NCBI GenBank assembly: GCA_013043685.1
Contig: JABDNT010000052.1
Coordinates: 1 to 64,000, forward strand
DNA: 64,000 bases
Direction of reading: 5' to 3'
From: Flavobacteriaceae bacterium
GTDB lineage: Bacteria > Bacteroidota > Bacteroidia > Flavobacteriales > Flavobacteriaceae
Part shown: piece by piece, positions 1 through 64,000 of the stretch
Numbering within the stretch: position 1 is the first letter of the stretch
How the letters are laid out: each line of letters starts with the position of its first letter
Translations under genes and position numbers: made by a program
The notes under the pieces: model-generated
The model's input: only the letters and a program-made list of their open reading frames with translations
Databases searched by the model: none
What the model was told of the DNA's origin: nothing

Positions 1-647
1 GTTACCGCCTGGCCATAGGAAGAGATCACTCCTTCCTTGCTGCTGCCCGAAAAGACATTCCCCGTATAGTCCGTAGTAAAATCCTTGCTGGGCATGGTAT
101 TCCCCGTATTCCCGGAGTACACAAAGATATTGGCCCCGTCTACGGTGGTATTTTCCGGCAGGTGAATTCTGAAATCAATCGAATTAAAGGGTGCGTACCA
201 TTGGTTGGGTTTCAGGTTCCAGTAAAAGCGGGTATCTCGGTCTTCGTAGAGAAACGCATTGGTCACCCGGTAGCGTATCTCATACTGCTGCGGCCCGAAA
301 ACATATTTGTTGGCGTCCCCTATTTTGATCTTCACCCAGCCTTCCAGTTTTCGTGAGAATTTATTGTTGATGTCCGACTTATGGCCCGGCACCTCAATAT
401 TATCGATCCGGATCGTTCGTTTCTCTTTCTTCCCTTCGGAAGTAAGCATGTCGTATTTGGTCTGGATGGTCCTGTAAATTCCGTGCTTATCCTGGGTGAA
501 GTTCACATCGTATTTTTCCACCACATCGAAATAGCCTTCTTCACTGATATAGATATCCACGGTAAAATTCTCTACGATAAACCCCTGGGCATAGCCAAGG
601 CTTAGCGTGAAAAGCGCAATGAATACGGTAAGTATATGTTTCTTCAT
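1..647 (-). CDS. DUF2207-like membrane protein, 3' part outside window
   Basis: The open frame runs from an ATG at 645-647 to the window edge (215 codons seen), so the C-terminal part is missing. The N-terminus is a signal peptide (MKKHILTVFIALFTLSLGYA then QG). It is followed by a beta-rich extracytoplasmic region with features typical of DUF2207 proteins (YDVNFTQDKHGIYRTI, then RYRVTNAF and FYWNLKPNQW). DUF2207 proteins usually end in transmembrane segments and a Gly-rich tail, which cannot be seen here. It lies 13 bp downstream of lemA on the same strand. LemA next to DUF2207 is a recurring pair in Bacteroidota and other bacteria, but its role is unknown. The family assignment rests on pattern and context. 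Confidence 0.75.
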   Translation of the reverse strand, partial: MKKHILTVFIALFTLSLGYAQGFIVENFTVDIYISEEGYFDVVEKYDVNFTQDKHGIYRTIQTKYDMLTSEGKKEKRTIRIDNIEVPGHKSDINNKFSRKLEGWVKIKIGDANKYVFGPQQYEIRYRVTNAFLYEDRDTRFYWNLKPNQWYAPFNSIDFRIHLPENTTVDGANIFVYSGNTGNTMPSKDFTTDYTGNVFSGSSKEGVISSYGQAV

Positions 648-660
648 TGGACCCCCGTGA

Positions 661-1221
661 TTACGTAAAGTCTACTTCTATGTTCTCACGGCTCTCGTCC
701 CCCGCCTCGAAGAAGTCGTAGTGCTTGTAGTTAAAGATCGCTGCAAAGAGCACGCCCGGGAAGCTTTCCCCATAGGTGTTGTTCTCGCGCACGGTACCGT
801 TGTAATAGCGACGGCTGCGTTCCAGGTTCTCTTCTATCTCGCTGAGCTTCTGTTGCAGATCGATAAAGTTCATATTGGCCTTCAGGTCAGGGTAGGCTTC
901 TCCTAATGCAAAAATTGACCTCAGCGTCTGCTGCAGGGCATTCTCGGCTTTTATTTGTCCGTTGATATCATCGCTGGGAACCGCCATAGCATTGTTTCGC
1001 GCGTTGATCACATTCTCCAGGGTGGTCTTCTCGTGGGCTGCGTAGCCTTTAACGGTTTCCACCAGGTTTGGGATAAGGTCGTAGCGGCGTTTCAGGGCTA
1101 CATCGATATTGCTCCAGGCGTCCTGTACCGTATTGCGGTTCTTTACAAAACGATTAAAGATGGAAACGAGCAGCAGGAAGATGACGAGGCCACCGCCTAT
1201 AAAAACGATTAGATATGTCAT
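661..1221 (-). CDS. lemA: LemA family protein
   Basis: This is a 186-residue protein of normal LemA length. Residues 1-22 form one N-terminal membrane helix. A long helical domain follows with the family signature: NTVQDAWSNIDVALKRRYDL at about residues 30-49, then LIPNLVETVKGYA, and the C-terminal RSRRYYNGTVRENN region. LemA proteins are membrane-anchored with a coiled helical domain; their molecular function is unresolved. It is the first gene of a two-gene unit with the DUF2207-like gene downstream. The ATG at 1219-1221 is the only start that keeps the membrane segment complete. Confidence 0.93.
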   Translation of the reverse strand: MTYLIVFIGGGLVIFLLLVSIFNRFVKNRNTVQDAWSNIDVALKRRYDLIPNLVETVKGYAAHEKTTLENVINARNNAMAVPSDDINGQIKAENALQQTLRSIFALGEAYPDLKANMNFIDLQQKLSEIEENLERSRRYYNGTVRENNTYGESFPGVLFAAIFNYKHYDFFEAGDESRENIEVDFT

Positions 1222-1348
1222 AGTGAGGTATTTTTAATTGGTTAGTAAAAGATACGCCTTAAATGTTACATAAAGGTAAGGAAGTTTGGGGGAAGGTGTT
1301 AAGTTTAAAGGAATTGTCGTATTAAAGCGTCAAATCAACATTAGAGCA

Positions 1349-1849
1349 TCACAATTTAGTAATCTCATAATCTTCAATAGAAAGTTTATGTTGTTTTAAA
1401 ATCGTAATAGCTGCATTACGGGAATGACTTCCATACTGTCCATTCAAGGGTGGCAGTTCGCCATAATTAGCTACATAACTCTCTAATAAATAGCTTTCCA
1501 ACACTTCTGGAATAGATGCATCTATTGGAAATACTTGTATAAAAAGCTGATCTGCTTTTACCATCTTTCTAATTCTAAAAAATTTCCTGCTTAATGATTT
1601 ATGTCCTATTTCCTTTGGTTCATCTCTATCATCGTTACAATTATTCTTGATCGCTCGTTTAAGAGATTTCACACGTTTGGTAAGTACATCTGCTTTTCCA
1701 ATGTACAGAATGTTCTTATTGTCTCTGCCTTTTAGACGATTAATGCCATCTTTCCATTCAATACTACGCAGAACGTAACAACCACAACCTTCCATCTTCG
1801 CTAATTCGGAAGGTTCTAGTTCTTTGAAAATATTTTTTATTATGATCAT
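1349..1849 (-). CDS. GIY-YIG-like nuclease domain protein
   Basis: This is a 166-residue stand-alone protein. The GIY-YIG elements can be read in order: G23-C24-Y25 as the GIY half, Y49-I50-G51 as the YIG half, R59 as the conserved arginine, E118 as the probable metal-binding glutamate in LESYLLESY, and N136 in PPLNGQ. This spacing fits a GIY-YIG fold rather than chance. No extra DNA-binding domain is evident. The ATG overlaps the stop of the upstream frame (1846-1848) in an ATGA arrangement, which points to translational coupling with a gene now missing its start. The region is AT-rich compared with the housekeeping genes. Substrate and role (restriction, repair, element-borne) cannot be told. 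Confidence 0.75.
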   Translation of the reverse strand: MIIIKNIFKELEPSELAKMEGCGCYVLRSIEWKDGINRLKGRDNKNILYIGKADVLTKRVKSLKRAIKNNCNDDRDEPKEIGHKSLSRKFFRIRKMVKADQLFIQVFPIDASIPEVLESYLLESYVANYGELPPLNGQYGSHSRNAAITILKQHKLSIEDYEITKL

Positions 1850-2091
1850 GTTAATTTGTTTATACTTTTAAATCTCAATAGGCCAAAGGTGCTTTTGTCA
1901 CCTTGAAAACCATCATAGGTATGATTATTTTTTCCATATAACTCAATATCAAACATCTCCGACAATAAAGCCTCACCAATATCACCCAAAAGACGACCGT
2001 CTAAAGAAAAATCCAATTTTCCTTTGTATTGTTCTTTTAATGAAGACGTAATTTTTAATAGTTGTCTTGTCTTTTTGATAACCTCTAAAAC
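1846..2091 (-). pseudogene. Start-less DUF6998-like fragment between two nuclease genes
   Basis: Directly after the TAA of the upstream nuclease gene, in the same frame, 81 codons stay open until a TGA that overlaps the next ATG. The translation looks like real protein: VLEVIKKTRQLLKIT, then LDGRLLGDIGEALLSEMFD, then HTYDGFQGDK. The middle resembles the DGxLxGxIGExxAxExYxL motif of the DUF6998 family. There is no ATG, GTG or TTG in front of this motif; the first ATG lies inside it. The expected VQIK-type strand after HDG is also absent. It may be a degraded gene, or the tail of a longer protein cut off by the TAA at 2092-2094. The family call is tentative. Confidence 0.55.
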
Positions 2092-3291
2092 TTAACCGGT
2101 GAATGAATGATTTCTTTCTTCAAAGTATTTCTCAACTTTTTTCACCGGAGAGTTAGCTGCATTTATTAATTCTTCAAATACCTCCTCAAGTTTTTCGATA
2201 AATGATTTGTCCTTTTCAAAAAATTTATGTTTTTGATAAATAAAAGCATGAGTATGTAGCCTGGTGGTAGCTATTTCTCCTTGCTTAAAATTTTTCAATT
2301 TTTCAAATTCCTTTCGAAAATGCTTCATGAAATCAGCTTTATTTATGACATTGTTGGTTTGATTTCTTATTTCAAAACAAAGCCATAATGAATTTGTTCT
2401 CATCAATTCTGAGGCTGGTGGTAAATAGAAATATAAATCAAATTTTTTGTCTTCTCGCCTAAACCATTTACCCGCCTTCACATAACCATACTTAGAAAAA
2501 GCAGTATTAATTTCCGTTTCTACATATTTCTCCGCTTCATCCTTCTTTTTTAAAATTTCTCTTATCGGATTATAATTTTCTACTATTTCCTGAACTAAAG
2601 TTTCCATTTCTGGTCTATGTTTTAAGTGAAAGTAATGGCTTTCAATATTTTTAAAATATTCTTTTAAATAAAAGATATCGGTATTACTAAATTCTCCTGT
2701 TAATTGTATATTCTGTTGTACTTTTTCTATGAGTTCTTTGTGCGTAATATTTAGAAAATAATTGCCATCCTTGAGCTTACCTTGATCAATTTTGTAGGGA
2801 AATAGGGTCAGTAAAATACCAAAAGGTGTTTTCCTTTTACTTTTAAGATGGGCCCAATACGTATTTAGCGGGTTTGCAAGATGATGGTGTATTTTATTCT
2901 CAATGCCGATTACCCAATCATCTCCCTCTAATACAATATCAATACTTTTGTTTTTTGAATGAGTTCCGCTTGTTTGTTCCTCAGTATTAACTGTCTTTAT
3001 TTCATCAAAAGAACTAATATCGTTAAATGCAATGTCTGGGTGAGATATTTTTAATTCCGCCATCTTCTCTACTGCAATTTCCTGAAGTGATTCACTAAAC
3101 AATAATCCAAAACTGTGCTCCTCATTTGGAGCAAAAAAATAAGCCAAAATATTACTATTGCGAATTTCCCTATGTTGAATCTTTAAAATATCAAATAGGT
3201 TCTTTCGAGCTCTCTTTGGCAGTGCAGGTAGCTTAGCGTTTAAAAGGGTTATCTCTTTAGATATATCGAACACGTTTGAATTGGTTTTCAT
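2092..3291 (-). CDS. PD-(D/E)XK nuclease superfamily protein (PDDEXK_4-like)
   Basis: This is a 399-residue cytoplasmic protein without a signal or membrane segment. Residues 36-56 (LKIQHREIRNSNILAYFFAP) match the N-terminal helix of the PDDEXK_4 group, which reads ExxHSxxLAxLLxP in relatives. The catalytic core is D118 (SIDIV) followed by E131-N-K133 (IGIENKI), the D...ExK signature. The segment after it (LNTYWAHL, then ILLTLFPY) fits the following helix and strand. The C-terminal half, about residues 230-399, is charged and helical with no known domain recognised. Such proteins occur in defence or mobile contexts, but their substrate is mostly unknown. The frame continues past the stop into the fragment at 1846-2091. 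Confidence 0.75.
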   Translation of the reverse strand: MKTNSNVFDISKEITLLNAKLPALPKRARKNLFDILKIQHREIRNSNILAYFFAPNEEHSFGLLFSESLQEIAVEKMAELKISHPDIAFNDISSFDEIKTVNTEEQTSGTHSKNKSIDIVLEGDDWVIGIENKIHHHLANPLNTYWAHLKSKRKTPFGILLTLFPYKIDQGKLKDGNYFLNITHKELIEKVQQNIQLTGEFSNTDIFYLKEYFKNIESHYFHLKHRPEMETLVQEIVENYNPIREILKKKDEAEKYVETEINTAFSKYGYVKAGKWFRREDKKFDLYFYLPPASELMRTNSLWLCFEIRNQTNNVINKADFMKHFRKEFEKLKNFKQGEIATTRLHTHAFIYQKHKFFEKDKSFIEKLEEVFEELINAANSPVKKVEKYFEERNHSFTG

Positions 3292-3451
3292 TTAATCAAA
3301 ATTCATTGCAGGGGAATATCACATTTATTTGAAATAGTTAATTTTGATTTCGCATTAATCCTAAGTTTATTCATTATCTTTTACCAGATAGACCGAGATT
3401 TTTGAATGTTATAATATTTAATCGATTATTGAAGTCCATAATAGAATAATA

Positions 3452-4462
3452 TCATTTCCGAATTTCACTTACACTATTCAACATAAATTTATCATTCCAG
3501 GTTGTGATCATTTTCAAATTATAAACTTCATCCTTCTGATTAAATTTTTTTCTTCTTTTGTACACCATGTCGTAGGAAACATAATAGTCTCCATCCTGTT
3601 GCTTATTAATTGTAAAGCTTTCAGGATTTACTATGCATTGTAAATAAGGAATTCGTTTTTGCAATTCTTTTGCTTGCTCGATTATTGCAGAGGGTTTTTG
3701 GTAAGCAGCTCCATACCAATTCACTCTAGTGCCAAGATATTTTGTCAGTGAATCGTATTGATAATTATTTGCAAATTCATAATAAGACATCACTTTATTC
3801 TTTAGCATTTCTTCATGGTTAATCGGTTCGCTTTCATTTTTATAAATGCTCCCTAAAAGAAACAGTATTACTATAACACCTATTGCTCCAATTCCAATCC
3901 ATATCTTTTTTTTACCAGTAGTTTTCTGAGTGGGTTCATCCTTGGGTTCAGTCTCTATAATGGAATTTTCGGTCACCAATGAATTCGCTTTAGGTTCGTT
4001 ATCAATCTTATGTATTTGAGATATGGCAATTGGGTAATCCTTAACGTTGAATAAAAGAATTTCTTCAGGTGACATCGACTGGGATATATCCGAGCCATAC
4101 GGAATTAAACTAACGAATTCAGGTTCATTGGGTTCTCCTCCATATCCAAAAGCGATATAGATTGGGGCTTCTTTAGCATATTCAGGAAAACTTTCAAGTT
4201 GTTTGTCACTCAGGATATCGTATACATCATTATATGTTTTTGAGCGATACTTTGCTTCAATATAAAACTCCTTATTGTTTACTAAACTTTTAATTTTAAA
4301 GTCAGGTTTCAAAGTGTTGGTAACAAAGCGAACTGAATTCTGCTCAAAGTCACTTGTTCTATGAATTATTCGATACTGACTTTTAGGGAAGAGTTTATTT
4401 TGCACGAAATCTTCAAACTGCTTGCCCTTGGCATGAGATTCTTCATTGAAGTTGTTGGTCAT
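3452..4462 (-). CDS. PD-(D/E)XK-like domain, one membrane helix, NTF2-like C-terminus
   Basis: The 336 residues read as three parts. Residues 10-125 look like a restriction-endonuclease-type fold: E17 (KGKQFEDFV), D54 (LKPDFKI) and E69-A-K71 (FYIEAKYR), then Q88. Residues 187-207 form one clear membrane helix (IWIGIGAIGVIVILFLLGSI). Residues 215-336 look like an NTF2/DUF4878-type cone domain (MLKNKVMSYYEFANNYQYDS, a central YDMVYKRRKKF strand, and the ending SVSEIRK). If the topology is N-in, the nuclease-like part faces the cytoplasm and the last domain faces the periplasm. A 20-bp sequence lying 73 bp upstream recurs upstream of the gene at 5391-5612. Function unknown. Confidence 0.7.
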   Translation of the reverse strand: MTNNFNEESHAKGKQFEDFVQNKLFPKSQYRIIHRTSDFEQNSVRFVTNTLKPDFKIKSLVNNKEFYIEAKYRSKTYNDVYDILSDKQLESFPEYAKEAPIYIAFGYGGEPNEPEFVSLIPYGSDISQSMSPEEILLFNVKDYPIAISQIHKIDNEPKANSLVTENSIIETEPKDEPTQKTTGKKKIWIGIGAIGVIVILFLLGSIYKNESEPINHEEMLKNKVMSYYEFANNYQYDSLTKYLGTRVNWYGAAYQKPSAIIEQAKELQKRIPYLQCIVNPESFTINKQQDGDYYVSYDMVYKRRKKFNQKDEVYNLKMITTWNDKFMLNSVSEIRK

Positions 4463-4534
4463 AGGTCTGTCTTAAATCAAAAATACTCTCCTTATATCTG
4501 AAAGAGAGTATAAGTTATCATCAAATAGTAACCA

Positions 4535-4554
4535 GGAAAGTGATTACCGGGGAG
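4535..4554 (-). repeat. Upstream repeat, copy 1
   Basis: The 20-mer GGAAAGTGATTACCGGGGAG occurs here and again at 5711-5730. Flanking similarity on both sides (AGTAAYC before, AAAGTTAG after) extends the match to roughly 50-60 bp. This copy lies 73 bp upstream of the start of the membrane-anchored nuclease-like gene. It could be a shared operator or a non-standard promoter; no standard TTTG-N19-TAnnTTTG match was seen in it. Confidence 0.7.
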
Positions 4555-4633
4555 AATATAAAGTTAGGAAATTATTTAGTGTTTAACGATAGAAATTCTC
4601 AAATCTCAATGTTCAAATATTTCTAATCGATTT

Positions 4634-5359
4634 CTAATCCTCCCCATAAAAGAAATCATGAATTTCAATGATATCATCCCGTCCTATCTGTACCAAGTCG
4701 CCTGTTTCCTTTATAAACATTCCTAACGAACGCTCGTTGTACAATAGTTTCATAAAATCTGAATAATCTGTCACAACATACATATCACCCTTAAGTTGGT
4801 AAAACGGGATGACTAATTTACCTCGTTCTTTCACACCTTTATTCACAATTTTTCCAGTCTTCAACTGGTCTTCCACTGCACGCACATCACTTTCCCCGGA
4901 AGCAACCTTTACATAAGCTATCATCATATTCATCCATTCCTCAGCATCAATAAGATGCCAACGCACCTTGCTGAAATCGATACCGTATTCATTGATCCAC
5001 CCTCTACTCGTAAACATAAATAGAACCTGTTTCTTTCCATCTAGTTCTGGCTTATTTGCAGGAGTAAACTCCTGGATCTTATAAGTAATCACCGAAACGT
5101 TGGACATGTCTTTCAATTTTTTTCCGTCGAAATCCAATGTTTTTAAAGAGAAACTAGTCATATCAGGATGGTTGCCCAGAACCCATTGTGTGGCAGTTAA
5201 TTCGGCTTGTTCCTTCATAGCTTCCACGGCTGCCACACCGGCTCCAATAGCAAGGAGGCCGCCAACTACAGCAGCTGCAGCAACCGCGCCATCATCCTGG
5301 GCCTTGGTGTTAGGGATTAATAGGCACGTGAGCAATACATAAAGAAGTATTTTTTTCAT
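4634..5359 (-). CDS. Exported hypothetical protein
   Basis: This is a 241-residue protein with a signal peptide (MKKILLYVLLTCLLIPNTKA, cleavage before QDD). A second, Ala/Gly-rich hydrophobic stretch follows at residues 24-46 (AVAAAAVVGGLLAIGAGVAA) that could stay in a membrane. The rest is a mixed alpha/beta domain with several Trp and Met residues (RWHLIDAEEWMNMMIAYVKV) and an acidic C-terminus. I recognise no family. It lies between the membrane-anchored nuclease-like gene and a small Cys-rich exported protein, all on the minus strand and AT-rich, but gaps of 31 and 171 bp do not prove one operon. Confidence 0.65.
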   Translation of the reverse strand: MKKILLYVLLTCLLIPNTKAQDDGAVAAAAVVGGLLAIGAGVAAVEAMKEQAELTATQWVLGNHPDMTSFSLKTLDFDGKKLKDMSNVSVITYKIQEFTPANKPELDGKKQVLFMFTSRGWINEYGIDFSKVRWHLIDAEEWMNMMIAYVKVASGESDVRAVEDQLKTGKIVNKGVKERGKLVIPFYQLKGDMYVVTDYSDFMKLLYNERSLGMFIKETGDLVQIGRDDIIEIHDFFYGED

Positions 5360-5390
5360 ACGTAGGTTATATTAAGTTGTTAAATCGATT

Positions 5391-5612
5391 TTAATCCTCA
5401 TGACCACAAAGCGTCCGCCCCATTTGTTTGGCATCGCTAAGGGTTACTTTATAAATACTTGTGGAACAATTGGAAAGTCCTCTACAGTCTTTATCGTAAT
5501 GATATTTCTTACTGTAAGGGCCTTTACAGATATAGACATCAGTAAATGTGGTGTTAAAAGATGTTGTGAATACAAATCCTATGACCAGAATGGCCAAAAA
5601 AAAAGGTTTCAT
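5391..5612 (-). CDS. Small exported Cys/His-rich protein
   Basis: This 73-residue protein has an N-terminal hydrophobic segment (residues 1-20) and a compact C-terminal part with C29, H38, C43, C49, C69 and H71. Short proteins with the pattern VYxCKGxxSKxYHxxxxCRGLxxC and an ending like GRTLCG are common in Bacteroidota, so I take this as a true gene. The Cys/His spacing suggests a metal site or disulfides, which cannot be settled from sequence. It lies 31 bp upstream of the exported hypothetical gene and may share its transcript. The plus-strand frame over the same bases (5400-5756) is an antisense shadow. Confidence 0.7.
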   Translation of the reverse strand: MKPFFLAILVIGFVFTTSFNTTFTDVYICKGPYSKKYHYDKDCRGLSNCSTSIYKVTLSDAKQMGRTLCGHED

Positions 5613-5710
5613 TGGTTAGGTTGTTTTAAATCCGACACTAAAATACTATTTGGTACATTGAATTATAATGATTTAAATCATCTGGTTTCTAATTCAATAA
5701 AAAGTAATCG

Positions 5711-5730
5711 GGAAAGTGATTACCGGGGAG
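5711..5730 (-). repeat. Upstream repeat, copy 2
   Basis: This is the second copy of the 20-mer described at 4535-4554, in the same orientation relative to its downstream gene. It lies 99 bp upstream of the start of the small Cys-rich gene. The same downstream AAAGTTAG is kept 25 bp after the repeat starts. Two different genes of one block carrying the same upstream sequence suggests co-regulation or a duplicated promoter region. Confidence 0.7.
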
Positions 5731-6090
5731 TGTTTAAAGTTAGTGAAATTTGTTAGAAATGTAGTATTTACTTCTTATTAGCTATGAAAAATACTAGCTA
5801 AAATTATCGAACTTAATGTATATTGGATAAAACAACAGGTAAAAGGCAATTGAAACTCAGCGATCACTTCAATATTACAGGCTACTACTACCAGGAACAA
5901 GGTGAATCCTTCCGTATATTCTTTTAGATGCTTTAATATACCAACTATATACCTTAGTTGAGGGGTACATTGCTATTTTCAAAAGACACTAGTAAATATT
6001 TCTATCTAAAATTCAAAACAACTTTAAAGCCATATAATACAGCGACTTAACCCTTATTTATTAAAAGTAGGTAGGGTAACTTTAAACGTG
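5731..6090. other. AT-rich gap with a possible gene remnant
   Basis: No convincing gene is present here. A short open stretch on the plus strand, about 5831-5927, reads LDKTTGKRQLKLSDHFNITG and then YYYQEQGESFRIFF before a TAG. It has protein-like composition but no start codon. It may be the decayed end of a lost gene. The rest is AT-rich with no terminator or repeat that I can support. Confidence 0.35.
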
Positions 6091-7365
6091 TCACCTTACG
6101 ATATGTTTTTTCAACCCAGAATTGGCCTTTTGCACACCGATTCCCAACAAAATCCAGAATACAACGGCTGGCCCAATTGAGCTATTTGTGAATAGTAGCT
6201 GGATAAGGTAAGCAAGAAGCCCACTGGCTATTGCTGTTGACCTCCAGTCTCTTAGACGCAAGAGCCGAAAGACTATGCTGTATGAAATAAAGATAAAGGA
6301 AAGAGAGCCAAGAAATCCGATCGTAACTGCTAATTGCAGATACTCATTATGTGCTTTCAGTATTTTGACTCGATGTGATTTTTTTATACCATCCCTTTCC
6401 ATTATATGCCAAGTACTTTCCTGGTCGAATTCTTTTCCGAAAGTATCTGGACCGGATCCCATGAATACATAGTTAGGAATCATTTTTACCGCTTCTGAAA
6501 ATAGATGCCATCTGTACTCACCAGCGGCCATATCGTTATTAACTAATGCAGAGTTAATATTTGTTGATGTAGAATAAATCCTTTGAAGAGGATAGTAATT
6601 AGGTATGCACGTTATGGAAAAACCAATAAGTACAACGCACGCGGGCAAAATTAGCTTGCGAGAAGACCTGATTAAAGAGTTCCATTTTGATAGAATTATC
6701 GCAATAGCCATTATAAATAAAGCTAAATAGGCGCCTCTCGAACCAGTAGCAAACAGGCAAGCAGATATTAATAGCAGTGCAATTTTATAAAAGTGATTCG
6801 AGCTTGTAGAAGCCTTATAAAAAGTAAGAGGAAGTGCCAGTAGTAGTAGGCTGGCTAACCAGTTTGCATTGCCAATAGTAGAATAGATTCTTGTCCAGGA
6901 ATATCTTAAAGTGTCTTGAGGAATTATTTGTACATTATAATATTGAAGTAACCCAATAAGGCTGACAACAGAGCTAGTGAGAATAATTGCGTCAAAAATA
7001 GACGTTGTCGAAACTGTGTTGAGGTTAGCAGATAGAACAAAAAGCAAAATATAGCAGAGTAATGTATACACACCCTCGTGTCTCCATAAGAGGCCATCCC
7101 ACACAATTTGTTGGTGTGGTGATAGACTCGCAGATAACAACACGGCAAAAAGAAATACACCAATCGGAATTAAAAGCCATTTCGGTAAGTTTATTATAGA
7201 AGTATAGCCCCCTTTAAAAACTATCCAACAAAGCAGACTTATCCCAATAAGCCATAATACAAAAGCTTTTGGAAAATAAAATTGGTCAGTAACTCCCGTC
7301 CAGGGAATTACTATGACAGGAATTAAAATTATCGCGACCTTTAGTAATCGCTCAAGAAGTATCAT
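6091..7365 (-). CDS. O-antigen ligase family (Wzy_C) membrane protein
   Basis: This is a 424-residue polytopic protein with about ten to twelve hydrophobic segments spread over its length. It has the hallmarks of the O-antigen ligase/polymerase group: ATGSRGAYLALFI in the middle, a large periplasmic loop near residues 265-330, and AHNEYLQLAVTIGFLGS after it. HNEYLQ carries the conserved histidine. Members ligate or polymerise surface polysaccharide, or transfer glycans to proteins, on the outer face of the inner membrane. No other polysaccharide genes are nearby, so the substrate is unknown. It ends an AT-rich stretch and starts 3 bp after the stop of the small lipoprotein gene, so the two are probably co-transcribed. 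Confidence 0.85.
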   Translation of the reverse strand: MILLERLLKVAIILIPVIVIPWTGVTDQFYFPKAFVLWLIGISLLCWIVFKGGYTSIINLPKWLLIPIGVFLFAVLLSASLSPHQQIVWDGLLWRHEGVYTLLCYILLFVLSANLNTVSTTSIFDAIILTSSVVSLIGLLQYYNVQIIPQDTLRYSWTRIYSTIGNANWLASLLLLALPLTFYKASTSSNHFYKIALLLISACLFATGSRGAYLALFIMAIAIILSKWNSLIRSSRKLILPACVVLIGFSITCIPNYYPLQRIYSTSTNINSALVNNDMAAGEYRWHLFSEAVKMIPNYVFMGSGPDTFGKEFDQESTWHIMERDGIKKSHRVKILKAHNEYLQLAVTIGFLGSLSFIFISYSIVFRLLRLRDWRSTAIASGLLAYLIQLLFTNSSIGPAVVFWILLGIGVQKANSGLKKHIVR

Positions 7366-7368
7366 TTA

Positions 7369-7617
7369 TTATCTGGAAGCTGCACAACCTTCATTCAAGG
7401 CATCCTCCATCTCCTGAAGCGCATCATCATCATCTTTATACTTCTCACGGATTTCTTTCTCTAGTTCGCGACAATCATCGAATGTTTTTGACGGATCTTT
7501 GGACTCGGCTTCTTTCCAACATTCACAAATAGTTTCAGCATCGACTTGTACACTTCCAGCACATGAAGATAGGATAGACAATGATCCAGCAAGGGCAATT
7601 ATCATTACTTTTTTCAT
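7369..7617 (-). CDS. Small lipoprotein
   Basis: I start at the ATG at 7615-7617, giving 82 residues that begin MKKVMIIALAGSLSILSSCA, a normal lipoprotein signal with Cys19. A start 30 bp further upstream would put ten extra residues before the signal and is unlikely. The mature part is acidic and helical with three more Cys (CECW, DDC, GC), ending GCAASR. It lies 3 bp upstream of the O-antigen-ligase-like gene. No family recognised. Confidence 0.7.
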   Translation of the reverse strand: MKKVMIIALAGSLSILSSCAGSVQVDAETICECWKEAESKDPSKTFDDCRELEKEIREKYKDDDDALQEMEDALNEGCAASR

Positions 7618-7824
7618 ATATTTTTGATTTAAATGTTTTAGCAGCATGTTGTATAATCAATTTTATTACTCCTATCCCGCAAGGAGAATTCCAAATTAAA
7701 GATACTAAGAATCTTGTAATCACCTAAATAAGAACCTCTCAGGTCATTTATGGGTTAGTCCTAACCATACCCAAACCAAACCTTCCAATACGCTATAAAC
7801 AGTGGTGAACGCTGTACTATTCAG

Positions 7825-7858
7825 AGTGACTGAGTGATCCCGGTAGGCGGGTTGTATC
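7825..7858. repeat. Constant-arm hairpin repeat, copy 1
   Basis: The sequence has GAGTG and TGTATC arms around the core ATCCCG-GTAGG-CGGGTT, which can pair. It belongs to the family with arms TTCGAGTG and TGTATCGAG seen at five other sites in this window; the outer bases of this copy are worn. Confidence 0.6.
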
Positions 7859-8180
7859 TGTTTTGGCTAAGTTAAAAACTCTTTTAGTCCAGTATAGGTG
7901 AACAAAACCTCCGAGATTCAGTCCGCCAAAGGCGGACGCGGAGTTTTGGAATCGGTTTTTCAGTTGCATTTTGTAACTGGAAAAATACCTACTAAAAGGT
8001 GCCCTTTCTTTTGCTTCGTTTTCTTTATACAAGACAAATGCGAAGCATTCATGAATTCCTAATTCAATATTAACGCATGAATAAAGAAAACGAAGGGTAT
8101 AAATTTTGACATGTCAGTATGCAGTTAGTATAGTGGAGTACTTCGATCTTTTATCATCCTGATGGTCCATACAACCAAAG

Positions 8181-8220
8181 GTCACTGAGTGCTCGCGCAA
8201 GCGAGTGTATCGAAGTGATC
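8181..8220. repeat. Constant-arm hairpin repeat, copy 2
   Basis: The arms read GTCACTGAGTG and TGTATCGAAGTGA around a perfect core stem CTCGC-GCAA-GCGAG. The core differs completely from other family members but remains self-complementary. Confidence 0.7.
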
Positions 8221-8347
8221 ATTTTAAGCGAAAACTTCTTCCCTAAAAATACGACTTGCGAATGACCTGGATCATTGCCCAAAACAGCGATACTTTCTAC
8301 CTTTTTAGCTAGGATTTTTATGAACTTATTTTAAATAAAACGCTACC

Positions 8348-9586
8348 ATGAAAAAGTTATTAATGTTATTCGCAATGCTTGGATTATTATTTGCTGCACC
8401 GGTTCCTGCCGAAGCGCAGATCCTGGATAAAATAAGCAAGAAAGTAAAGAAGAAAGTAGACCGAAAAGTAGACCGGGAAATTGATAAATCCATCGATAAA
8501 GGTATGGAAGAAACGGAAGATGTGATTACCGGTGAAGACGATGGTACAACTAAAGAAGAAGAAAAGAAACAGGGTGATGTTCCTGTAGACGAAAAAGGAC
8601 AGCCTGTGGAAACCACCGAATCCCAGGATCCCGAACTGGTATGGTCTAAATACGATTTCGTGCCCGGAGACAAGGTACTTTTTGAAGACAACCTGGTGGG
8701 GGAAGAAAATGGTGAGTTCCCGTCCCGATGGGACCTGGTGAAAGGTACCGTGGAGAATGCTGAATTTGGCGGGGAGAACATTATCATGTTCAGAGGTGGT
8801 AATCCTAAGATCATACCCTACCTCAAAAACAGGGAGCAGGATTATCTGCCTGAAGTTTTCACCATCGAATTCGATCTGTACGTAAACAATGTTAATTCCT
8901 TCGAAGTGTTTTTCTACGATGCGAAGAATCAGCGTAAGTCGGCTGAACACAGATCCCTGACCGCTAGTTACAATGGATTACGACTGTATAACATAGGCAG
9001 TTATATCCCCGATAAAGGAAGTATTGAAAACAAATGGGCGCATATTGCTGTTGCCTATACCAGGGGCAAATTCAAGGCCTATATAAATGAAACCCGACTG
9101 ATTAACATTCCGCGACTGGAATTTGAACCCACAGGGATCACACTTAGCGCGTATTCTGCGACCGACCAGTATAAATTCTATATTAAGAATTTCAGGCTTG
9201 CCGAAGGAGGCGTGAAGTATTATGACCAGGTATTGCAGGACGGAAAGATCGTTGCCACAGGTATACGCTTCGACACCGGTAAGGCAACCCTTAAACCGGA
9301 ATCCATGGGTGTGATCAATGAAATTGTAAAACTCATGCAGAAGTACCCGGAAATCAAGTTCAGCGTGGAAGGACATACCGACAGCGATGGAGACGATGCC
9401 AGCAACCTGAAACTCTCCGATGACCGGGCGACAACCGTAGCGAATACCCTGGTTAAACTCGGAATTTCAGAAGAGCGCCTGAGCACCAAAGGATTTGGAG
9501 AATCTGTTCCAATAGATACCAACCAAAGTCCCGAAGGAAAGGCAAATAACCGAAGAGTGGAATTTGTGAAAGTTGAATTTAACTAA
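8348..9586 (+). CDS. OmpA family outer-membrane protein with LamG-like middle
   Basis: This 412-residue protein starts with a signal peptide ending AEA before Q. A highly charged stretch follows at about residues 27-60 with short repeats (KKVKKKVDRKVDREIDKSID), then an acidic linker. About residues 105-285 form a beta-sandwich region resembling a concanavalin/LamG fold. Residues 300-410 are a standard OmpA C-terminal peptidoglycan-binding domain: IRFDTGKATLKPES, VEGHTDSDGDD, NLKLSDDRATTV with the binding Asp and Arg, and NRRVEF near the end. It is probably tethered to peptidoglycan in the periplasm. The next gene begins 7 bp after its stop, so the two form one unit. Confidence 0.88.
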   Translation: MKKLLMLFAMLGLLFAAPVPAEAQILDKISKKVKKKVDRKVDREIDKSIDKGMEETEDVITGEDDGTTKEEEKKQGDVPVDEKGQPVETTESQDPELVWSKYDFVPGDKVLFEDNLVGEENGEFPSRWDLVKGTVENAEFGGENIIMFRGGNPKIIPYLKNREQDYLPEVFTIEFDLYVNNVNSFEVFFYDAKNQRKSAEHRSLTASYNGLRLYNIGSYIPDKGSIENKWAHIAVAYTRGKFKAYINETRLINIPRLEFEPTGITLSAYSATDQYKFYIKNFRLAEGGVKYYDQVLQDGKIVATGIRFDTGKATLKPESMGVINEIVKLMQKYPEIKFSVEGHTDSDGDDASNLKLSDDRATTVANTLVKLGISEERLSTKGFGESVPIDTNQSPEGKANNRRVEFVKVEFN

Positions 9587-9593
9587 TGTAAAA

Positions 9594-11606
9594 ATGTTTA
9601 AGTTTAAAATTGTTCTTGTATTATTATTAATTCTAGGAATTTTCAATGGATATGGTCAGGTTGATGATTGTGATAAGACCAAGGTTGGAGTTTCGGTTGA
9701 TATTGTAGATAAACCGGACAATTATGAGTGGTTAGAAAATGATTTTGGTCCGGGTGACAAAGATGAATGGAACGGTTTCACAGCAAGAATGCTAGTTCAA
9801 ATTCTTTCGGAATACGAACCTAATATCACTTTCTTTACTATAGGCGAAGGAAGTGAAGATTATCATTATCATCTCAAGGCAAGTTTGACCTTAACTATTG
9901 TAGGAAAAGAAGACAATAATGAACATACAGGTTATTTTGTAATCGCACCTCTGATTGCCAATGCCGATTGTGTTCCAAATCACAACTGGGTTCTCGCTGC
10001 CGAAGAAGGTGAAGACCGCGATCTGAAACAAGCCATGAAAAATATGGTATCGCAGTTCTGGCCGATGGACAGGAACATTATAGCCTATGAAAAGGACCAT
10101 CCTTCAGCCCCCAGAGATCCGCAGTTGACAATAGATATTGAAAAGGAGTTTATCTCTCCGCTGGATAAAGAATCCCGAAAGACCAAAGTGAATGCGGAAG
10201 TATATGATTGCCGTGGAAACCTGGTTTGTGACCAAGGAGGGGACGGACAACCGGTCTATTATCAGGATTATATTGAGCGGCTCGACCTCAAGATTGGCAA
10301 TTGTGAAGGTGGATATCACCTGGGCGATTTTATGGTGATCGTTACCTACAAAGACTGTAATAATGAAGGGGAGTATATTCTTGAAAAAGGGATTGAAGCA
10401 GAAAAGAAAAATATCCAATTTAAAACCTGTCAGCTCGGCGGCCCATTGGTAGAAGTAGAAGAGGAATTAATTATCCGAGGGCTCGAAATTACAGTGAAAC
10501 CGGATCGCAAAGAGTTAAAGCCTGATGAGCGTACCAAAATCATTCTCACATTTAATGAAACCGATCCCGACGGATCCAAATACCCTGTAGAAGGTAAGGA
10601 TCTCAATGTTAAGATTAACGGACTTGAGAACGGGACCCTTAAAGCAGAAAATGGATATACCACCGACAGCGACGGCAAAGTAGTTCTTAATTACAAGGCA
10701 GGAAGCAATGACGAACGTATCCTGGTCACAGCCAGTTATCAACCTGAAGATTATCCCGATAAGGCAGAAGGCAAAGGCACCGTCATTGTAAAACCTGCGG
10801 AATACGAGGCTGAAGTAACAATTACGAAGAACTACGATAAAACACTCAATACCGACCAGCAGGACAATAAGGGTGAAGTACGGGTTATCCATAAATTGAA
10901 CGAAAATATACATGCTGCCGCGACCCTGTATTTGAAGCTAACGCAAGTTGCGGATATGCCTGTATACAACCAAACCTGGGAGTATTACAAACCGGTAAGT
11001 GTGAACATCACTTCATTTAATTATAATTCAAATGAAAATAAAAACAGTACGGGCAAGAATTACGAAACTAATATTGACTATACCCGGATTGTTAAAAACC
11101 GTGAAATAAGTCAAAAGGAGTATACTACCATGGTCCCATGGATACTTGCTATTGATAATGATACGGGAAAAGTCGTGAAGATCGTTCCCGGAGGCTGTAC
11201 TATAGATTACGAGATTATGGAAACAAAGGTTCTGAACAGTGTGATTTATAGTAAAGATGGACCCGATAGGGATTCTGAAACCACTACCAAAACCCGTGAT
11301 AAAAAATTTGTAATTGGCCCGGTGGGTGAAGAAATTCCCGATCCTACCGTTGCACAGTCGGATACCTGGATAAAGGATTATATCAAGGACCAGGGCATCG
11401 AGTTACCGCCCGGGGTAACCATACCTGAAGTTTCCAACCAGGAGACCATTAAAGAGATACCCCCGGATATTTTGGTAAGCACCGGAGATGGCAAACGAAC
11501 CATGGGCGGCTCCGGAAGCCGAACTATTCCAAAAAAGCTGGATTTTGGCCAGCAGGTTGAAAATTTCTCCTATACCTGGAACATGACTCGGGTAGAGAAA
11601 AATTGA
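9594..11606 (+). CDS. Large exported protein with bacterial Ig-like domain
   Basis: I place the start at the ATG at 9594; a TTG at 9573 would overlap the upstream gene and put seven residues before the signal peptide (MFKFKIVLVLLLILGIFNGYG then Q). The product is 670 residues. The first third is a mixed domain with Cys pairs. Residues of about 300-415 look like an invasin/Big_1-type Ig domain (ITVKPDRKELKPDERTKI, TDSDGKVVLNYKAG, LVTASYQPEDYPD). The C-terminal 250 residues are beta-rich without a T9SS tail. It sits 7 bp after the OmpA-family gene, which suggests the two work together at the cell surface or in the periplasm. Family otherwise unrecognised. Confidence 0.75.
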   Translation: MFKFKIVLVLLLILGIFNGYGQVDDCDKTKVGVSVDIVDKPDNYEWLENDFGPGDKDEWNGFTARMLVQILSEYEPNITFFTIGEGSEDYHYHLKASLTLTIVGKEDNNEHTGYFVIAPLIANADCVPNHNWVLAAEEGEDRDLKQAMKNMVSQFWPMDRNIIAYEKDHPSAPRDPQLTIDIEKEFISPLDKESRKTKVNAEVYDCRGNLVCDQGGDGQPVYYQDYIERLDLKIGNCEGGYHLGDFMVIVTYKDCNNEGEYILEKGIEAEKKNIQFKTCQLGGPLVEVEEELIIRGLEITVKPDRKELKPDERTKIILTFNETDPDGSKYPVEGKDLNVKINGLENGTLKAENGYTTDSDGKVVLNYKAGSNDERILVTASYQPEDYPDKAEGKGTVIVKPAEYEAEVTITKNYDKTLNTDQQDNKGEVRVIHKLNENIHAAATLYLKLTQVADMPVYNQTWEYYKPVSVNITSFNYNSNENKNSTGKNYETNIDYTRIVKNREISQKEYTTMVPWILAIDNDTGKVVKIVPGGCTIDYEIMETKVLNSVIYSKDGPDRDSETTTKTRDKKFVIGPVGEEIPDPTVAQSDTWIKDYIKDQGIELPPGVTIPEVSNQETIKEIPPDILVSTGDGKRTMGGSGSRTIPKKLDFGQQVENFSYTWNMTRVEKN

Positions 11607-11739
11607 GGGAAGTTAAATGAAGCAAAGGAGATTGTTCGTTTATTTCATGTATTCCTGCGAATATGTGGAAATAGGAATTCATCTATACTCACCTCTCACC
11701 TCCAGGTTCTCGACCCTTCGACGAGCTCTGGAGAACTAC

Positions 11740-11840
11740 AATTTGCTGGCGGTTGAGTGTCCACCCTTGGTGGATGTATCGAAACCCAGCAAATCACTCG
11801 GTTCTCGATACAATTTGCTTCGCAAATCACTCGAACTGAC
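11740..11840. repeat. Nested constant-arm hairpin repeats, copies 3 and 4
   Basis: One hairpin (11752-11783) has arms GAGTG and TGTATCGA around TCCACC-CTT-GGTGGA. It is enclosed by AATTTGCTGG and CCAGCAAAT, which pair across it, as if one repeat had inserted into another. A second hairpin in the opposite orientation (11800-11840) has CTCGATACA and CACTCGAACTGAC arms around ATTTGC-TTC-GCAAAT. Confidence 0.7.
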
Positions 11841-11882
11841 AACTCACAACTCACAACTCACAACTCACAACTCACAACTGAC
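11834..11882. repeat. Heptamer tandem array (7 x 7 bp)
   Basis: The sequence is AACTGAC, five copies of AACTCAC, then AACTGAC, exactly 49 bp. It is the most regular of the 7-bp-period arrays in the window; degenerate ones lie at 33971-34040 and 37044-37106. It ends 31 bp before the -7 box preceding ppdK. Confidence 0.9.
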
Positions 11883-11913
11883 AATTGTCATGAAATACCC
11901 CCGCTCTCTGCCG

Positions 11914-11921
11914 TAATTTTG
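11914..11921 (+). promoter_or_regulatory. Promoter -7 box for ppdK
   Basis: TAATTTTG matches the Bacteroidota -7 consensus TAnnTTTG and lies 35 bp before the chosen ATG. No TTTG is found at the proper -33 distance, so the match is partial. Confidence 0.4.
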
Positions 11922-11956
11922 CGTCTTAAATACTTAGTTCAACCAAAGTGAATATT

Positions 11957-14686
11957 ATGGATGTGATGGAAGCAAAAAAGACCAGAATTTTTAAGTTCGG
12001 AGCGAATTCCGCAGATGGTGACAGCGACATGAAAAACCTCCTGGGAGGGAAAGGCGCTAACCTGGCCGAAATGAGTGCCATAGGGATCCCCGTTCCTCCG
12101 GGATTTACCATTAGCACTGAAGTTTGTACCGAATACAACGAACTGGGGGAAGATGCCTTAAAAGAATTGCTTAAAAATGACCTCCGCGATGCCGTGGCCA
12201 GCGTGGAAGGGATCATGGGAGCAAAATTTGGTAATGATACCGATCCGCTGCTGCTTTCCGTACGCTCCGGAGCGCGTGTCTCCATGCCGGGAATGATGGA
12301 TACCGTCCTCAACCTGGGACTGAATGATGTTTCCGTTGTCGGACTCGCAGAAAAATCGGGTAATGAACGATTTGCCTGGGATTCCTACCGTCGCTTTATA
12401 CAGATGTACGGAAGTGTGGTACTCGGACTCAAACCCGAATCCAAAGACGATATGGATCCGTTCGAGGAAGTGATCGATCACCTGAAAGACAAACGAGAGA
12501 TCACCATGGATACCGATTTTTCGGTTCAGGATCTCAAGGACCTGGTCTACGATTTCAAAGACATCGTGAAAAAAGGCACCGGCCACGATTTCCCAACCGA
12601 TCCCTGGGAACAACTCTGGGGTTCGATCATCGCTGTTTTTAATAGCTGGAACGGGAATCGTGCCATGTACTATCGTGCTATGCACGGATATCCTGCCGAC
12701 TGGGGTACTGCTGTAAACGTGCAGGCCATGGTCTTCGGAAATATGGGAGATACTTCCGGTACAGGTGTTTGCTTTACCCGAGACGCCGGAACCGGGGAAG
12801 ATCAGTTTAACGGGGAATACCTCATCAACGCACAGGGAGAAGACGTTGTGTCCGGAGTACGCACTCCTCAACAGATCACCAAGATAGGTTCGGAACGCTG
12901 GGCGAGGTTGGCCAAGATCGATGAAGCCGAACGTGCAGCCAATTATCCTTCTCTTGAAGAATTAATGCCTGAGATCTATAAAGAACTCGATAGCTATCAG
13001 CAGCAACTGGAAGACCATTACCGCAATATGCAGGATATGGAGTTTACTATCCAGGATGGGAAGCTGTGGATACTGCAAACAAGAAACGGTAAACGCACCG
13101 GGGCAGCCATGGTGAAGATCGCTATGGATCTGCTGGACGACGGCATGATCAACGAAGAAGAAGCCATGCTTCTTATAGAACCTTATAAACTTGACGAATT
13201 ACTGCACCCGGTCTTCGATCCAAAAGCTATAAAAAAAGCAAATATCATCGCACAGGGCCTACCCGCTTCGCCGGGAGCCGCCACCGGGCAGATCGTTTTC
13301 TTTGCTGAAGACGCAGACCGCTTCAGAAATACCATTCTCATACGAATGGAAACCTCTCCGGAAGACCTGGAAGGTATGAATAAGGCAAGAGGTATCCTTA
13401 CCGCCCGTGGTGGTATGACCTCACATGCTGCCGTAGTTGCCCGGGGTATTGGTAAATGCTGTATTTCAGGAGCAGGAGCACTGAAGATCGATTATAAGAA
13501 TCGAAAATTTACTGTGGACGGGAAAGAATTCCACGAAGGTGAATGGTTGTCTCTTAACGGTTCTACCGGTAATATCATTGAAGGTAAAGTAGCCACTAAA
13601 GATCCTGAATTAAGTGGCGAATTTGCTCAACTGATGAAACTGTCCGATAAGTTTTCCAAAGTGAAGGTACGCACCAATGCCGATACGCCAAAAGAAGCAC
13701 TTCTTGCCCGTGAATTCGGTGCAGAAGGTATTGGTCTTACCCGAACCGAACATATGTTCTTCGAGTCTGGCCGTATCAATGTTATGAGGGAGATGATACT
13801 CGCGCCTCACGAAAAAGGCCGACGCCGAGCTCTTAGACGATTACTGCCGATGCAGCGAGAGGACTTCGAAGGTATCTTCGAGGCTATGGAAGGATTACCT
13901 GTCACCATCCGATTATTGGATCCGCCATTGCATGAGTTCGTACCTCACCAGCTGGCTACTCAGAAAGAACTGGCCGAGGAAATGCACATTTCCTTAATGG
14001 CGGTTAAGAACAAAGTAGCCGAACTCGAAGAGTTCAACCCTATGCTGGGACACAGAGGTTGCCGATTAGGAAACACCTATCCGGAGATCACCGAAATGCA
14101 AGCGAGAGCCATTATCGAAGCAGCACTCAATCTGAAGGCCAAAGGAATTACTGTTAAACCGGAGATCATGATCCCGCTGGTAGGAACGGTTGCTGAATTT
14201 GATGCCCAGGAAAAAGTGATCCGCACTACTGCCGAACAGATCTTTAAAGAGCGAAAAGACACGATAGAGTACCTGGTAGGTACAATGATAGAAGTGCCAA
14301 GAGCTGCCGTTATTGCAGAAAAGATAGCCGAGAAGGCCGATTTCTTCTCCTTCGGAACCAACGACCTTACGCAGATGACATACGGTTATTCAAGAGATGA
14401 CGCCGATAAGTTCATGCCGATCTATCTGAAGAAGGGTATTCTGAATGAAGATCCGTTTAAAGTGATAGACCGCGAAGGTGTTGGACAGCTGGTAAAAATG
14501 GCGACCGACAAAGGACGAGAAGTAAAGCCGAAACTTAAGGTTGGTATCTGTGGCGAACACGGAGGTGATCCAAGTTCGGTTGAATTCTTCTGCAGTATAG
14601 GCCTGAATTATGTGAGCTGTTCACCGTTCAGAGTTCCTATTGCGAGGATCTCTTCGGCCCAGGCAAATATTAAGTTTGGATGCTAA
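11957..14686 (+). CDS. ppdK: Pyruvate, phosphate dikinase
   Basis: This enzyme interconverts pyruvate, ATP and phosphate with phosphoenolpyruvate, AMP and diphosphate, linking glycolysis and gluconeogenesis in the cytoplasm. About 909 residues is normal for the family. The N-terminal ATP-grasp part has LLGGKGANLAEMSAIGIPVP and SVRSGARVSMPGMMDTVLNL. The swivelling phosphohistidine domain has GGMTSHAAVVARG with the catalytic His near residue 490. The C-terminal TIM barrel has the EGIGLTRTEHMF region, LGHRGCRLG, FGTNDLTQMTYGYSRDD and GICGEHGGDP with the catalytic Cys. Start candidates are GTG 11948, ATG 11957 and ATG 11966; I chose the first ATG. A strong terminator follows at 14711. Confidence 0.96.
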   Translation: MDVMEAKKTRIFKFGANSADGDSDMKNLLGGKGANLAEMSAIGIPVPPGFTISTEVCTEYNELGEDALKELLKNDLRDAVASVEGIMGAKFGNDTDPLLLSVRSGARVSMPGMMDTVLNLGLNDVSVVGLAEKSGNERFAWDSYRRFIQMYGSVVLGLKPESKDDMDPFEEVIDHLKDKREITMDTDFSVQDLKDLVYDFKDIVKKGTGHDFPTDPWEQLWGSIIAVFNSWNGNRAMYYRAMHGYPADWGTAVNVQAMVFGNMGDTSGTGVCFTRDAGTGEDQFNGEYLINAQGEDVVSGVRTPQQITKIGSERWARLAKIDEAERAANYPSLEELMPEIYKELDSYQQQLEDHYRNMQDMEFTIQDGKLWILQTRNGKRTGAAMVKIAMDLLDDGMINEEEAMLLIEPYKLDELLHPVFDPKAIKKANIIAQGLPASPGAATGQIVFFAEDADRFRNTILIRMETSPEDLEGMNKARGILTARGGMTSHAAVVARGIGKCCISGAGALKIDYKNRKFTVDGKEFHEGEWLSLNGSTGNIIEGKVATKDPELSGEFAQLMKLSDKFSKVKVRTNADTPKEALLAREFGAEGIGLTRTEHMFFESGRINVMREMILAPHEKGRRRALRRLLPMQREDFEGIFEAMEGLPVTIRLLDPPLHEFVPHQLATQKELAEEMHISLMAVKNKVAELEEFNPMLGHRGCRLGNTYPEITEMQARAIIEAALNLKAKGITVKPEIMIPLVGTVAEFDAQEKVIRTTAEQIFKERKDTIEYLVGTMIEVPRAAVIAEKIAEKADFFSFGTNDLTQMTYGYSRDDADKFMPIYLKKGILNEDPFKVIDREGVGQLVKMATDKGREVKPKLKVGICGEHGGDPSSVEFFCSIGLNYVSCSPFRVPIARISSAQANIKFGC

Positions 14687-14710
14687 CGCATTCTGTTAAG
14701 TTTCATAATG

Positions 14711-14745
14711 AAAAAAAACCCTTCAATTTCTTGAAGGGTTTTTTT
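14711..14745 (+). terminator. Terminator after ppdK
   Basis: A-rich leader, stem CCCTTCAA-TTTC-TTGAAGGG, then eight or more T. The symmetry also allows termination on the minus strand, but ppdK is the only gene ending directly before it. Confidence 0.9.
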
Positions 14746-14933
14746 GTCAGTTCGAGTGATTTTCCAAAGGAAAATTGTATCGAGACTCCTTGTCAGCTCG
14801 AGTGCCGAACGTAGTGAGGTGTATCGAGAACCCTTTGTCAGCTAGAGTGCCGAACGCAGTGAGGTGTATCGAAAACCACTTCTCGATACTAATTTGAATT
14901 TGCTACCGCAATTCAAATTCACTCGAAGTGACA
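14746..14933. repeat. Cluster of four constant-arm hairpin repeats
   Basis: Three units run forward (14746-14784, 14792-14832, 14837-14877), each starting GTCAG and holding CGAGTG or AGAGTG ... TGTATCGA. The first core is TTTTCC-AAA-GGAAAA; the next two share the less palindromic core GCCGAACG(T/C)AGTGAGG. A fourth (14879-14933) is inverted, with CTCGATACTAATTTGAATT and AATTCAAATTCACTCGAAG arms. The cluster fills the gap between the convergent ppdK and hisS genes. Confidence 0.8.
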
Positions 14934-14939
14934 ATAATG

Positions 14940-16310
14940 TTATTTCAATTCGGAAACCAACTGATCAATATCCAGCGTTTGCTGCTCACCGGTTTTCATA
15001 TTCTTGAGGGTGTAGGTGCGGGATTGCATCTCGCTTTCTCCTGCCAGGATCACAAATGGAATACCGCGCTTATCGGCATAACCCATCTGCTTTCCCATTT
15101 TCGTTTCATCCGGGTACAGATCCACGGCTATACCTTCTTCCCGTAACGCATTGATGGTGCGCATGGCATACATCGCTTCCTTGTTTCCGAAGTTCACAAA
15201 AAGCGCACGGGTGCTTTCCAATACGGTTTCCGGGAAAAGCCCCAGTTCTTCCAAAACCAGGTAGATCCGGTCGAGTCCGAAAGAGATCCCCACCCCACTC
15301 ATATCTTTCAACCCGAAAATACCGGTAAGGTCATCGTAACGGCCACCACCGCCAATGCTTCCCATACTAACCTCGGCAGGAGCTCCTACCTCAAAGATGG
15401 CTCCCGTGTAGTAATTGAGTCCGCGAGCTAAAGTGACATCTATTTCAAGTTGTGCCGTTTTTAATTGAATTTCATCTATGGTATTCAAAATGAATTCCAG
15501 TTCTGAAATTCCTTTCATCCCGGTTTCCGAGGAGGCTAATAGTGATTTCAGGCTGTTCAGTTTTTCCAAAGCCGATCCTGAGACATTAAAAAGCGGCCCT
15601 AATTTCTCGATGGCAGCTTCCGAAATTCCCTTGGCACGCATTTCATCCTTCACCTTCTCCACTCCTATCTTATCCAACTTGTCCAGGGCCACGGTGAAAT
15701 CGATGAGCTTGTCTTCTTCACCGATCACTTCAGCAATTCCGCTGAGGATCTTGCGGTTGTTCATCTTGATTACCGTATTTCGCAAGCGAAGATTGGTAAA
15801 CACCGAATCGTACAATTGTACCAGTTCTACTTCCTGCCACAGCGATTTGCTCCCTACCACATCGGCATCACACTGATAAAATTCCCTGAATCTTCCTTTC
15901 TGTGGCCGGTCGGCTCTCCATACGGGTTGTATCTGGTAGCGTTTGAAGGGAAAGGTGATCTCATTCTGATGTTGAACAACGTATCTCGCAAAAGGCACGG
16001 TAAGGTCATAGCGAAGTGCTTTTTCGGAGATTTTCGAAGTAATGGCCGCACTGTCCTTTGCAGCCAGTTCCTCGTCACTAACCTTCTTAAGATAATCACC
16101 GCTGTTTAAGATTTTAAAGATGAGCCTGTCCCCTTCTTCCCCATACTTACCCATAAGGGTCTCACTATTCTCAAAGGACGGTGTTTCAATTGGCTGAAAG
16201 CCATAGCGCTTGAACGCCTTTCGCATCACATCGAAGATATAATTGCGCTTTACAACTTCCTGCGGATTGAAATCGCGGGTTCCTTTAGGTATGGAGGGTT
16301 TGGATGCCAT
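14940..16310 (-). CDS. hisS: Histidyl-tRNA synthetase
   Basis: This class II aminoacyl-tRNA synthetase charges tRNA-His. The 456 residues carry [18 protein letters not shown] at the N-terminus, motif 2 at about residues 126-145 ([20 protein letters not shown]), the histidine-specific loop [14 protein letters not shown], and motif 3 [12 protein letters not shown]. The anticodon-binding domain occupies about the last 100 residues. It is transcribed toward ppdK and divergently from the ABC permease gene at 16440. The ATG at 16308-16310 gives the expected [14 protein letters not shown] start. Confidence 0.96.
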
Positions 16311-16439
16311 TATTAGTTTACGGGTAAATTAGTATTTTGGAATTTTGGTATTACCAAAACAACTGCTGCAAATATCTTAAAATTAATGGTAACTTTATGA
16401 GCAGTTTTTAGTCTTATTACAAACTTCAACGCTAAAAGC

Positions 16440-17687
16440 ATGTTTGGACTCTTTAGGGAAAATGTAAGAATCGCACTCGATTCGATCAAGAGTCAGATAC
16501 TTCGTACCATTTTGACTATTGTGATCATTGGTATTGGTATCTGGGCGCTGGTAGGGATATTAAGTGCCGTGAAGGCTTTGGAAAATACCATTTCCAGTGA
16601 TTTTGCCTCCATGGGTGCGAATACCTTCAATATTCAGCGTTACGAGTTTGGAGTGAGGGTGCAGCGTGGAAACCAGGGAGAGACACGAAAAATAAACCCG
16701 GTGATCAGTTATAACGACGCCAAGGAGTTCCTGGAACGATACGACTTTCCTTATGCACAAACTTCCATTTCTTTCCGCGGAACAAGTTCCGCAGAAATAA
16801 AATACGGGAACGAAAAGACCGATCCCGACATCCAGGTGTACGGCATCAACGAACATTACCTCGATAATACCGGTACAAAGGTAGATCGCGGACGTGATTT
16901 CACATTTTTCGATATTGAGAACAATAATAAGGTCGCAATGATTGGCTCCGACTTCGTTAATGGGCTTTTCCAGAACGATAACCCCATAGGTAAAACTATA
17001 AGTATTCGCGGAGTGAAATTCAAGGTTGTCGGACTTTTGGAGTCTAAGGGTTCCACCTTCGGAAACAACCAGGACCTGAAAGTACTGATACCTATTAAGA
17101 TCGCCCGGAGTTTGTTTACGCAGTCCAATATCAATTATACATTAAGTGTGAAGGTAGACGACAAGGCCATGATGGCAGGTGCACAGGACGATGCTATTAT
17201 TACGTTCCGGAATATTCGCGGGCTCAACCCTGTGGAGGAAAATAACTTCGGACTCGAACGCAGCGACGATCTCATCAACCGGATTGCCAGTATTACGGGA
17301 GTCCTTGAAGTTTCGGCATGGATCATCAGTATAATTACTATCCTGGGCTCTTCCATTGCACTTATGAATATTATGCTGGTATCGGTGACCGAGCGTACCC
17401 GGGAGATCGGGGTGCGGAAAGCCATGGGTGCGAAACGGAAGACCATTTCCACGCAGTTCTTTATAGAGACTATCGTCATCGGGCAGCTGGGAAGTATCCT
17501 GGGAATTATCCTCGGGATCGCTACCGGGATTGCCTTTGCGGCTATCTTCGAATTTAAATTCTCCTTACCCTGGGGAGCGTTAATAGGAGCGACAATTATC
17601 TCCTTCTTAACCGCAGTGATCGCTGGTTCTTATCCGGCCACCAAAGCCGCCAGGCTGGATCCTATTGAGAGTTTGCGTTACGAGTAG
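16440..17687 (+). CDS. ABC transporter permease, MacB/FtsX type
   Basis: This 415-residue inner-membrane protein has one N-terminal helix (residues about 20-43), a large periplasmic MacB-type core domain (about 45-265), and three C-terminal helices in the FtsX domain (SVTERTREIGVRKAMGAK just before the third helix). It ends in the usual AARLDPIESLRYE. Such permeases pair with an ATPase to move lipoproteins, peptides or other envelope cargo, or to drive periplasmic proteins. No ATPase gene lies next to it, so its partner must be elsewhere. Repeats follow its 3' end. Confidence 0.92.
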   Translation: MFGLFRENVRIALDSIKSQILRTILTIVIIGIGIWALVGILSAVKALENTISSDFASMGANTFNIQRYEFGVRVQRGNQGETRKINPVISYNDAKEFLERYDFPYAQTSISFRGTSSAEIKYGNEKTDPDIQVYGINEHYLDNTGTKVDRGRDFTFFDIENNNKVAMIGSDFVNGLFQNDNPIGKTISIRGVKFKVVGLLESKGSTFGNNQDLKVLIPIKIARSLFTQSNINYTLSVKVDDKAMMAGAQDDAIITFRNIRGLNPVEENNFGLERSDDLINRIASITGVLEVSAWIISIITILGSSIALMNIMLVSVTERTREIGVRKAMGAKRKTISTQFFIETIVIGQLGSILGIILGIATGIAFAAIFEFKFSLPWGALIGATIISFLTAVIAGSYPATKAARLDPIESLRYE

Positions 17688-17852
17688 GGAGTCAGAAGTG
17701 TTACCCTGAGCGGAGTCGAAGGGTCGGAAGTTAGAAGTTGTCAGTTCGAGTGATTTTCTGAAAGAAAATTGTATCGAGAACCACTTCTCGATACTAATTT
17801 GAAATTGCTATCGCATTTCAAATTCACTCGAAGGGATATTGTGATCTGTTAT
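17688..17852. repeat. Intergenic repeats: heptamer-like, palindrome and two hairpins
   Basis: The gap between convergent genes contains heptamer-like units (GGAAGTT-AGAAGTT-GTCAGTT near 17726-17746), the partly palindromic CCCTGAGCGGAGTCGAAGGG (17704-17723), a forward hairpin repeat (17740-17782, core TTTTCT-GA-AAGAAAA), and an inverted one (17784-17836, TTTGAAATTGC / GCATTTCAAA). Several families are packed together here. Confidence 0.75.
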
Positions 17853-18329
17853 TTATTCAGCATAAAGCAATTCGCGAAAATACTGATACCACTCTCCTTT
17901 GCTGATCACGCTGCCCATTTTCAGCAGGTTGAAGATGTCTTCATTCTTATCTTCGGAATACGCTTGTGAAGCTTCAAAGAAATCCACTTCATCGTTCAGG
18001 TAATTCTTAAGCAACCATTGAAAGCCTTCGTCGGTGGTTATGTCCCTGGACGTATCGTTCACTTTAATGGCGATGAGTTTCATCTCGGCCTCCTCTATTT
18101 TAAAGAGAAACAGTTGTTGCGCGTCGATCTTCTCGAGATACTCGGTATTATTCAAAATCCCTTCCCACACCATATCGCTAAACACATCCAGTTCGGCTTC
18201 TGCCACCTCCGGTTTATTCTCTTTAATATCTTTCCATTCATCTGCGGTAATAGACTGAGTGGCAAGAAAACGTGCAAATTCTTCGTGTAATTCCTCGAAT
18301 TGCTCTTTGGTGAGTCTTAAGTATTTCAT
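17853..18329 (-). CDS. DUF6495-like protein
   Basis: This is a 158-residue acidic cytoplasmic protein beginning MKYLRLTKEQFEELHEEFAR with the segment ITADEWKDIKENKPEVAEAE. It has no signal or membrane helix. It matches my memory of the Bacteroidota family DUF6495, usually found near ribosomal protein genes rpsF-rpsR-rplI; the function is unknown. It is downstream of rplI on the same strand but separated by a strong terminator, so it is probably transcribed mainly from its own promoter or by read-through. Confidence 0.7.
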   Translation of the reverse strand: MKYLRLTKEQFEELHEEFARFLATQSITADEWKDIKENKPEVAEAELDVFSDMVWEGILNNTEYLEKIDAQQLFLFKIEEAEMKLIAIKVNDTSRDITTDEGFQWLLKNYLNDEVDFFEASQAYSEDKNEDIFNLLKMGSVISKGEWYQYFRELLYAE

Positions 18330-18373
18330 GCTGCGGGGAGCGTCGTTGGTTGATCAGTACAAAGGTAATAACA

Positions 18374-18404
18374 AAAAAAACACCTTCATTGCTGAAGGTG
18401 TTTT
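18374..18404 (-). terminator. Terminator of the rpsF-rpsR-rplI operon
   Basis: Read on the minus strand: AAAACACCTTCA, loop GCAA, TGAAGGTGTTTT continuing into a run of eight T. It lies just downstream of the rplI stop and is a textbook intrinsic terminator. Confidence 0.9.
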
Positions 18405-18426
18405 CCTGTTTTACTTTTCAGTACTA

Positions 18427-18882
18427 TTATTTTTTCGCTTCTGCAATCACATCGAAGGCGAAATTAGTAACCACATCTCTGTGGAAACGAACGGTCGCTT
18501 CGTAGTTACCGGTTCTTTTAATAGAACCACCTGCAATGCTGATGTATTTCTTTTCAATAGTAACACCTTCTTTTTCAAGAGCTTCGGCCAGGTCTGCATT
18601 GGTAACAGAACCAAATAGCTTGTCACCTTCGCCGGCTTTAGCACCGATCTTAATTTCGATATCGTTCAGCTTGTCGGCTTCTGCCTGCGCATCTTCGATC
18701 ACTTTCTTTTCTTTAAAGGCACGTTGCTTCAAAGTCTCTGCCAATACTTTCTTAGCAGATGGAGTGGCAAGTACCGCATAACCCTGAGGGATAAGAAAGT
18801 TTCTTCCGTAACCATTCTTAACGCTTACGAGGTCGTCTGCAAATCCGAGGTTATCTACGTCTTTTTTAAGTATAAGTTCCAT
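18427..18882 (-). CDS. rplI: 50S ribosomal protein L9
   Basis: This 151-residue protein binds 23S rRNA in the large subunit. The N-terminal domain carries the L9 signature (MELILKKDVDNLGFADDLVS, VKNGYGRNFLIPQGYA), followed by the long connecting helix and the C-terminal domain. It is the last gene of the rpsF-rpsR-rplI operon, 15 bp after rpsR, with a terminator 20 bp downstream. Confidence 0.97.
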   Translation of the reverse strand: MELILKKDVDNLGFADDLVSVKNGYGRNFLIPQGYAVLATPSAKKVLAETLKQRAFKEKKVIEDAQAEADKLNDIEIKIGAKAGEGDKLFGSVTNADLAEALEKEGVTIEKKYISIAGGSIKRTGNYEATVRFHRDVVTNFAFDVIAEAKK

Positions 18883-18897
18883 AATCCTGTCTGCTTT

Positions 18898-19194
18898 TTA
18901 TTTTAATAAGTCGGCTACATAAGGCATTAAGGCCAGGTGACGTGCTCTTTTAACTGCAACGGCAACCTTACGCTGATACTTCAGCGATGTTCCTGTTAGC
19001 CTGCGAGGCAAGATCTTACCTTGCTCATTTACAAATTTCATCAGGAAATCCGGGTCTTTGTAATCAATATACTTGATACCGGATTTTTTAAAACGACAAT
19101 ATTTCTTCGCCTTAGTGGTCTCTATATTAAGCGGAGTAAGATATCTGATCTCTCCGTCTTTCTTTCCTTTCGCTTGTTGCTGTAATGTAGCCAT
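18898..19194 (-). CDS. rpsR: 30S ribosomal protein S18
   Basis: A 98-residue S18 with the conserved core ([52 protein letters not shown]). It binds together with S6 on the platform of the small subunit. The Ala/Gln/Lys-rich first 20 residues are an extension usual in Bacteroidota. It starts 2 bp after the rpsF stop. Confidence 0.97.
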
Positions 19195-19196
19195 GA

Positions 19197-19535
19197 TTAT
19201 GCTTTTTGCTTGTTACGGTTTCTTCTTTTTTCAGCCCATGCGATAGCATGTTTGTCAAGCTTTACATTTAAGTAACGCATGATACGCTCGTCTCTTCGGA
19301 AATCTAGTTCCACTTCATTGATGGCTTCACCACCAACGGTATACTCGAATAAGTGGTAGAAACCACTTTTTTTGTGTTGGATCGGGTAGGCTAATTTTTT
19401 AAGCCCCCAATCTTCCTTCGCTATCATCTTAGCACCTTTAGAAACAAGAAGATCTTCGTATTTCTTAACTGTTTCCTTTATCTGCTCTTCAGATAAAACG
19501 GGATTTAAGATGAAAACAGTTTCATAATGATTCAT
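19197..19535 (-). CDS. rpsF: 30S ribosomal protein S6
   Basis: A 112-residue S6 with [18 protein letters not shown] at the start and the RNA-binding core ([37 protein letters not shown]). It forms a heterodimer with S18 on 16S rRNA. It is the first gene of the operon. A promoter with exact spacing lies 53 bp upstream (19588-19618). The plus-strand gap from 19536 to 19766 holds only this promoter and AT-rich DNA. Confidence 0.97.
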
Positions 19536-19587
19536 AAAAACTACTTTATAGTATTAAAATAACTCTCAGCGCCTTGCCAAGAGCCTG

Positions 19588-19618
19588 CAAAAATACTACT
19601 TTATTTAGAATTATCAAA
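19588..19618 (-). promoter_or_regulatory. Promoter of rpsF-rpsR-rplI
   Basis: On the minus strand TTTG (19618-19615), 19 bp, then TATTTTTG (19595-19588). Both boxes match the Bacteroidota housekeeping consensus TTTG-N19-TAnnTTTG exactly. Confidence 0.8.
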
Positions 19619-19766
19619 TATTGAAGAGGGAACTATTTTTAAACTAAAAAACAAAGATTTTTCTTACATAAAAAGATGAAATGGGCAATAATGACGACAA
19701 AAGTTAAAAAAACTTGCAGTTCATCGATTTTTTAATTATCATTGCCTTTAAGAAAACAGCTTTATC

Positions 19767-20480
19767 GTGGACAAACCAATACTTAAATGTGCTATTGTTG
19801 ATGATTCTACATTACAACGTCTTTCGATTGTAAAGTTAATTGAAAATCATCCCTCACTAGATCTTGTAGCTGAGTACAATAACGCCATTGAAGCCAAGAT
19901 GGGCCTGGCTACAACCCAAATTGATCTTATCTTCCTGGATATCGAAATGCCTATACTCTCCGGATTCGATCTGCTTGATGACTTAACTCATAAACCGCAG
20001 ATTATTTTCGTAACCGGTAAAACCAAGTATGCATTTAAAGCTTTCGATTATGACGCGGTGGATTATCTCAGGAAACCAATTTCCAAAGATCGCTTCTTAA
20101 ATGCCGTTCATAAGGCGATCACCAACTATAAACTGAAAAATGATGAAGGATTCGATGAAGAGGATTTCATTTTCGTAAAAAGCAACCTTAAAAAGCGTAA
20201 AGTATTCCTTAATGAATTACGTTACATTGAGGCTCTTGGTGATTATGTCAAGCTTGTTACAGAACACGACGCCCTCGTAGTCCTTTCTACTATGAAAGCC
20301 TTCGAAGCCTTGCTCCCTAGCGACCGTTTTCTACGAATTCACAAATCGTATATCGTGAATCTCGATAAAGTGGAACGCTATAACAGCAAAGTGATCGAGC
20401 TGGATAAGGAGCAATTACCCCTTAGCCGGAATCGCAAAGCTGAACTGGCCGAAGCCCTTGCCGCTACAATGCGCAACTAA
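19767..20480 (+). CDS. LytTR family response regulator
   Basis: This is a 237-residue two-domain regulator starting at a GTG. The receiver domain (about 5-120) has D12-D13, the phosphoacceptor D58 in FLDIEMP, T84 and K103 in the YLRKPIS motif. The LytTR DNA-binding domain covers about 138-235 (FIFVKSNLKKRK, RYIEALGDYVKL, RIHKSYIVNLDKVERY). It would bind DNA when phosphorylated. No histidine kinase gene is adjacent, so it is an orphan here. The stop overlaps the priA stop by 4 bp in a convergent arrangement. Confidence 0.92.
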   Translation: MDKPILKCAIVDDSTLQRLSIVKLIENHPSLDLVAEYNNAIEAKMGLATTQIDLIFLDIEMPILSGFDLLDDLTHKPQIIFVTGKTKYAFKAFDYDAVDYLRKPISKDRFLNAVHKAITNYKLKNDEGFDEEDFIFVKSNLKKRKVFLNELRYIEALGDYVKLVTEHDALVVLSTMKAFEALLPSDRFLRIHKSYIVNLDKVERYNSKVIELDKEQLPLSRNRKAELAEALAATMRN

Positions 20481-22927
20481 TAATTATCTACATCTAAAGT
20501 TAACTTCACGGTGGAGAAATCCTTTACCGAATGAAAACTTTGTACCGCCTTGCCAATGAACTCCTTGGTTTTTGGTACCGACTGCTCCTTTGGGATCTTT
20601 ATGAGCAGGTTTATAATGAACAAATTCCGAATTCGCCCAACCGGTGGCGCCTCCGGGCCTAAAACCTGGTCCTTGAGTCGCGTTTGCAACAAAGCCCCGA
20701 ACCATACAGCCGCTTTTCGCATCTTGTTATAATTTCGGTCGCGGAAAGTGATCTTTATTGTGCGGTAATAAGGAGGGTATTTGTACTGGTAACGTTGTTC
20801 TGCTTCATCTTTATACATCCCGTCATAATCGTGAACACTCACCTGCTGAAGTATCCGATGATACGGGTTATAAGTTTGTATCAACACTTTCCCTCGTTTT
20901 TCGGTGCGCCCTGCCCTCCCGGCCACCTGCTGCAACAATTGAAAACTTCGTTCATGAGCACGGAAATCGGGAAAATTCAGCAAATTGTCGGCATTCATCA
21001 CCCCAACAAGGCCTATATTCCGAAAATCCAGTCCCTTTGCCAGCATTTGAGTCCCCACAACGATGTCTGCCTCCCTGTTTTCAATAGCTTCTATGAGTTT
21101 GGAATACGCATGTTTCCCTTTGGTCGTATCCTGGTCCATACGTACCACAGCCTGTGAGGGAAAAAGTTCTTTAACTTCCTTTTCAATCTGTTCGGTTCCA
21201 AATCCCTTGGTGTCCAGAGTTTCACTCCCGCAGGCCATGCAGGAAATCAGCATTGCCATATGATACCCGCAATAATGACAACGGAGTTCATTCTTATACT
21301 GATGATAGGTAAGGCTTACATCACAATTCGGGCATTGAGGTGATACACCACATGTTGTGCATTCTACGAATGGTGAGTATCCGCGTCGGTTCTGAAATAA
21401 AATAACCTGGTCCCCGGTTTCCAGGCATTCTTTCATTTCTTCCAGTAATCTATCACTGAAATGCCCTGTCATACGCTTTTTACGATGCTTTTCCTTTATA
21501 TCCACCAGTTCTATCTCCGGCATCAGCACGTCACCATAGCGGCGGGTTAGCTTCACATGCCCGAACTTACCGGTTTGGGCGTTGTACGAACTTTCCAGGG
21601 AAGGTGTTGCCGAACCTAACAAAGTCTTTGCTCCGTGTAAATTCCCCAAGACCACCGCAGCGTCCCTGGCATGATAGCGTGGTGCCGGACTGTATTGTTT
21701 GAAACTGGGTTCATGGGCCTCGTCCACAATAATAAGCCCTAAACTGGAGAAAGGAAGAAATAATGCCGAACGTGCCCCAATAATGATCTGGGCTTTGGAT
21801 TTTCCATTCAGGACATTGTTCCAGACCTCCACCCTTTCGTTCAAAGTATATTTGGAGTGATACACGGAGATACACTCTCCAAAATAATGCTGTAACCTGC
21901 TAATAAGCTGGGTGGTAAGCGCGATCTCAGGCAACATATACAGTACCTGTTTGCCGGTTTTAAGCAACTCGGAGATCAATTCAACGTAGATCTCGGTCTT
22001 CCCGCTGGAAGTAACCCCATGCAGCAAGGTCACTTCATTTTCCTTAAAACTTTCTTTAATTTCTGAAAGCGCCTGGACCTGAGCCTCGTTGAGTTCTTTT
22101 GTATCAGCTCCTTCGGGACCCGTATATTGTACCCGATCCTTCTGAATGAAATACTCTTCAATAATCCCTTTCCCAATAAGGGTTTTTAAGACGGAAGCAT
22201 TCGAATTGCTCTTCTTCTGAAGTTGTACCGAACTCACAGGTTTATTCTGTTGTGCGGTAAGCATAAATAGGGTCATGAGCACTTCTTTCTGTTTCGGCGC
22301 CCTGGTTAGGGACTCTAGCAGGATTTGCAGGTTGTCTTCCGAAGCGAACTCAGGGGCGAGACGAATATACCGAACAATTTTAGGCGTATACTTTTCGAAT
22401 ACAGTTTCTTCTACTTCGATCACCTCTTTCTGAAGCAATTGCTGAATGACCTTCACCACATTCCTTCGGTCCAAAATAGACCGAACGTCGTTAATATGCA
22501 GCGACGATTGATGCTGCAAGGCTTCATAGACCAGGAATTCTTCATCCGAAAATACTGAATCAGTTAAGTTATTTTTGGAAACCAGTCTGATAACCGTTTC
22601 ACTTTCCAGTAAAAAAGCACTGGGTAGCGCTGCCCTGATCACTTCTCCCAGGGTACACATATAATAGGACGCCATCCATTCCCAGTGTTTCAGTTGAAAG
22701 GAATTAATAACAGGTTCCTCATCAAGGATCTGGTCTATCGACTTGGTCTCATAGCTTGTAGGGGCCTGCTGATGCACCCTGTATACAATACCCGTGTACA
22801 CCTTGGATTTACCAAATGGGACCGCAACCCGCATCCCTTGTCTAAGGAACCTGGCTTCATCCACATTCACCGAATAGGTAAAAGTTTGCTTTAAGGGAAT
22901 TGGTAAAATAACATCGATAAAGTACAC
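20477..22927 (-). CDS. priA: Primosomal helicase PriA
   Basis: PriA restarts stalled replication forks. I start at the GTG at 22925-22927, giving 816 residues that begin VYFIDVILPIPLKQTFTYSV, the normal N-terminus of the 3'-end-binding domain. An ATG further upstream would run through the terminator of the preceding gene. Walker A is GVTSSGKTEIY and motif II is VDEAHEPSFKQYS. Eight Cys in CTTCGVSPQCPNCD and RCHYCGYHMAMLISCMACGS form the two zinc sites. GTQMLAKGLDF and QVAGRAGR are helicase motifs V and VI. The convergent LytTR gene overlaps the stop by 4 bp. Confidence 0.95.
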   Translation of the reverse strand: MYFIDVILPIPLKQTFTYSVNVDEARFLRQGMRVAVPFGKSKVYTGIVYRVHQQAPTSYETKSIDQILDEEPVINSFQLKHWEWMASYYMCTLGEVIRAALPSAFLLESETVIRLVSKNNLTDSVFSDEEFLVYEALQHQSSLHINDVRSILDRRNVVKVIQQLLQKEVIEVEETVFEKYTPKIVRYIRLAPEFASEDNLQILLESLTRAPKQKEVLMTLFMLTAQQNKPVSSVQLQKKSNSNASVLKTLIGKGIIEEYFIQKDRVQYTGPEGADTKELNEAQVQALSEIKESFKENEVTLLHGVTSSGKTEIYVELISELLKTGKQVLYMLPEIALTTQLISRLQHYFGECISVYHSKYTLNERVEVWNNVLNGKSKAQIIIGARSALFLPFSSLGLIIVDEAHEPSFKQYSPAPRYHARDAAVVLGNLHGAKTLLGSATPSLESSYNAQTGKFGHVKLTRRYGDVLMPEIELVDIKEKHRKKRMTGHFSDRLLEEMKECLETGDQVILFQNRRGYSPFVECTTCGVSPQCPNCDVSLTYHQYKNELRCHYCGYHMAMLISCMACGSETLDTKGFGTEQIEKEVKELFPSQAVVRMDQDTTKGKHAYSKLIEAIENREADIVVGTQMLAKGLDFRNIGLVGVMNADNLLNFPDFRAHERSFQLLQQVAGRAGRTEKRGKVLIQTYNPYHRILQQVSVHDYDGMYKDEAEQRYQYKYPPYYRTIKITFRDRNYNKMRKAAVWFGALLQTRLKDQVLGPEAPPVGRIRNLFIINLLIKIPKEQSVPKTKEFIGKAVQSFHSVKDFSTVKLTLDVDNY

Positions 22928-22942
22928 GGTATAAAAGTAAAA

Positions 22943-22972
22943 AAGGCCGTTCACAAAATGAACGACCTTCAA
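22943..22972 (-). terminator. Terminator after the DUF2147 gene
   Basis: On the minus strand AAGGTCGTTCA, loop TTTTG, TGAACGGCCTTTTTT with one G-T pair in the stem. It lies between the DUF2147 stop and the priA GTG and thereby supports the short priA start. Confidence 0.85.
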
Positions 22973-22990
22973 AAGCGTTTATAAACAATT

Positions 22991-23413
22991 TTATTCTGCC
23001 CTGAACCAGTACTGCGTCCTTCCCAGGAGTGAAAAACCAATATAGCCTCTCACTTTCAGCTTATCTTCTTCCTCGAGTTCGATATAACATTTATACAATT
23101 TTCCGCTCTCCGGATCCAGGATCTTTCCACTGTTGTACTCATCTCCGTCTTCTTCCAGGCCTCTAATGATGGTAAGCCCCAGGATAGGTTTGTCCTCATC
23201 CTCTCCTTCGCAATTCCTGCAGGTAGCATTCTGCCTTCCATCTACCAGGATCTCGACCACTTTCCCATAGACCCTTCCATTCTCTTCATAGATCTCGACG
23301 ATTGATTTTTCCTCCCCGGTATTGTCGTCGATGGTTTTCCATTTGCCGGTCACTTCTTGTGAACTAACAACGACCGAGCATAATAAGGCAGTAATGATAA
23401 ATAACTTTTTCAT
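22991..23413 (-). CDS. DUF2147 domain exported protein
   Basis: A 140-residue protein with a signal peptide (MKKLFIITALLCSVVVSS then QEV). The mature part is the DUF2147 fold: TGKWKTIDDNTGEEKSIVEI, the CRNC cysteine pair, GLTIIRGL, GKILDPESGKLYKCYIELEE and LKVRGYIGFSLLGRTQYW. This small beta-barrel family is periplasmic with no known reaction. It starts 4 bp after the YihY-family stop and is the last gene before a terminator, so it ends a run nadC - YihY - DUF2147. Confidence 0.92.
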   Translation of the reverse strand: MKKLFIITALLCSVVVSSQEVTGKWKTIDDNTGEEKSIVEIYEENGRVYGKVVEILVDGRQNATCRNCEGEDEDKPILGLTIIRGLEEDGDEYNSGKILDPESGKLYKCYIELEEEDKLKVRGYIGFSLLGRTQYWFRAE

Positions 23414-23417
23414 AGTA

Positions 23418-24347
23418 TTATTCTTCGGGTTGACGCTTTTCCTTTAACCGCTGCAGGGAAATATTCAGCTCGAATCCCAGCAGTAATAAGTTGGAGTTGA
23501 TCCAAATATAAAATAACATGATCATTAAAGCTCCTATAGAACCGTATAACTCATTATAATTGGAAAAATTGTTTATGTAAATACCAAATAAATAGGTAGT
23601 TAGCAAAAATAATAAGGTGGTCATAAGTGCTCCTATCGAGAAAAAACGGGTGTGTCTGCCTTTTTTCACTCCGAAATGATACAATCCTGCAATTATCACA
23701 TATACCATGCCCACAAACACCACAACCTGGAATACATTTATCCAGAAAATATCGTCGGATATAAAATCACTTCCTTTCAACTCGCTGATAATATATTCCC
23801 CATACAGGATCACACCAATTGTGACCAGCATCAGCACCGATAAGCAAATTGCCACGGCGATCGAAATAAAGAACTGCTTAAAAAAAGCGCGGTTGATCTT
23901 CACCAGGTAGGAACCTTCAAAAGCACTAAAAATAGCATTCACGCCATTCGCCGCAAGGAATAGCGACAGAAAGAGCACAAAATACGTTAACCCGGTTCGC
24001 TGATTAATCGCAATATCCTCGATCACCGGGTAGAAGAAATCGTGGGTCTTTGGGGGTAATAACTCTTCAATAAACGTGAGAAACCGCTGCTGAAATCCTT
24101 CCACTTTTATGTAGGAGATAAGGTTCAGAATAAAAAGAAGGAAAGGGAATATGGCGATAAAAAAACTGTACGCAATGGAACTGGCCCTGGAAGAAAACGT
24201 ACCCTTAATTATTCCGGTGATATAAATCTCCAGGAGGTCGTAGAGTGAGAGTCCGTTAAACCCGGGAAGAATAATTCGCCTGAATATCCTTACTATGACA
24301 TTGATCACGGGAATGCTAAGCAACTTCTCCTCTACTTCTTTGCTCAT
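23418..24347 (-). CDS. YihY/virulence factor BrkB family membrane protein
   Basis: A 309-residue inner-membrane protein with six hydrophobic segments. It carries family motifs such as FSSRASSIAYSFFIAIFPFL, LFLSLFLAANGVNAIFSAFE and YGSIGALMIMLFYIWINS. YihY proteins were once called RNase BN by error; their function is still uncertain. The start ATG directly abuts the nadC stop (0 bp), so the two genes are translated from one message. Confidence 0.92.
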   Translation of the reverse strand: MSKEVEEKLLSIPVINVIVRIFRRIILPGFNGLSLYDLLEIYITGIIKGTFSSRASSIAYSFFIAIFPFLLFILNLISYIKVEGFQQRFLTFIEELLPPKTHDFFYPVIEDIAINQRTGLTYFVLFLSLFLAANGVNAIFSAFEGSYLVKINRAFFKQFFISIAVAICLSVLMLVTIGVILYGEYIISELKGSDFISDDIFWINVFQVVVFVGMVYVIIAGLYHFGVKKGRHTRFFSIGALMTTLLFLLTTYLFGIYINNFSNYNELYGSIGALMIMLFYIWINSNLLLLGFELNISLQRLKEKRQPEE

Positions 24348-25205
24348 TTAAACCGCCTTTAGACTAAGATCCATATTGTGTACCGAATGCGTTAAGGCAC
24401 CACTGCTTATATAATCCACGCCACATTCGGCATAATGCCTCGCTGTTTCCAGGGTGATCCCGCCGCTGGATTCTGTTTGACACAGATCACCGATTAGTGA
24501 CACGGCTTTTTTAGTATCCTCATAGTTGAAATTGTCTATCAGTATCCTGTACACTCCTCCGGCATCCAGGATCTGCTGAATCTCCATCAGGTTGCGTGCT
24601 TCACAGATAATCTGCAGGTTTAGTTTCTGATCCTTTAAATAGGCTTTGGTTTGTTGGATGGCCTTCTCGATCCCTCCACAGAAGTCAATATGATTATCCT
24701 TCAGCATGATCATATCGTACAACGCAAATCGATGATTCTCTCCTCCCCCTATCTTCACCGCCCATTTCTCGAGCGCCCGAATTCCGGGTGTGGTCTTACG
24801 GGTATCCAGGATCTGTGTTTTGGTCCCTTCCAGTAACTTCACATATTTGTTGGTCTTTGTCGCAATGGCACTCATGCGCTGCATGGTATTCAGGACGAGG
24901 CGCTCTGCTTTAAGTATAGATTGCGAACTCCCTGAAACATAGAAGCAGATATCACCATTTGAAACTTCTGTTCCATCCGGGATTTTAATATCCATCTTCA
25001 ATCCCGTATCCACAAATTCGAACACCTGGCGCGCGAAATCCACCCCGGCGATTATACCCTCATCCTTCACCAGGAGTTTGGCAGTTCCTTCGGCATCTTC
25101 CGAAATACAGGCCAGGGAGCTGTGATCCCCGTCACCCACGTCCTCCCGTATCGCATTTGCGATAATGAGGTCGATCTCCTTTTGGAATTGTTTTTTACTA
25201 ATCAT
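24348..25205 (-). CDS. nadC: Nicotinate-nucleotide pyrophosphorylase (carboxylating)
   Basis: NadC converts quinolinate and PRPP to nicotinate mononucleotide, carbon dioxide and diphosphate in NAD synthesis. The 285-residue length is normal. Motifs include the N-terminal EDVGDGDHSS, the central LNTMQRMSAIATKT, the RKTTPGIRALEKWAVKIGGG loop with the PRPP/quinolinate-binding Arg and Lys, HRFALYDMIMLKDNHI, and SSGGITLETARHYAECGVDY near the end. It is the first gene of the nadC-YihY-DUF2147 unit. A divergent promoter for rlmH lies just upstream. Confidence 0.96.
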   Translation of the reverse strand: MISKKQFQKEIDLIIANAIREDVGDGDHSSLACISEDAEGTAKLLVKDEGIIAGVDFARQVFEFVDTGLKMDIKIPDGTEVSNGDICFYVSGSSQSILKAERLVLNTMQRMSAIATKTNKYVKLLEGTKTQILDTRKTTPGIRALEKWAVKIGGGENHRFALYDMIMLKDNHIDFCGGIEKAIQQTKAYLKDQKLNLQIICEARNLMEIQQILDAGGVYRILIDNFNYEDTKKAVSLIGDLCQTESSGGITLETARHYAECGVDYISSGALTHSVHNMDLSLKAV

Positions 25206-25246
25206 GACACGAATTCTTTCAGCTAAAATACTAAAAGAAGAATGAA

Positions 25247-25276
25247 GTTGGAAGCGTTAAGGAAATAGTACCTTTG
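25247..25276 (+). promoter_or_regulatory. Promoter of rlmH
   Basis: GTTG, 18 bp, TACCTTTG. The -7 box is exact; the -33 box has one mismatch to TTTG. It ends 25 bp before the ATG. Confidence 0.6.
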
Positions 25277-25301
25277 CAGAGACAAGCCCAATAAACGCTA
25301 T

Positions 25302-25775
25302 ATGAAAATAACCTTGCTCGCTATTGGAAAAACGGATAACCGCGAACTGCAGCAATTGATCGACGAATACCAGCGCCGACTCATACGCTACGTACCGTTC
25401 TCCTTCGAAATCATCCCGGATGCCCGCAATACCAAAAACCTGAGTGAGGCGCAGCAAAAACAGGTGGAAGGTTCCGAAATTCTGAGGAAAGTTCAGACTT
25501 CCGATCATCTGGTGCTTCTCGATGAAGAGGGTAAAAGCTTCAGCTCGGTAGAATTTTCGGCCTACCTGCAGAAGCAAATGAACAGCGGACTAAAAAACCT
25601 GGTATTCGCTGTTGGCGGGCCATATGGTTTTAGTGAAGAAGTGTACCAACGGGCAAACGGGAAAGTTTCGCTTTCAAAAATGACCTTTTCCCACCAAATG
25701 GTGCGTTTGTTTTTTGTGGAGCAATTATACCGTGGATTTACCATCCTTCGGAATGAACCGTATCATCACAGGTAG
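25302..25775 (+). CDS. rlmH: 23S rRNA (pseudouridine1915-N3)-methyltransferase
   Basis: RlmH methylates pseudouridine 1915 in helix 69 of 23S rRNA using SAM. The 157 residues match the family length. The SPOUT trefoil knot is visible in LVFAVGGPYGFSEEVYQRAN and LSKMTFSHQMVRLFFVEQLY, ending in the typical RNEPYHHR. The first residues MKITLLAIGKTDN are also characteristic. It is a single gene between divergent nadC and the convergent aldehyde dehydrogenase gene. Confidence 0.97.
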   Translation: MKITLLAIGKTDNRELQQLIDEYQRRLIRYVPFSFEIIPDARNTKNLSEAQQKQVEGSEILRKVQTSDHLVLLDEEGKSFSSVEFSAYLQKQMNSGLKNLVFAVGGPYGFSEEVYQRANGKVSLSKMTFSHQMVRLFFVEQLYRGFTILRNEPYHHR

Positions 25776-25811
25776 CTATTTCAGTCTGTCTAAATTCCTC
25801 CGAAGCTTAAA

Positions 25812-27173
25812 TTACAATTTAAAAACCTTCCGGATCCACCAAAGCTTGGAATTGCTTAAAGGCGCATATTTAATGTTCAATTCGAACCAGGTAGGCTTAC
25901 TGAGTATTCCCTTGTAGTGGGAGAACGTCCTGAATCCAGCTTCCCCGTGATATTTACCCATTCCACTCGACCCAACACCTCCAAAAGGAAGATTGGGGTT
26001 GGTGATTTGCATAACAGCTTCATTTATAGCGCCACCACCAAAACTTATCTGCTCCATTACGTCTCGTTTAACTTTATTGTTACTTGAAAAAACATAGCAG
26101 GACAACGGCCTGTGCAATGATTTAACCTGCTCAATTGCTTTATCGAGATCAGTATAGGAGATCACAGGTAAAAGTGGCCCGAAGATCTCGTCCTCCATGA
26201 TCGTATCCTCAAAGGACACATTGCTCAGTAAGGTTGGACTGATCGTTCTTTTGACCCGATCGATCTTTCCTCCAAAAAAGACCTTCTCAGGATCTATCAT
26301 ACTGCTAAGGCGTTCGAGATTTGCGTCGTTAATGATCTGGACATAGTTATTATTATCGATCTCATACTTTCGTTTTTCAATCTCCTTAACGCACAACTCG
26401 AGGAATCGATCTTCAATTTTTTCATCCACCAAAATATAATCCGGTGCTATACAAGTCTGGCCGGCATTGAGAAACTTGCCCCAGATAAGACGTTTAACAG
26501 TCATTTTCAAATTACAATCCCCGGTGACGAATGCCGGGCTTTTCCCACCCAATTCCAGTGTGACGGGAGTTAGATGCTCTGCCGCAGCTTTGTACACGAT
26601 CTTACCCACACCTGTACTTCCCGTAAAGAATATTTTGTCGAATTTCTGTTGTAATAGTTCGGTGGTCTCGGGAACTCCGCCTTCCACGACGGTAAAGAAT
26701 TCCGGGTTGAAATTATTGTTGATCAACTCAGCCATCAGCGCACTGGTACGCCCTGGAATTTCGCTGGGTTTCACGATTACTGTGCAACCCGCTGCAATAG
26801 CCGCAATTGCCGGTGCAAGAGAGAGCTGGTAGGGATAGTTCCATGCGCCTATCACCAGAGATACTCCGAGGGGTTCTGGGACTATATAACTTTTAGCAGG
26901 GAAATTCAGTAAATTGGTTGATACGCGTTGCCTTTTAGACCAATCATTCATAGATGCCAGGGCGATCCGAATGTCCTTGTTAATGATCTCGAGTTCAGTC
27001 GCAACAGTTGCGAATTCCGATTTACTAAAGTCAGCATGAATTGCTTCACAAAGCCTGTCTTCATTATCCTTGAGCAAATTTCTTAGTTTCTTCAGCTGTT
27101 TCTTTCTGAAGGAAATATTACGTGTAGTTCCGCTTTTGAAAAAATCGCGTTGCGCTTCAATTATTTTTTTCAT
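25812..27173 (-). CDS. Aldehyde dehydrogenase family protein
   Basis: A 453-residue NAD(P)-dependent enzyme of the fatty-aldehyde/coniferyl type (class 3-like, shorter than the usual 490). It has the cofactor site GAWNYPYQLSLAPAIAAIAA and TGSTGVGKIVYKAAAEHL, the general-base Glu in TLELGGKSPAFV, and the catalytic Cys in LNAGQTCIAPDYIL. The C-terminus has a hydrophobic and basic end, as in membrane-associated fatty aldehyde dehydrogenases. It probably oxidises medium- or long-chain aldehydes. It stands alone. Confidence 0.93.
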   Translation of the reverse strand: MKKIIEAQRDFFKSGTTRNISFRKKQLKKLRNLLKDNEDRLCEAIHADFSKSEFATVATELEIINKDIRIALASMNDWSKRQRVSTNLLNFPAKSYIVPEPLGVSLVIGAWNYPYQLSLAPAIAAIAAGCTVIVKPSEIPGRTSALMAELINNNFNPEFFTVVEGGVPETTELLQQKFDKIFFTGSTGVGKIVYKAAAEHLTPVTLELGGKSPAFVTGDCNLKMTVKRLIWGKFLNAGQTCIAPDYILVDEKIEDRFLELCVKEIEKRKYEIDNNNYVQIINDANLERLSSMIDPEKVFFGGKIDRVKRTISPTLLSNVSFEDTIMEDEIFGPLLPVISYTDLDKAIEQVKSLHRPLSCYVFSSNNKVKRDVMEQISFGGGAINEAVMQITNPNLPFGGVGSSGMGKYHGEAGFRTFSHYKGILSKPTWFELNIKYAPLSNSKLWWIRKVFKL

Positions 27174-27237
27174 CTTTCCGAAGTCCTAAATCTAAATTTA
27201 GTGAAATAGTAGGACTTACTTCTACATCGATACAATA

Positions 27238-27268
27238 AAATAGCGCCCGTTTTAAACGGGCGCTATAT
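27238..27268 (-). terminator. Terminator of the large T9SS gene
   Basis: On the minus strand TAGCGCCCGTTT / AAACGGGCGCTA forms a perfect 12-bp hairpin followed by TTTTATT. It lies 21 bp beyond the stop of the gene ending at 27289. Confidence 0.88.
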
Positions 27269-27288
27269 ACTAGTGGTTATAATGAAGT

Positions 27289-30117
27289 CTAGTCTTTAAT
27301 ATAATTATTAGCAACGACTTTCTTCATTCCAACACTTCTATCAGTGGTCACTTTAATGAAAAGTACTTCATTTGCCGTGCCACCGAGATCTAACCTGGTA
27401 ACTGCTCTGCGTCCTTGAGTATAATCAGATTGAGCCGTTTGGATCAATCTACCTCTGATATCGAATACCTCAATTAAGATATTGCTATCGTATTCCAGAT
27501 TATAGGCAACATTCAGATAATTGTCGAATGGCACAGGATACATTGTGAAATCAAGATTCCAGTCTAATTCCCGTGTTTGATCTACGGATGTTGACGTTGA
27601 TTCACCAAATGGTGCCGGTGTACAATTAATTGGATCTTCGGTAGATGTATCCGAATTAGGTGCTCCAGGCAATCCGGAACACTCACAAGTCAATTCACAG
27701 GTTACTCCATGTGCAATAATCCAGAATGGTCCGGTTACGTCCACATCTTCCAGAGTATAATTTTGAACATAGTTCAAAGAACCGGAATTGAAATTATACT
27801 GACCCGGTGCAACTGTTGGTTGACCATTACGCTTGGTAGGATATTTATCACAACCAATATTGATGTGTGCTTCACTCATCACATAATTACCTGTCAATTG
27901 ATATTCAACATCTACTTCATCATCATAGTACATCACTGTAACGGTACCAACCAGTTCTCCTCGTGAAGTGTCGCAATGTGCGGCACCGGCCCAAAGATCC
28001 ATAGTATAGGTTCCTTCATCAGCTATATAGTTTGTCCAGCCCCAACGGTTAAAGTTGTAGTCGTCGTCATCCAGGAAACACTGAGACGGCGGATTGTTAG
28101 GACTTAACCTAGCAAACGCAGTTTCACAGTTCTCGATCAAGTCGAATTCTCTTATTACAGTAACTGTTTCAGTATCTGAATTACCGCAGTCATCCTCTAC
28201 ATAGAAAGTATATACAGCTTGTTCTGTACAGGTATCCAACATTGTAATTACCGGTCCACCAGACTGTAATGGCCCACCAGTCGCACAGTTATCCGTCCAT
28301 TCAGCCTCTAAATAAGGAGGGAATTGGTCGTTACATAGTGGTTCTGGTTCCGGAAGGTTCACGATTTCCGGATTTATGGTATCCTCTATCGTATAAGTAT
28401 AAACCCAGTCATCGGATAATCCGGAACAGTCTGTATACGTCCATGTATAGGTACGCGTACCTCTACAGCCATCAAACACAGTGTTAACTACAGGTCCTGT
28501 TGGTACTATAGGTCTGTCACATACATCGGTTACACCAGATGGAGGAGTTGGCTCAGTGGCATCATCGAGACACTGAACATTACTACCATCGTCCATTCCT
28601 GCATTAGGAGGCGTGGTGATGTCGATCGTATAGGTATAGGTCCAGTCATCGGTACCCTGACCCGTACAATCGGTATATCGGTAGGTCCACACCACGGTAC
28701 CCTCACAGGTCACCGGATCTGGCGTAGAAGTCGAACCAACCAGTACCGGGATCACATCTCTTCCACAGGCATCTTGTACTGTGGCAGGTGGCCCAGGATC
28801 TACTGCTTCGGCAGGACATTCGACCGTAGAAGACTCATCCATGGGTGCCGTAACTCCCTGCGTATAATCGATCGTATAGGTATAGGTCCAGTCGTGGTTG
28901 AAGACACCGCAACTTTCTGCATAATTCCATGTGTAGATTATCGTTCCTTCACAACCATCATACGTGCCTCCAGTAGTTGGACCAGTAGGTGTGATAGTTA
29001 CACCACATGCATCCATCACAGTAGGAGGTGTAGGCATGTCGCTAGGCGCACATTCTAAAGTACTCCCTGTATCCGCGGGAACTGTAAAATCCTGCACTTC
29101 TTCAACCGTAAACGTGCTGGTGCAGGTTTCAAAATTAGGACAATTGTCACTAACCTCATAGGTGACCGTTATAGTGCCTCCGCAACGATCGGGAGCCTGT
29201 AGTGAATTAATGTCTACAGGGTTTCCATTTACCAGAAAAATTTCAGTTACAGGCTCTTCACCACCGGTGAAAGTAAATTGACTCTTCCAATTGTCAAATG
29301 CAAGATCAATCTCGGCTTGCGACTGGCATGCCGCCTGCACATCGTTTTCAGGACACGAAATAAATACATCAGGACAACCTAATTCACATTCTTTAACCTT
29401 AAAGTTCAGTGAACCATTTGTAGGCGTGTCCCAAAATAATGCGATATAATAAATATTGTATACATTCTCTGCGATGACTGCATTTTCATTAAGCCATGGC
29501 TCGTACTGATTAGCATTGCTACCTATAACCAGGTTGGATGAATCAAAACTATCGCAACGCGCAGGATCCGTAAGGGCGGCCTCAACCGTTGCATAATCAC
29601 CTGGAACAGTGACACTTCCTGCATGAAAAAGCCACCATGAATCGACAGCGCCTACTCCTTGTATCTTAGTTCCTTTAACCGTAGGCGGTGTTGCAAAAAC
29701 GATCCACTGTAGATAAGTACCCGTATTGTACTGACCTCCGCTAAATAACTCGACAACAGAAGCATCGGCTGACGCATATGTGCTTGCGGCCGAACTTGCT
29801 GCATCCGCATTTACTCCGCATCCATCAGTGTCGGCAGCATTAGTACAGTTAATCAATCCTGTTTGCACTGCTCCACTATTCGAACAATATAATTTAGCAT
29901 TACAAGGATCTGGACCATTAGCTCCTGAAGCGGCGGGAGTCGGCAAACAACTCATTTCAGTACACTGCGCTTCAATAGTATTAATGGAAGCCAAAAGAAA
30001 CATCAATATCGTTAGATGTATGATGTTTAGTTTGAAATAGGGATTCCTGATTTTTTTACCCGGTAGAATAGATTCCAAAGAATTAATGGATTCCTTGAAA
30101 GAGTAGAATGAACTCAT
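27289..30117 (-). CDS. Large exported repeat protein with T9SS C-terminal domain
   Basis: A 942-residue surface protein. The N-terminus has about 30 polar residues before a signal peptide (IIHLTILMFLLASINTIEA then Q), a longer n-region than usual. Residues of about 60-250 form a Cys-rich domain. Residues of about 340-640 hold four related units of 80-90 residues, each with a CxxTxxYTWxYxDC-like strand, DDWTYTYTID and a Pro-rich linker; these resemble HYR-type Ig modules. Residues of about 855-942 are a type A T9SS sorting domain (MYPVPFDNYLNVAYNLE, VFDIRGRLIQ, EVLFIKVTTD, KKVVANNYIKD). Probably an adhesin or matrix protein; a substrate cannot be named. Confidence 0.88.
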   Translation of the reverse strand: MSSFYSFKESINSLESILPGKKIRNPYFKLNIIHLTILMFLLASINTIEAQCTEMSCLPTPAASGANGPDPCNAKLYCSNSGAVQTGLINCTNAADTDGCGVNADAASSAASTYASADASVVELFSGGQYNTGTYLQWIVFATPPTVKGTKIQGVGAVDSWWLFHAGSVTVPGDYATVEAALTDPARCDSFDSSNLVIGSNANQYEPWLNENAVIAENVYNIYYIALFWDTPTNGSLNFKVKECELGCPDVFISCPENDVQAACQSQAEIDLAFDNWKSQFTFTGGEEPVTEIFLVNGNPVDINSLQAPDRCGGTITVTYEVSDNCPNFETCTSTFTVEEVQDFTVPADTGSTLECAPSDMPTPPTVMDACGVTITPTGPTTGGTYDGCEGTIIYTWNYAESCGVFNHDWTYTYTIDYTQGVTAPMDESSTVECPAEAVDPGPPATVQDACGRDVIPVLVGSTSTPDPVTCEGTVVWTYRYTDCTGQGTDDWTYTYTIDITTPPNAGMDDGSNVQCLDDATEPTPPSGVTDVCDRPIVPTGPVVNTVFDGCRGTRTYTWTYTDCSGLSDDWVYTYTIEDTINPEIVNLPEPEPLCNDQFPPYLEAEWTDNCATGGPLQSGGPVITMLDTCTEQAVYTFYVEDDCGNSDTETVTVIREFDLIENCETAFARLSPNNPPSQCFLDDDDYNFNRWGWTNYIADEGTYTMDLWAGAAHCDTSRGELVGTVTVMYYDDEVDVEYQLTGNYVMSEAHINIGCDKYPTKRNGQPTVAPGQYNFNSGSLNYVQNYTLEDVDVTGPFWIIAHGVTCELTCECSGLPGAPNSDTSTEDPINCTPAPFGESTSTSVDQTRELDWNLDFTMYPVPFDNYLNVAYNLEYDSNILIEVFDIRGRLIQTAQSDYTQGRRAVTRLDLGGTANEVLFIKVTTDRSVGMKKVVANNYIKD

Positions 30118-30493
30118 ATCACTTATGTTTTGTTAGTTGTTATATACCACAACCACATAAGGAAATTAAGTAACGCAAAGATTCCGTTAGAATCTTATAG
30201 TGTAAATTTAGAGGCTATTATAACATCAAATCCAATAAGCCTATAAGCGAATTACATTTGATTTAAATCTCAAATTAAGGCACCTTTGAATGTCACACTA
30301 AAATTTTCGCCCTTAATCATATTTAATCGGTCAAAAGCCAGTTTTTATGTATTTTCCTACAAAAAATTTGTCAAATAGGGCTCTTACAGGGATTCTTTTC
30401 CTTGGATAGTGAAAATTGAAGTAAGAAAGCATTAAATTGAATCAACCATGACAAGTATAAAGCAACGGATTAGGTGTAGCAAGGCTATTAAGT
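30118..30493. other. Upstream region of the T9SS gene
   Basis: No gene is seen. On the minus strand it forms the leader of the T9SS gene, with a perfect 7-bp hairpin AAGATTC-CGTTA-GAATCTT at 30178-30196, about 60-80 bp before the ATG. No exact -33/-7 pair was found. The hairpin could affect translation or mRNA stability. Confidence 0.4.
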
Positions 30494-31264
30494 TTAACCT
30501 TTTCCTTTCTTCCTATTGAGCACCTTGTACTCTTCGTAACATTCACTTATCGCATCCAGTATCTGAAGATCACTGGCCGTCCTGATAAAATCGGCCGAAT
30601 AATTACATCGATTCACAATTTCATCAATATCAACACGCTCCAGCTGCAGAACCGCCATGAGCGTTTCACGGTCATACTTACCGGCAAGAAGGTTTCGAAT
30701 CTCATCGTCTTCCTTCATTTGCCGCAGCTTCCGCATCTGTTTGGGTCTCTTTCCGAAGATATTATATAGGAAATCTGCCGGGTTGAAAATGGCGCTTAAA
30801 ACACTGCTCACGGCTCCGGGTTTGGTCTTGCCACCTTCATATCCCGTGCTTAAACCGGATATCCGGTAGCGATAGTTATCGTAAATTGGGATTAGCTTGG
30901 CATCTACTTCAACATACCCGGTAAGCTCTACAGGACGGATTACAACCTCTTCAAGTGCGATTCCCAACTCCGTCATTTTAATGCGGATATCCCCATACTT
31001 CATCCAGTCGTTGGTCACACGAACTCGAATGGATTTAAATCCGAGATAACTGAAATACAGCGTGTCATTCACAGCAGCCTTGATCCGGAATTTTCCCTCT
31101 GCATCCGAACTAGCCCCTTTTACACTATTCAGATTTACGATATTCACATTTTCAAGTGGTTGATCAGTCGCATCATTCAGAACCGTACCATTGATAACCG
31201 TATCGTCCTGAGCATATGCAAACGAGCATGAAATGAGAAGTAGTAGGATAAGTAATTTCTTCAT
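30494..31264 (-). CDS. CarboxypepD_reg-like domain exported protein
   Basis: A 256-residue protein with a signal peptide (MKKLLILLLLISCSFAYA then QDD). Residues of about 20-95 form a carboxypeptidase-regulatory-like beta-sandwich (VINGTVLNDATDQPLENVNI, SDAEGKFRIKA, LYFSYLGFKSIRVRV). The rest is helical with the motif FGKRPKQMRKLRQMKEDDE and one Cys pair. This architecture is common in Bacteroidota without a known function; it is usually anchored to envelope structures. It stands alone between the T9SS gene and the helicase gene. Confidence 0.88.
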   Translation of the reverse strand: MKKLLILLLLISCSFAYAQDDTVINGTVLNDATDQPLENVNIVNLNSVKGASSDAEGKFRIKAAVNDTLYFSYLGFKSIRVRVTNDWMKYGDIRIKMTELGIALEEVVIRPVELTGYVEVDAKLIPIYDNYRYRISGLSTGYEGGKTKPGAVSSVLSAIFNPADFLYNIFGKRPKQMRKLRQMKEDDEIRNLLAGKYDRETLMAVLQLERVDIDEIVNRCNYSADFIRTASDLQILDAISECYEEYKVLNRKKGKG

Positions 31265-31345
31265 AGCCTTGAGATCGTAAATGTACGTAAATAGACCTAA
31301 AAATCACGCCAAAGTTGTATCTACGACCTTAAATTTAAGACACTC

Positions 31346-33097
31346 TTAACGTCTCCTGCGTCTTCCTCCGGTTCCTTTTTCACTCGGACCTCTTTTTTTT
31401 CTGCGGTTTTTTCCTTTGAATTTGGAACTATCGTTACCGAAGGAGCGCCCTTTTTTCTTAAAGTCCCGTCTGCCTTTCCTGGAAGGCCTTCCCCCTCCTT
31501 TTCGTTTACCGTCCTTCGATATCTCCACGGTGATCTGCCTTCCGTTCAGTTTAAAAGATTCGAAAGCATGTAGCACCATATCCTTGTGCTTTTCATCTAC
31601 ATTAAAGAATGAAAAGCTATCCATGACATCCACCTTATAGAGATCGTCTTTCCCCAATTGCAGCAGATCGCGGAGGAAGTCTTTTAACGACATCCAGTCG
31701 AAATCATCCTTTCCACCTAGATTTATAAAGAAACGAATACTAGGCGAATCGGAGCCCCTGTCGCTGTCACCGGCAGCGATACTAAGGTCTTTCGAATTTT
31801 TATAGTAATTGTAGAAACGGGTGAACTCTACCGAGAAAACTTTCTTGATCAATTCTTCTTTACTGAATTCGGTAAGTACTTCATTGATCCCGTCAAGGTA
31901 CGGATCGATATCGTGATTTACTTCAGTATCCTTTATACTACTAGCAAGATGAAAGAGCTGTTTTTCACAGATCTCCATACCTGATGGAATCTCCTTTTGT
32001 TCAAACTTCTTCTGAATGATCTTTTCGATCGTCCTTATTTTACGGTGTTCACTTTTGGAAACGATCACCATGGATACCCCACTCTTCCCTGCCCGTCCGG
32101 TTCTCCCGCTGCGGTGAGTATAGGTTTCTATCTCGTCGGGTAACTGGTAATTGATCACATGGGTAATATCTTCCACATCGATCCCGCGGGCAGCGACATC
32201 GGTGGCGACCAGCATCTGGATCTGTCTGGTACGAAACGATTTCATTACCATGTCTCGTTGATTCTGACTCAGATCTCCATGTATCGCTGCTGCATTATAA
32301 CCATCTTCAATCAACCTTTCAGCAACTTTTTGAGTGTCCCGCTTGGTTCGGCAGAAAACAACGGAGAAAATATCCGGGTTGGCGTCCGCCAGTCTTTTCA
32401 GGGCAGCATATCGATCCCGGGCATTTACCAGGTAATATTCGTGAGATACATTTTCTGCTCCTACATTTTTGGTCCCCACCGAAATTTCGATAGGCGTATG
32501 CATGAACTTCCTGGCGATGGTGGCCACCTCTTTAGGCATGGTGGCACTGAAAAGCCATGTGCTTTTATCCTCGGGTGAATGTGAAAGTATATCGGTAATG
32601 TCCTCATAGAATCCCATGTTGAGCATTTCATCGGCCTCATCGAGGACACAATATTCTATTTTGGAAATATCGATCATCCCACGGCCGATCATATCTTTCA
32701 TTCTGCCAGGAGTAGCAACAATGATCTGTGCACCTTTTTTGATCTTCCTGGCCTGGTCTGTAATACTGGCACCGCCGTAAATAGCAACAACATTGAGTCC
32801 GTTAACATACTTTCCATATGCTACAAGTTCATTGGTGATCTGCAGGCAGAGCTCGCGTGTTGGAGATAAGATAAGTCCTTGTGTTGTTCTGCTGTCAGCA
32901 TTTATTTTCTGAAGCATTGGAAATCCGAAGGCGGCTGTTTTACCGGTACCGGTCTGTGCCAGAGACACCAGATCGGTTTCCTGGTCTAAGAGAATAGGAA
33001 TTGTTCTTTCCTGAACTTCCGATGGGGATTTAAAACCCAAATCGGATATGGCTTGAAGAAACTGGTCCTCCAATCCTAATGATTGAAATGTAGGCAT
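31346..33097 (-). CDS. DEAD-box RNA helicase, DbpA-type C-terminus
   Basis: A 583-residue ATP-dependent RNA helicase. The core has the Q motif (LGFKSPSEVQERTIP), Walker A AQTGTGKTAA, PTRELCLQI, DEAD box VLDEADEMLNMGF, FSATMP, and the last motif HRSGRTGRAG. Residues of about 450-530 look like a DbpA/CsdA RNA-binding domain (IRFFINLGGKDDF, SFSFFNVDEKHKDM). The last 45 residues are Arg/Lys/Gly-rich. Likely functions are ribosome assembly and cold adaptation. The leader is about 95 nt and has a CCTCAGGGTGAGG hairpin. Confidence 0.95.
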   Translation of the reverse strand: MPTFQSLGLEDQFLQAISDLGFKSPSEVQERTIPILLDQETDLVSLAQTGTGKTAAFGFPMLQKINADSRTTQGLILSPTRELCLQITNELVAYGKYVNGLNVVAIYGGASITDQARKIKKGAQIIVATPGRMKDMIGRGMIDISKIEYCVLDEADEMLNMGFYEDITDILSHSPEDKSTWLFSATMPKEVATIARKFMHTPIEISVGTKNVGAENVSHEYYLVNARDRYAALKRLADANPDIFSVVFCRTKRDTQKVAERLIEDGYNAAAIHGDLSQNQRDMVMKSFRTRQIQMLVATDVAARGIDVEDITHVINYQLPDEIETYTHRSGRTGRAGKSGVSMVIVSKSEHRKIRTIEKIIQKKFEQKEIPSGMEICEKQLFHLASSIKDTEVNHDIDPYLDGINEVLTEFSKEELIKKVFSVEFTRFYNYYKNSKDLSIAAGDSDRGSDSPSIRFFINLGGKDDFDWMSLKDFLRDLLQLGKDDLYKVDVMDSFSFFNVDEKHKDMVLHAFESFKLNGRQITVEISKDGKRKGGGRPSRKGRRDFKKKGRSFGNDSSKFKGKNRRKKRGPSEKGTGGRRRRR

Positions 33098-33194
33098 ATG
33101 AATGTTTTACCTGTTAGTGCGTTGTCCTGAAGCTAACGACAGATAAAACCCTACGCTTCCTTTGCAACGCTTCCTCACCCTGAGGAATCGGCGG

Positions 33195-33202
33195 CAAAGA
33201 TA
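33195..33202 (-). promoter_or_regulatory. Promoter -7 box for the DEAD-box helicase
   Basis: TATCTTTG on the minus strand matches TAnnTTTG exactly, about 98 bp before the ATG. The TTG upstream is about 4 bp too far for perfect -33 spacing. Confidence 0.45.
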
Positions 33203-33272
33203 AGTTTTAATTACGGATGGGCTAACAATTAAAGAATAATGTTTATTTAGATCACTGATTATCAATGCTTTT

Positions 33273-33845
33273 TTACATCCGAAGATACGTTATGAGCTGT
33301 CTTATCGCATTTCCTCTATGGCCTATTTCGGTTTTACGAGATAATGACATCTCCGCAAATGTCTTCTCAAATCCGTCCGGTTGGAAAATCGGATCGTATC
33401 CAAAACCACCTTCTCCGCGAGGGGCTTCAATGATTCTACCGGGACATAATCCGGTAAACAAATGTTCTTCACCGTTCATTATAAGCGCGATCACCGTTTT
33501 AAAACGTGCAGCTCTGTTCGTTTCCTTCTGAAGGGCCTCCAGCAATTTTCGGTTGTTGGAATCGGCATTTTTCTCAGGGCCAGCATAGCGAGCACTGTAT
33601 ACTCCCGGGGCATTGTTCAATGCAGCAACCTCAAGGCCGGAATCATCTGCGAAACAATCAATTCCGAAATGATCTTTTACGTATCTGGCCTTCAGCAACG
33701 CATTTCCCTCTATGGTCTTTTCTGTTTCGGCAATGTCGTCGAAGCAATTGATATCACTCAAACTTAATAACTCAACATGATCAGGCATTTGAGCCTTAAC
33801 TTCTCTGAATTTGTTTTCGTTGTGTGTGGCAAATACAAGTTTCAA
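33273..33845 (-). CDS. rdgB: Non-canonical purine NTP pyrophosphatase (RdgB/HAM1)
   Basis: The enzyme removes dITP, ITP and XTP from nucleotide pools. I start at the TTG at 33843-33845, giving 190 residues that begin LKLVFATHNENKFREVKAQM, the exact position where the family starts. The longer frame to 33920 begins inside a dispersed repeat and adds 25 residues of no likeness. Motifs are CFADDSGLEVAALNNAPGVY, SARYAG, PRGEGGFGYDPIFQPDG and KTEIGHRGNAI. Confidence 0.95.
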   Translation of the reverse strand: MKLVFATHNENKFREVKAQMPDHVELLSLSDINCFDDIAETEKTIEGNALLKARYVKDHFGIDCFADDSGLEVAALNNAPGVYSARYAGPEKNADSNNRKLLEALQKETNRAARFKTVIALIMNGEEHLFTGLCPGRIIEAPRGEGGFGYDPIFQPDGFEKTFAEMSLSRKTEIGHRGNAIRQLITYLRM

Positions 33846-33884
33846 TATAGTAGTTCGGTATTTTAATATGTTAGTAAGATGGTA

Positions 33885-33958
33885 GGAGATAGTTATTGCG
33901 AGTGTAACGAGAAATCTCAAAAAGAGCTTTCACTTCGAAGCAATATGATCGTTTTGAC
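33885..33958. repeat. Degenerate TTGCGAGTGTAACGA element
   Basis: GTTATTGCGAGTGTAACGAGAAATCTC with AAGCAAT following resembles a short intergenic element common in Flavobacteria (ATTGCGAG ... AACGAAGCAATCTC). It lies just upstream of rdgB and explains the false N-terminal extension of that frame. The family likeness is from memory. Confidence 0.4.
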
Positions 33959-33970
33959 AGTTTTTGTTCC

Positions 33971-34040
33971 AGACTCTTGATTCTTGATTCCTGGTTCTAT
34001 ACTCCTGGCTCTATACTCCTGGCTCCTGTTTCTAAATTCT
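33971..34040. repeat. Degenerate heptamer array (10 x 7 bp)
   Basis: Seventy bases divide into ten heptamers without remainder: AGACTCT TGATTCT TGATTCC, then TGGTTCT ATACTCC, TGGCTCT ATACTCC, TGGCTCC TGTTTCT, AAATTCT. The bases TC recur at fixed positions; the rest varies. It overlaps the VOC gene's stop codon by 2 bp. Confidence 0.85.
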
Positions 34041-34422
34041 AATTCCGGCTGTGCAGCGCAACTCTATTCCCTTCCGAATCGATAAAAACCCCCATAAAGC
34101 CATGTTCCGGTGAGATCTGAGTTTTAGGCTGGTAGATCGTCCCGCCGGCAGCTTCTATTCTGTCCAGCTCTATTTGCACATCCTTGCTGTGAATGTAAAC
34201 AAGAGTGCCTTCCTGGCTCGGAATGTAAGTTTCATGTTTTATTAAAGTCCCCGTAGCTCCCGGGATGGCTTCAGCATTTTCCGAAAACGGGAACCATCCC
34301 ATCTGAACCCCACCGAAGTCAACAAGTTTCAGCTCCACATCTAATACTGCTTCGTAAAAATTTATTGCCCTGTTCATGTCTGTTACCGGTATCTCAACCC
34401 ATGCAAAAATGTTGTGTTCCAT
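34039..34422 (-). CDS. VOC family protein
   Basis: A 127-residue glyoxalase/bleomycin-resistance-fold protein with two beta-alpha-beta-beta-beta modules: FAWVEIPVTDMNRAINFYEA at the start, VQMGWFPF in module one, LVYIHSKDVQIELDRIEAAG and GVFIDSEGNRVALHS in module two. The family includes lyases, dioxygenases and binding proteins; the exact activity is open. It is followed upstream by an SRPBCC-fold gene on the same strand (53 bp apart). Confidence 0.9.
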   Translation of the reverse strand: MEHNIFAWVEIPVTDMNRAINFYEAVLDVELKLVDFGGVQMGWFPFSENAEAIPGATGTLIKHETYIPSQEGTLVYIHSKDVQIELDRIEAAGGTIYQPKTQISPEHGFMGVFIDSEGNRVALHSRN

Positions 34423-34475
34423 AATAGTAGTTTATTTGTGTATTTGCTATTGAGTTCTACTGAAATCCTCCGTAA

Positions 34476-35000
34476 TCAGGATTCAAGTATTCTTTTCAGA
34501 TCGCCTAGTCCTTCTTCAAAATCCTTTCCAACGGCCTTATCCATATTCATGAACATCATGATCACATTAAAAGGAACTTTGTTTACGCCTGCAAACCCCC
34601 AGGTCACTCTTGTGCCTCCTTCCGCTTCATCCACCTCTATATAAGCATCACTTTGAGATTTCCATGGTTTGAAAAAGCGTAACTCGGTTTCAAGTCGCTT
34701 ATTTTCTTCAATGCTTATAATTTCCTGCTCGCCGGTTCCCACATCTTTATTGCCTTCCCAATGTGAGACAAAACCCACTGTTCCGTCATCGCCGGTAAAG
34801 GTCTGTTTCATATCAGGGTCCTTCTTTTTCCACGGTGACCATTCATCTTGATTTTTTACATATTTGATATACTTGAAAACGTCAGGCAGAGCCCTGTTTA
34901 TAACAATACTTCTGTTCAAATGATATTTTTTTGGTGCAGCGATCATGAGAATAATGAAAATCGCTACAATTGCCCCGAGAATACTTAAGAGAATATACAT
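34476..35000 (-). CDS. SRPBCC family protein
   Basis: A 174-residue protein with an N-terminal membrane helix (YILLSILGAIVAIFIILMIA) and an SRPBCC/polyketide-cyclase domain (YHLNRSIVINRALPDVFKYI, DEWSPWKKKDPDMKQTF, RLETELRFFKPW, GTRVTWGFAG). It probably binds a lipid-like or hydrophobic ligand; no catalytic role is known for this type. Its neighbour downstream is the VOC gene. Confidence 0.88.
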   Translation of the reverse strand: MYILLSILGAIVAIFIILMIAAPKKYHLNRSIVINRALPDVFKYIKYVKNQDEWSPWKKKDPDMKQTFTGDDGTVGFVSHWEGNKDVGTGEQEIISIEENKRLETELRFFKPWKSQSDAYIEVDEAEGGTRVTWGFAGVNKVPFNVIMMFMNMDKAVGKDFEEGLGDLKRILES

Positions 35001-35033
35001 AACTATTTGATTTTTAGTTAGTCTAACAAATTA

Positions 35034-35690
35034 CTAATTTTTATTCTTATAATAATGATCTATGATCGCTTCTACGCTTTTAATCGATCGTTTTGTCCAT
35101 TCCATTTCCAATTTTCTTTTTTCCTCTTCCGTAAGTCGCCAATCAATATTTTGTTGCCTCATCCGAGTTACCACTTCCTGAAGAACGATGGCAGCGGAAA
35201 CAGAGATATTCAAACTCTCGGTGAATCCGTACATCGGAATTTTTAAAAACCCGTCCGCACCATCCAGCACTGTCTCGCTAAGTCCAACATCCTCTTTCCC
35301 AAAGAAGAAAGCAGTTTTTCTCCTCACATCGAAATCCTGTAACATCATGGAATCATTGTGAGGTGTTGTAGCGATCAATTGGTAACCTTCCCTTTTCAGT
35401 TTATCCATACATTGTACAATAGTATTATAACGATGCAGGTTCACCCATTTCTGGGCACCCATGGCAATTTCCTTATCCACGCGTTTTCCTTCCAACTCCT
35501 CCACCACATGCAGATCCTGTATACCGAACACATCACAAGAACGCATTACTGCACTGGTGTTGTGCAACTGATAAACATCTTCCGTCACTACGGTAAAGTG
35601 ACGGGTACGTTCATTAAGCACCTCCCTGAACAATTGTTTGCGGCGTTCGGTAAGATAGGTTTGTAAATATTCGAATAGAGCTGAATCCAA
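35034..35690 (-). CDS. trmH: tRNA (guanosine-2'-O)-methyltransferase TrmH
   Basis: A 218-residue SPOUT enzyme that 2'-O-methylates G18 of tRNA. The N-terminal helical part has YLTERRKQLFREVLNERTRH; motif 1 is HNTSAVMRSCDVFGI, with the catalytic Arg; motif 2 is AFFFGKEDVGLSE; motif 3 is IPMYGFTESLNISVSAAIVL. The C-terminal helix ends in WTKRSIKSVEAIIDHYYK. It is of TrmH rather than RlmB type because of length and the C-terminal helix. The gene is divergent from the sirtuin gene. Confidence 0.93.
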   Translation of the reverse strand: MDSALFEYLQTYLTERRKQLFREVLNERTRHFTVVTEDVYQLHNTSAVMRSCDVFGIQDLHVVEELEGKRVDKEIAMGAQKWVNLHRYNTIVQCMDKLKREGYQLIATTPHNDSMMLQDFDVRRKTAFFFGKEDVGLSETVLDGADGFLKIPMYGFTESLNISVSAAIVLQEVVTRMRQQNIDWRLTEEEKRKLEMEWTKRSIKSVEAIIDHYYKNKN

Positions 35691-35757
35691 TAAATAAAGT
35701 TGTTTGGGCTAAGATAATTTTTTTCTAAAAAAGCAGATTTTCAATTACATTTAAGCT

Positions 35758-36441
35758 ATGAAAATTTCAATATTAACGGGTGCTGGAATGAGCGCCGAAA
35801 GCGGCTTAAAAACTTTCAGGGACAGCAATGGCCTTTGGGAAGGACATGATGTAATGCAGGTAGCTTCTCCACAAGGTTTCGCCCGGAATCCCGAATTAGT
35901 GCTGGAGTTTTACAATCAGAGACGCAGGCAACTGCTACAGGTGAATCCAAATAAGGCTCATATTGCCTTGGCAGAATTGGAGGTCGACTATGAAGTAACG
36001 ATCATTACTCAAAATGTAGACGATCTTCACGAAAGAGCCGGAAGTAAACAAGTTGTGCATTTACACGGTGAACTGCTGAAAGTAAGAAGCACTTTTGATG
36101 AAAACCTAATATTGGACTGGCATGACGACCTTAACCTGGGGGATCTTTGTGAATTCAATCACCAACTACGCCCACATATAGTCTGGTTTGGAGAAGCTGT
36201 ACCAAAGATGGATGTTGCTATCGATTATGTACAGGATTCAGACATCATCCTTATCGTGGGCACCTCCATGCAGGTATATCCGGCGGCCGGACTTATCCAG
36301 TACACAAGGTCCGACGCCCATGTCTATTTTGTAGACCCTAAACCGGCCATGCATAGTTCCGATCGAATTACTGTTTTGGCCGAATCAGCTACCTCGGGTG
36401 TGCCTAAAGTCATAGAAATGATAAGAAAAATGCATTCCTGA
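35758..36441 (+). CDS. cobB: Sir2-family NAD-dependent deacylase, zinc site absent
   Basis: A 227-residue sirtuin. GAGMSAESG (8-16) binds NAD, TQNVDDLHERAGS (84-96) and H103 in HLHGEL are the catalytic elements, and GTSMQVYPAAGL closes the Rossmann part. Y52 and R55 (FYNQRR) fit class III sirtuins that remove succinyl or malonyl groups. The small domain has only one Cys (GDLCEF) where family members usually have four, so the zinc site is missing. The stop overlaps the next ATG by 1 bp (TGATG), implying translational coupling with the helical protein that follows. Confidence 0.92.
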   Translation: MKISILTGAGMSAESGLKTFRDSNGLWEGHDVMQVASPQGFARNPELVLEFYNQRRRQLLQVNPNKAHIALAELEVDYEVTIITQNVDDLHERAGSKQVVHLHGELLKVRSTFDENLILDWHDDLNLGDLCEFNHQLRPHIVWFGEAVPKMDVAIDYVQDSDIILIVGTSMQVYPAAGLIQYTRSDAHVYFVDPKPAMHSSDRITVLAESATSGVPKVIEMIRKMHS

Positions 36442-37010
36442 TGACTAATTCGGAGCTAAAAAAACAACTTAGTTACCATCGCGCTTATCGCGATAACAGG
36501 TTAAAAGCAGCAGAATGGGTGATAGATAATCCAGACTGTATCCCTGAGCTGCTGCGATATTGCTTCGAGGATACTTCGGAGCTGTCGTACAAAGCCGCCT
36601 GGGCATTCGAGTTTGTCTTCATCGAGGATCCCGGATACCTGTACCCGTATTTCGATTATTTCTTCGAAAAGCTGCCAACAGTGAAACTCGATCAGATCGC
36701 ACGGCCTATGTCACATATCTGTGAGCGGTTGTGCATTCGTTATTATAAAAAGCCGGATACCGAACTTCGCAATTATCTCACTGAGGAACACAAAAATATT
36801 ATGACCGAATGTGCTTTCAACTGGCTCATCACCGATCAAAAAGTAGCTTGCCAGGTAAGGGCCATGACCTGCCTGTATTACCTTGGTACTCAATTCGACT
36901 GGATCCATCCGGAATTGGAACAGATTCTGCAGGAGAGAATACATTCGGGCAGCGCCGGTTATAAATCTCGGGCGAAGAAAACCTTACAGCAAATTGCAAA
37001 AAAGCGTTAG
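36441..37010 (+). CDS. All-helical protein coupled to the sirtuin
   Basis: A 189-residue cytoplasmic protein made of amphipathic helices with a HEAT-like look (SELSYKAAWAFEFVF, IARPMSHICERLC, VRAMTCLYYLG, GYKSRAKKTLQQIAKK). No catalytic motif was seen. Homologues next to purB in Flavobacteria are sometimes labelled adenylosuccinate lyase by neighbourhood; the sequence gives no support for that. Its start overlaps the sirtuin stop, and purB follows after 129 bp with its own promoter. Confidence 0.8.
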   Translation: MTNSELKKQLSYHRAYRDNRLKAAEWVIDNPDCIPELLRYCFEDTSELSYKAAWAFEFVFIEDPGYLYPYFDYFFEKLPTVKLDQIARPMSHICERLCIRYYKKPDTELRNYLTEEHKNIMTECAFNWLITDQKVACQVRAMTCLYYLGTQFDWIHPELEQILQERIHSGSAGYKSRAKKTLQQIAKKR

Positions 37011-37043
37011 GGCATTCAGTGGATTCGTAATTTCGCTCATTTG

Positions 37044-37106
37044 TTGATTCTTAATTCTTGACTCCTGCCTCCCGACATCCAACTTCTGACTTCTCACTTC
37101 CGTCTT
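37044..37106. repeat. Degenerate heptamer array (9 x 7 bp)
   Basis: Sixty-three bases split into TTGATTC TTAATTC, TTGACTC CTGCCTC, CCGACAT CCAACTT, CTGACTT CTCACTT, CCGTCTT. The consensus YTGACTY agrees with the arrays at 33971 and 11834. It ends 14 bp before the purB -7 box and covers the place of its -33 box. Confidence 0.85.
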
Positions 37107-37120
37107 CCCACAAGAAACCT

Positions 37121-37128
37121 TATCTTTG
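37121..37128 (+). promoter_or_regulatory. Promoter -7 box for purB
   Basis: TATCTTTG is an exact TAnnTTTG, 11 bp before the first ATG, so the 5' leader would be very short. The -33 position falls in the heptamer array and has no TTTG. Confidence 0.5.
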
Positions 37129-37139
37129 CGTCTTTAATT

Positions 37140-38492
37140 ATGCAACCTATGTCATCCCGCGCACTTCAGGCAATTTCTCCTATCGACGGACGATACGCAT
37201 CCAAGACCCAATCCCTTGTGCCCTTCTTTTCGGAAGAGGCGCTCATCAAATACCGGGTTCAGGTAGAGATCGAATATTTCATTGCCTTGGTAGAATTACC
37301 ATTACCTCAATTGAAAGAATTCGACAGCAGTTTATTTGCCGATCTACGAAGATTGTACACTGAATTCTCTTCGGAAGATGCACAGCGTATCAAAGATACC
37401 GAGATGGTTACAAATCACGATGTAAAAGCCGTTGAATACTTTATCAAAGAAGAATTTGATGCACTGGGCCTGGAGCAATACAAGGAGTTTATCCATTTCG
37501 GATTGACGTCGCAGGATATAAATAATACCGCCATTCCCTTATCCCTGAAGGACGCCATGAACGAAGTATTCGTTCCGGGATTCTTTGAAGTGAAGGATAA
37601 ACTAAAGGAACTGGCTGGTGAATGGGCCGATGTTTCCATGCTTGCAAGAACGCATGGTCAGCCTGCATCTCCAACACGCCTTGGTAAGGAGATAGAGGTA
37701 TTTGTTGTGAGATTGGAAGAACAATTCGACTTACTTAACGATATTAAAAGTGCGGCGAAATTTGGCGGCGCAACGGGCAATTTCAATGCGCACAAAGTAG
37801 CCTATCCGGAAATTGACTGGAAGGCTTTCGGAACCGAGTTCGTACAGGAAAAACTGGGATTACATCACTCCTTTCCCACCACACAAATAGAACATTACGA
37901 CCATATGGCCGCATTGTTCGACTGTCTAAAACGTATCAACACTATCTTGATCGACCTGGACAGGGACATTTGGACCTATGTGTCTATGGACTACTTCAAA
38001 CAGAAGATCAAAAAGGGCGAGATAGGTTCATCTGCTATGCCCCATAAAGTGAATCCTATAGACTTTGAGAATAGTGAGGGGAACCTGGGTCTGGCAAATG
38101 CCGTATTCGAGCATCTTTCGGCGAAGCTTCCCATTAGTCGTTTACAACGTGACCTTACCGATAGTACCGTACTACGGAATATAGGCGTACCTATGGGACA
38201 TACCATTATCGGTTTTCAATCCACACTCAAAGGATTGAACAAATTGCTTTTGAACGAAGCCAAGTTCAAAGAAGACCTGGAAAACAACTGGGCGGTGGTC
38301 GCAGAGGCCATCCAGACCATTCTGCGACGAGAAGGCTATCCAAATCCCTATGAGGCTTTGAAGGGGCTCACAAGGACAAATGACGCGATCACCCGCGATT
38401 CCATTCAGGATTTTATCGGGACGCTGGACGTCTCAGAAGAAATAAAAGAAGAGCTTCGAGCCATTAGCCCGGCGAATTATACTGGGATTTAA
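37140..38492 (+). CDS. purB: Adenylosuccinate lyase
   Basis: PurB acts twice in purine synthesis, splitting fumarate from SAICAR and from adenylosuccinate. The 450-residue protein begins near ISPIDGRYASKTQSLVPFF, has the HFGLTSQDINNTA and ARTHGQPASPTRLGKE motifs with the catalytic His, QIEHYDHMAALFDC, and the fumarase-superfamily signature GSSAMPHKVNPIDFEN with the active Ser. Either ATG 37140 or ATG 37149 may be the start. An intrinsic terminator-like hairpin follows immediately at 38494. Confidence 0.96.
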   Translation: MQPMSSRALQAISPIDGRYASKTQSLVPFFSEEALIKYRVQVEIEYFIALVELPLPQLKEFDSSLFADLRRLYTEFSSEDAQRIKDTEMVTNHDVKAVEYFIKEEFDALGLEQYKEFIHFGLTSQDINNTAIPLSLKDAMNEVFVPGFFEVKDKLKELAGEWADVSMLARTHGQPASPTRLGKEIEVFVVRLEEQFDLLNDIKSAAKFGGATGNFNAHKVAYPEIDWKAFGTEFVQEKLGLHHSFPTTQIEHYDHMAALFDCLKRINTILIDLDRDIWTYVSMDYFKQKIKKGEIGSSAMPHKVNPIDFENSEGNLGLANAVFEHLSAKLPISRLQRDLTDSTVLRNIGVPMGHTIIGFQSTLKGLNKLLLNEAKFKEDLENNWAVVAEAIQTILRREGYPNPYEALKGLTRTNDAITRDSIQDFIGTLDVSEEIKEELRAISPANYTGI

Positions 38493-38525
38493 AAAAGGCC
38501 CGGAATTACTCAGGCCTCTTATTCG

Positions 38526-38560
38526 CGGCCTGCTCCAGTATACTTGAAGATCTCTGGCCG
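38526..38560 (-). ncRNA. Candidate structured RNA element, module C
   Basis: The diverged copy has outer stem CGGCC/GGCCG (perfect) around AGAGAT and an inner stem CTTCA-AGTATAC-TGGAG with different bases and a longer loop. A terminator follows at 38515-38497. The outer stem is the third pairing variant of the same structure. Confidence 0.4.
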
Positions 38561-38706
38561 ACTTGCCATTGTTTTGGGGATAGATAAACAAATAGCAATT
38601 CTCATGTAGTGCTAATTTATGGTTAAGCCATTGTTTATCTGGCACTTGAAATTTGGTTTTCGATAAAAAACAAAAAAGGCTCCTCGAAAGGAGCCCTAGT
38701 AGGCTT

Positions 38707-38738
38707 CGACCTATCTCATCTCGTGAGGTCTCTGGTCG
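38707..38738 (-). ncRNA. Candidate structured RNA element, module B
   Basis: The same element with outer stem CGACC/GGTCG (all Watson-Crick, extendable by a T-A pair) and the inner ACCTCA-CGAGA-TGAGAT with one mismatch. Both sides of the outer stem differ from module A yet still pair. A terminator follows at 38695-38678. Confidence 0.45.
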
Positions 38739-38887
38739 ATGGAAGGTTTTAATTGCGGGGAACTATATTAACCCCTTCCGATTGTTATATTTCAAATTAT
38801 ATTCCAAAGTGGTACAAATGATCCCGTAGCACATTGGTTTTCGACCTAAAACAAAAAAGACCCCCCGAAAGGGGCCTTTATATTCTA

Positions 38888-38919
38888 CAACCTACCTCAT
38901 CTCGTGAGGTCTCTGGCCG
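38888..38919 (-). ncRNA. Candidate structured RNA element, module A
   Basis: On the minus strand CGGCC AGAG then ACCTCA-CGAGA-TGAGGT, A, GGTTG. The outer stem CGGCC/GGTTG pairs with two G-U pairs; the inner stem has six perfect pairs. A terminator follows 12 bp further. Candidate only. Confidence 0.45.
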
Positions 38920-39081
38920 ACGGGAAGGTTATAATTGCGGGGATCTACATTATACCCTTCCAAAGTATTATACTCGAAGTTAAATCCAAAAGATTGAAAA
39001 ACAATGACTTGAAAATCTGTTTTCGACCAAAATAAAAAAAGGCCCCACGAAATGAAGCCTTTTTCCTACAATATAAATTTT

Positions 39082-39693
39082 TTAGTCTGCTATTTCATCA
39101 ATTAGCTCAGTGTTATTGTCGGTTTCACCTCCGCTTTCACTGAAAATATCACCTATACCATTTAAAGCCGATACATCGAAGTCGCCGCTATTAATTGAAT
39201 TCATTAATTTAAGCATCTGTCCCGGTTTCATATTGTCTCCCAGCAAACGGAACACCGCAAAACCTCTTTCATCATCACTTGCAAAGATGATCACTTCGTC
39301 GATCGCATCTTCTTCTCCAAGGTACTTCATCGTCATCATACTTCCGTTAGAGCTAACCTTACCTAATAACACATACTTCTCGTTATCTAGTATTTTCGCT
39401 AATTCCGCACGCTCCGCCGTATAATCTTCCGCATTCTTTCCTTTCAGGGGAAATGCTACTACATTTACTTTCTTTATCGTCTCTAAGATCTCCTTCTGTT
39501 CTTCGGTGAAATCGGCATCATCACTCTCCAGTAGACTGGTTGCTATATCCACTTTTAGGAATTTATCGTCATCCTGTTTGTCCACAAGGTATCGCTGCAG
39601 CGATGATCCGTCTGCACAGCTAACCAATGAAATTGCTGCCAGGCTTAGTCCTACAATAAATCGTACGAGTACCATATTACTGTTTGTTTTCAA
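39082..39693 (-). CDS. DUF4252 lipoprotein
   Basis: A 203-residue lipoprotein: the signal ends in LAAISLVSCADG with Cys near residue 26. The mature part is a DUF4252 domain (DKQDDDKFLKVDIATSLLES, IIFASDDERGFAVFRLLGDN, MLKLMNSINSGDFDVSAL) with an acidic C-terminus. It overlaps the end of the preceding DUF4252 gene by 17 bp and is the last gene of the ECF operon; the terminator at 39040-39060 follows. DUF4252 has no known function. Confidence 0.88.
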   Translation of the reverse strand: MKTNSNMVLVRFIVGLSLAAISLVSCADGSSLQRYLVDKQDDDKFLKVDIATSLLESDDADFTEEQKEILETIKKVNVVAFPLKGKNAEDYTAERAELAKILDNEKYVLLGKVSSNGSMMTMKYLGEEDAIDEVIIFASDDERGFAVFRLLGDNMKPGQMLKLMNSINSGDFDVSALNGIGDIFSESGGETDNNTELIDEIAD

Positions 39694-40207
39694 TTTTCTT
39701 CAACTCATCACTACCAGGTACATTCAGATCTTTAGTGAGTTTTGATATTTTCTTAAGATCGATATTACCTGTGATACTCATGATCATAGAACCTTCTTTA
39801 CCGTCAATGTCACCCTCCATGAACATAAGCAATTCACTTACATAACTTGAACTCTTGCCTTCTTTTGAGTAAAACTTGATATTCTTGCCTTCATCTTTCA
39901 CTCGCATCAATTCATTAAGACCTTTGGCAGAGCTGACATACTTCTTAACATCAGCAGTCATTCTGCTGGCGATATCGGCATTTTCTGTAACAAAGATTTT
40001 TATGTTATCCAGGTTATTCACCAGTTCCAGGTATTCTTTTACCTCAGGATCGTCACTTTCAAGATCGATCTCGGCCAATAACTTGAACATATTCTTGGTA
40101 ACCACAATTGAGGTCACATCCTTTTCACCTTCATACGAATCGAAGGTTTGAGCTGACCCGATAAAAGGCACCAGCATTACTAACATTACTATAACTAACT
40201 TTTTCAT
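39677..40207 (-). CDS. DUF4252 exported protein
   Basis: A 176-residue protein with a signal peptide (MKKLVIVMLVMLVPFIGSA then Q) and a DUF4252 domain (VVTKNMFKLLAEIDLES, LVNNLDNIKIFVTEN, ELLMFMEGDIDGKEGS). It is paralogous to the lipoprotein gene downstream, with which it overlaps. It is 20 bp downstream of the membrane anti-sigma-like gene. The exported pair probably sits in the periplasm or outer membrane and may be what the sigma factor controls or senses. Confidence 0.9.
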   Translation of the reverse strand: MKKLVIVMLVMLVPFIGSAQTFDSYEGEKDVTSIVVTKNMFKLLAEIDLESDDPEVKEYLELVNNLDNIKIFVTENADIASRMTADVKKYVSSAKGLNELMRVKDEGKNIKFYSKEGKSSSYVSELLMFMEGDIDGKEGSMIMSITGNIDLKKISKLTKDLNVPGSDELKKIENKQ

Positions 40208-40227
40208 TATTCTTGTCTTTAAGGTTA

Positions 40228-40701
40228 TTACTTTAAAATTCTGTTTTTCGTTTCTGTAAATTGATTGATATACTTAATATTCGAGGATCCTTTTGTGAAT
40301 TCGTTTAAGAAAACCACATTTTCGGTTCCTTTATTTAGGTTTGAAGAAAGCAGCATCATGGCTTCTTTGGTTTCCTTGATAGCTGCAAGAGCTTCTTGTT
40401 CTTCATCGGTCAGGCCTGAATTAGAGAATACTATACTACCTACCGTAACGGCTACCAAAAAAGTTGCGGCGATACTGTACCACCAGCCCTTGATCCTGAA
40501 TCCGGATTCCGGAAGTGTTACTTCCTTAACCGATACTTCCTCTTTGGCTTGCACGAAACCCTGGAATATAGGTGTGTATGATTCAAGATGTGCTGCTACA
40601 TTACCCTTGGTAAAATAGTCTCTCAAGGTTCCTTCTTCCGCCAGGGTGGTATTCCCTTCGAAATAAGCGTCCAATAACCTTTCAATTCTAGCTGATTCCA
40701 T
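40228..40701 (-). CDS. Membrane anti-sigma-factor-like protein
   Basis: A 157-residue protein with a cytoplasmic N-terminal domain (MESARIERLLDAYFEGNTTL, typical of small anti-sigma proteins in Bacteroidota: a helix with LLxxYFEG then EExxLxxYF), one membrane helix at about 73-93 (WWYSIAATFLVAVTVGSIVF) and a 60-residue periplasmic tail. It overlaps the sigma-factor gene by 14 bp, so production of the two is coupled. It probably holds the sigma factor at the membrane until an envelope signal releases it. Confidence 0.78.
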   Translation of the reverse strand: MESARIERLLDAYFEGNTTLAEEGTLRDYFTKGNVAAHLESYTPIFQGFVQAKEEVSVKEVTLPESGFRIKGWWYSIAATFLVAVTVGSIVFSNSGLTDEEQEALAAIKETKEAMMLLSSNLNKGTENVVFLNEFTKGSSNIKYINQFTETKNRILK

Positions 40702-41194
40702 AATTGTACTTTTTAATCATTTCTTCTCTTAATACTTTCCGAGCCCGCGATAAGGCGACACGGATGGCTGTTTCATTACTTTCGAGCATTTCGGCAATTT
40801 CTGCAAATTCATATTGCTCTACATCCCTAAGCTGAACGATCATTCGCTGTTGTTCCGGTAGGGTTTCCATAATCTGAAAAACCAGTGAAACTCCATCAAT
40901 CGCCTCTACCTTTCTTTCAACATTATCGGAATTCTGAAAATTGCTATGCACGATCTTCATATTTCCGGCTTGTTTCGATTTTAAGCGATCAAGGCAAAAA
41001 TTCTTGGTCATCGTCATCGCAAAGGCTTCAGGGTTCTTATAGTTCCCGATCTTATCCCTTCCCTTCCATAATTTCAAATAAATCTCCTGAACGGCATCTT
41101 CAGCTTCATCATTCGACACCAGCAATCTCTTAGCAAGCCGGTATAGCTTGTCTTTAAAAGGCATTACAGTAGTTAAAAACTCCTTCTGCTTCAT
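40688..41194 (-). CDS. ECF RNA polymerase sigma factor
   Basis: A 168-residue sigma-70 family protein of ECF type. Region 2 spans about 12-80 (LYRLAKRLLVSNDEAEDAVQ, EIYLKLWKGRDKIGNYKNPE, AFAMTMTKNFCLDRLKSKQA) and region 4 about 105-160 (METLPEQQRMIVQLRDVEQY, EFAEIAEMLESNETAIRVAL, SRARKVLREEM). It heads the operon sigma - anti-sigma - DUF4252 - DUF4252. A candidate ECF-type promoter lies upstream (41244-41269), suggesting self-regulation. Confidence 0.93.
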   Translation of the reverse strand: MKQKEFLTTVMPFKDKLYRLAKRLLVSNDEAEDAVQEIYLKLWKGRDKIGNYKNPEAFAMTMTKNFCLDRLKSKQAGNMKIVHSNFQNSDNVERKVEAIDGVSLVFQIMETLPEQQRMIVQLRDVEQYEFAEIAEMLESNETAIRVALSRARKVLREEMIKKYNYGIS

Positions 41195-41243
41195 GGTATT
41201 ATTGGTTAGTGAACCTGCAATTGCTATGCCGTTCTTATATCTC

Positions 41244-41269
41244 GACGAACCTCATCCAATTTTGTTACA
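41244..41269 (-). promoter_or_regulatory. Candidate ECF-type promoter of the sigma operon
   Basis: On the minus strand TGTAAC, 16 bp, CGTC. An AAC-containing -35 and a CGTC -10 are general features of ECF promoters. It lies 50-75 bp before the sigma gene. The match is short, so the call is tentative. Confidence 0.4.
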
Positions 41270-41338
41270 AATTAGTTGAACTTTCGCAATAATGTCCCTA
41301 TTTTCGGAGTTTACAAGTTAGTTTTGAAACAATTTCCC

Positions 41339-42736
41339 ATGAAAAAGAAAATTATTCTCCTTGTACTGATAGTAAGTACGCTTTTTACCTCTTGCTTTGA
41401 AGATAACGATGATGTGTTGCAAGTTGCGTCAACCCTCGATATCCAGAATTTTATCTATCGCGGACTTAATTTCTTTTACTTGTACAAGGCAGATACACCC
41501 GAATTAGCAAATGATGCTTTTGCGTCCCAGGGCGATCTAGATGCTTTTCTAAGCACCTTTGATTCTCCGGAATCCTTGTTCGATTTTCTCAAATCCCCGC
41601 AAGATCGTTTTAGTATTCTCGTAGACGATTACGTGGCACTGGAAAATGCGTTAGCCGGGGTAACAAAGAATAATGGTATGGAATACGGATTGATCCGTTA
41701 TCCCAACGACCCTTCGCTGGTCTTTGGATACGTACGATATATATTACCAAATACTGATGCTGAGGCGAAAGGCCTTGACCGTGGCATTATATTTAATACC
41801 GTAGATGGTACCCAGATAACTGAAAACAATTTCAGAGATATATTCGAACCTGATACCTATACTATTGGATTAGCTACATTCGACGGTACCACCATAACTC
41901 CTACCGGTGATAGTGTTGAACTCACCAAATCCGAATACACCGAAAATCCGGTATTTATTGCAACCACCCTGGATATTTCAGGACAAAAAATAGGTTATTT
42001 AATGTACAATTCCTTCACTCGTGATTTCGATCCGGAATTAAATGCGGCATTTGCACAGTTCAGTGCCGACGGAGTTTCCGATGTAATACTCGACCTAAGA
42101 TATAACAGTGGAGGATCTGTTGAATCGGCAAGTGATCTGTCCAGTATGGTCACCGGGCAGTTTAACGGACAGGTATTCTATACAGAACAATGGAATGAGG
42201 ACAGGCAGCAGGATTATGCGAGCGACGGGCTCTTCAATCAGACAATATCCAATGGAGATGCCATTAACAGTTTAAACCTGAACCGGGTCTACATTATCGC
42301 AACCGGAAGAACAGCTTCGGCGAGTGAATTGGTGATCAACGGCCTGGATCCTTATATCGATGTGGTCCAGGTAGGAGGTACTACCGAGGGTAAATTCCAG
42401 GCATCCTTTATTCTTTACGATGCGCCGGCACCAAATTTCAGCCGCTCCGAAGCAAACCCGGATCATACTTATGCCATGCTACCATTGGTTTTTAAAACAG
42501 CCAATGCAAATGGTGTTACCGATTTCGTTGATGGTTTGGTCCCGGATATAATGTTGGACGAGGATTATACAAATCTCGGGGTACTTGGCGATCTGAATGA
42601 ACCACTGCTGGCTGCTGCTTTGGCCGATATATTCCCTACACCCTTACCTGTAATTCCATACCGATCCGGACTGGAAGAGATATCGGATTCCAGGGCTTCT
42701 TCACCAATCCATCAGATAATGATTGCTGAAAAATAA
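41339..42736 (+). CDS. S41 family peptidase lipoprotein
   Basis: I start at the ATG at 41339, which gives a clean lipoprotein signal (MKKKIILLVLIVSTLFTSCF, Cys19); the longer frame adds 21 residues. The 465-residue protein has an N-terminal helical domain (FIYRGLNFFYLYKADTPELA), a PDZ-like part (VFGYVRYILPNTDAEAKGLD, RGIIFNTVDGTQI), and an S41/C-terminal-processing protease domain (DVILDLRYNSGGSV, then TGRTASASELVINGL with the active Ser near 327, and GTTEGKF with the Lys near 351). It probably cleaves periplasmic or surface proteins. It lies upstream of a metallophore-type ABC operon but with a promoter-like gap of 56 bp. Confidence 0.92.
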   Translation: MKKKIILLVLIVSTLFTSCFEDNDDVLQVASTLDIQNFIYRGLNFFYLYKADTPELANDAFASQGDLDAFLSTFDSPESLFDFLKSPQDRFSILVDDYVALENALAGVTKNNGMEYGLIRYPNDPSLVFGYVRYILPNTDAEAKGLDRGIIFNTVDGTQITENNFRDIFEPDTYTIGLATFDGTTITPTGDSVELTKSEYTENPVFIATTLDISGQKIGYLMYNSFTRDFDPELNAAFAQFSADGVSDVILDLRYNSGGSVESASDLSSMVTGQFNGQVFYTEQWNEDRQQDYASDGLFNQTISNGDAINSLNLNRVYIIATGRTASASELVINGLDPYIDVVQVGGTTEGKFQASFILYDAPAPNFSRSEANPDHTYAMLPLVFKTANANGVTDFVDGLVPDIMLDEDYTNLGVLGDLNEPLLAAALADIFPTPLPVIPYRSGLEEISDSRASSPIHQIMIAEK

Positions 42737-42792
42737 TTTGGAATTAAGGATTTAATTCAGACTTATACCCATTAAAACTGTTATTTTTGGGC

Positions 42793-43941
42793 ATGCATCG
42801 ACTATTTCTATTCTTAGCAGTTCTGCTTTTAATTTCTTGCAAGGATATTCAGAAATCTCCTTCCATCGTCCAGGAATCGAATCATACACTGGAAGTTAAA
42901 TACGCCGAAGGTTTCGATTTTAGCAAGAAGAATAATCATACCATAATTCGGGTTTCTAATCCCTGGCCAGGTGCCGATCAGACTTTTGAATATTTATTGG
43001 GACATGCAGATTCTTCCATAGATTATGCCGGTACGGAAGAAGGTTTAGGTGTTGAGCGCATCATTGACATACCGGTAACTTCTATGGTTGTTACTTCAAC
43101 TACCCACATACCTTCATTAGATATGTTAGGTGTTACAGATCAATTGGTTGGATTTCCAAACCTGGACTATATTTCTTCGGAAAGCGCCAGGAAGCTTATT
43201 TCTGAAGGAAAAATTAAGGAATTGGGACAGAACGAATCTATTAACACGGAAGTCCTCATCGACCTTCAGCCAGATGTGGTGATTAGTTTTGCAGTGGATG
43301 GAACCAACAAGGCCGTAGAAAATATTCAACAGGCAGGAATTCCAGTCTTATACAATGCAGACTGGACAGAGAAACATCCACTGGGTAAAGCAGAATGGAT
43401 TAAATTCTTCGGTGTACTGTTTGGCAAGGAAAAAGAAGCAGACAGTATATTCAATGTCATTGAGACCGAATATTTAACAGCCAGGGCGCTGGCTAAAAAA
43501 GCAACCAGCAGGCCGTCGGTGTTAAGTGGAGCTATGTATAAAGATGTATGGTATATGCCGCAAGGTGATAGTTGGGCGGCTCGCTTTATTGCCGATGCCA
43601 ACGGTGAATACCTCTGGCAGGAGACCGAGGGGACCGGGAGCTTATCCATGAGTTTGGAATCTGTTTTAGAAAAAGGACAAAATGCCGATTTCTGGATCGG
43701 TCCCGGGCAATTTACTACAGTTGCGCAATTTAATGATGCGCACAGCGTCTATGAAGAATTCCTGGCTTTACAGAATGGAAATGTGTATACATTTACTGCT
43801 AACAAAGGAGAGACAGGAGGAATACTCTATTATGAACTTGCTCCTAACAGGCCGGATATCGTTTTAAAGGATATCATTAAAATTCTTCATCCGGACTTAC
43901 TGCCCGATCACAAACTATATTTTTTTAGCAAAGTGGAATAA
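42793..43941 (+). CDS. Metallophore/corrinoid ABC substrate-binding lipoprotein
   Basis: I start at the ATG at 42793 (MHRLFLFLAVLLLISCKDI, lipobox Cys17); the frame can be opened at a TTG 6 bp earlier. The 382-residue protein has the BtuF/FhuD-type fold: RIIDIPVTSMVVTSTTHIPS, LGVTDQLVGFPNLDY, VLIDLQPDVVISF, and the long backbone helix after GIPVLYNADWTEKHPLGKAE. Homologues bind vitamin B12, haem or ferric siderophores. Its stop overlaps the permease start (TAATG). A -7-like TATTTTTG lies at 42782-42789. No cobalamin riboswitch was recognised. Confidence 0.9.
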   Translation: MHRLFLFLAVLLLISCKDIQKSPSIVQESNHTLEVKYAEGFDFSKKNNHTIIRVSNPWPGADQTFEYLLGHADSSIDYAGTEEGLGVERIIDIPVTSMVVTSTTHIPSLDMLGVTDQLVGFPNLDYISSESARKLISEGKIKELGQNESINTEVLIDLQPDVVISFAVDGTNKAVENIQQAGIPVLYNADWTEKHPLGKAEWIKFFGVLFGKEKEADSIFNVIETEYLTARALAKKATSRPSVLSGAMYKDVWYMPQGDSWAARFIADANGEYLWQETEGTGSLSMSLESVLEKGQNADFWIGPGQFTTVAQFNDAHSVYEEFLALQNGNVYTFTANKGETGGILYYELAPNRPDIVLKDIIKILHPDLLPDHKLYFFSKVE

Positions 43942-44972
43942 TGGATACCAATAGATCATATACGGTATGGTTTATCGTGCTCTTTGCAGGACTGGTGCTA
44001 TTATTTCTTCTTAACGTAAGTCTGGGATCTGTTAAAATACCATTGGAGGATGTGCTTTCAGCACTTAGCGGAAACGGCGCTTCCAAATCATCATGGGAAT
44101 ACATTATCACCGATTACAGACTACCCAAAGCACTAACGGCGATATTGGCTGGTGGCGGATTAGCGGTTTCGGGATTATTGATGCAAACGCTTTTCAGGAA
44201 TCCTCTCGCAGGGCCCTTCGTATTGGGCCTGAGCAGCGGTGCCAGCCTGGGTGTTGCATTGCTTATTCTGGGAGCAGGTGCCTTTGGTGGATTTTTAGGA
44301 AGCCTGTTATTGAGTCAGTGGAGCCTCGTGATCGCCTCGGCCCTGGGTAGTTTCTTAGTGTTACTGGCGGTATTAGCGGTAACACTCAGAGTGAAAGATA
44401 GTATGGCAATTCTCATTATTGGACTTATGTTCGGAAGCGTAACCGCAGCTGTGGTCGCGGTCCTCTCCTATTTTAGTACAGCTGAAAAATTACAGCAATA
44501 TATATTCTGGAGTTTCGGAAGCCTGGGGAATCAGTCCTGGTCGGGTATTCTTATCCTGGCACTCTGCTGCATACTGGGAATAATTATAGCATTTGCGAGC
44601 TGCAAATCATTGAACGCCTTACTGCTTGGTGAAAATTACGCTAAAAGCATGGGGCTTCGCATAAAACGGACGACCTTACTAATTATCCTGGCAACGAGTA
44701 TCCTTGCCGGTGGGATCACGGCCTTCGCCGGCCCAATAGCATTTGTAGGATTAGCGGTTCCACATCTCACCCGGCAGTTATTCACAACCTCGAATCATTT
44801 TGTATTATTACCTGCGGTGCTGTTAAGTGGTGCGATACTGATGTTAATATGCGATACGGTAGCTCAATTACCCATGAGTGAAGAGACCTTACCCATAAAC
44901 GCGATCACCTCGCTTATTGGTGCTCCCGTAGTGATCTGGTTACTGGTAAGAAAACGTAAACTGTTATTTTAA
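43941..44972 (+). CDS. FecCD-family ABC permease
   Basis: A 343-residue polytopic protein with nine or ten membrane helices. Family motifs are DYRLPKALTAILAGGGLAVS, LMQTLFRNPLAGPFVLGLSS, the coupling loop GENYAKSMGLRIKR, and GPIAFVGLAVPHLTRQL. It moves vitamin B12, haem or iron chelates across the inner membrane. Start and stop each overlap neighbours by 1 bp, so the three genes form one operon. Confidence 0.95.
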   Translation: MDTNRSYTVWFIVLFAGLVLLFLLNVSLGSVKIPLEDVLSALSGNGASKSSWEYIITDYRLPKALTAILAGGGLAVSGLLMQTLFRNPLAGPFVLGLSSGASLGVALLILGAGAFGGFLGSLLLSQWSLVIASALGSFLVLLAVLAVTLRVKDSMAILIIGLMFGSVTAAVVAVLSYFSTAEKLQQYIFWSFGSLGNQSWSGILILALCCILGIIIAFASCKSLNALLLGENYAKSMGLRIKRTTLLIILATSILAGGITAFAGPIAFVGLAVPHLTRQLFTTSNHFVLLPAVLLSGAILMLICDTVAQLPMSEETLPINAITSLIGAPVVIWLLVRKRKLLF

Positions 44973-45766
44973 TGGCCACGGAGGGAAAACATAGCGCTAT
45001 AGCTGTCAGTGGACTCGAAATCGGGTATTTCCGTAAAAAGAAAAAGATACCCATTGTTTCCGGTATTGACTTCAGTTTGAACAGTGGAAAGTTAATCACA
45101 CTGGTAGGTGCGAATGGGATTGGGAAGTCCACTTTACTGCGAACTTTATCCGGAATGCAACCAAAATTAGATGGGAAGATACTGATCGGGGAGAAAGACC
45201 TTTCGGATTACTCCAGCCTCGAAAGGGCCACACAGCTAAGTGTTGTGCTCACAGAAGCACCGGCATCCGGGAACCTTACGGTTCGTGAGCTGATTTCTTT
45301 GGGCAGACAGCCCTATACCAATAGTTTCGGGGTACTCTCAGAAAAGGATAAGGAAATTATTCAAAATGCACTGGAGATAACCGAAACGGCTGTGCTGGAA
45401 AACCGAAAATGTTTTGAATTAAGTGACGGGCAGATGCAGCGCGTTGTCATCGCCAGGGCGTTGGCGCAGGATACTCCGATGATCATCCTGGACGAACCTA
45501 CTACCCACCTGGACCTGTATCACCGGGCCTATATTCTGAAACTCTTGAAGAAGCTTACTTCGGAAGAAGGTAAAACCGTATTGTTCTCCACACATGAAAT
45601 TGACCTCGGCATACAGTTGGCAGATGTCATGATCGTTATGTCAGAAGACGAAATTTACGTGGACGAACCCTGTAAACTTATTGAGCAAGGCCGTTTTAAT
45701 TCCTTATTTCCCGAGGATACCATACATTTTGATACGAATACCGGCCGATTTACGATTAAGAATTAA
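44972..45766 (+). CDS. ABC transporter ATPase, BtuD/FepC type
   Basis: A 264-residue ATPase. Walker A is GANGIGKST, the signature is ELSDGQMQRVVIARAL, Walker B is MIILDEPTTHLD, and the switch His lies in STHEIDLG. It energises the FecCD-type permease encoded just upstream (TAATG overlap). The substrate could be cobalamin or a ferric chelate; no TonB receptor gene is near to decide. Confidence 0.94.
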   Translation: MATEGKHSAIAVSGLEIGYFRKKKKIPIVSGIDFSLNSGKLITLVGANGIGKSTLLRTLSGMQPKLDGKILIGEKDLSDYSSLERATQLSVVLTEAPASGNLTVRELISLGRQPYTNSFGVLSEKDKEIIQNALEITETAVLENRKCFELSDGQMQRVVIARALAQDTPMIILDEPTTHLDLYHRAYILKLLKKLTSEEGKTVLFSTHEIDLGIQLADVMIVMSEDEIYVDEPCKLIEQGRFNSLFPEDTIHFDTNTGRFTIKN

Positions 45767-45767
45767 T

Positions 45768-45775
45768 TATCTTTG
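45768..45775 (+). promoter_or_regulatory. Promoter -7 box for rmuC
   Basis: TATCTTTG is an exact TAnnTTTG, 40 bp before the rmuC ATG, starting just after the stop of the ATPase gene. No -33 TTTG is at the right spacing. Confidence 0.4.
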
Positions 45776-45814
45776 AGTAACATAATCTAATTCTCTCTTT
45801 TACCAGATTTCCTC

Positions 45815-47137
45815 ATGAATGAGACCTTTCTCTTTTTATTATTAGCAGGCATCTGTTTACTTATCGGCGCCTTTATAGGTAATCTCATTGCGCGATTAAA
45901 GCAAAAAGCAGAAACCGGGAAAATGGAGGAGCGTATCGAACAATCCGACATTCAGCACGAACGCTTACAGGAACGCTTTCAAAATATACTGAACGAAAGG
46001 GAAGATATACGAAAACAAAAAGATTTTCTCAACAGTGAATTAGTGAAGCGAAATACTGAATTCGACAATCTGGAAAAGGAGAACAGAAAACAGCAGCAAG
46101 AAGTAGAGAAACTCCAGGAGAAATTCACCAAGGAATTCGAAAATCTGGCTAATAAGATCCTTGATGAAAAATCTTCCAAGTTTACCAGGCAGAACAAAGA
46201 GAACCTCGAGTTATTGCTGAATCCGCTTCAGGAGAAAATCAAAACCTTTGAAAAGAAAGTCGAGGATACCAATAAGGAAAGTGTGGGGCGACACAGTGAG
46301 CTGAAAGAGCAACTAAAACACCTGTCTGAACTAAACCGGCAAATTAGCAAAGAAGCAGACAACCTAACCAAGGCGCTGAAAGGCGACTCGAAAATGCAGG
46401 GGAACTGGGGAGAATTGATCCTAACCCGTATCCTTGAAAAATCCGGTCTGGAAATAGGCAGGGAATATACCATACAGGACAGTCATACCGATGAAAGTGG
46501 TAAGAGATTACAAACAGACGTTCTGATCCATCTCCCTGATGGCAAGAAGATGATCGTAGATAGCAAAGTTTCGCTGGTAGACTTTGAACGATTTGTTTCC
46601 GAAGAAGATGAAGATAAGAAACAATTACACCTTAAAAATCATATTGCTTCCATCAGGAAACATGTGGACGACCTCAGTGGGAAGAAATATCACTATCTCA
46701 TGGATGAAAGTCCGGATACGGTATTTATGTTCGTACCTATCGAACCTGCCTTTGCGATAGCAGCTGCGAACGAACCCAGGATATATGAGGACGCCTTTAA
46801 TAAACAGGTGGTCATAGTTACGCCGTCTACCCTGCTCGCGGCCTTACGCCTGGTAGATAACCTTTGGCAGAACGATAGGCAGACACAAAATGCACTGGCT
46901 ATTGCTAAAGAAGCAGGTGCTTTGTATGACTCTTTCACTAATCTCACCGACGAATTAATTAAGGTAGGTAAACAGATAGGGACGGTCCAGGGTACTTATG
47001 AAAGTGCTATGAAAAAACTCACGGGACGTGGTAACCTGATACGCCGGGTGGAAAACCTGAAAAAACTGGGGGCCAAGGCGAGCAAACACATCGATGAAAA
47101 ACTGCTTAAACGTGCAGAAGAAGAAGGGGAAGAATAG
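45815..47137 (+). CDS. rmuC: DNA recombination protein RmuC
   Basis: A 440-residue protein with an N-terminal membrane helix (FLFLLLAGICLLIGAFIGNL), a coiled coil of about 170 residues rich in Glu, Lys and Gln, and the RmuC nuclease-like core (MQGNWGELILTRILEKSGLE, LQTDVLIHLPDGKKMIVDSK, VSLVDFERF) with PD-(D/E)XK character (D in TDV, D-x-K in VDSK). RmuC limits inversions at short inverted repeats. The C-terminus is helical. A constant-arm hairpin repeat follows. Confidence 0.95.
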   Translation: MNETFLFLLLAGICLLIGAFIGNLIARLKQKAETGKMEERIEQSDIQHERLQERFQNILNEREDIRKQKDFLNSELVKRNTEFDNLEKENRKQQQEVEKLQEKFTKEFENLANKILDEKSSKFTRQNKENLELLLNPLQEKIKTFEKKVEDTNKESVGRHSELKEQLKHLSELNRQISKEADNLTKALKGDSKMQGNWGELILTRILEKSGLEIGREYTIQDSHTDESGKRLQTDVLIHLPDGKKMIVDSKVSLVDFERFVSEEDEDKKQLHLKNHIASIRKHVDDLSGKKYHYLMDESPDTVFMFVPIEPAFAIAAANEPRIYEDAFNKQVVIVTPSTLLAALRLVDNLWQNDRQTQNALAIAKEAGALYDSFTNLTDELIKVGKQIGTVQGTYESAMKKLTGRGNLIRRVENLKKLGAKASKHIDEKLLKRAEEEGEE

Positions 47138-47143
47138 TAAACT

Positions 47144-47186
47144 GTCAGTTCGAGTGATTCCGCAAGGCGGGATTGTATCGAGAACC
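47144..47186. repeat. Constant-arm hairpin repeat
   Basis: GTCAGTTCGAGTGA, core TTCCGC-AAG-GCGGGA, then TTGTATCGAGAACC. It sits between the convergent rmuC and DUF5777 genes. The arms agree with the copies at 14746 and 17740, but the core sequence is different. Confidence 0.8.
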
Positions 47187-47228
47187 AGTGATTCACATAT
47201 TCTTTTTTCAATAAACAATGATTGAAGT

Positions 47229-48116
47229 CTAGAATACCCTGCTCAGGTTAAATCCGAAATAAAAATCGCCGTCACTCCAGTCCCCTGCTCCACGAACAAT
47301 AAATCCGTCCTCGAACATAGGCTGTGCATTGGTAAAATGCATCTGAAATACATGTCCGCCGGTTTCAAGGTCAACCCCCACCGAAAACGGATTCTTAAAA
47401 TTTGAATTATCGTTTCGGTTCATATGAATTCCATAATCCATATTAATACTCCAACGCGTTGTTAATTTTAACCGACCTCCTACTCCAACTGCAAACTGAT
47501 CGTTTTCTTCATCAAAGTTCAGGGTAGTAACATCTGCAAGAATCATAACACTCCTGGTTGCCAGGTTTTCATGTATATAGGTTGGAGCCAGTAGCAAGGA
47601 CAACCTTTCGCTGACCTTTCTAGACAGCAGAACCTGTGATGTATAGGTGATCCGATCGCTAAATTCGAAATTCGTGTACAGATCTTCATCCAGACCTGAA
47701 TTAATTGCCAATAAATTGTAGCCCACTATGGTAAAAGGAAATCCATTTTGCTGTTGTTGAATCAACCTGTATTTCACATGTGCCCCGTATGTTTTCTGAA
47801 ATGAACTACGCGCCACACCCACATTCAACCAATCGTTCAGGCCATAGATAAATTTTAACTGAGTAACTGCCTCGTCTAAACCGAAAAGATCATCGAACCC
47901 ATTTTTTACGGTTCCGAAACGGTGCGATACAATAAAATAGAACTCTTTTTTATGAGCAAGTTTGGTAGATTCAAAATTTACGACTTTCAAACCCTTGAAT
48001 GCGGCATCCACCGTGGTATCTTCGGTTACCTCACTCTCCAACTCGTCCAGCAGATCATCCTGAGCAAAAGATATTAATGGAAATAAAAAACTTAGTATTA
48101 CTATTATCTTTTTCAT
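47229..48116 (-). CDS. DUF5777 family beta-barrel protein
   Basis: A 295-residue protein with a signal peptide (MKKIIVILSFLFPLISFA then Q). The rest is amphipathic beta strands ending in Phe (FGFNLSRVF), typical for outer-membrane barrels. DUF5777 features: FYFIVSHRFGTVKNGFDDLF, GLNDWLNVGVARS and VGVDLETGGHVFQMHFTNAQ. It is the last gene of a five-gene operon with a cupredoxin, a cytochrome, YceI and an OB-fold protein, 6 bp after the latter. It may be the outer-membrane part of that system. Confidence 0.9.
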   Translation of the reverse strand: MKKIIVILSFLFPLISFAQDDLLDELESEVTEDTTVDAAFKGLKVVNFESTKLAHKKEFYFIVSHRFGTVKNGFDDLFGLDEAVTQLKFIYGLNDWLNVGVARSSFQKTYGAHVKYRLIQQQQNGFPFTIVGYNLLAINSGLDEDLYTNFEFSDRITYTSQVLLSRKVSERLSLLLAPTYIHENLATRSVMILADVTTLNFDEENDQFAVGVGGRLKLTTRWSINMDYGIHMNRNDNSNFKNPFSVGVDLETGGHVFQMHFTNAQPMFEDGFIVRGAGDWSDGDFYFGFNLSRVF

Positions 48117-48122
48117 TTGAAG

Positions 48123-48497
48123 TTAATTTTGAATAGAACATTGATCCAGTTTTACAATCTCGAATAAGTCGTCGTAGCCAATACAACGACCCTTCACATT
48201 GATTGAATCCCCCACCCGATAGTCTGATGGTATATCCGCAAAACTGCAGGTCACCTTGCCATCAAGGGTAAGAGTGCTTTCGTCTATTTCAGAAATAACA
48301 CCTTTTACACTAACCGTAGCATTCAAAAGATCATTGGCAGCATCATTTTTAAATATTTCCGAAATGGATTCCGAACTTAATTCTGCCATGGGTTTTTCGG
48401 AAGAAATTTCCCTGTGATCCTGGTAGAGGTAGTTGTATCCGATTACTGCCAATACAACAATTCCAATAACAATCACAAGGATGGATTTCTTTTTCAT
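48123..48497 (-). CDS. Membrane-anchored OB-fold (tRNA_anti-like) protein
   Basis: A 124-residue protein with an N-terminal membrane helix (ILVIVIGIVVLAVIGYNYLY) and an OB-fold of the tRNA_anti-like type (SVKGVISEIDESTLTLDGKV, VGDSINVKGRCIGYDDLFEI). Two or three Cys (TCSF, GRC, QCS) may form a disulfide outside the cytoplasm. Despite the family name no RNA role is implied. It is 5 bp from YceI and 6 bp from DUF5777 in the same operon. Confidence 0.85.
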   Translation of the reverse strand: MKKKSILVIVIGIVVLAVIGYNYLYQDHREISSEKPMAELSSESISEIFKNDAANDLLNATVSVKGVISEIDESTLTLDGKVTCSFADIPSDYRVGDSINVKGRCIGYDDLFEIVKLDQCSIQN

Positions 48498-48502
48498 AAC
48501 TG

Positions 48503-49051
48503 TTATTTTGTGAGTGAAAATTGAGCATCGACCGTAACCTCTTCAGCGATCTTATTACTCACCACCGCAGGTATCTTAATATTAAAATCTCCAGGTTTCA
48601 TCACAAATGAAGTGGAAAGTACTATAGTACTCCCTTCTTTCCATAACTTCACGGCAGTGCTTAGTTCCTTAGTTTCACCGTGCATGGTCACGGACCCATT
48701 AATTACCAATTCCGTAGGGGAATTGGTGACAGAACTCGAATCGAAATTCTGAATGATGCCCTTGAACACAGCCTTGGGATAGGTGGAAGATTCCATATAA
48801 TTCTCATTGAAATGTTCTTCCATGAGTGCTACTTTAAACCGAAAACCCTTTACTAATGCCAGGGCTGCAAATTCACCTGTTTCAGAATTTAGTATGGCAC
48901 TTACATTTTCATTTGTGGCCTTTACTTCCTCAAAAGATGGTACTGAAGCTTCAAATGTGATCTCTCCAGTTTTAGTTTTGAGCTTTTCCTGGGCATGAGT
49001 GCTTAATGTCAGGAGCGATATCATGCTCAAGACAAAGAATATTTTTTTCAT
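48503..49051 (-). CDS. YceI family protein
   Basis: A 182-residue exported protein (signal MKKIFFVLSMISLLTLSTHA then Q) with the YceI lipocalin-like barrel: TKTGEITFEASVPSFEEVKA, EEHFNENYMESSTYPKAVFK, VTMHGETKELSTAVKLW, and FNIKIPAVVSNKIAEEVTVD. YceI proteins bind isoprenoid chains such as polyprenyl or quinone-like molecules. Here it lies between a cytochrome lipoprotein and an OB-fold protein, which suits a role with membrane isoprenoids in a redox chain, but this is inference. Confidence 0.94.
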   Translation of the reverse strand: MKKIFFVLSMISLLTLSTHAQEKLKTKTGEITFEASVPSFEEVKATNENVSAILNSETGEFAALALVKGFRFKVALMEEHFNENYMESSTYPKAVFKGIIQNFDSSSVTNSPTELVINGSVTMHGETKELSTAVKLWKEGSTIVLSTSFVMKPGDFNIKIPAVVSNKIAEEVTVDAQFSLTK

Positions 49052-49059
49052 AATTGTTT

Positions 49060-49434
49060 TTAGTTTTCTAAGAGTCCGTCTTCATTCCATTGAAACAATA
49101 GGTCGATGGTCGCCTGAGGTAGTCTCGGACCGCCCAAGGGCATAAGGCCCTGTTCACCTTCCTGTCTACTCACTCGGTCCAGCAATCCCCTTGTTTCCAC
49201 GGCACTTTTCACATTGTTATAAGTAACCAGGGGCATAGGAGCGCCATTTTGAGGAGGATTCGAATGACATTGCTGACACATATTATCGAACACAAACCTC
49301 ACATCCTCAAAGGTTACAAAGTCGGTTGGAATTTCCTGTTGCACCGGTACCAGTTCATCCAGGTCTTTGGCAGTGCAGCCATGCAAAATTAAAAGCAGGG
49401 CTGCGCCATAGACTAATGTATTAAAGGATTTCAT
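49060..49434 (-). CDS. c-type cytochrome lipoprotein
   Basis: A 124-residue lipoprotein (signal ends LILHGC, Cys20). A haem c motif C53-Q-Q-C56-H57 and a probable axial Met98 (GLMPLGGPRLP) are present, followed by a helix (QATIDLLFQWNEDGLLEN) as in small cytochrome c domains. It should be haem-loaded and face the periplasm or the cell surface. It is 8 bp after the cupredoxin gene and 8 bp before YceI. Confidence 0.85.
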   Translation of the reverse strand: MKSFNTLVYGAALLLILHGCTAKDLDELVPVQQEIPTDFVTFEDVRFVFDNMCQQCHSNPPQNGAPMPLVTYNNVKSAVETRGLLDRVSRQEGEQGLMPLGGPRLPQATIDLLFQWNEDGLLEN

Positions 49435-49442
49435 GTGAAATC

Positions 49443-50021
49443 TTATTGTATGATCACCTTGTTTGTATGGGACATATCACCTGAAGTTACCCGTACAAAG
49501 TAAATTCCGGGCTGCAATGAAGAAACTTCAAGTGTACTGAAGTTACCGTCATCGGTATTGTGCATCACACGCTGACCAGCAACATTGTACAGTGCATAGC
49601 TATCGATCCTGAACAATGAGAAGATATTTAATTGATCTTTCGCAGGGTTCGGATAAAAACTTAAGCTTTTTACAAATTTATCTTCAACGGAAAGCACTTC
49701 TTCAACGGTTACGGTCCCAAACATGGAGCCCGGGTGAACATCACATTGATAATCGTTAGTTCCAACTTCGGTGAAGGTGAAGGAGAATTCGGTACCCATT
49801 CCGGTAAGAATCGTGCTATCAAAGGTCTGCTGACTTCCGGCAAGACTGGTAACACTATGCGGCAAGGCATCGCCCCAGGTCCAACGAACTGTGTCCCCCG
49901 TTTCAACGGTAGGACTGGCAGGTGCACCATTAACTCCAATCTCCCATGTGATATCGAATGTGGTTTGAGCAGAAATGGTCAACGTGGCCATCACGGCCAT
50001 GGTAAGTAAGTACTTTTTCAT
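49443..50021 (-). CDS. Cupredoxin with T9SS C-terminal sorting domain
   Basis: A 192-residue exported protein (signal MKKYLLTMAVMATLTISA then Q). Residues 20-107 form a plastocyanin-type domain with the full type 1 copper set: H55 (LPHSV), C93, H96 and M100 (YQCDVHPGSM). Residues 115-192 are a type A T9SS tail (FYPNPAKDQLNIFS, LYNVAGQRV, GIYFVRVTSG, HTNKVIIQ). It should end up on the cell surface as an electron carrier. It heads the operon cupredoxin - cytochrome - YceI - OB-fold - DUF5777. Confidence 0.92.
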   Translation of the reverse strand: MKKYLLTMAVMATLTISAQTTFDITWEIGVNGAPASPTVETGDTVRWTWGDALPHSVTSLAGSQQTFDSTILTGMGTEFSFTFTEVGTNDYQCDVHPGSMFGTVTVEEVLSVEDKFVKSLSFYPNPAKDQLNIFSLFRIDSYALYNVAGQRVMHNTDDGNFSTLEVSSLQPGIYFVRVTSGDMSHTNKVIIQ

Positions 50022-50096
50022 AATCTTTTGTTTAAAGGTTAAAGTTGTTTTATACTAATGGAACAATTAAGAATTAAAAATCCCTACCGCGCACAT

Positions 50097-50123
50097 AAAA
50101 AAACTCCGGACAGGCCGGAGTTT
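50097..50123 (-). terminator. Terminator of the T9SS gene at 50147
   Basis: On the minus strand AAACTCCGG, loop CCTGT, CCGGAGTTT continuing into seven T. Nine perfect pairs, 24 bp after the stop of the upstream gene. Confidence 0.9.
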
Positions 50124-50146
50124 ATATTTCTCTTTTTCATTTATTA

Positions 50147-50998
50147 TTATCGTTTCACAAACTTTATCGTGCGCGAACCAGAAACGTTAGATAGCTTCAG
50201 AAAATACAGCCCTTCACTTAAATTAGAAACTTGCAGAAACTGCTCTTCTAATTCCCCTACGGAAACAAGTTGTCCCGCTACATTGAAGATCTGGTAATTA
50301 TCCATGCGGACAGTTGATTCAATATTCAGAATATCTGAAACAGGATTTGGATAGGTTACCAAATTATTGAATATATTATCATCAAAACCTATAAAGATAT
50401 CATCAGCTGTAATATTGTCAATATGCAGCACACCGGCCACTGCATCTCCGTTAAAGCCTCCGCTCTGGCTGCTTAAAATTCTAATTTGGGAAACGTCCTG
50501 CAGCACCTGCTCTACAGTACTTGCACCACTCACAATAGTCCAGTTTGCAGAATTATCAACAACTAAATCGAAAGAGGTCCAGGTTGTCTGGCTAGCGGGT
50601 AAGGTAAAGGAATTATCGGTATACATTCTCGTATTGTCTGAACCACCTTGCAAAGCGACTCTTAAAAACAGATCTTCTGTCCCTCCATTCTTAACATCCG
50701 CAGAAAATAGTCCAACGCCTGCACCTAGATAATCACCGGTCCAATCCGAATCATCATTCTGAATTACCAATTTGCTTCCTGCACCACTACCTCCCGCACT
50801 TATTTCTTCTAAAAAATTGTCATCTGCACCTAATGGGCCACCAGTGGGTATATTCGTAGGTTGGTTAGGTGATGCCGCACCGTTGGTCCATCCTTGGACG
50901 GTACCATCTTCAAAATCACTGATTTGGGGTGTTGATATCTGAGCATTTGCTGAAAAAGCGACGCAAACTGCGGCCGCCAAAAGAATAATGTTTTTCAT
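50147..50998 (-). CDS. Exported protein with T9SS C-terminal sorting domain
   Basis: I start at the ATG at 50996-50998, whose product begins with a clean signal peptide (MKNIILLAAAVCVAFSANA then Q); the longer frame adds 15 residues. The 283-residue protein has a beta-sandwich domain (residues about 25-200) with the look of a carbohydrate-binding or discoidin-like module (SDFEDGTVQGWTNGA, TWTSFDLVVDNSANWTIVSG, GVLHIDNITADD). The last 75 residues are a type A T9SS tail (VTYPNPVSDILNIESTVRM, FNVAGQLVS, GLYFLKLSN). Surface or secreted; ligand unknown. Confidence 0.88.
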   Translation of the reverse strand: MKNIILLAAAVCVAFSANAQISTPQISDFEDGTVQGWTNGAASPNQPTNIPTGGPLGADDNFLEEISAGGSGAGSKLVIQNDDSDWTGDYLGAGVGLFSADVKNGGTEDLFLRVALQGGSDNTRMYTDNSFTLPASQTTWTSFDLVVDNSANWTIVSGASTVEQVLQDVSQIRILSSQSGGFNGDAVAGVLHIDNITADDIFIGFDDNIFNNLVTYPNPVSDILNIESTVRMDNYQIFNVAGQLVSVGELEEQFLQVSNLSEGLYFLKLSNVSGSRTIKFVKR

Positions 50999-51250
50999 AA
51001 ATAAGTTTTTAAGGGTTAGGATCTTTGTTTGAATATAAAACAATTTGCTTTCTAAATATCCTACTAGGTTATTAAAAGAAAAATCTTATCAGTAAATAAT
51101 TGAGTGTGATTCAATCCTAAATTGAAGGATAATGTTGTTTCATCGAATATATCAATCATTTAATCGAAAACTTTGTAAAAATGCAGTCATCTTATTCTTA
51201 CAGGAATTATTTTTGCTACATCAAAAGTATACCCCCAAATATAGGTACAT

Positions 51251-51847
51251 ATGAAACATATACTACTTTATGCCCTTATTTTAGCTGCACCCCTGGTTTC
51301 GGCACAGGTCGGAATTGGAACTACCGCACCAATGGAAACACTTCATGTGAATGGAACTGTTCGAATAGAAAGTTTAACTCCGGACGAACCTAACAGAGTA
51401 ATTGGAGTTGATTTAAAAGGTAATGTTAGCGAAGTTGGTGTTGGTGATAATCTTTTGCTTCAAGACGGAACGCTACATTCCAATGGTTCAACCAAATACT
51501 TTGTCCAGACAATCACAACAACGACAACAACATCAGGACAGGAATTTCATAATGTGGATCTCGAATTAGAAACAACAAACAAAGATATTGTTGTTTTCCG
51601 TTTGAACGGAGCGAATCACAATTACGAATTCTCAGGATTGTCAGGCGGAACAGACGGTAAGCATATCATTTTACTAAATACCTCAGCCAACAATTTCAAG
51701 ATTTCTAATGAAAGTTCAAACTCTAGCCCTGAAAACAGGATAATCACTTTAACGGGTGGATTCGAGCAAACTTCGGGTGAAGGGCTTGTTGAACTCGTTT
51801 ACGATGGAGTGAGTCAGCGTTGGATTATTCTAAGTTTCAGAAATTAA
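51251..51847 (+). CDS. Exported fibre-like protein
   Basis: A 198-residue protein with a signal peptide (MKHILLYALILAAPLVSA then Q). It opens with QVGIGTTAPMETLHVNGTVR, a stretch found at the start of many Bacteroidota surface and tail-fibre-like proteins with beta-helical repeats. The C-terminal half is a Thr/Asn-rich beta domain ending RWIILSFRN. No enzymatic motif. A -7-like box (TATTTTTG, 51208-51215) lies 35 bp upstream. It is convergent with carB, 24 bp apart. Confidence 0.78.
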   Translation: MKHILLYALILAAPLVSAQVGIGTTAPMETLHVNGTVRIESLTPDEPNRVIGVDLKGNVSEVGVGDNLLLQDGTLHSNGSTKYFVQTITTTTTTSGQEFHNVDLELETTNKDIVVFRLNGANHNYEFSGLSGGTDGKHIILLNTSANNFKISNESSNSSPENRIITLTGGFEQTSGEGLVELVYDGVSQRWIILSFRN

Positions 51848-51871
51848 ACTTTAATTGTCTGTCACAGATTG

Positions 51872-54724
51872 CTAACGAGTGAGATACATCTTACGTCTCG
51901 AATACAATTCGTAAAATTCATCATCCTTTAAACTGTCGATAAACAATATACTTTCGCCTGTACTCTTCATTTCCGGGCCTAGTTGTTTGTTCACATTCGG
52001 GAATTTGTTGAAACTGAACACCGGTTGCTTGATCGCATACCCTTCAAGTTGCGGATTGAAATCGAAATCGGTTACCTTTTTGTGCCCAAGCATCACTTGT
52101 GTTGCATAGTTCACATATGGTTCTCCGTAGGCTTTGGCAATAAAGGGCACTGTCCTGGATGCTCTAGGATTCGCTTCTATAATAAACACCTGGTCATCCT
52201 TTATAGCGAATTGAATATTAATAAGGCCAACCGTGTTGAGCGCTAGCGCGATTTGTTTGGTATGGTCCTTTATCTGTTGCATCACGAATTCACCCAGGTT
52301 AAAAGGAGGTAAAGTCGCATTAGAGTCACCTGAATGTATTCCGCAGGGCTCAATATGCTCCATGATACCAATGATGTATACATTTTCCCCATCACAGATG
52401 GCGTCAGCCTCAGCTTCGATGGCGCCGTCCAGGTAATGGTCCAGCAATAATTTGTTATTCGGGATCTTTCTTAGCAGATCCACCACATGTTCTTCCAGTT
52501 CCTGCTTGTTGATAACGATCTTCATTCCCTGTCCACCCAGCACGTAAGAAGGACGAATCAATAATGGAAAATCCAATTCATCAGCCAACTGTAGTGCCTC
52601 GTCCGTGGTTTCAGCGGTTCCGAATTCCGGATAAGGAATATTGTTCTCCTTTAGTAGAGTAGAAAAACTACCACGGTCTTCAGCTAGGTCTAATGCCTTA
52701 TAGCTGGTTCCCATTATCTTGATCCCGTAACGGTCTAGTTTTTCAGCAAGTTTCAGAGCAGTCTGTCCACCCAATTGCACGATCACCCCTTCCGGTTTTT
52801 CATGACGTATAATATCGTAAATATGTTCCCAGAACACTGGCTCGAAATACAGTTTGTCGGCCACATCGAAATCGGTCGATACTGTTTCAGGGTTACAGTT
52901 GATCATGATAGTCTCATACCCTACTTCACTGGCAGCCAACACTCCGTGAACACAACAGTAATCGAATTCTATTCCCTGTCCTATACGGTTGGGTCCGGAG
53001 CCAAGCACGATGATCTTCTTCCGGTCGGTAACCACACTGTCATTTTCGGCGTATTCCTCTCCATCCGCAGTGTGCATCTCGCTTTCGAAAGTAGAATAGT
53101 AATAAGGCGTTTCGGCCTTAAATTCGGCTGCACAGGTATCTACCAACTTATACACTCTCTGGATATTGAGTTCGTCCCTTCTGTTGTAAACCTGGCTTTC
53201 AAGGCATTTTAGCATGTGGGCGATCTGCCGGTCGCCGTATCCTTTTTGTTTGGCTTCGAGTAACAATTCCCTCGGTAGCGTATCCAGGGTATAACCGGAG
53301 ATCTCTTTTTCAAGTTCGTAAAGCTCTTCGTACTGCTTCAGGAACCACATATCGATCTTGGTGATCTCATGAATGCGGCTTAGCGGAATACCTAATTGTA
53401 TCGCATCGTATATCACAAAAACCCTGTCCCAGCTGGCATATGTTAGTTTATCAATAATCTGATCGTAATTCGTATAGCTCTTTCCGTCTGCGCCCAGTCC
53501 ATTGCGCTTTATTTCGAGGGATTGGGTGGCTTTGTGTAGTGCTTCCTGGAAAGATCGCCCTATTCCCATTACCTCACCCACAGCTTTCATTTGCAGGCCT
53601 AAAGTTCTTTCCGAACCTTCGAACTTGTCGAAATTCCATCTCGGGATCTTTACGATCACATAATCCAGTGTTGGCTCGAATAATGCCGAAGTGGATTTCG
53701 TTATTTGATTTTCAAGTTCATCCAGTGAATACCCGATCGCCAGCTTAGACGCTACCTTGGCAATAGGATATCCGGTCGCCTTTGAAGCTAGGGCAGATGA
53801 TCGTGAAACCCTTGGATTAATCTCGATCGCGATTATATCCTCTTTTTCATCAGGGCTCACAGCAAATTGAACGTTACATCCTCCTGCAAAATCCCCGATA
53901 CTGCGCATCATCTTGATAGCCATGTCTCTCATTCGCTGAAAGCATGTATCGCTCAAAGTCATAGCAGGTGCAACCGTAATCGAATCTCCCGTGTGAATCC
54001 CCATCGGGTCCATATTCTCAATGGTACAGATAATTACTACGTTGTCCTTATTGTCGCGTAAAAGTTCAAGCTCGTATTCTTTCCACCCTACTAATGCCTT
54101 ATCTATAAGTACCTCGTGGATTGGAGAAGCCTCCAGTCCGCGAGTGAGTAACTCATCAAACTGATCTTCGGTATGCACAAAAGATGCACCGGTCCCACCT
54201 AATGTAAAGGAAGGCCGTATCACCACGGGAAAACCAAACTCCTGTGCGATCTCCTTACCTTTGAGAAATGAGTTTGCAATTTTAGCCGGAGCCACAGGTA
54301 TACCGATCTCGTTCATTAGGTTCTTGAACTGCTCGCGGTCTTCAGTAATATTTATGGCAGCAATATCCACCCCTATTATCGCCACGTCAAAGTCTTTCCA
54401 TATTCCTTTCTCATCTGCCTCAATACATAAATTCAAGGCGGTCTGTCCACCCATAGTGGGAAGTACCGCATCGATCTGAGGATGTTCCTTCAGTATTTTT
54501 ACTATCGATTTCGTGGTAAGTGGTAACAGGTAGACATGATCGGCCATGGTAGGATCGGTCATGATGGTTGCCGGATTCGAATTGATAAGGATAGTTTCGA
54601 TCCCGTCTTCACGCAAAGACCTGAGCGATTGTGAACCAGAATAATCAAATTCACATGCCTGGCCAATGATAATGGGACCTGAACCAATAATTAGAATGGA
54701 TTTTAAAGCTTTGTTTTTCGGCAT
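51872..54724 (-). CDS. carB: Carbamoyl-phosphate synthase large subunit, no allosteric domain
   Basis: CarB makes carbamoyl phosphate from bicarbonate, ammonia and two ATP for pyrimidine and arginine synthesis. The two homologous ATP-grasp halves are visible: the first begins SILIIGSGPIIIGQACEFDY and has VIRPSFTLGGTG; the second begins KIIVLGSGPNRIGQGIEFDY and has LIRPSYVLGGQGM. The oligomerisation segment lies between them. At 950 residues it stops after the second half (ELYSRRKMYLTR), about 120 short of the E. coli enzyme, so the methylglyoxal-synthase-like regulatory domain is absent. carA is not adjacent. Confidence 0.96.
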   Translation of the reverse strand: MPKNKALKSILIIGSGPIIIGQACEFDYSGSQSLRSLREDGIETILINSNPATIMTDPTMADHVYLLPLTTKSIVKILKEHPQIDAVLPTMGGQTALNLCIEADEKGIWKDFDVAIIGVDIAAINITEDREQFKNLMNEIGIPVAPAKIANSFLKGKEIAQEFGFPVVIRPSFTLGGTGASFVHTEDQFDELLTRGLEASPIHEVLIDKALVGWKEYELELLRDNKDNVVIICTIENMDPMGIHTGDSITVAPAMTLSDTCFQRMRDMAIKMMRSIGDFAGGCNVQFAVSPDEKEDIIAIEINPRVSRSSALASKATGYPIAKVASKLAIGYSLDELENQITKSTSALFEPTLDYVIVKIPRWNFDKFEGSERTLGLQMKAVGEVMGIGRSFQEALHKATQSLEIKRNGLGADGKSYTNYDQIIDKLTYASWDRVFVIYDAIQLGIPLSRIHEITKIDMWFLKQYEELYELEKEISGYTLDTLPRELLLEAKQKGYGDRQIAHMLKCLESQVYNRRDELNIQRVYKLVDTCAAEFKAETPYYYSTFESEMHTADGEEYAENDSVVTDRKKIIVLGSGPNRIGQGIEFDYCCVHGVLAASEVGYETIMINCNPETVSTDFDVADKLYFEPVFWEHIYDIIRHEKPEGVIVQLGGQTALKLAEKLDRYGIKIMGTSYKALDLAEDRGSFSTLLKENNIPYPEFGTAETTDEALQLADELDFPLLIRPSYVLGGQGMKIVINKQELEEHVVDLLRKIPNNKLLLDHYLDGAIEAEADAICDGENVYIIGIMEHIEPCGIHSGDSNATLPPFNLGEFVMQQIKDHTKQIALALNTVGLINIQFAIKDDQVFIIEANPRASRTVPFIAKAYGEPYVNYATQVMLGHKKVTDFDFNPQLEGYAIKQPVFSFNKFPNVNKQLGPEMKSTGESILFIDSLKDDEFYELYSRRKMYLTR

Positions 54725-54773
54725 TTTTTATTCTTTTTTGGGTGCGCTAAAAATACGACGCGACAGGGTATAA

Positions 54774-54807
54774 AAAAAAGGTGTTGCTATTAAAACAACA
54801 CCTTTTT
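54774..54807 (-). terminator. Terminator after rpmH
   Basis: On the minus strand AAAAAGGTGTTG, loop TTTTAATAG, CAACACCTTTTTTTT. It lies 19 bp after the rpmH stop and separates it from carB. Confidence 0.9.
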
Positions 54808-54825
54808 ATTTATGAGTTATCAACA

Positions 54826-54984
54826 TTATTTTTTGTGACGTGGTTCAGATGAAACAGATAATTTCTTTCGGCCTTTCGCTCTGCGAGAAGCCAATACCTT
54901 TCTACCGTTTACAGATGCCATTCGCTCTCTAAACCCATGCTTATTTCGTCTTTTCTTTTTCGACGGTTGAAATGTTCTTTTCAT
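54826..54984 (-). CDS. rpmH: 50S ribosomal protein L34
   Basis: A 52-residue gene read directly from the bases: it begins [20 protein letters not shown] and continues [20 protein letters not shown] before [12 protein letters not shown]. The pattern is unmistakable L34 with the short C-terminal extension common in Bacteroidota. An exact consensus promoter lies 62 bp upstream and a terminator 19 bp downstream, so it is transcribed alone. dnaA or rnpA are not next to it, as is usual outside Proteobacteria and Firmicutes. Confidence 0.97.
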
Positions 54985-55045
54985 TGTGAATTATCTTAAA
55001 TCTTCTGAGTTTTCATGTTTCCGGACCTTCCCTGAAAGTCGGGTG

Positions 55046-55076
55046 CAAATATACAATCATTTTTTACTTTCACAAA
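55046..55076 (-). promoter_or_regulatory. Promoter of rpmH
   Basis: On the minus strand TTTG (55076-55073), 19 bp, TATATTTG (55053-55046). Both boxes and the spacing match the Bacteroidota consensus exactly. Confidence 0.8.
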
Positions 55077-55109
55077 CAGACAAACAAAAATATTTAGGAT
55101 TGTTTTTCA

Positions 55110-55117
55110 TACCTTTG
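55110..55117 (+). promoter_or_regulatory. Promoter -7 box for the DUF6263 gene
   Basis: TACCTTTG is an exact TAnnTTTG, 23 bp before the ATG at 55141. No TTTG at the right -33 distance. Confidence 0.4.
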
Positions 55118-55140
55118 GACCCCCGTTAATCCCATCCTGA

Positions 55141-56028
55141 ATGAAAAATCCTTTTTACATATTACTATTAGTGTTTTCCTTTGGAATTAGCACGATTCAT
55201 GCCCAGCACGAGCTGGCTTATTCTTTAAAAGTAGGTGACAGTTTCAGAATTGCACAGAAAGCCATTCAGAACATAAAAATGACAATGGACGATCAGGATC
55301 ATAATTTGACAAATACCCTTGAAGGTTCCTTTCAATTTAAGGTTCAGGACGAGTTAGCGGGTTCCTATATTATTGAAACCTTTTTTGAAGAAATAAAACT
55401 CAAAACCGAATCGGATATACTCGGAACATTAAACGATGTGGATACTTCCAGGGAATCTGATGCAGATGATATGGAGGCCAATATATTTAAAGGGCTTTTG
55501 GATTCTCCATTCTATATGACATTGCGAAAGGATGGGAAAATCGTAAAACTGGAGGGCGCTGATCAGCTCCTGGAGAGTATGTTAAAAAGCGGGGGTATCG
55601 AAGATGCATCCACCAAAGAACTAGTGAAGCAAGGAGTTGAAAAACAATTTGGAGCTGAATCCCTTGCAGCCAGTATGGAACAAATGACGTACATGTTTCC
55701 CCAGAGGTCTGTTGGTGTATCCGATAGCTGGAATAATGAATTTACCGGTGATCTAACGGCACTGAATACCTGGACGCTGGACTACCACGATGCTTCGGAA
55801 TTCAAAATTTCGTGTACTTCAACAATTAAATTGAACACCGGCGAGGATACGGTCGCAATGGAACTGGAAGGAATACAGAATAGCAGGGCCGTGATATCCA
55901 CGGAAAGTGGTTTTCTAAAGACCCTGGATGTGGAACAAAAGGCTTCCGGAACAACAATTATGAATGACATGGGTGGTGCCGAAGTTGATACCACCATAGA
56001 TGCCACAATAAATTATAAAAGAATTTAA
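55141..56028 (+). CDS. DUF6263 family exported protein
   Basis: A 295-residue protein with a signal peptide (MKNPFYILLLVFSFGISTIHA then Q). The mature part is a single beta-rich domain typical for DUF6263 (YSLKVGDSFRIAQKAIQNIK, FKGLLDSPFYMTLRKDGKIV, GVSDSWNNEFTGDL, STESGFLKTLDVEQKASGT). Such proteins are periplasmic or surface-bound with unknown ligand. It is 3 bp upstream of the TPR-like membrane protein gene, so they are probably co-transcribed. Confidence 0.85.
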   Translation: MKNPFYILLLVFSFGISTIHAQHELAYSLKVGDSFRIAQKAIQNIKMTMDDQDHNLTNTLEGSFQFKVQDELAGSYIIETFFEEIKLKTESDILGTLNDVDTSRESDADDMEANIFKGLLDSPFYMTLRKDGKIVKLEGADQLLESMLKSGGIEDASTKELVKQGVEKQFGAESLAASMEQMTYMFPQRSVGVSDSWNNEFTGDLTALNTWTLDYHDASEFKISCTSTIKLNTGEDTVAMELEGIQNSRAVISTESGFLKTLDVEQKASGTTIMNDMGGAEVDTTIDATINYKRI

Positions 56029-56031
56029 TTC

Positions 56032-56601
56032 ATGTTCAACAAATATATCAAGCTTGTCTTAGCTGCATTATCAATAGGAGCTGCCGTGTGGCAGTTTTAC
56101 GAAACTAATACTGGTAACGGGATCATGCTTATCCTGCTGGCCCTGATCTTTGTTTTCCTATATTATAAGAACGAACTGATCCTTCTTGCTTTCCTGCAAT
56201 TGAGAAAACAGAATTTTGAAGGAGCAAAGAAATGGCTCGACCGAATTAAAAACCCGGAAAGTGCGCTGGTTACTAAACAACAGGGATATTATAATTATCT
56301 CAACGGACTAATGGTCTCCCAAACCAATATGAATGATGCTGAAAAGTATTTCAAAAAAGCGGAAAAATTAGGCTTATCTATGAGTACGGATATGGCTATG
56401 GTGAAATTGAACCTTGCGGGTATCGCTATGACAAAGAACCGAAAGCGTGAAGCCGAAATGCTCCTCAGAGAAGCCAAAAAACTCGACAAGCAGAATATGC
56501 TGGACGAGCAGATTAAAATGATGAAACAGCAAATGAAACGGGCCGGCCAACCTCGCCAGCAATTTGGCCGCGGCGGCCGTGGCGGAAAAGGATTCCGATA
56601 G
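56032..56601 (+). CDS. Membrane protein with TPR-like domain and Gly/Arg tail
   Basis: A 189-residue protein. Two membrane helices occupy residues 7-20 and 28-55 (LVLAALSIGAAVWQFY, GIMLILLALIFVFLYY). A helical TPR-like part follows (GAKKWLDRIKNPESAL, YYNYLNGLMVSQTNMNDAEK, YFKKAEKLGLS, AEMLLREAKKLDKQN). It ends in a Gln/Arg/Gly-rich tail (QQFGRGGRGGKGFR). The TPR part probably lies in the cytoplasm and mediates protein contacts. Function unknown; it follows the DUF6263 gene by 3 bp. Confidence 0.8.
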   Translation: MFNKYIKLVLAALSIGAAVWQFYETNTGNGIMLILLALIFVFLYYKNELILLAFLQLRKQNFEGAKKWLDRIKNPESALVTKQQGYYNYLNGLMVSQTNMNDAEKYFKKAEKLGLSMSTDMAMVKLNLAGIAMTKNRKREAEMLLREAKKLDKQNMLDEQIKMMKQQMKRAGQPRQQFGRGGRGGKGFR

Positions 56602-56704
56602 CGCAAATCTTAAAGTTATACGAATTTTCGTACTAATTTGTGTATTTTACCGATATTTTTATACACTTAAACGATATTTTAATCTTTTTTCTCCTTCACA
56701 TCGT

Positions 56705-56712
56705 TATATTTG
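56705..56712 (+). promoter_or_regulatory. Promoter -7 box for the gene at 56736
   Basis: TATATTTG is an exact TAnnTTTG, 23 bp before the ATG. The -33 region is T-rich but lacks TTTG. Confidence 0.4.
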
Positions 56713-56735
56713 CCGGGACCAACTAACGGCTGCCT

Positions 56736-57434
56736 ATGGGTAAATACCTACTTATCCTTTTCTTACTGCTACCCACTGCTGCATTTTCCCAGGATAATGC
56801 GCCTAAACCCCTATTTGCCGATGTAATCGGACAGAACATTAAGAAATATAAGAAGAAAGCAAAGTACGCATACAGGAAAAAAGAATTTAATCGGGCTCAG
56901 TTCTTATTCGATTCACTGGTTGACCATGTGATTAAGGACAGTTATATGAATAATTTTAAGGTGCGCAAAGTCACGGGGAGAACTACCGAAATGTATAAAT
57001 TCGAGAAACCTGTATACCTTATAACCTCTGCTTTCTGGGTAGCAACAAGTTCCGGGGAAATTCCAGCATTGAACACTATCGCAGATCGATACCACGATCA
57101 GGTGGATATAGTTGTTCTGTTTTGGGGTCCTCGAGAAGCAATTGTGAAGTTAAAGAAGCATTATAGCAGGAATATCACCCTGTTGTATGTTGACGAATTG
57201 GAAAACACAAACGACTTCACGATCAAATCCATGAAGCACAGCCTTGGATTTCCTACTACCTTCATCATGGATGAATCCAAGCGAATCCTGGATGTACGCA
57301 GGAATATTAATCACCGCTACGAAAAGGACTATACAACTTCCTATAATGAACACTATCAAACCTTTATGAATGGTCTCTCCCTTATCTTAAATAAAGACAA
57401 GACGGAGAAAATAGGTCTCATGAGAAATCAATAA
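56736..57434 (+). CDS. Exported thioredoxin-fold protein without CxxC
   Basis: A 232-residue protein with a signal peptide (MGKYLLILFLLLPTAAFS then Q). A helical region is followed by a thioredoxin-like fold: VYLITSAFWVATSSGEIPAL where redox-active relatives have FWATWCxxCxxExP, IVVLFWGPREAIVKL, and the cis-Pro strand LGFPTTFIMDESKRILDVRR. The catalytic cysteines are missing, so it is not a disulfide reductase. It may be a binding or structural relative. The next gene is convergent, 4 bp away. Confidence 0.82.
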   Translation: MGKYLLILFLLLPTAAFSQDNAPKPLFADVIGQNIKKYKKKAKYAYRKKEFNRAQFLFDSLVDHVIKDSYMNNFKVRKVTGRTTEMYKFEKPVYLITSAFWVATSSGEIPALNTIADRYHDQVDIVVLFWGPREAIVKLKKHYSRNITLLYVDELENTNDFTIKSMKHSLGFPTTFIMDESKRILDVRRNINHRYEKDYTTSYNEHYQTFMNGLSLILNKDKTEKIGLMRNQ

Positions 57435-57438
57435 GATT

Positions 57439-57810
57439 CTACTTTGAGAAGAACAGTTTAACAGCCGCTACCACCAGGATAAGGGCAAAGATCTTTTTCA
57501 ATACCTGCTGATTCAATGAAACGGCAAATTTAGAACCCAGAAACCCTCCTGCAACAAAGAATAAAGCGATCACCAAGGCATATCTCCAATCTATGGCGTG
57601 ACCCGCTTTATGGTATGTATATGCTGCGACGAAAGTAACTGGCACAGCAAGTACTGCCAGGCTCATTCCCTGAGCCTGATGCTGGTCATAACCCAAAAAC
57701 AATATCATCAAAGGGATCATTATCACTCCTCCTCCAACACCCATAAATCCACTTAGAATACCGGCCAACAAACCGATTATGATCAAAGAAAGTATAGTGG
57801 TCATACGCAT
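57439..57810 (-). CDS. TSUP/TauE-type permease, half-length
   Basis: A 123-residue protein with four membrane helices. It has the repeat signature of the sulfite exporter TauE/SafE family (GLLAGILSGFMGVGGGVIMI, PLMILFLGYDQHQAQGMSLA, GGFLGSKFAVSLNQQVLKKI). Normal members have eight helices in two such halves; one-half proteins occur in Bacteroidota and probably dimerise. It starts directly where the transglycosylase stop ends (0 bp gap). Confidence 0.88.
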   Translation of the reverse strand: MRMTTILSLIIIGLLAGILSGFMGVGGGVIMIPLMILFLGYDQHQAQGMSLAVLAVPVTFVAAYTYHKAGHAIDWRYALVIALFFVAGGFLGSKFAVSLNQQVLKKIFALILVVAAVKLFFSK

Positions 57811-58743
57811 CTATTCTCCAGATTTATAATAGCCATTCTCAGGTATTTCTATGAAGTATTCCTTACGTGATGAGTTCCTCAGGTAGGTCTCACGCAACCA
57901 GGGATTATGAAGCTTCAGAATCTTATAATTGATACCAAACTGCCTTGCAAATCCGGGTATATCCGTTACAGCAGTATCCACTTTTACCTTGTAAGTCGGA
58001 ATTGGCGCATACAGATCTTCCTTTTCGAAATTAAAACCATACTTCTCGGGATTACTAAGTATCTCCTTAAAGGCAAGGATCCTGAACACATATCGGCTGG
58101 TCTCATTATTTAACAACAAATCGTAATAATTATTCGTCGATTTCTGGCGATTTATTTGTTTCTGAATTCCTCCGTTACCTGCATTATAAGCAGCAGCTGC
58201 AAGGGTCCAGGAACCGAATTTGTTTTTAGATCTCTTAAGATATTCGGCGGCTACCTTTGTAGCCATTTCCAAATTATATCGCTCATCAACATACTCGTTG
58301 ATTTCAAGACCGTATTCGCGTCCGGTGCCCTTCAGAAAATGCCAGAAACCAGCGGCACCTGCTGGCGAACGATTATTTTCAAGGGCGCTCTCTGCCACAG
58401 CCAGGTATTTAAAATCATCTGGCAGGCCATGCTTCTCAAGGAGTGGTTCAATAATTGGAAAATATTTATTAGCCCTTTTAAAGATTAGAAGTCCGTTAGA
58501 CTGCCAGTAGGTGTTCACCAGCAATTCCCGGTCCAGTCGTTCCCGTATATCTGGATTGTCCAGTGGAACAGGTTCACCCGCAAAGTCCATGGATTCAGGA
58601 ATAGGGATAGCGTAAACGTTGTAATCGTGCGTTGATTTCTCTATTTTCTTTTCTGCTCCAGGTTCTTGCTGAACCGCATTAACGCATAGGCTGCTCACCC
58701 CAAAGAGCACAGTAACCAACCCTATTTTTGATAAGATACTCAT
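57811..58743 (-). CDS. MltD-like lytic transglycosylase
   Basis: A 310-residue exported enzyme that cleaves peptidoglycan glycan strands forming 1,6-anhydro ends. A signal peptide (MSILSKIGLVTVLFGVSSLC) precedes a catalytic SLT domain: E118 in YLAVAESALENNRSPAGAAG, GFWHFLKGTGREYGLEINEY, and WTLAAAAYNAGNGGI. The C-terminal 70 residues (YKVKVDTAVTDIPGFARQFG, ILKLHNPWLRE) resemble a degenerate LysM-like part. It is followed at once by the TSUP gene. Confidence 0.93.
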   Translation of the reverse strand: MSILSKIGLVTVLFGVSSLCVNAVQQEPGAEKKIEKSTHDYNVYAIPIPESMDFAGEPVPLDNPDIRERLDRELLVNTYWQSNGLLIFKRANKYFPIIEPLLEKHGLPDDFKYLAVAESALENNRSPAGAAGFWHFLKGTGREYGLEINEYVDERYNLEMATKVAAEYLKRSKNKFGSWTLAAAAYNAGNGGIQKQINRQKSTNNYYDLLLNNETSRYVFRILAFKEILSNPEKYGFNFEKEDLYAPIPTYKVKVDTAVTDIPGFARQFGINYKILKLHNPWLRETYLRNSSRKEYFIEIPENGYYKSGE

Positions 58744-58802
58744 GATATAAAATTTTAATAAATATAAAAAAAGCTACGGCCACTTTGCGCTTTTACGGAG
58801 CT

Positions 58803-59465
58803 TTATTCTTCAATAACCGCCAGAAGTTTTTGAGACAGTTGTTTGCCTTTATTCAGGAGCATTACGTGCGTCCCTCCTTCCAAAACCACACAATCATTAA
58901 TGTTCTTTATCGGAAATATGATATCCTTGTCACCATGTATGTGGATAATTTTCCGGTATGGCTCTTTTTGTTGCCAGCATACCATATTTTTAATTGCCCA
59001 ATCCAGATAGCGCTTATCCCGAACATGCAAAAAATCCTGGTAGAGTTTCAGGCGTTTCTTGGATCTCGGCCCAATCGAAAATTTAGTGAGATCATCTGCG
59101 CTCAACATCAGTCGGGTAGGCACCAGTTTATAGGCACCGGTCTTCCTGGCTAATTTCAATCGAAGAGGTAGTTCTCCAGGTGATTTAACACTAGAGATAA
59201 TGATGAGTTTTCGTGGGTTCACAAAGGCAGCTATCTCCTGTGCAACCACTCCCCCGAAGGAAACACCGGCCAAAACCACATTTTCACCCTTAATCTCCGC
59301 AGCCATCCTACTGGCATAAGACACCATAGATTCATTCTTTTCGGGAATTAACCATTCAAGAACATGAATCTCAAAACGGTCTTCGGGAAGTCTGATATTC
59401 TTAAAGATTTCCTTCCCCGCGGCCATCCCGGGAATGAAGTATACCTGCGTTTTTTGCTCAGACAT
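58803..59465 (-). CDS. Alpha/beta hydrolase
   Basis: A 220-residue cytoplasmic hydrolase. The nucleophile is S69 in LAGVSFGGVVAQE; the acid and base are probably the Asp in HIHGDKDIIFPI and the His in LEGGTHVMLL. The N-terminus has VYFIPGMAAGKEIFKNIRLP, with an oxyanion-hole-like Gly-Met. No lid domain stands out. Substrate unknown. It is divergent from the pirin gene with a shared 92-bp gap. Confidence 0.9.
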   Translation of the reverse strand: MSEQKTQVYFIPGMAAGKEIFKNIRLPEDRFEIHVLEWLIPEKNESMVSYASRMAAEIKGENVVLAGVSFGGVVAQEIAAFVNPRKLIIISSVKSPGELPLRLKLARKTGAYKLVPTRLMLSADDLTKFSIGPRSKKRLKLYQDFLHVRDKRYLDWAIKNMVCWQQKEPYRKIIHIHGDKDIIFPIKNINDCVVLEGGTHVMLLNKGKQLSQKLLAVIEE

Positions 59466-59509
59466 AGCGGTTTAACAACTAGCTAACGAATTAGACACTC
59501 GATTTTTCG

Positions 59510-59517
59510 TAACTTTG
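59510..59517 (+). promoter_or_regulatory. Promoter -7 box for the pirin gene
   Basis: TAACTTTG is an exact TAnnTTTG, 40 bp before the ATG. No TTTG at the right -33 distance. Confidence 0.4.
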
Positions 59518-59557
59518 CACTACAAAGATAGAATTATCATCACGTATTTGGGGTTTT

Positions 59558-60274
59558 ATGAAGAAGATTTTACATCCGGCAGCTACACGTGGTACTGCAG
59601 ATTATGGTTGGTTACAGGCTCGATACTCTTTTAGTTTTGCAAATTTTTTCGATCCAAACCGCATTCAGTTTGGTAAACTACGGGTCTTGAATGATGATAT
59701 TGTTGCACCCGCGATGGGATTCGGAAAGCATCCGCATCAAAACATGGAAATTGTCACTATTCCCCAGGAAGGTGCCTTGAAGCATCGTGATTCCATGGGC
59801 AATGAGGGTATTATCGAATCTGGTGATATACAAATTATGAGTGCCGGTAGCGGTGTTGAGCACAGTGAGATAAATGCCCGTACTAATGAGTCGGTTAAAT
59901 TATTTCAGATCTGGGTGTTTCCGGAAGAAGAAGGAGTAACTCCTCGATACGATCAGAAAAAGATCGCTCCGCTTCTTAAACCAAACGAGATTAGTACGGT
60001 TGTAAAACCGAAATCGGAAGCCGGTGAAAGTGAGTTGTGGGTACATCAGCAAGCCTGGTTTAGTTTAGGTGAGTTTTCAGAAACAACCAAAACTACCTAT
60101 TCGTTGAACAATAAAACCAATGGTGTATATATTTTTGTAATTGACGGCACTATTGTTGCTGATAATGAGACACTTAATAAGAGGGATGCCATTGGCATCT
60201 GGGATACCGATACGGTAACCATTACGGCCGGAAAGGAGAGCCGCGTCCTGCTTATAGAAATTCCAATGAATTAA
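59558..60274 (+). CDS. Pirin family protein
   Basis: A 238-residue bicupin. The N-terminal cupin has the metal-site region GFGKHPHQNMEIVTIPQEGA with two His and one Glu further on (GVEHSEIN), as well as LKHRDSMGNEGIIESGDIQI and MSAGSGVEHSE. Some pirins act as quercetin dioxygenases, others have no known activity. It is 14 bp upstream of the small acetyltransferase gene, and the two probably share a transcript. Confidence 0.94.
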   Translation: MKKILHPAATRGTADYGWLQARYSFSFANFFDPNRIQFGKLRVLNDDIVAPAMGFGKHPHQNMEIVTIPQEGALKHRDSMGNEGIIESGDIQIMSAGSGVEHSEINARTNESVKLFQIWVFPEEEGVTPRYDQKKIAPLLKPNEISTVVKPKSEAGESELWVHQQAWFSLGEFSETTKTTYSLNNKTNGVYIFVIDGTIVADNETLNKRDAIGIWDTDTVTITAGKESRVLLIEIPMN

Positions 60275-60288
60275 AAAAATCACTCCCT

Positions 60289-60588
60289 ATGATAGAAGAT
60301 GTTGAGATTACCGATAACGAATTTTTAAGGCAATTCGAACTGGAAGTGGGCGATAATATGGCTCGCATTGAGTATGCACTGCAGGATAGAAAGATATTCC
60401 TTACCAAATACGACATGCCGTCCGATATGGAAGACCAGGGTTTCAGAGATATTTTTATTAAAGCCGTTTTCGATGAAGTTAAAGACCGTGGTATCAGTCT
60501 CGTTCCTACAAGTCCCGAAATCGCCGGTTTCATGAGAAAGAATCGCAGAAAATACAGGGATCTTTTACCAGTAGGAATCAGCATTTAA
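60289..60588 (+). CDS. Small GNAT-like N-acetyltransferase
   Basis: A 99-residue protein of the short Gcn5-related type (YjdJ/CG-like). It has the strands ARIEYALQDRKIFLTKYDMP and a helix ending before GISLVPTSPEIAGFMRKNRR, where the last motif corresponds to the small-GNAT segment C-P-F/T-xxY. The usual Cys in that segment is replaced (VPTSPEI). It follows the pirin gene by 14 bp. Confidence 0.85.
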   Translation: MIEDVEITDNEFLRQFELEVGDNMARIEYALQDRKIFLTKYDMPSDMEDQGFRDIFIKAVFDEVKDRGISLVPTSPEIAGFMRKNRRKYRDLLPVGISI

Positions 60589-60718
60589 AAGGATTGGGGC
60601 GCCTCCTCTTTCGTTTACTCTTCAGAGGACCGTGCTATCGTTACTCGCTTTTTAAGTAATGCCTGCGAATGCCGGTTTTTAATATTTTTCCTACTTAAAA
60701 GAGCTCATACAGGCCGCT
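60589..60718. other. Convergent intergenic gap
   Basis: Between the GNAT gene and mtaB. TCCTCT and AGAGGA (60604-60640) can pair around a long loop, and a T-rich stretch follows, but no clean intrinsic terminator is seen. Confidence 0.3.
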
Positions 60719-62059
60719 CTAACTCTGGCGCAGAACCTCTGCTTCTGTAAAATTGAATCTAACCAATCCATCTTCATCAATCGAGGTAAGCTCAATCTGA
60801 TGTAGCGTATTTACAAGTTCCGGATTCCAAGGTGCTTTCACTTTCACATAGTTTTCGGTAAAACCATGGATATAACCTTCCTTGTTTTCCCCTTCAAACA
60901 AAACGGTTCGTATAGATCCTATTTGCTGCTCATAGAACGCCCTCCGCTTTTTTACAGACAAGCCTCTAAACATCTTACTTCGCTTATGACGGATCGCTTT
61001 TGGAATAACACCCTCCATTTCGGCTGCTTCCGTATTATCTCTTTCAGAATACGTAAAAACATGAAGGTATGAGATATCGAGTTCGTTCAGGAAATGATAT
61101 GTGTCCAGGAAATGCGCTTCAGTTTCCCCGGGAAAACCTACGATCACATCAACCCCAATACATGCATGCGGCATCACTTCCCGGATCTTGTGTACGCGAT
61201 CCACGTACAATTCGCGTTGATAGCGGCGCTTCATTAATCTAAGTAGTTCATTACTGCCACTCTGCAACGGAATATGAAAATGAGGTACAAAAGTCTTGGA
61301 CCGAGCCACAAAATCAATGGTCTCGTTCTTCAGTAAATTGGGCTCGATCGACGAGATTCTCAATCGGTCAATACCCGGTACCTTATCAAGGGCCGCGCAT
61401 AGCTCAAAAAAAGTATGTTCGTGCTTTTTATTACCAAATTCTCCTTTACCGTAATCTCCAATATTCACACCGGTAAGTACGATCTCTTTGATCCCCTGAG
61501 CTGAAATTTCGGCCGCATTCTTCAGGACATTTTGCAGTGTGTCGCTTCTTGAAATTCCGCGGGCTAAAGGTATGGTACAATAGGTGCATTTGTAATCACA
61601 GCCATCCTGAACTTTCAGGAACGCGCGGGTACGGTCACCAATGGAATAGGATCCCACATAGAAATCGGCGTCTTCGATCTCGCATGAATGAATCTCCCCG
61701 AAGTCGTTCTTGGATAGGTCGTTGATGTAATCCGTGATCTTGAACTTTTCCGTAGCTCCTAAAACCAGGTCCACACCATGAACATCGGCCAGCTCCTGTG
61801 GCTTCAGCTGTGCGTAACATCCAATTGCCGCAACAAAGGCTTCCGGATTTGCCTTTTGTGCCTGCTTAACAATGGTTTTAAAACGCTTATCTGCATTCTC
61901 GGTAACACTGCAAGTATTGATCACATAAATATCTGCCTTTTCAGAAAAGTCCACGCGCTCAAAACCTTCGGAAGAAAAATCTCGCGCGATCGTAGATGTC
62001 TCGCTGAAATTCAGCTTACAACCCAGAGTATAAAATGCGACTTTTTTACTAGCGTTCAT
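60719..62059 (-). CDS. mtaB: tRNA t6A37 methylthiotransferase MtaB
   Basis: A 446-residue radical-SAM enzyme that adds a methylthio group to t6A at position 37 of tRNA. The N-terminal UPF0004 part has three Fe-S cysteines (TLGCKLNFSE, NTCSVTENAD, IGCYAQ). The radical-SAM site is CDYKCTYCTIPLARG. The C-terminus is a TRAM domain (IRTVLFEGENKEGYIHGFTE, NYVKVKAPWNPELV). GVDVIVGFPGETEAHF is a further family motif. It is divergent from the substrate-binding lipoprotein gene. Confidence 0.96.
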   Translation of the reverse strand: MNASKKVAFYTLGCKLNFSETSTIARDFSSEGFERVDFSEKADIYVINTCSVTENADKRFKTIVKQAQKANPEAFVAAIGCYAQLKPQELADVHGVDLVLGATEKFKITDYINDLSKNDFGEIHSCEIEDADFYVGSYSIGDRTRAFLKVQDGCDYKCTYCTIPLARGISRSDTLQNVLKNAAEISAQGIKEIVLTGVNIGDYGKGEFGNKKHEHTFFELCAALDKVPGIDRLRISSIEPNLLKNETIDFVARSKTFVPHFHIPLQSGSNELLRLMKRRYQRELYVDRVHKIREVMPHACIGVDVIVGFPGETEAHFLDTYHFLNELDISYLHVFTYSERDNTEAAEMEGVIPKAIRHKRSKMFRGLSVKKRRAFYEQQIGSIRTVLFEGENKEGYIHGFTENYVKVKAPWNPELVNTLHQIELTSIDEDGLVRFNFTEAEVLRQS

Positions 62060-62114
62060 TCTTGTACTTTAGCAGGAGGCAAAAATACAAACTTTAAATG
62101 GTTCGTTAAAACCA

Positions 62115-63734
62115 ATGGAGCACATAAGATCGATCGTAACTTATATATTTTCAGCCTATTGTATTCTGCTACTTCTAGTTTGTTGTAAAAAAGACAGCCT
62201 CGATAATACAGACCACCTCGTCTTCCGCTACAACGAACACAGCAATATCCCAACCCTGGACCCGGCCTTCGCCCGAAATCCACAAATCATCTGGCCTACT
62301 AACCAGCTGTATAACGGACTGGTTGAACTTGACGATTCATTGAATATCCAGCCTGATATTGCCAAGAGCTGGAAAATCAATGATACGACGCTTACCTACA
62401 CCTTCAATCTCAGGAACGACGTCTACTATCACAAGAGTGAGGCTTTTGCTCCGGATTCCACCCGGGTGGTAATGGCAAGTGATTTCGTGTATAGTTTCGA
62501 TCGCCTCACAGATCCAATGGTCGCATCACCGGGTAGCTGGGTAATGAGCACTGTGGAAAGCTACGAAGCCCCCAATGACAGCACCTTCGTAATTCGATTA
62601 AAACAGCCTTTTCCTGCATTCTTAGGACTATTATCCATGAGATATTGCTCCGTGGTCCCACAGGAAGCAGTTGATTTTCATGCAGGTGAATTCCGCAGAA
62701 ATCCGGTGGGAACCGGGCCTTTCCAATTTAAGCTGTGGGAAGAGAATGTGAAATTGGTGCTTCGAAAGAATCCACTCTATTTCGAGACAGACGAAGAAGG
62801 AATACAACTCCCGTACCTGGAGGCGGTTGCGATCACCTTTTTACCGGACAAGCAAAGTGAATTCCTGCAATTTGCCCAGGGGAAGATCGATTTTGTATCC
62901 GGATTGGATAATTCGTATAAAGATGAGATTATCACTACAACGGGTGCTTTGCAGCCCAAATACAAGGATCAAGTAAAACTAATTACCGCGCCTTATCTCA
63001 ATACGGAATACCTCGGTTTTTTCATGGGAGCAGATACCCCGGAGATCAAATCGAATCTACTCCGACAGGCCGTGAATTATGGTTTCGACCGGGAAAAGAT
63101 GGTTACCTACTTGCGAAACGGAATGGGAATTCCCGCCGAGCATGGCTTTATACCAAAAGGATTACCAGGCTTTGATGAAATACAGGGCTACACCTATGAT
63201 CCGGACAAGGCCCGATCCCTGATTGACCAATATAAATCTGAGACCGGAGATATGAATCCGGAGATCGTTATTGGAACGAATAGTCAATACCTCGATATTT
63301 GTGAATACGTTCAGCGGGAGCTGGAAAAACTTGGGGTAACCGTTACCGTGGATGTGATGCCACCATCTACCCTGCGGCAAATGAAAAGCAGCGGGGAACT
63401 CGACATCTTCAGGGCGAGTTGGATCGCCGATTATCCCGATGCCGAAAATTATCTATCGCTGTTCTATAGTCCGAACTTCACACCGAACGGCCCGAATTAT
63501 ACGCATTACAAGAATGAAACCTTTGATAGTCTATACGTGCAGGCGTTAAATATTTCCAATATTGAAAAAAGGCAACGACTTTATACACAAATGGATTCAA
63601 TCGTAGTTGCCGATGCACCCGTGGTACCTCTTTTTTACGATATGGCGATCCGCTTTGTGAACAAGAAGGTAAGCGGCCTGGGTATTAACCCGCAGAATTT
63701 CCTTGTACTAAAACGGGTAAAAAAGGAACCCTGA
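62115..63734 (+). CDS. Peptide-type ABC substrate-binding lipoprotein (SBP_bac_5)
   Basis: A 539-residue lipoprotein (signal ending LLLLVCC). It has the family pattern of dipeptide/oligopeptide-binding proteins: LDPAFARNPQIIWPTNQLYN, GLVELDDSLNIQPDIAKSWK, TLTYTFNLRNDVYYHKSEAF, NPVGTGPFQFKLWEENVKLV, NYGFDREKMVTYLRNG, and the C-terminal YPDAENYLSLFYSPNFTPNG. It delivers peptides to an ABC permease that is not encoded in this window. It stands alone downstream of divergent mtaB. Confidence 0.93.
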   Translation: MEHIRSIVTYIFSAYCILLLLVCCKKDSLDNTDHLVFRYNEHSNIPTLDPAFARNPQIIWPTNQLYNGLVELDDSLNIQPDIAKSWKINDTTLTYTFNLRNDVYYHKSEAFAPDSTRVVMASDFVYSFDRLTDPMVASPGSWVMSTVESYEAPNDSTFVIRLKQPFPAFLGLLSMRYCSVVPQEAVDFHAGEFRRNPVGTGPFQFKLWEENVKLVLRKNPLYFETDEEGIQLPYLEAVAITFLPDKQSEFLQFAQGKIDFVSGLDNSYKDEIITTTGALQPKYKDQVKLITAPYLNTEYLGFFMGADTPEIKSNLLRQAVNYGFDREKMVTYLRNGMGIPAEHGFIPKGLPGFDEIQGYTYDPDKARSLIDQYKSETGDMNPEIVIGTNSQYLDICEYVQRELEKLGVTVTVDVMPPSTLRQMKSSGELDIFRASWIADYPDAENYLSLFYSPNFTPNGPNYTHYKNETFDSLYVQALNISNIEKRQRLYTQMDSIVVADAPVVPLFYDMAIRFVNKKVSGLGINPQNFLVLKRVKKEP

Positions 63735-63928
63735 CTCCTTACCCTGTAACAAAAGGAATAATTTTCCCGACCTATAATAAATCTGCGATATGGGTGTACG
63801 GGGTAACAAAGGAATTCAAAGGACCAATTTCAATATGAAAAGTAAGCGGAGAAAGGCGGCGATATCGCAGAAGAACTCGTTGAATATCTACAGGTTTTAG
63901 GTGCTGCAGAAACGAAGATCCATTTATA

Positions 63929-64000
63929 CTAATACCTTCTGAATTTAGCTGTTTCCTCGAAAACATGCTCCAGGATCTTTGCATCTTCCTCGGAAAAATC
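63929..64000 (-). CDS. C-terminal end of a gene beyond the window
   Basis: From the window edge a minus-strand frame reads DFSEEDAKILEHVFEETAKF then RRY before a TAG at 63929-63931. Twenty-three residues of acidic-amphipathic character look like the C-terminal helix of a real protein. No family can be named. The overlapping 70-residue frame 63772-63984 is less convincing. Confidence 0.4.
   Translation of the reverse strand, partial: DFSEEDAKILEHVFEETAKFRRY

Follow-up and report, generated by a model that had tools for sequence, protein, structure and literature searches.

Tandem repeats between purB and a DUF4252 gene as a candidate family of small RNAs with a common promoter box in Flavobacteriaceae

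What is encoded by three direct-repeat copies that stand on the minus strand between the convergent genes purB and a DUF4252 gene, in a stretch of 64,000 nucleotides from a Flavobacteriaceae bacterium (GCA_013043685.1, contig JABDNT010000052.1, positions 1 to 64,000; hereafter the window)? The Flavobacteriaceae are of marine importance and their mRNAs have no Shine-Dalgarno sites, and to our knowledge few small RNA (sRNA) families have been described in them. An earlier note on this DNA had read the repeats as a tandemly duplicated structured RNA or, alternatively, as duplicates of the 3' end of a gene. The reading favoured here, to which we give a probability of roughly 60%, is that of a new multicopy sRNA family whose members would be co-activated, act in trans, form a transcription unit each and base-pair through a C-rich loop.

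The array extends from 38494 to 39066, with start-to-start spacings of 181 and 182 bp between its modules. The adjoining DUF4252 gene is the last of four minus-strand genes, the first of which encodes an ECF sigma factor (40688-41194); two DUF4252 genes stand behind this sigma factor (39082-41194). All modules follow one plan, in which an upstream box and a -7 box precede a predicted transcript of about 115 nt with two hairpins, followed by a terminator. In the order of minus-strand reading, the features are:

39082-39693, minus strand: DUF4252 gene, adjoining the array upstream
39034-39066, minus strand: intrinsic terminator that ends the DUF4252 gene, immediately ahead of module 1 (terminator pattern scan)
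39011-39025, minus strand: module 1 upstream box, CGAAAACAGATTTTC (box pattern)
38975-38982, minus strand: module 1 -7 box, TAACTTCG, matching TAnnTTTG but for one base and placed 50 bases from the start of the upstream box
38850-38970, minus strand: module 1 (type A) predicted RNA, start placed from the -7 box
38923-38961, minus strand: module 1 hairpin 1, UCCCCGC in the loop (repeat comparison, fold)
38888-38919, minus strand: module 1 hairpin 2, AGAG internal loop (fold, alignment)
38856-38879, minus strand: module 1 terminator (pattern scan)
38829-38843, minus strand: module 2 upstream box, CGAAAACCAATGTGC, CGAAAAC part retained
38793-38800, minus strand: module 2 -7 region, ATAATTTG, weak match to TAnnTTTG
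38670-38788, minus strand: module 2 (type A) predicted RNA
38741-38779, minus strand: module 2 hairpin 1, UCCCCGC in the loop (fold)
38706-38739, minus strand: module 2 hairpin 2 (fold)
38676-38697, minus strand: module 2 terminator (pattern scan)
38648-38662, minus strand: module 3 upstream box, CGAAAACCAAATTTC, one mismatch
38612-38619, minus strand: module 3 -7 box, TAAATTAG, one mismatch to TAnnTTTG
38490-38607, minus strand: module 3 (type B) predicted RNA
38563-38598, minus strand: module 3 hairpin 1, UCUAUCCCC in the loop (fold)
38525-38561, minus strand: module 3 hairpin 2, type B letters (fold)
38494-38519, minus strand: module 3 terminator, abutting the purB stop (fold)
37140-38492, plus strand: purB, with Pfam domains Lyase_1 and ASL_C

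Four minus-strand terminators at steps of about 180 bp had been described in the earlier note, and all four are recovered: three are returned by the pattern scan, while the fourth (38519-38494), absent from the scan, was recognised by folding, in which a 9-bp stem and a loop of 8 bases stand ahead of a stretch of T's. This last one probably serves both strands, ending purB as well as module 3. Across 37500-40000 the scan gave 8 terminator-like sites, some of them overlapping, against 1.7 +/- 1.5 in shuffled sequence. Each window module folds into three hairpins, namely hairpin 1 with its C-rich loop, hairpin 2 and the terminator, with folding energies only moderately below those of shuffles (z of -2.1, -2.9 and -1.7); the relative G3b, taken as a longer stretch, folds no better than shuffles (z -0.04). 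Throughout the family the predicted RNAs are mostly 106-143 nt long and carry two hairpins before the terminator.

The distribution of the modules was followed in a genus set of seven genomes (G000 to G006, with G000 as the source of the window) and beyond. By DNA search the region was found in six of the seven and the DUF4252 gene in all of them. One type-A module each is present in G001, G002 and G006, the last two of which are close to each other; G005 has a single module of type B, and G003 has four modules. G004 (locus L037) has a module that adjoins purB and is separated from the DUF4252 gene by another gene; with this module counted, all seven genomes carry the RNA. Altogether 26 modules were collected from 17 Flavobacteriaceae genomes, at 1-4 per genome; they lie between DUF4252 and purB in 16 of these, the 17th not being checkable for purB. 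The divergent relatives at L052 and L062 and a third divergent copy at L059 were left out of the 26. Copy numbers are three in the window, four in G003, two each at L045, L046 and L078 and at least two at L059, so that several similar copies per genome, each with its own predicted promoter and terminator, are found as in sibling sRNAs. Carriers include the type strains Ulvibacter antarcticus DSM 23424, with one module, and Aureisphaera galaxeae NBRC 110018, with two. Adjacent modules of the G003 array (L010, 1515-2250) end in almost the same terminator hairpin (GGCTCC-TTTC-GAGGAGCC), a likeness suggestive of a recent duplication or gene conversion within this array.

A wider search used two models of the module, R1 and R2. 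Of 397 sampled genomes of the family, R2 matched 16 at E <= 0.05, and eight of these are genuine as judged by box, hairpins and neighbours (G000, G001, G069, G162, G238, G284, G307, G342). The other eight (G065, G135, G181, G182, G291, G292, G294, G313) lie inside open frames of 132-665 codons and were rejected as chance. R1 matched five of the same 397 genomes, including G216 (L031, E 5e-5), which was likewise put down to chance, neither DUF4252 nor purB being alongside. The R2 count is a lower bound because the known positive G003 was missed, and absence in this sample is weak evidence, both for that reason and since type B is hardly seen by R2. Several matched loci had been used to build R2 (L030, L037, L038, L045, L046, L056, L059 and the window); L071, G342, G238 and G069 are finds independent of its building. 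No match to the modules came from phage contigs by pattern search or from plasmids by blastn.

The gene neighbourhood was surveyed by a DUF4252-family scan that named at least 43 loci, and the following counts refer to the 43 matches listed. For purB placement, this final survey supersedes a motif search that had found purB in some loci only. The two genes are convergent in 42 of the 43, and the neighbourhood is kept well beyond the genus. Ten listed loci are matched by the R1/R2 models (L034, L035, L036, L037, L038, L045, L046, L056, L059 and L071), four of which, L034-L037, belong to the genus; the match at L035 is weak (E 0.016). The gap, taken between the ends of the DUF4252 and purB matches, is 231-1270 bp in nine of the ten, those with purB in reach, and the stretch at hand for L071 contains no purB. 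At L052 and L062 the gap is 325-342 bp, and divergent relatives of the module were recognised there by eye only, R2 giving E 0.096 for L062 and no match for L052. In 31 of the 43 listed loci, DUF4252 and purB are adjacent and convergent at 60-187 bp with no module found, and the RNA is therefore a discrete unit. Thus the DUF4252-purB neighbourhood is older than the presence pattern of the RNA, which appears and disappears as a unit within it. A riboswitch or leader attenuator would be expected upstream of a co-directional gene under its control; module 3 instead precedes the 3' end of purB on the opposite strand.

The most conserved part of the RNA is hairpin 2, in which the internal loop CC-RGAGA.../...UA-GG is fixed while the stem covaries. 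In the numbering of module 1, C15, C16, G20, A21, C23, G35 and T37-T41 of the internal loop and its flanks are invariant, and G18, A19, C25, G33 and G43 nearly so. Pairing was assessed in an alignment (A9) of 22 hairpin-2 sequences, from which three type-B modules and the divergent G3c were left out. Standard pairs make up 87.3% of cells against 78.8 +/- 1.2 in shuffles, and slid versions of the alignment reach at most 49.1%. Changes on both sides of a pair occur in 19 cells against 6.2 +/- 2.0, a contrast to be read with the proviso that the shuffles ignore relatedness and that many double changes are few events. Further pair types are not above shuffles, 217 of 500 of which reach the count. 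Of the cells of the inner helix 99.1% are paired, of those of the outer helix 75.5%; the three outermost pairs fail in 7 to 10 of the 22 sequences, and all hold in the seven type-A sequences of the genus. In the alignment of these type-A sequences (n=7), 95.7% of cells pair and five pairs have changed on both sides, of which hairpin 1 holds four. All the outer stems that had been named for the three window modules are present, namely CGGCC/GGTTG, CGACC/GGTCG and CGGCC/GGCCG. So are the inner stems ACCTCA/TGAGGT and CTTCA/TGGAG, with the exception that the inner pairing is broken once in module 2, which reads ACCTCA/TGAGAT and therefore has one C-A mismatch. Type B keeps the design of type A in other letters.

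Hairpin 1 behaves differently in that its stem changes while CCCC is retained in the hairpin-1 region of 21 of the 26 modules, against a mean of 1.7 and a maximum of 7 in shuffles; it is lacking in the other five. At L045 and L046, one tandem copy has CCCC and its sibling AGAGGAC. Such differing loops are expected if siblings have different targets.

Each module also appears to carry its own promoter. Most have CGAAAAC close behind the preceding terminator, often extended to CGAAAACNNATTTTC, with the dyad GAAAA-N4-TTTTC. When 25 modules (L037, with no clear box, and the repeat L094 being dropped) were aligned on the box alone, information rose again at positions 36-39 (TTGG), 43-44 (TA) and 47-50 (TTnG). 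The sequence TAnnTTTG is given as the -7 consensus of the primary sigma factor of Bacteroidota in the accessible parts of two reports (PMC7366714; PMC9723704). For each of 36 hand-picked sites, comprising 24 sRNA modules and 12 others, the sequence most like TAnnTTTG was located, with ties allowed; in 30 of them it ends exactly 50 or 60 bases after the start of the box, against a mean of 3.7 and a maximum of 11 in shuffles. As relatives are among the sites and the positions 50 and 60 were already known when the test was made, this figure is descriptive. About one turn of the helix separates the two spacings. All six defined bases match at 50, 51 or 60 in 13 of the 36 sites, and the -7 boxes of modules 1-3 of the window, from which the starts are predicted, are imperfect. 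The box and promoter of each module, the 5' hairpin with its C-rich loop and the presence of the box before other genes had been overlooked in the earlier note.

The same RNAs might be transcribed from sigma54-dependent (-24/-12) promoters, with the box as an enhancer site. Exact TGG-N8-TTG occurs in 12 of the same 25 modules against 0.44 (maximum 3) in mononucleotide shuffles, the spacing is that of TGG...TTGC, and rpoN is present in the genome. The C of the -12 element is found in only 2 of 25 modules, however, and the GG (-24)/GC (-12) pattern is not reproduced. Other genes that bear the box have TAnnTTTG or a similar site without TTGG, and the distance from the box is short and fixed, which is unusual for sigma54 enhancers. 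We consider sigma54 dependence improbable; a primary-sigma promoter of the TAnnTTTG type fits the modules better, if imperfectly in the window's own.

Other explanations concern what the modules do once they exist. That they arose by duplication of a protein gene's 3' end, or are small-protein genes, is hardly credible: the open frame ending RNYNLPVGQRPHEMR that had been noted does exist in module 1, but no frame is common to the modules, the longest ATG frame measuring 0-28 codons and differing from module to module across the 26, and the changes suit stems rather than codons. The protein-coding reading was rejected on this ground, and the absence of a conserved frame, together with two-sided pair changes above the shuffled and slid controls, bears out a tandemly duplicated structured RNA with terminators of its own. 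Such structures could still be functionless, duplicated terminator-like 3' ends of the DUF4252 transcript, as might be suspected from their position directly behind that gene, from copy numbers that vary from 1 to 4 and from similar terminators within one genome that point to recent duplication or conversion. We hold this to be quite unlikely in view of covariation and invariant loops across several genera, of the box and -7 box belonging to each module, and of the L037 module, which lies next to purB and is parted from DUF4252 by another gene. The main competitor accepts independent transcripts and has them bind a protein through the hairpin-2 loop, as sponge, scaffold or chaperone ligand, with copy number setting the dose and hairpin 1 only supporting the site. 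It accounts for the concentration of the family's most conserved letters in and beside the internal loop of hairpin 2, for a hairpin-1 stem that is free to change and for the five modules without CCCC. Against it stand the retention of CCCC in the other 21 despite changing surroundings and the lack of any known candidate protein, and it is judged a serious though rather unlikely account.

Under the favoured reading, that of base-pairing sibling sRNAs, an activator would bind the box CGAAAACNNATTTTC and help RNA polymerase with the primary sigma factor to start at the TAnnTTTG-like promoter about 50 bases downstream. The RNA of about 115 nt would end at its own intrinsic terminator and fold into hairpin 1, with a variable stem and the C-rich loop, hairpin 2, with a covarying stem and the fixed internal loop, and the terminator hairpin. 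The C-rich loop could then act as a seed that pairs with G-rich stretches of target mRNAs, most likely in trans, while the fixed loop of hairpin 2 may bind a protein or stabilise the RNA. The products would be siblings that share a body and diverge in their loops. Sequence comparison shows the family, its stems, loop and terminators, and the unit of box and promoter, spacing included; transcription, activation, base-pairing and any target are what we infer, and base-pairing is the weakest step of the proposal.

To place the family among known RNAs, Rfam 15 was searched, as the earlier note had proposed with Flavo-1 in mind. No gathering-score match was found in the 64-kb window or in 11 related loci, and at E up to 10 the stretch 38300-39200 gave nothing but sub-threshold matches. 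Flavo-1 (RF01705) and 6S-Flavo (RF01685) are likewise structured RNAs of Flavobacteria, the one small and the other intergenic, but both reside elsewhere in the same genome (G000:C7:180-263 and G000:C37:12-119, respectively): Flavo-1 has no match in 38300-39200 even at E 10, and 6S-Flavo has none in the window at gathering score or in the array at E up to 10. A 5S rRNA gene immediately precedes Flavo-1 (L024 16-263, G000:C7).

Sibling sRNAs are known from Proteobacteria, where Qrr, OmrA/B and the Neisseria siblings are sets of similar sRNAs that answer to one regulator, each member having a promoter and a terminator of its own. The analogy is one of design only, and no sequence relation is claimed. 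A precedent is offered by the multicopy mRNA-pairing sRNAs of Bacteroides. According to the accessible part of the report on FopS of Bacteroides thetaiotaomicron (PMC11697453), these are paralogous sRNAs in 14 copies of about 65-70 nt, in which a single-stranded seed at the 5' end is followed by a lone terminator hairpin, and which pair close to start codons and so repress surface-transport operons; they have primary-sigma promoters, and the authors suspect a transcriptional regulator. The tandem RNAs resemble them as multicopy Bacteroidota sRNAs with intrinsic terminators, primary-sigma promoters (putative for the tandem RNAs) and a suspected regulator, and differ from the FopS/GibS design so described (65-70 nt, 5' seed, single terminator hairpin) in having about 115 nt, two hairpins before the terminator and 1-4 copies in one array. 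Compared by description and by the Rfam 15 search, the two revealed no sequence relation. By this analogy the tandem sRNAs are expected to follow the logic of FopS, i.e. repression by pairing with mRNAs. The Rfp sRNAs of Flavobacterium psychrophilum, compared by description only, are also flavobacterial and strongly folded, and Rfp18 is reported to affect proteases, whereas no tandem family is described in the accessible part of that report (PMC9723704). In a literature coverage that is thin on subscription journals, no description of the sRNA family or of the box was found. Multicopy sRNAs are known as a kind; this family seems to be new, as does the box of its promoters.

The box is not confined to the array. 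With at most one mismatch, CGAAAACNNATTTTC occurs 108 times in the seven genus genomes, against 42 for a reversed control; 73 distinct box sites (30 loci and 40 stretches) out of the 108 were inspected, and 36 in frames of at least 150 codons were set aside. X1, a gene for a small, secreted-looking protein, follows the box in six genomes (L165, L171, L173, L175, L177, L181). The box of X1 sits within a longer inverted repeat followed by T's; this repeat may end the transcript of the gene before it, in which case operator and terminator would overlap here. X2 is another sRNA-like transcript, about 105 nt long and ending in a terminator, nearly identical in five of the seven genus genomes (G000:C42 (L198), L168, L170, L172, L178), with a box spacing of 60 and a folding z of -2.2; the three X2 loci scanned gave no Rfam gathering-score match. 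X3, whose product was named OmpA-domain-like from its letters, stands behind the box in three genomes (L185, L191, L214). A SpoIIAA-like gene (L098 1049-1477, G000:C18), assigned at 16.4 bits against a cut-off of 25, has the box too, with a -7-like site 50 bases from it. Among its orthologues, the box is exact in G001 and G002 and degenerate in G006, and it was not seen in 11 more distant SpoIIAA-like matches. The spacing of 39 in this orthologue survey was set by eye; the scan picks 32, which speaks against it.

These associations raise the tentative idea, one we would not yet lean on, that the box is the operator of a novel Flavobacteriaceae activator, acting at set helical faces (50/60) and commanding a surface-related regulon made up of the tandem sRNAs, X2 and the OmpA-like, secreted and SpoIIAA-like proteins. 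The tandem sRNAs would then be its RNA arm, their diverging loops giving the siblings targets of their own, a likeness in logic to the envelope-stress sRNAs of Proteobacteria.

For the Flavobacteriaceae, the tandem family is one whose regulator and targets can be searched for directly, since its structure covaries, its siblings stand in tandem, type strains possess it and protein genes have the same promoter box. The tandem family and X2 would each be a new Rfam entry.
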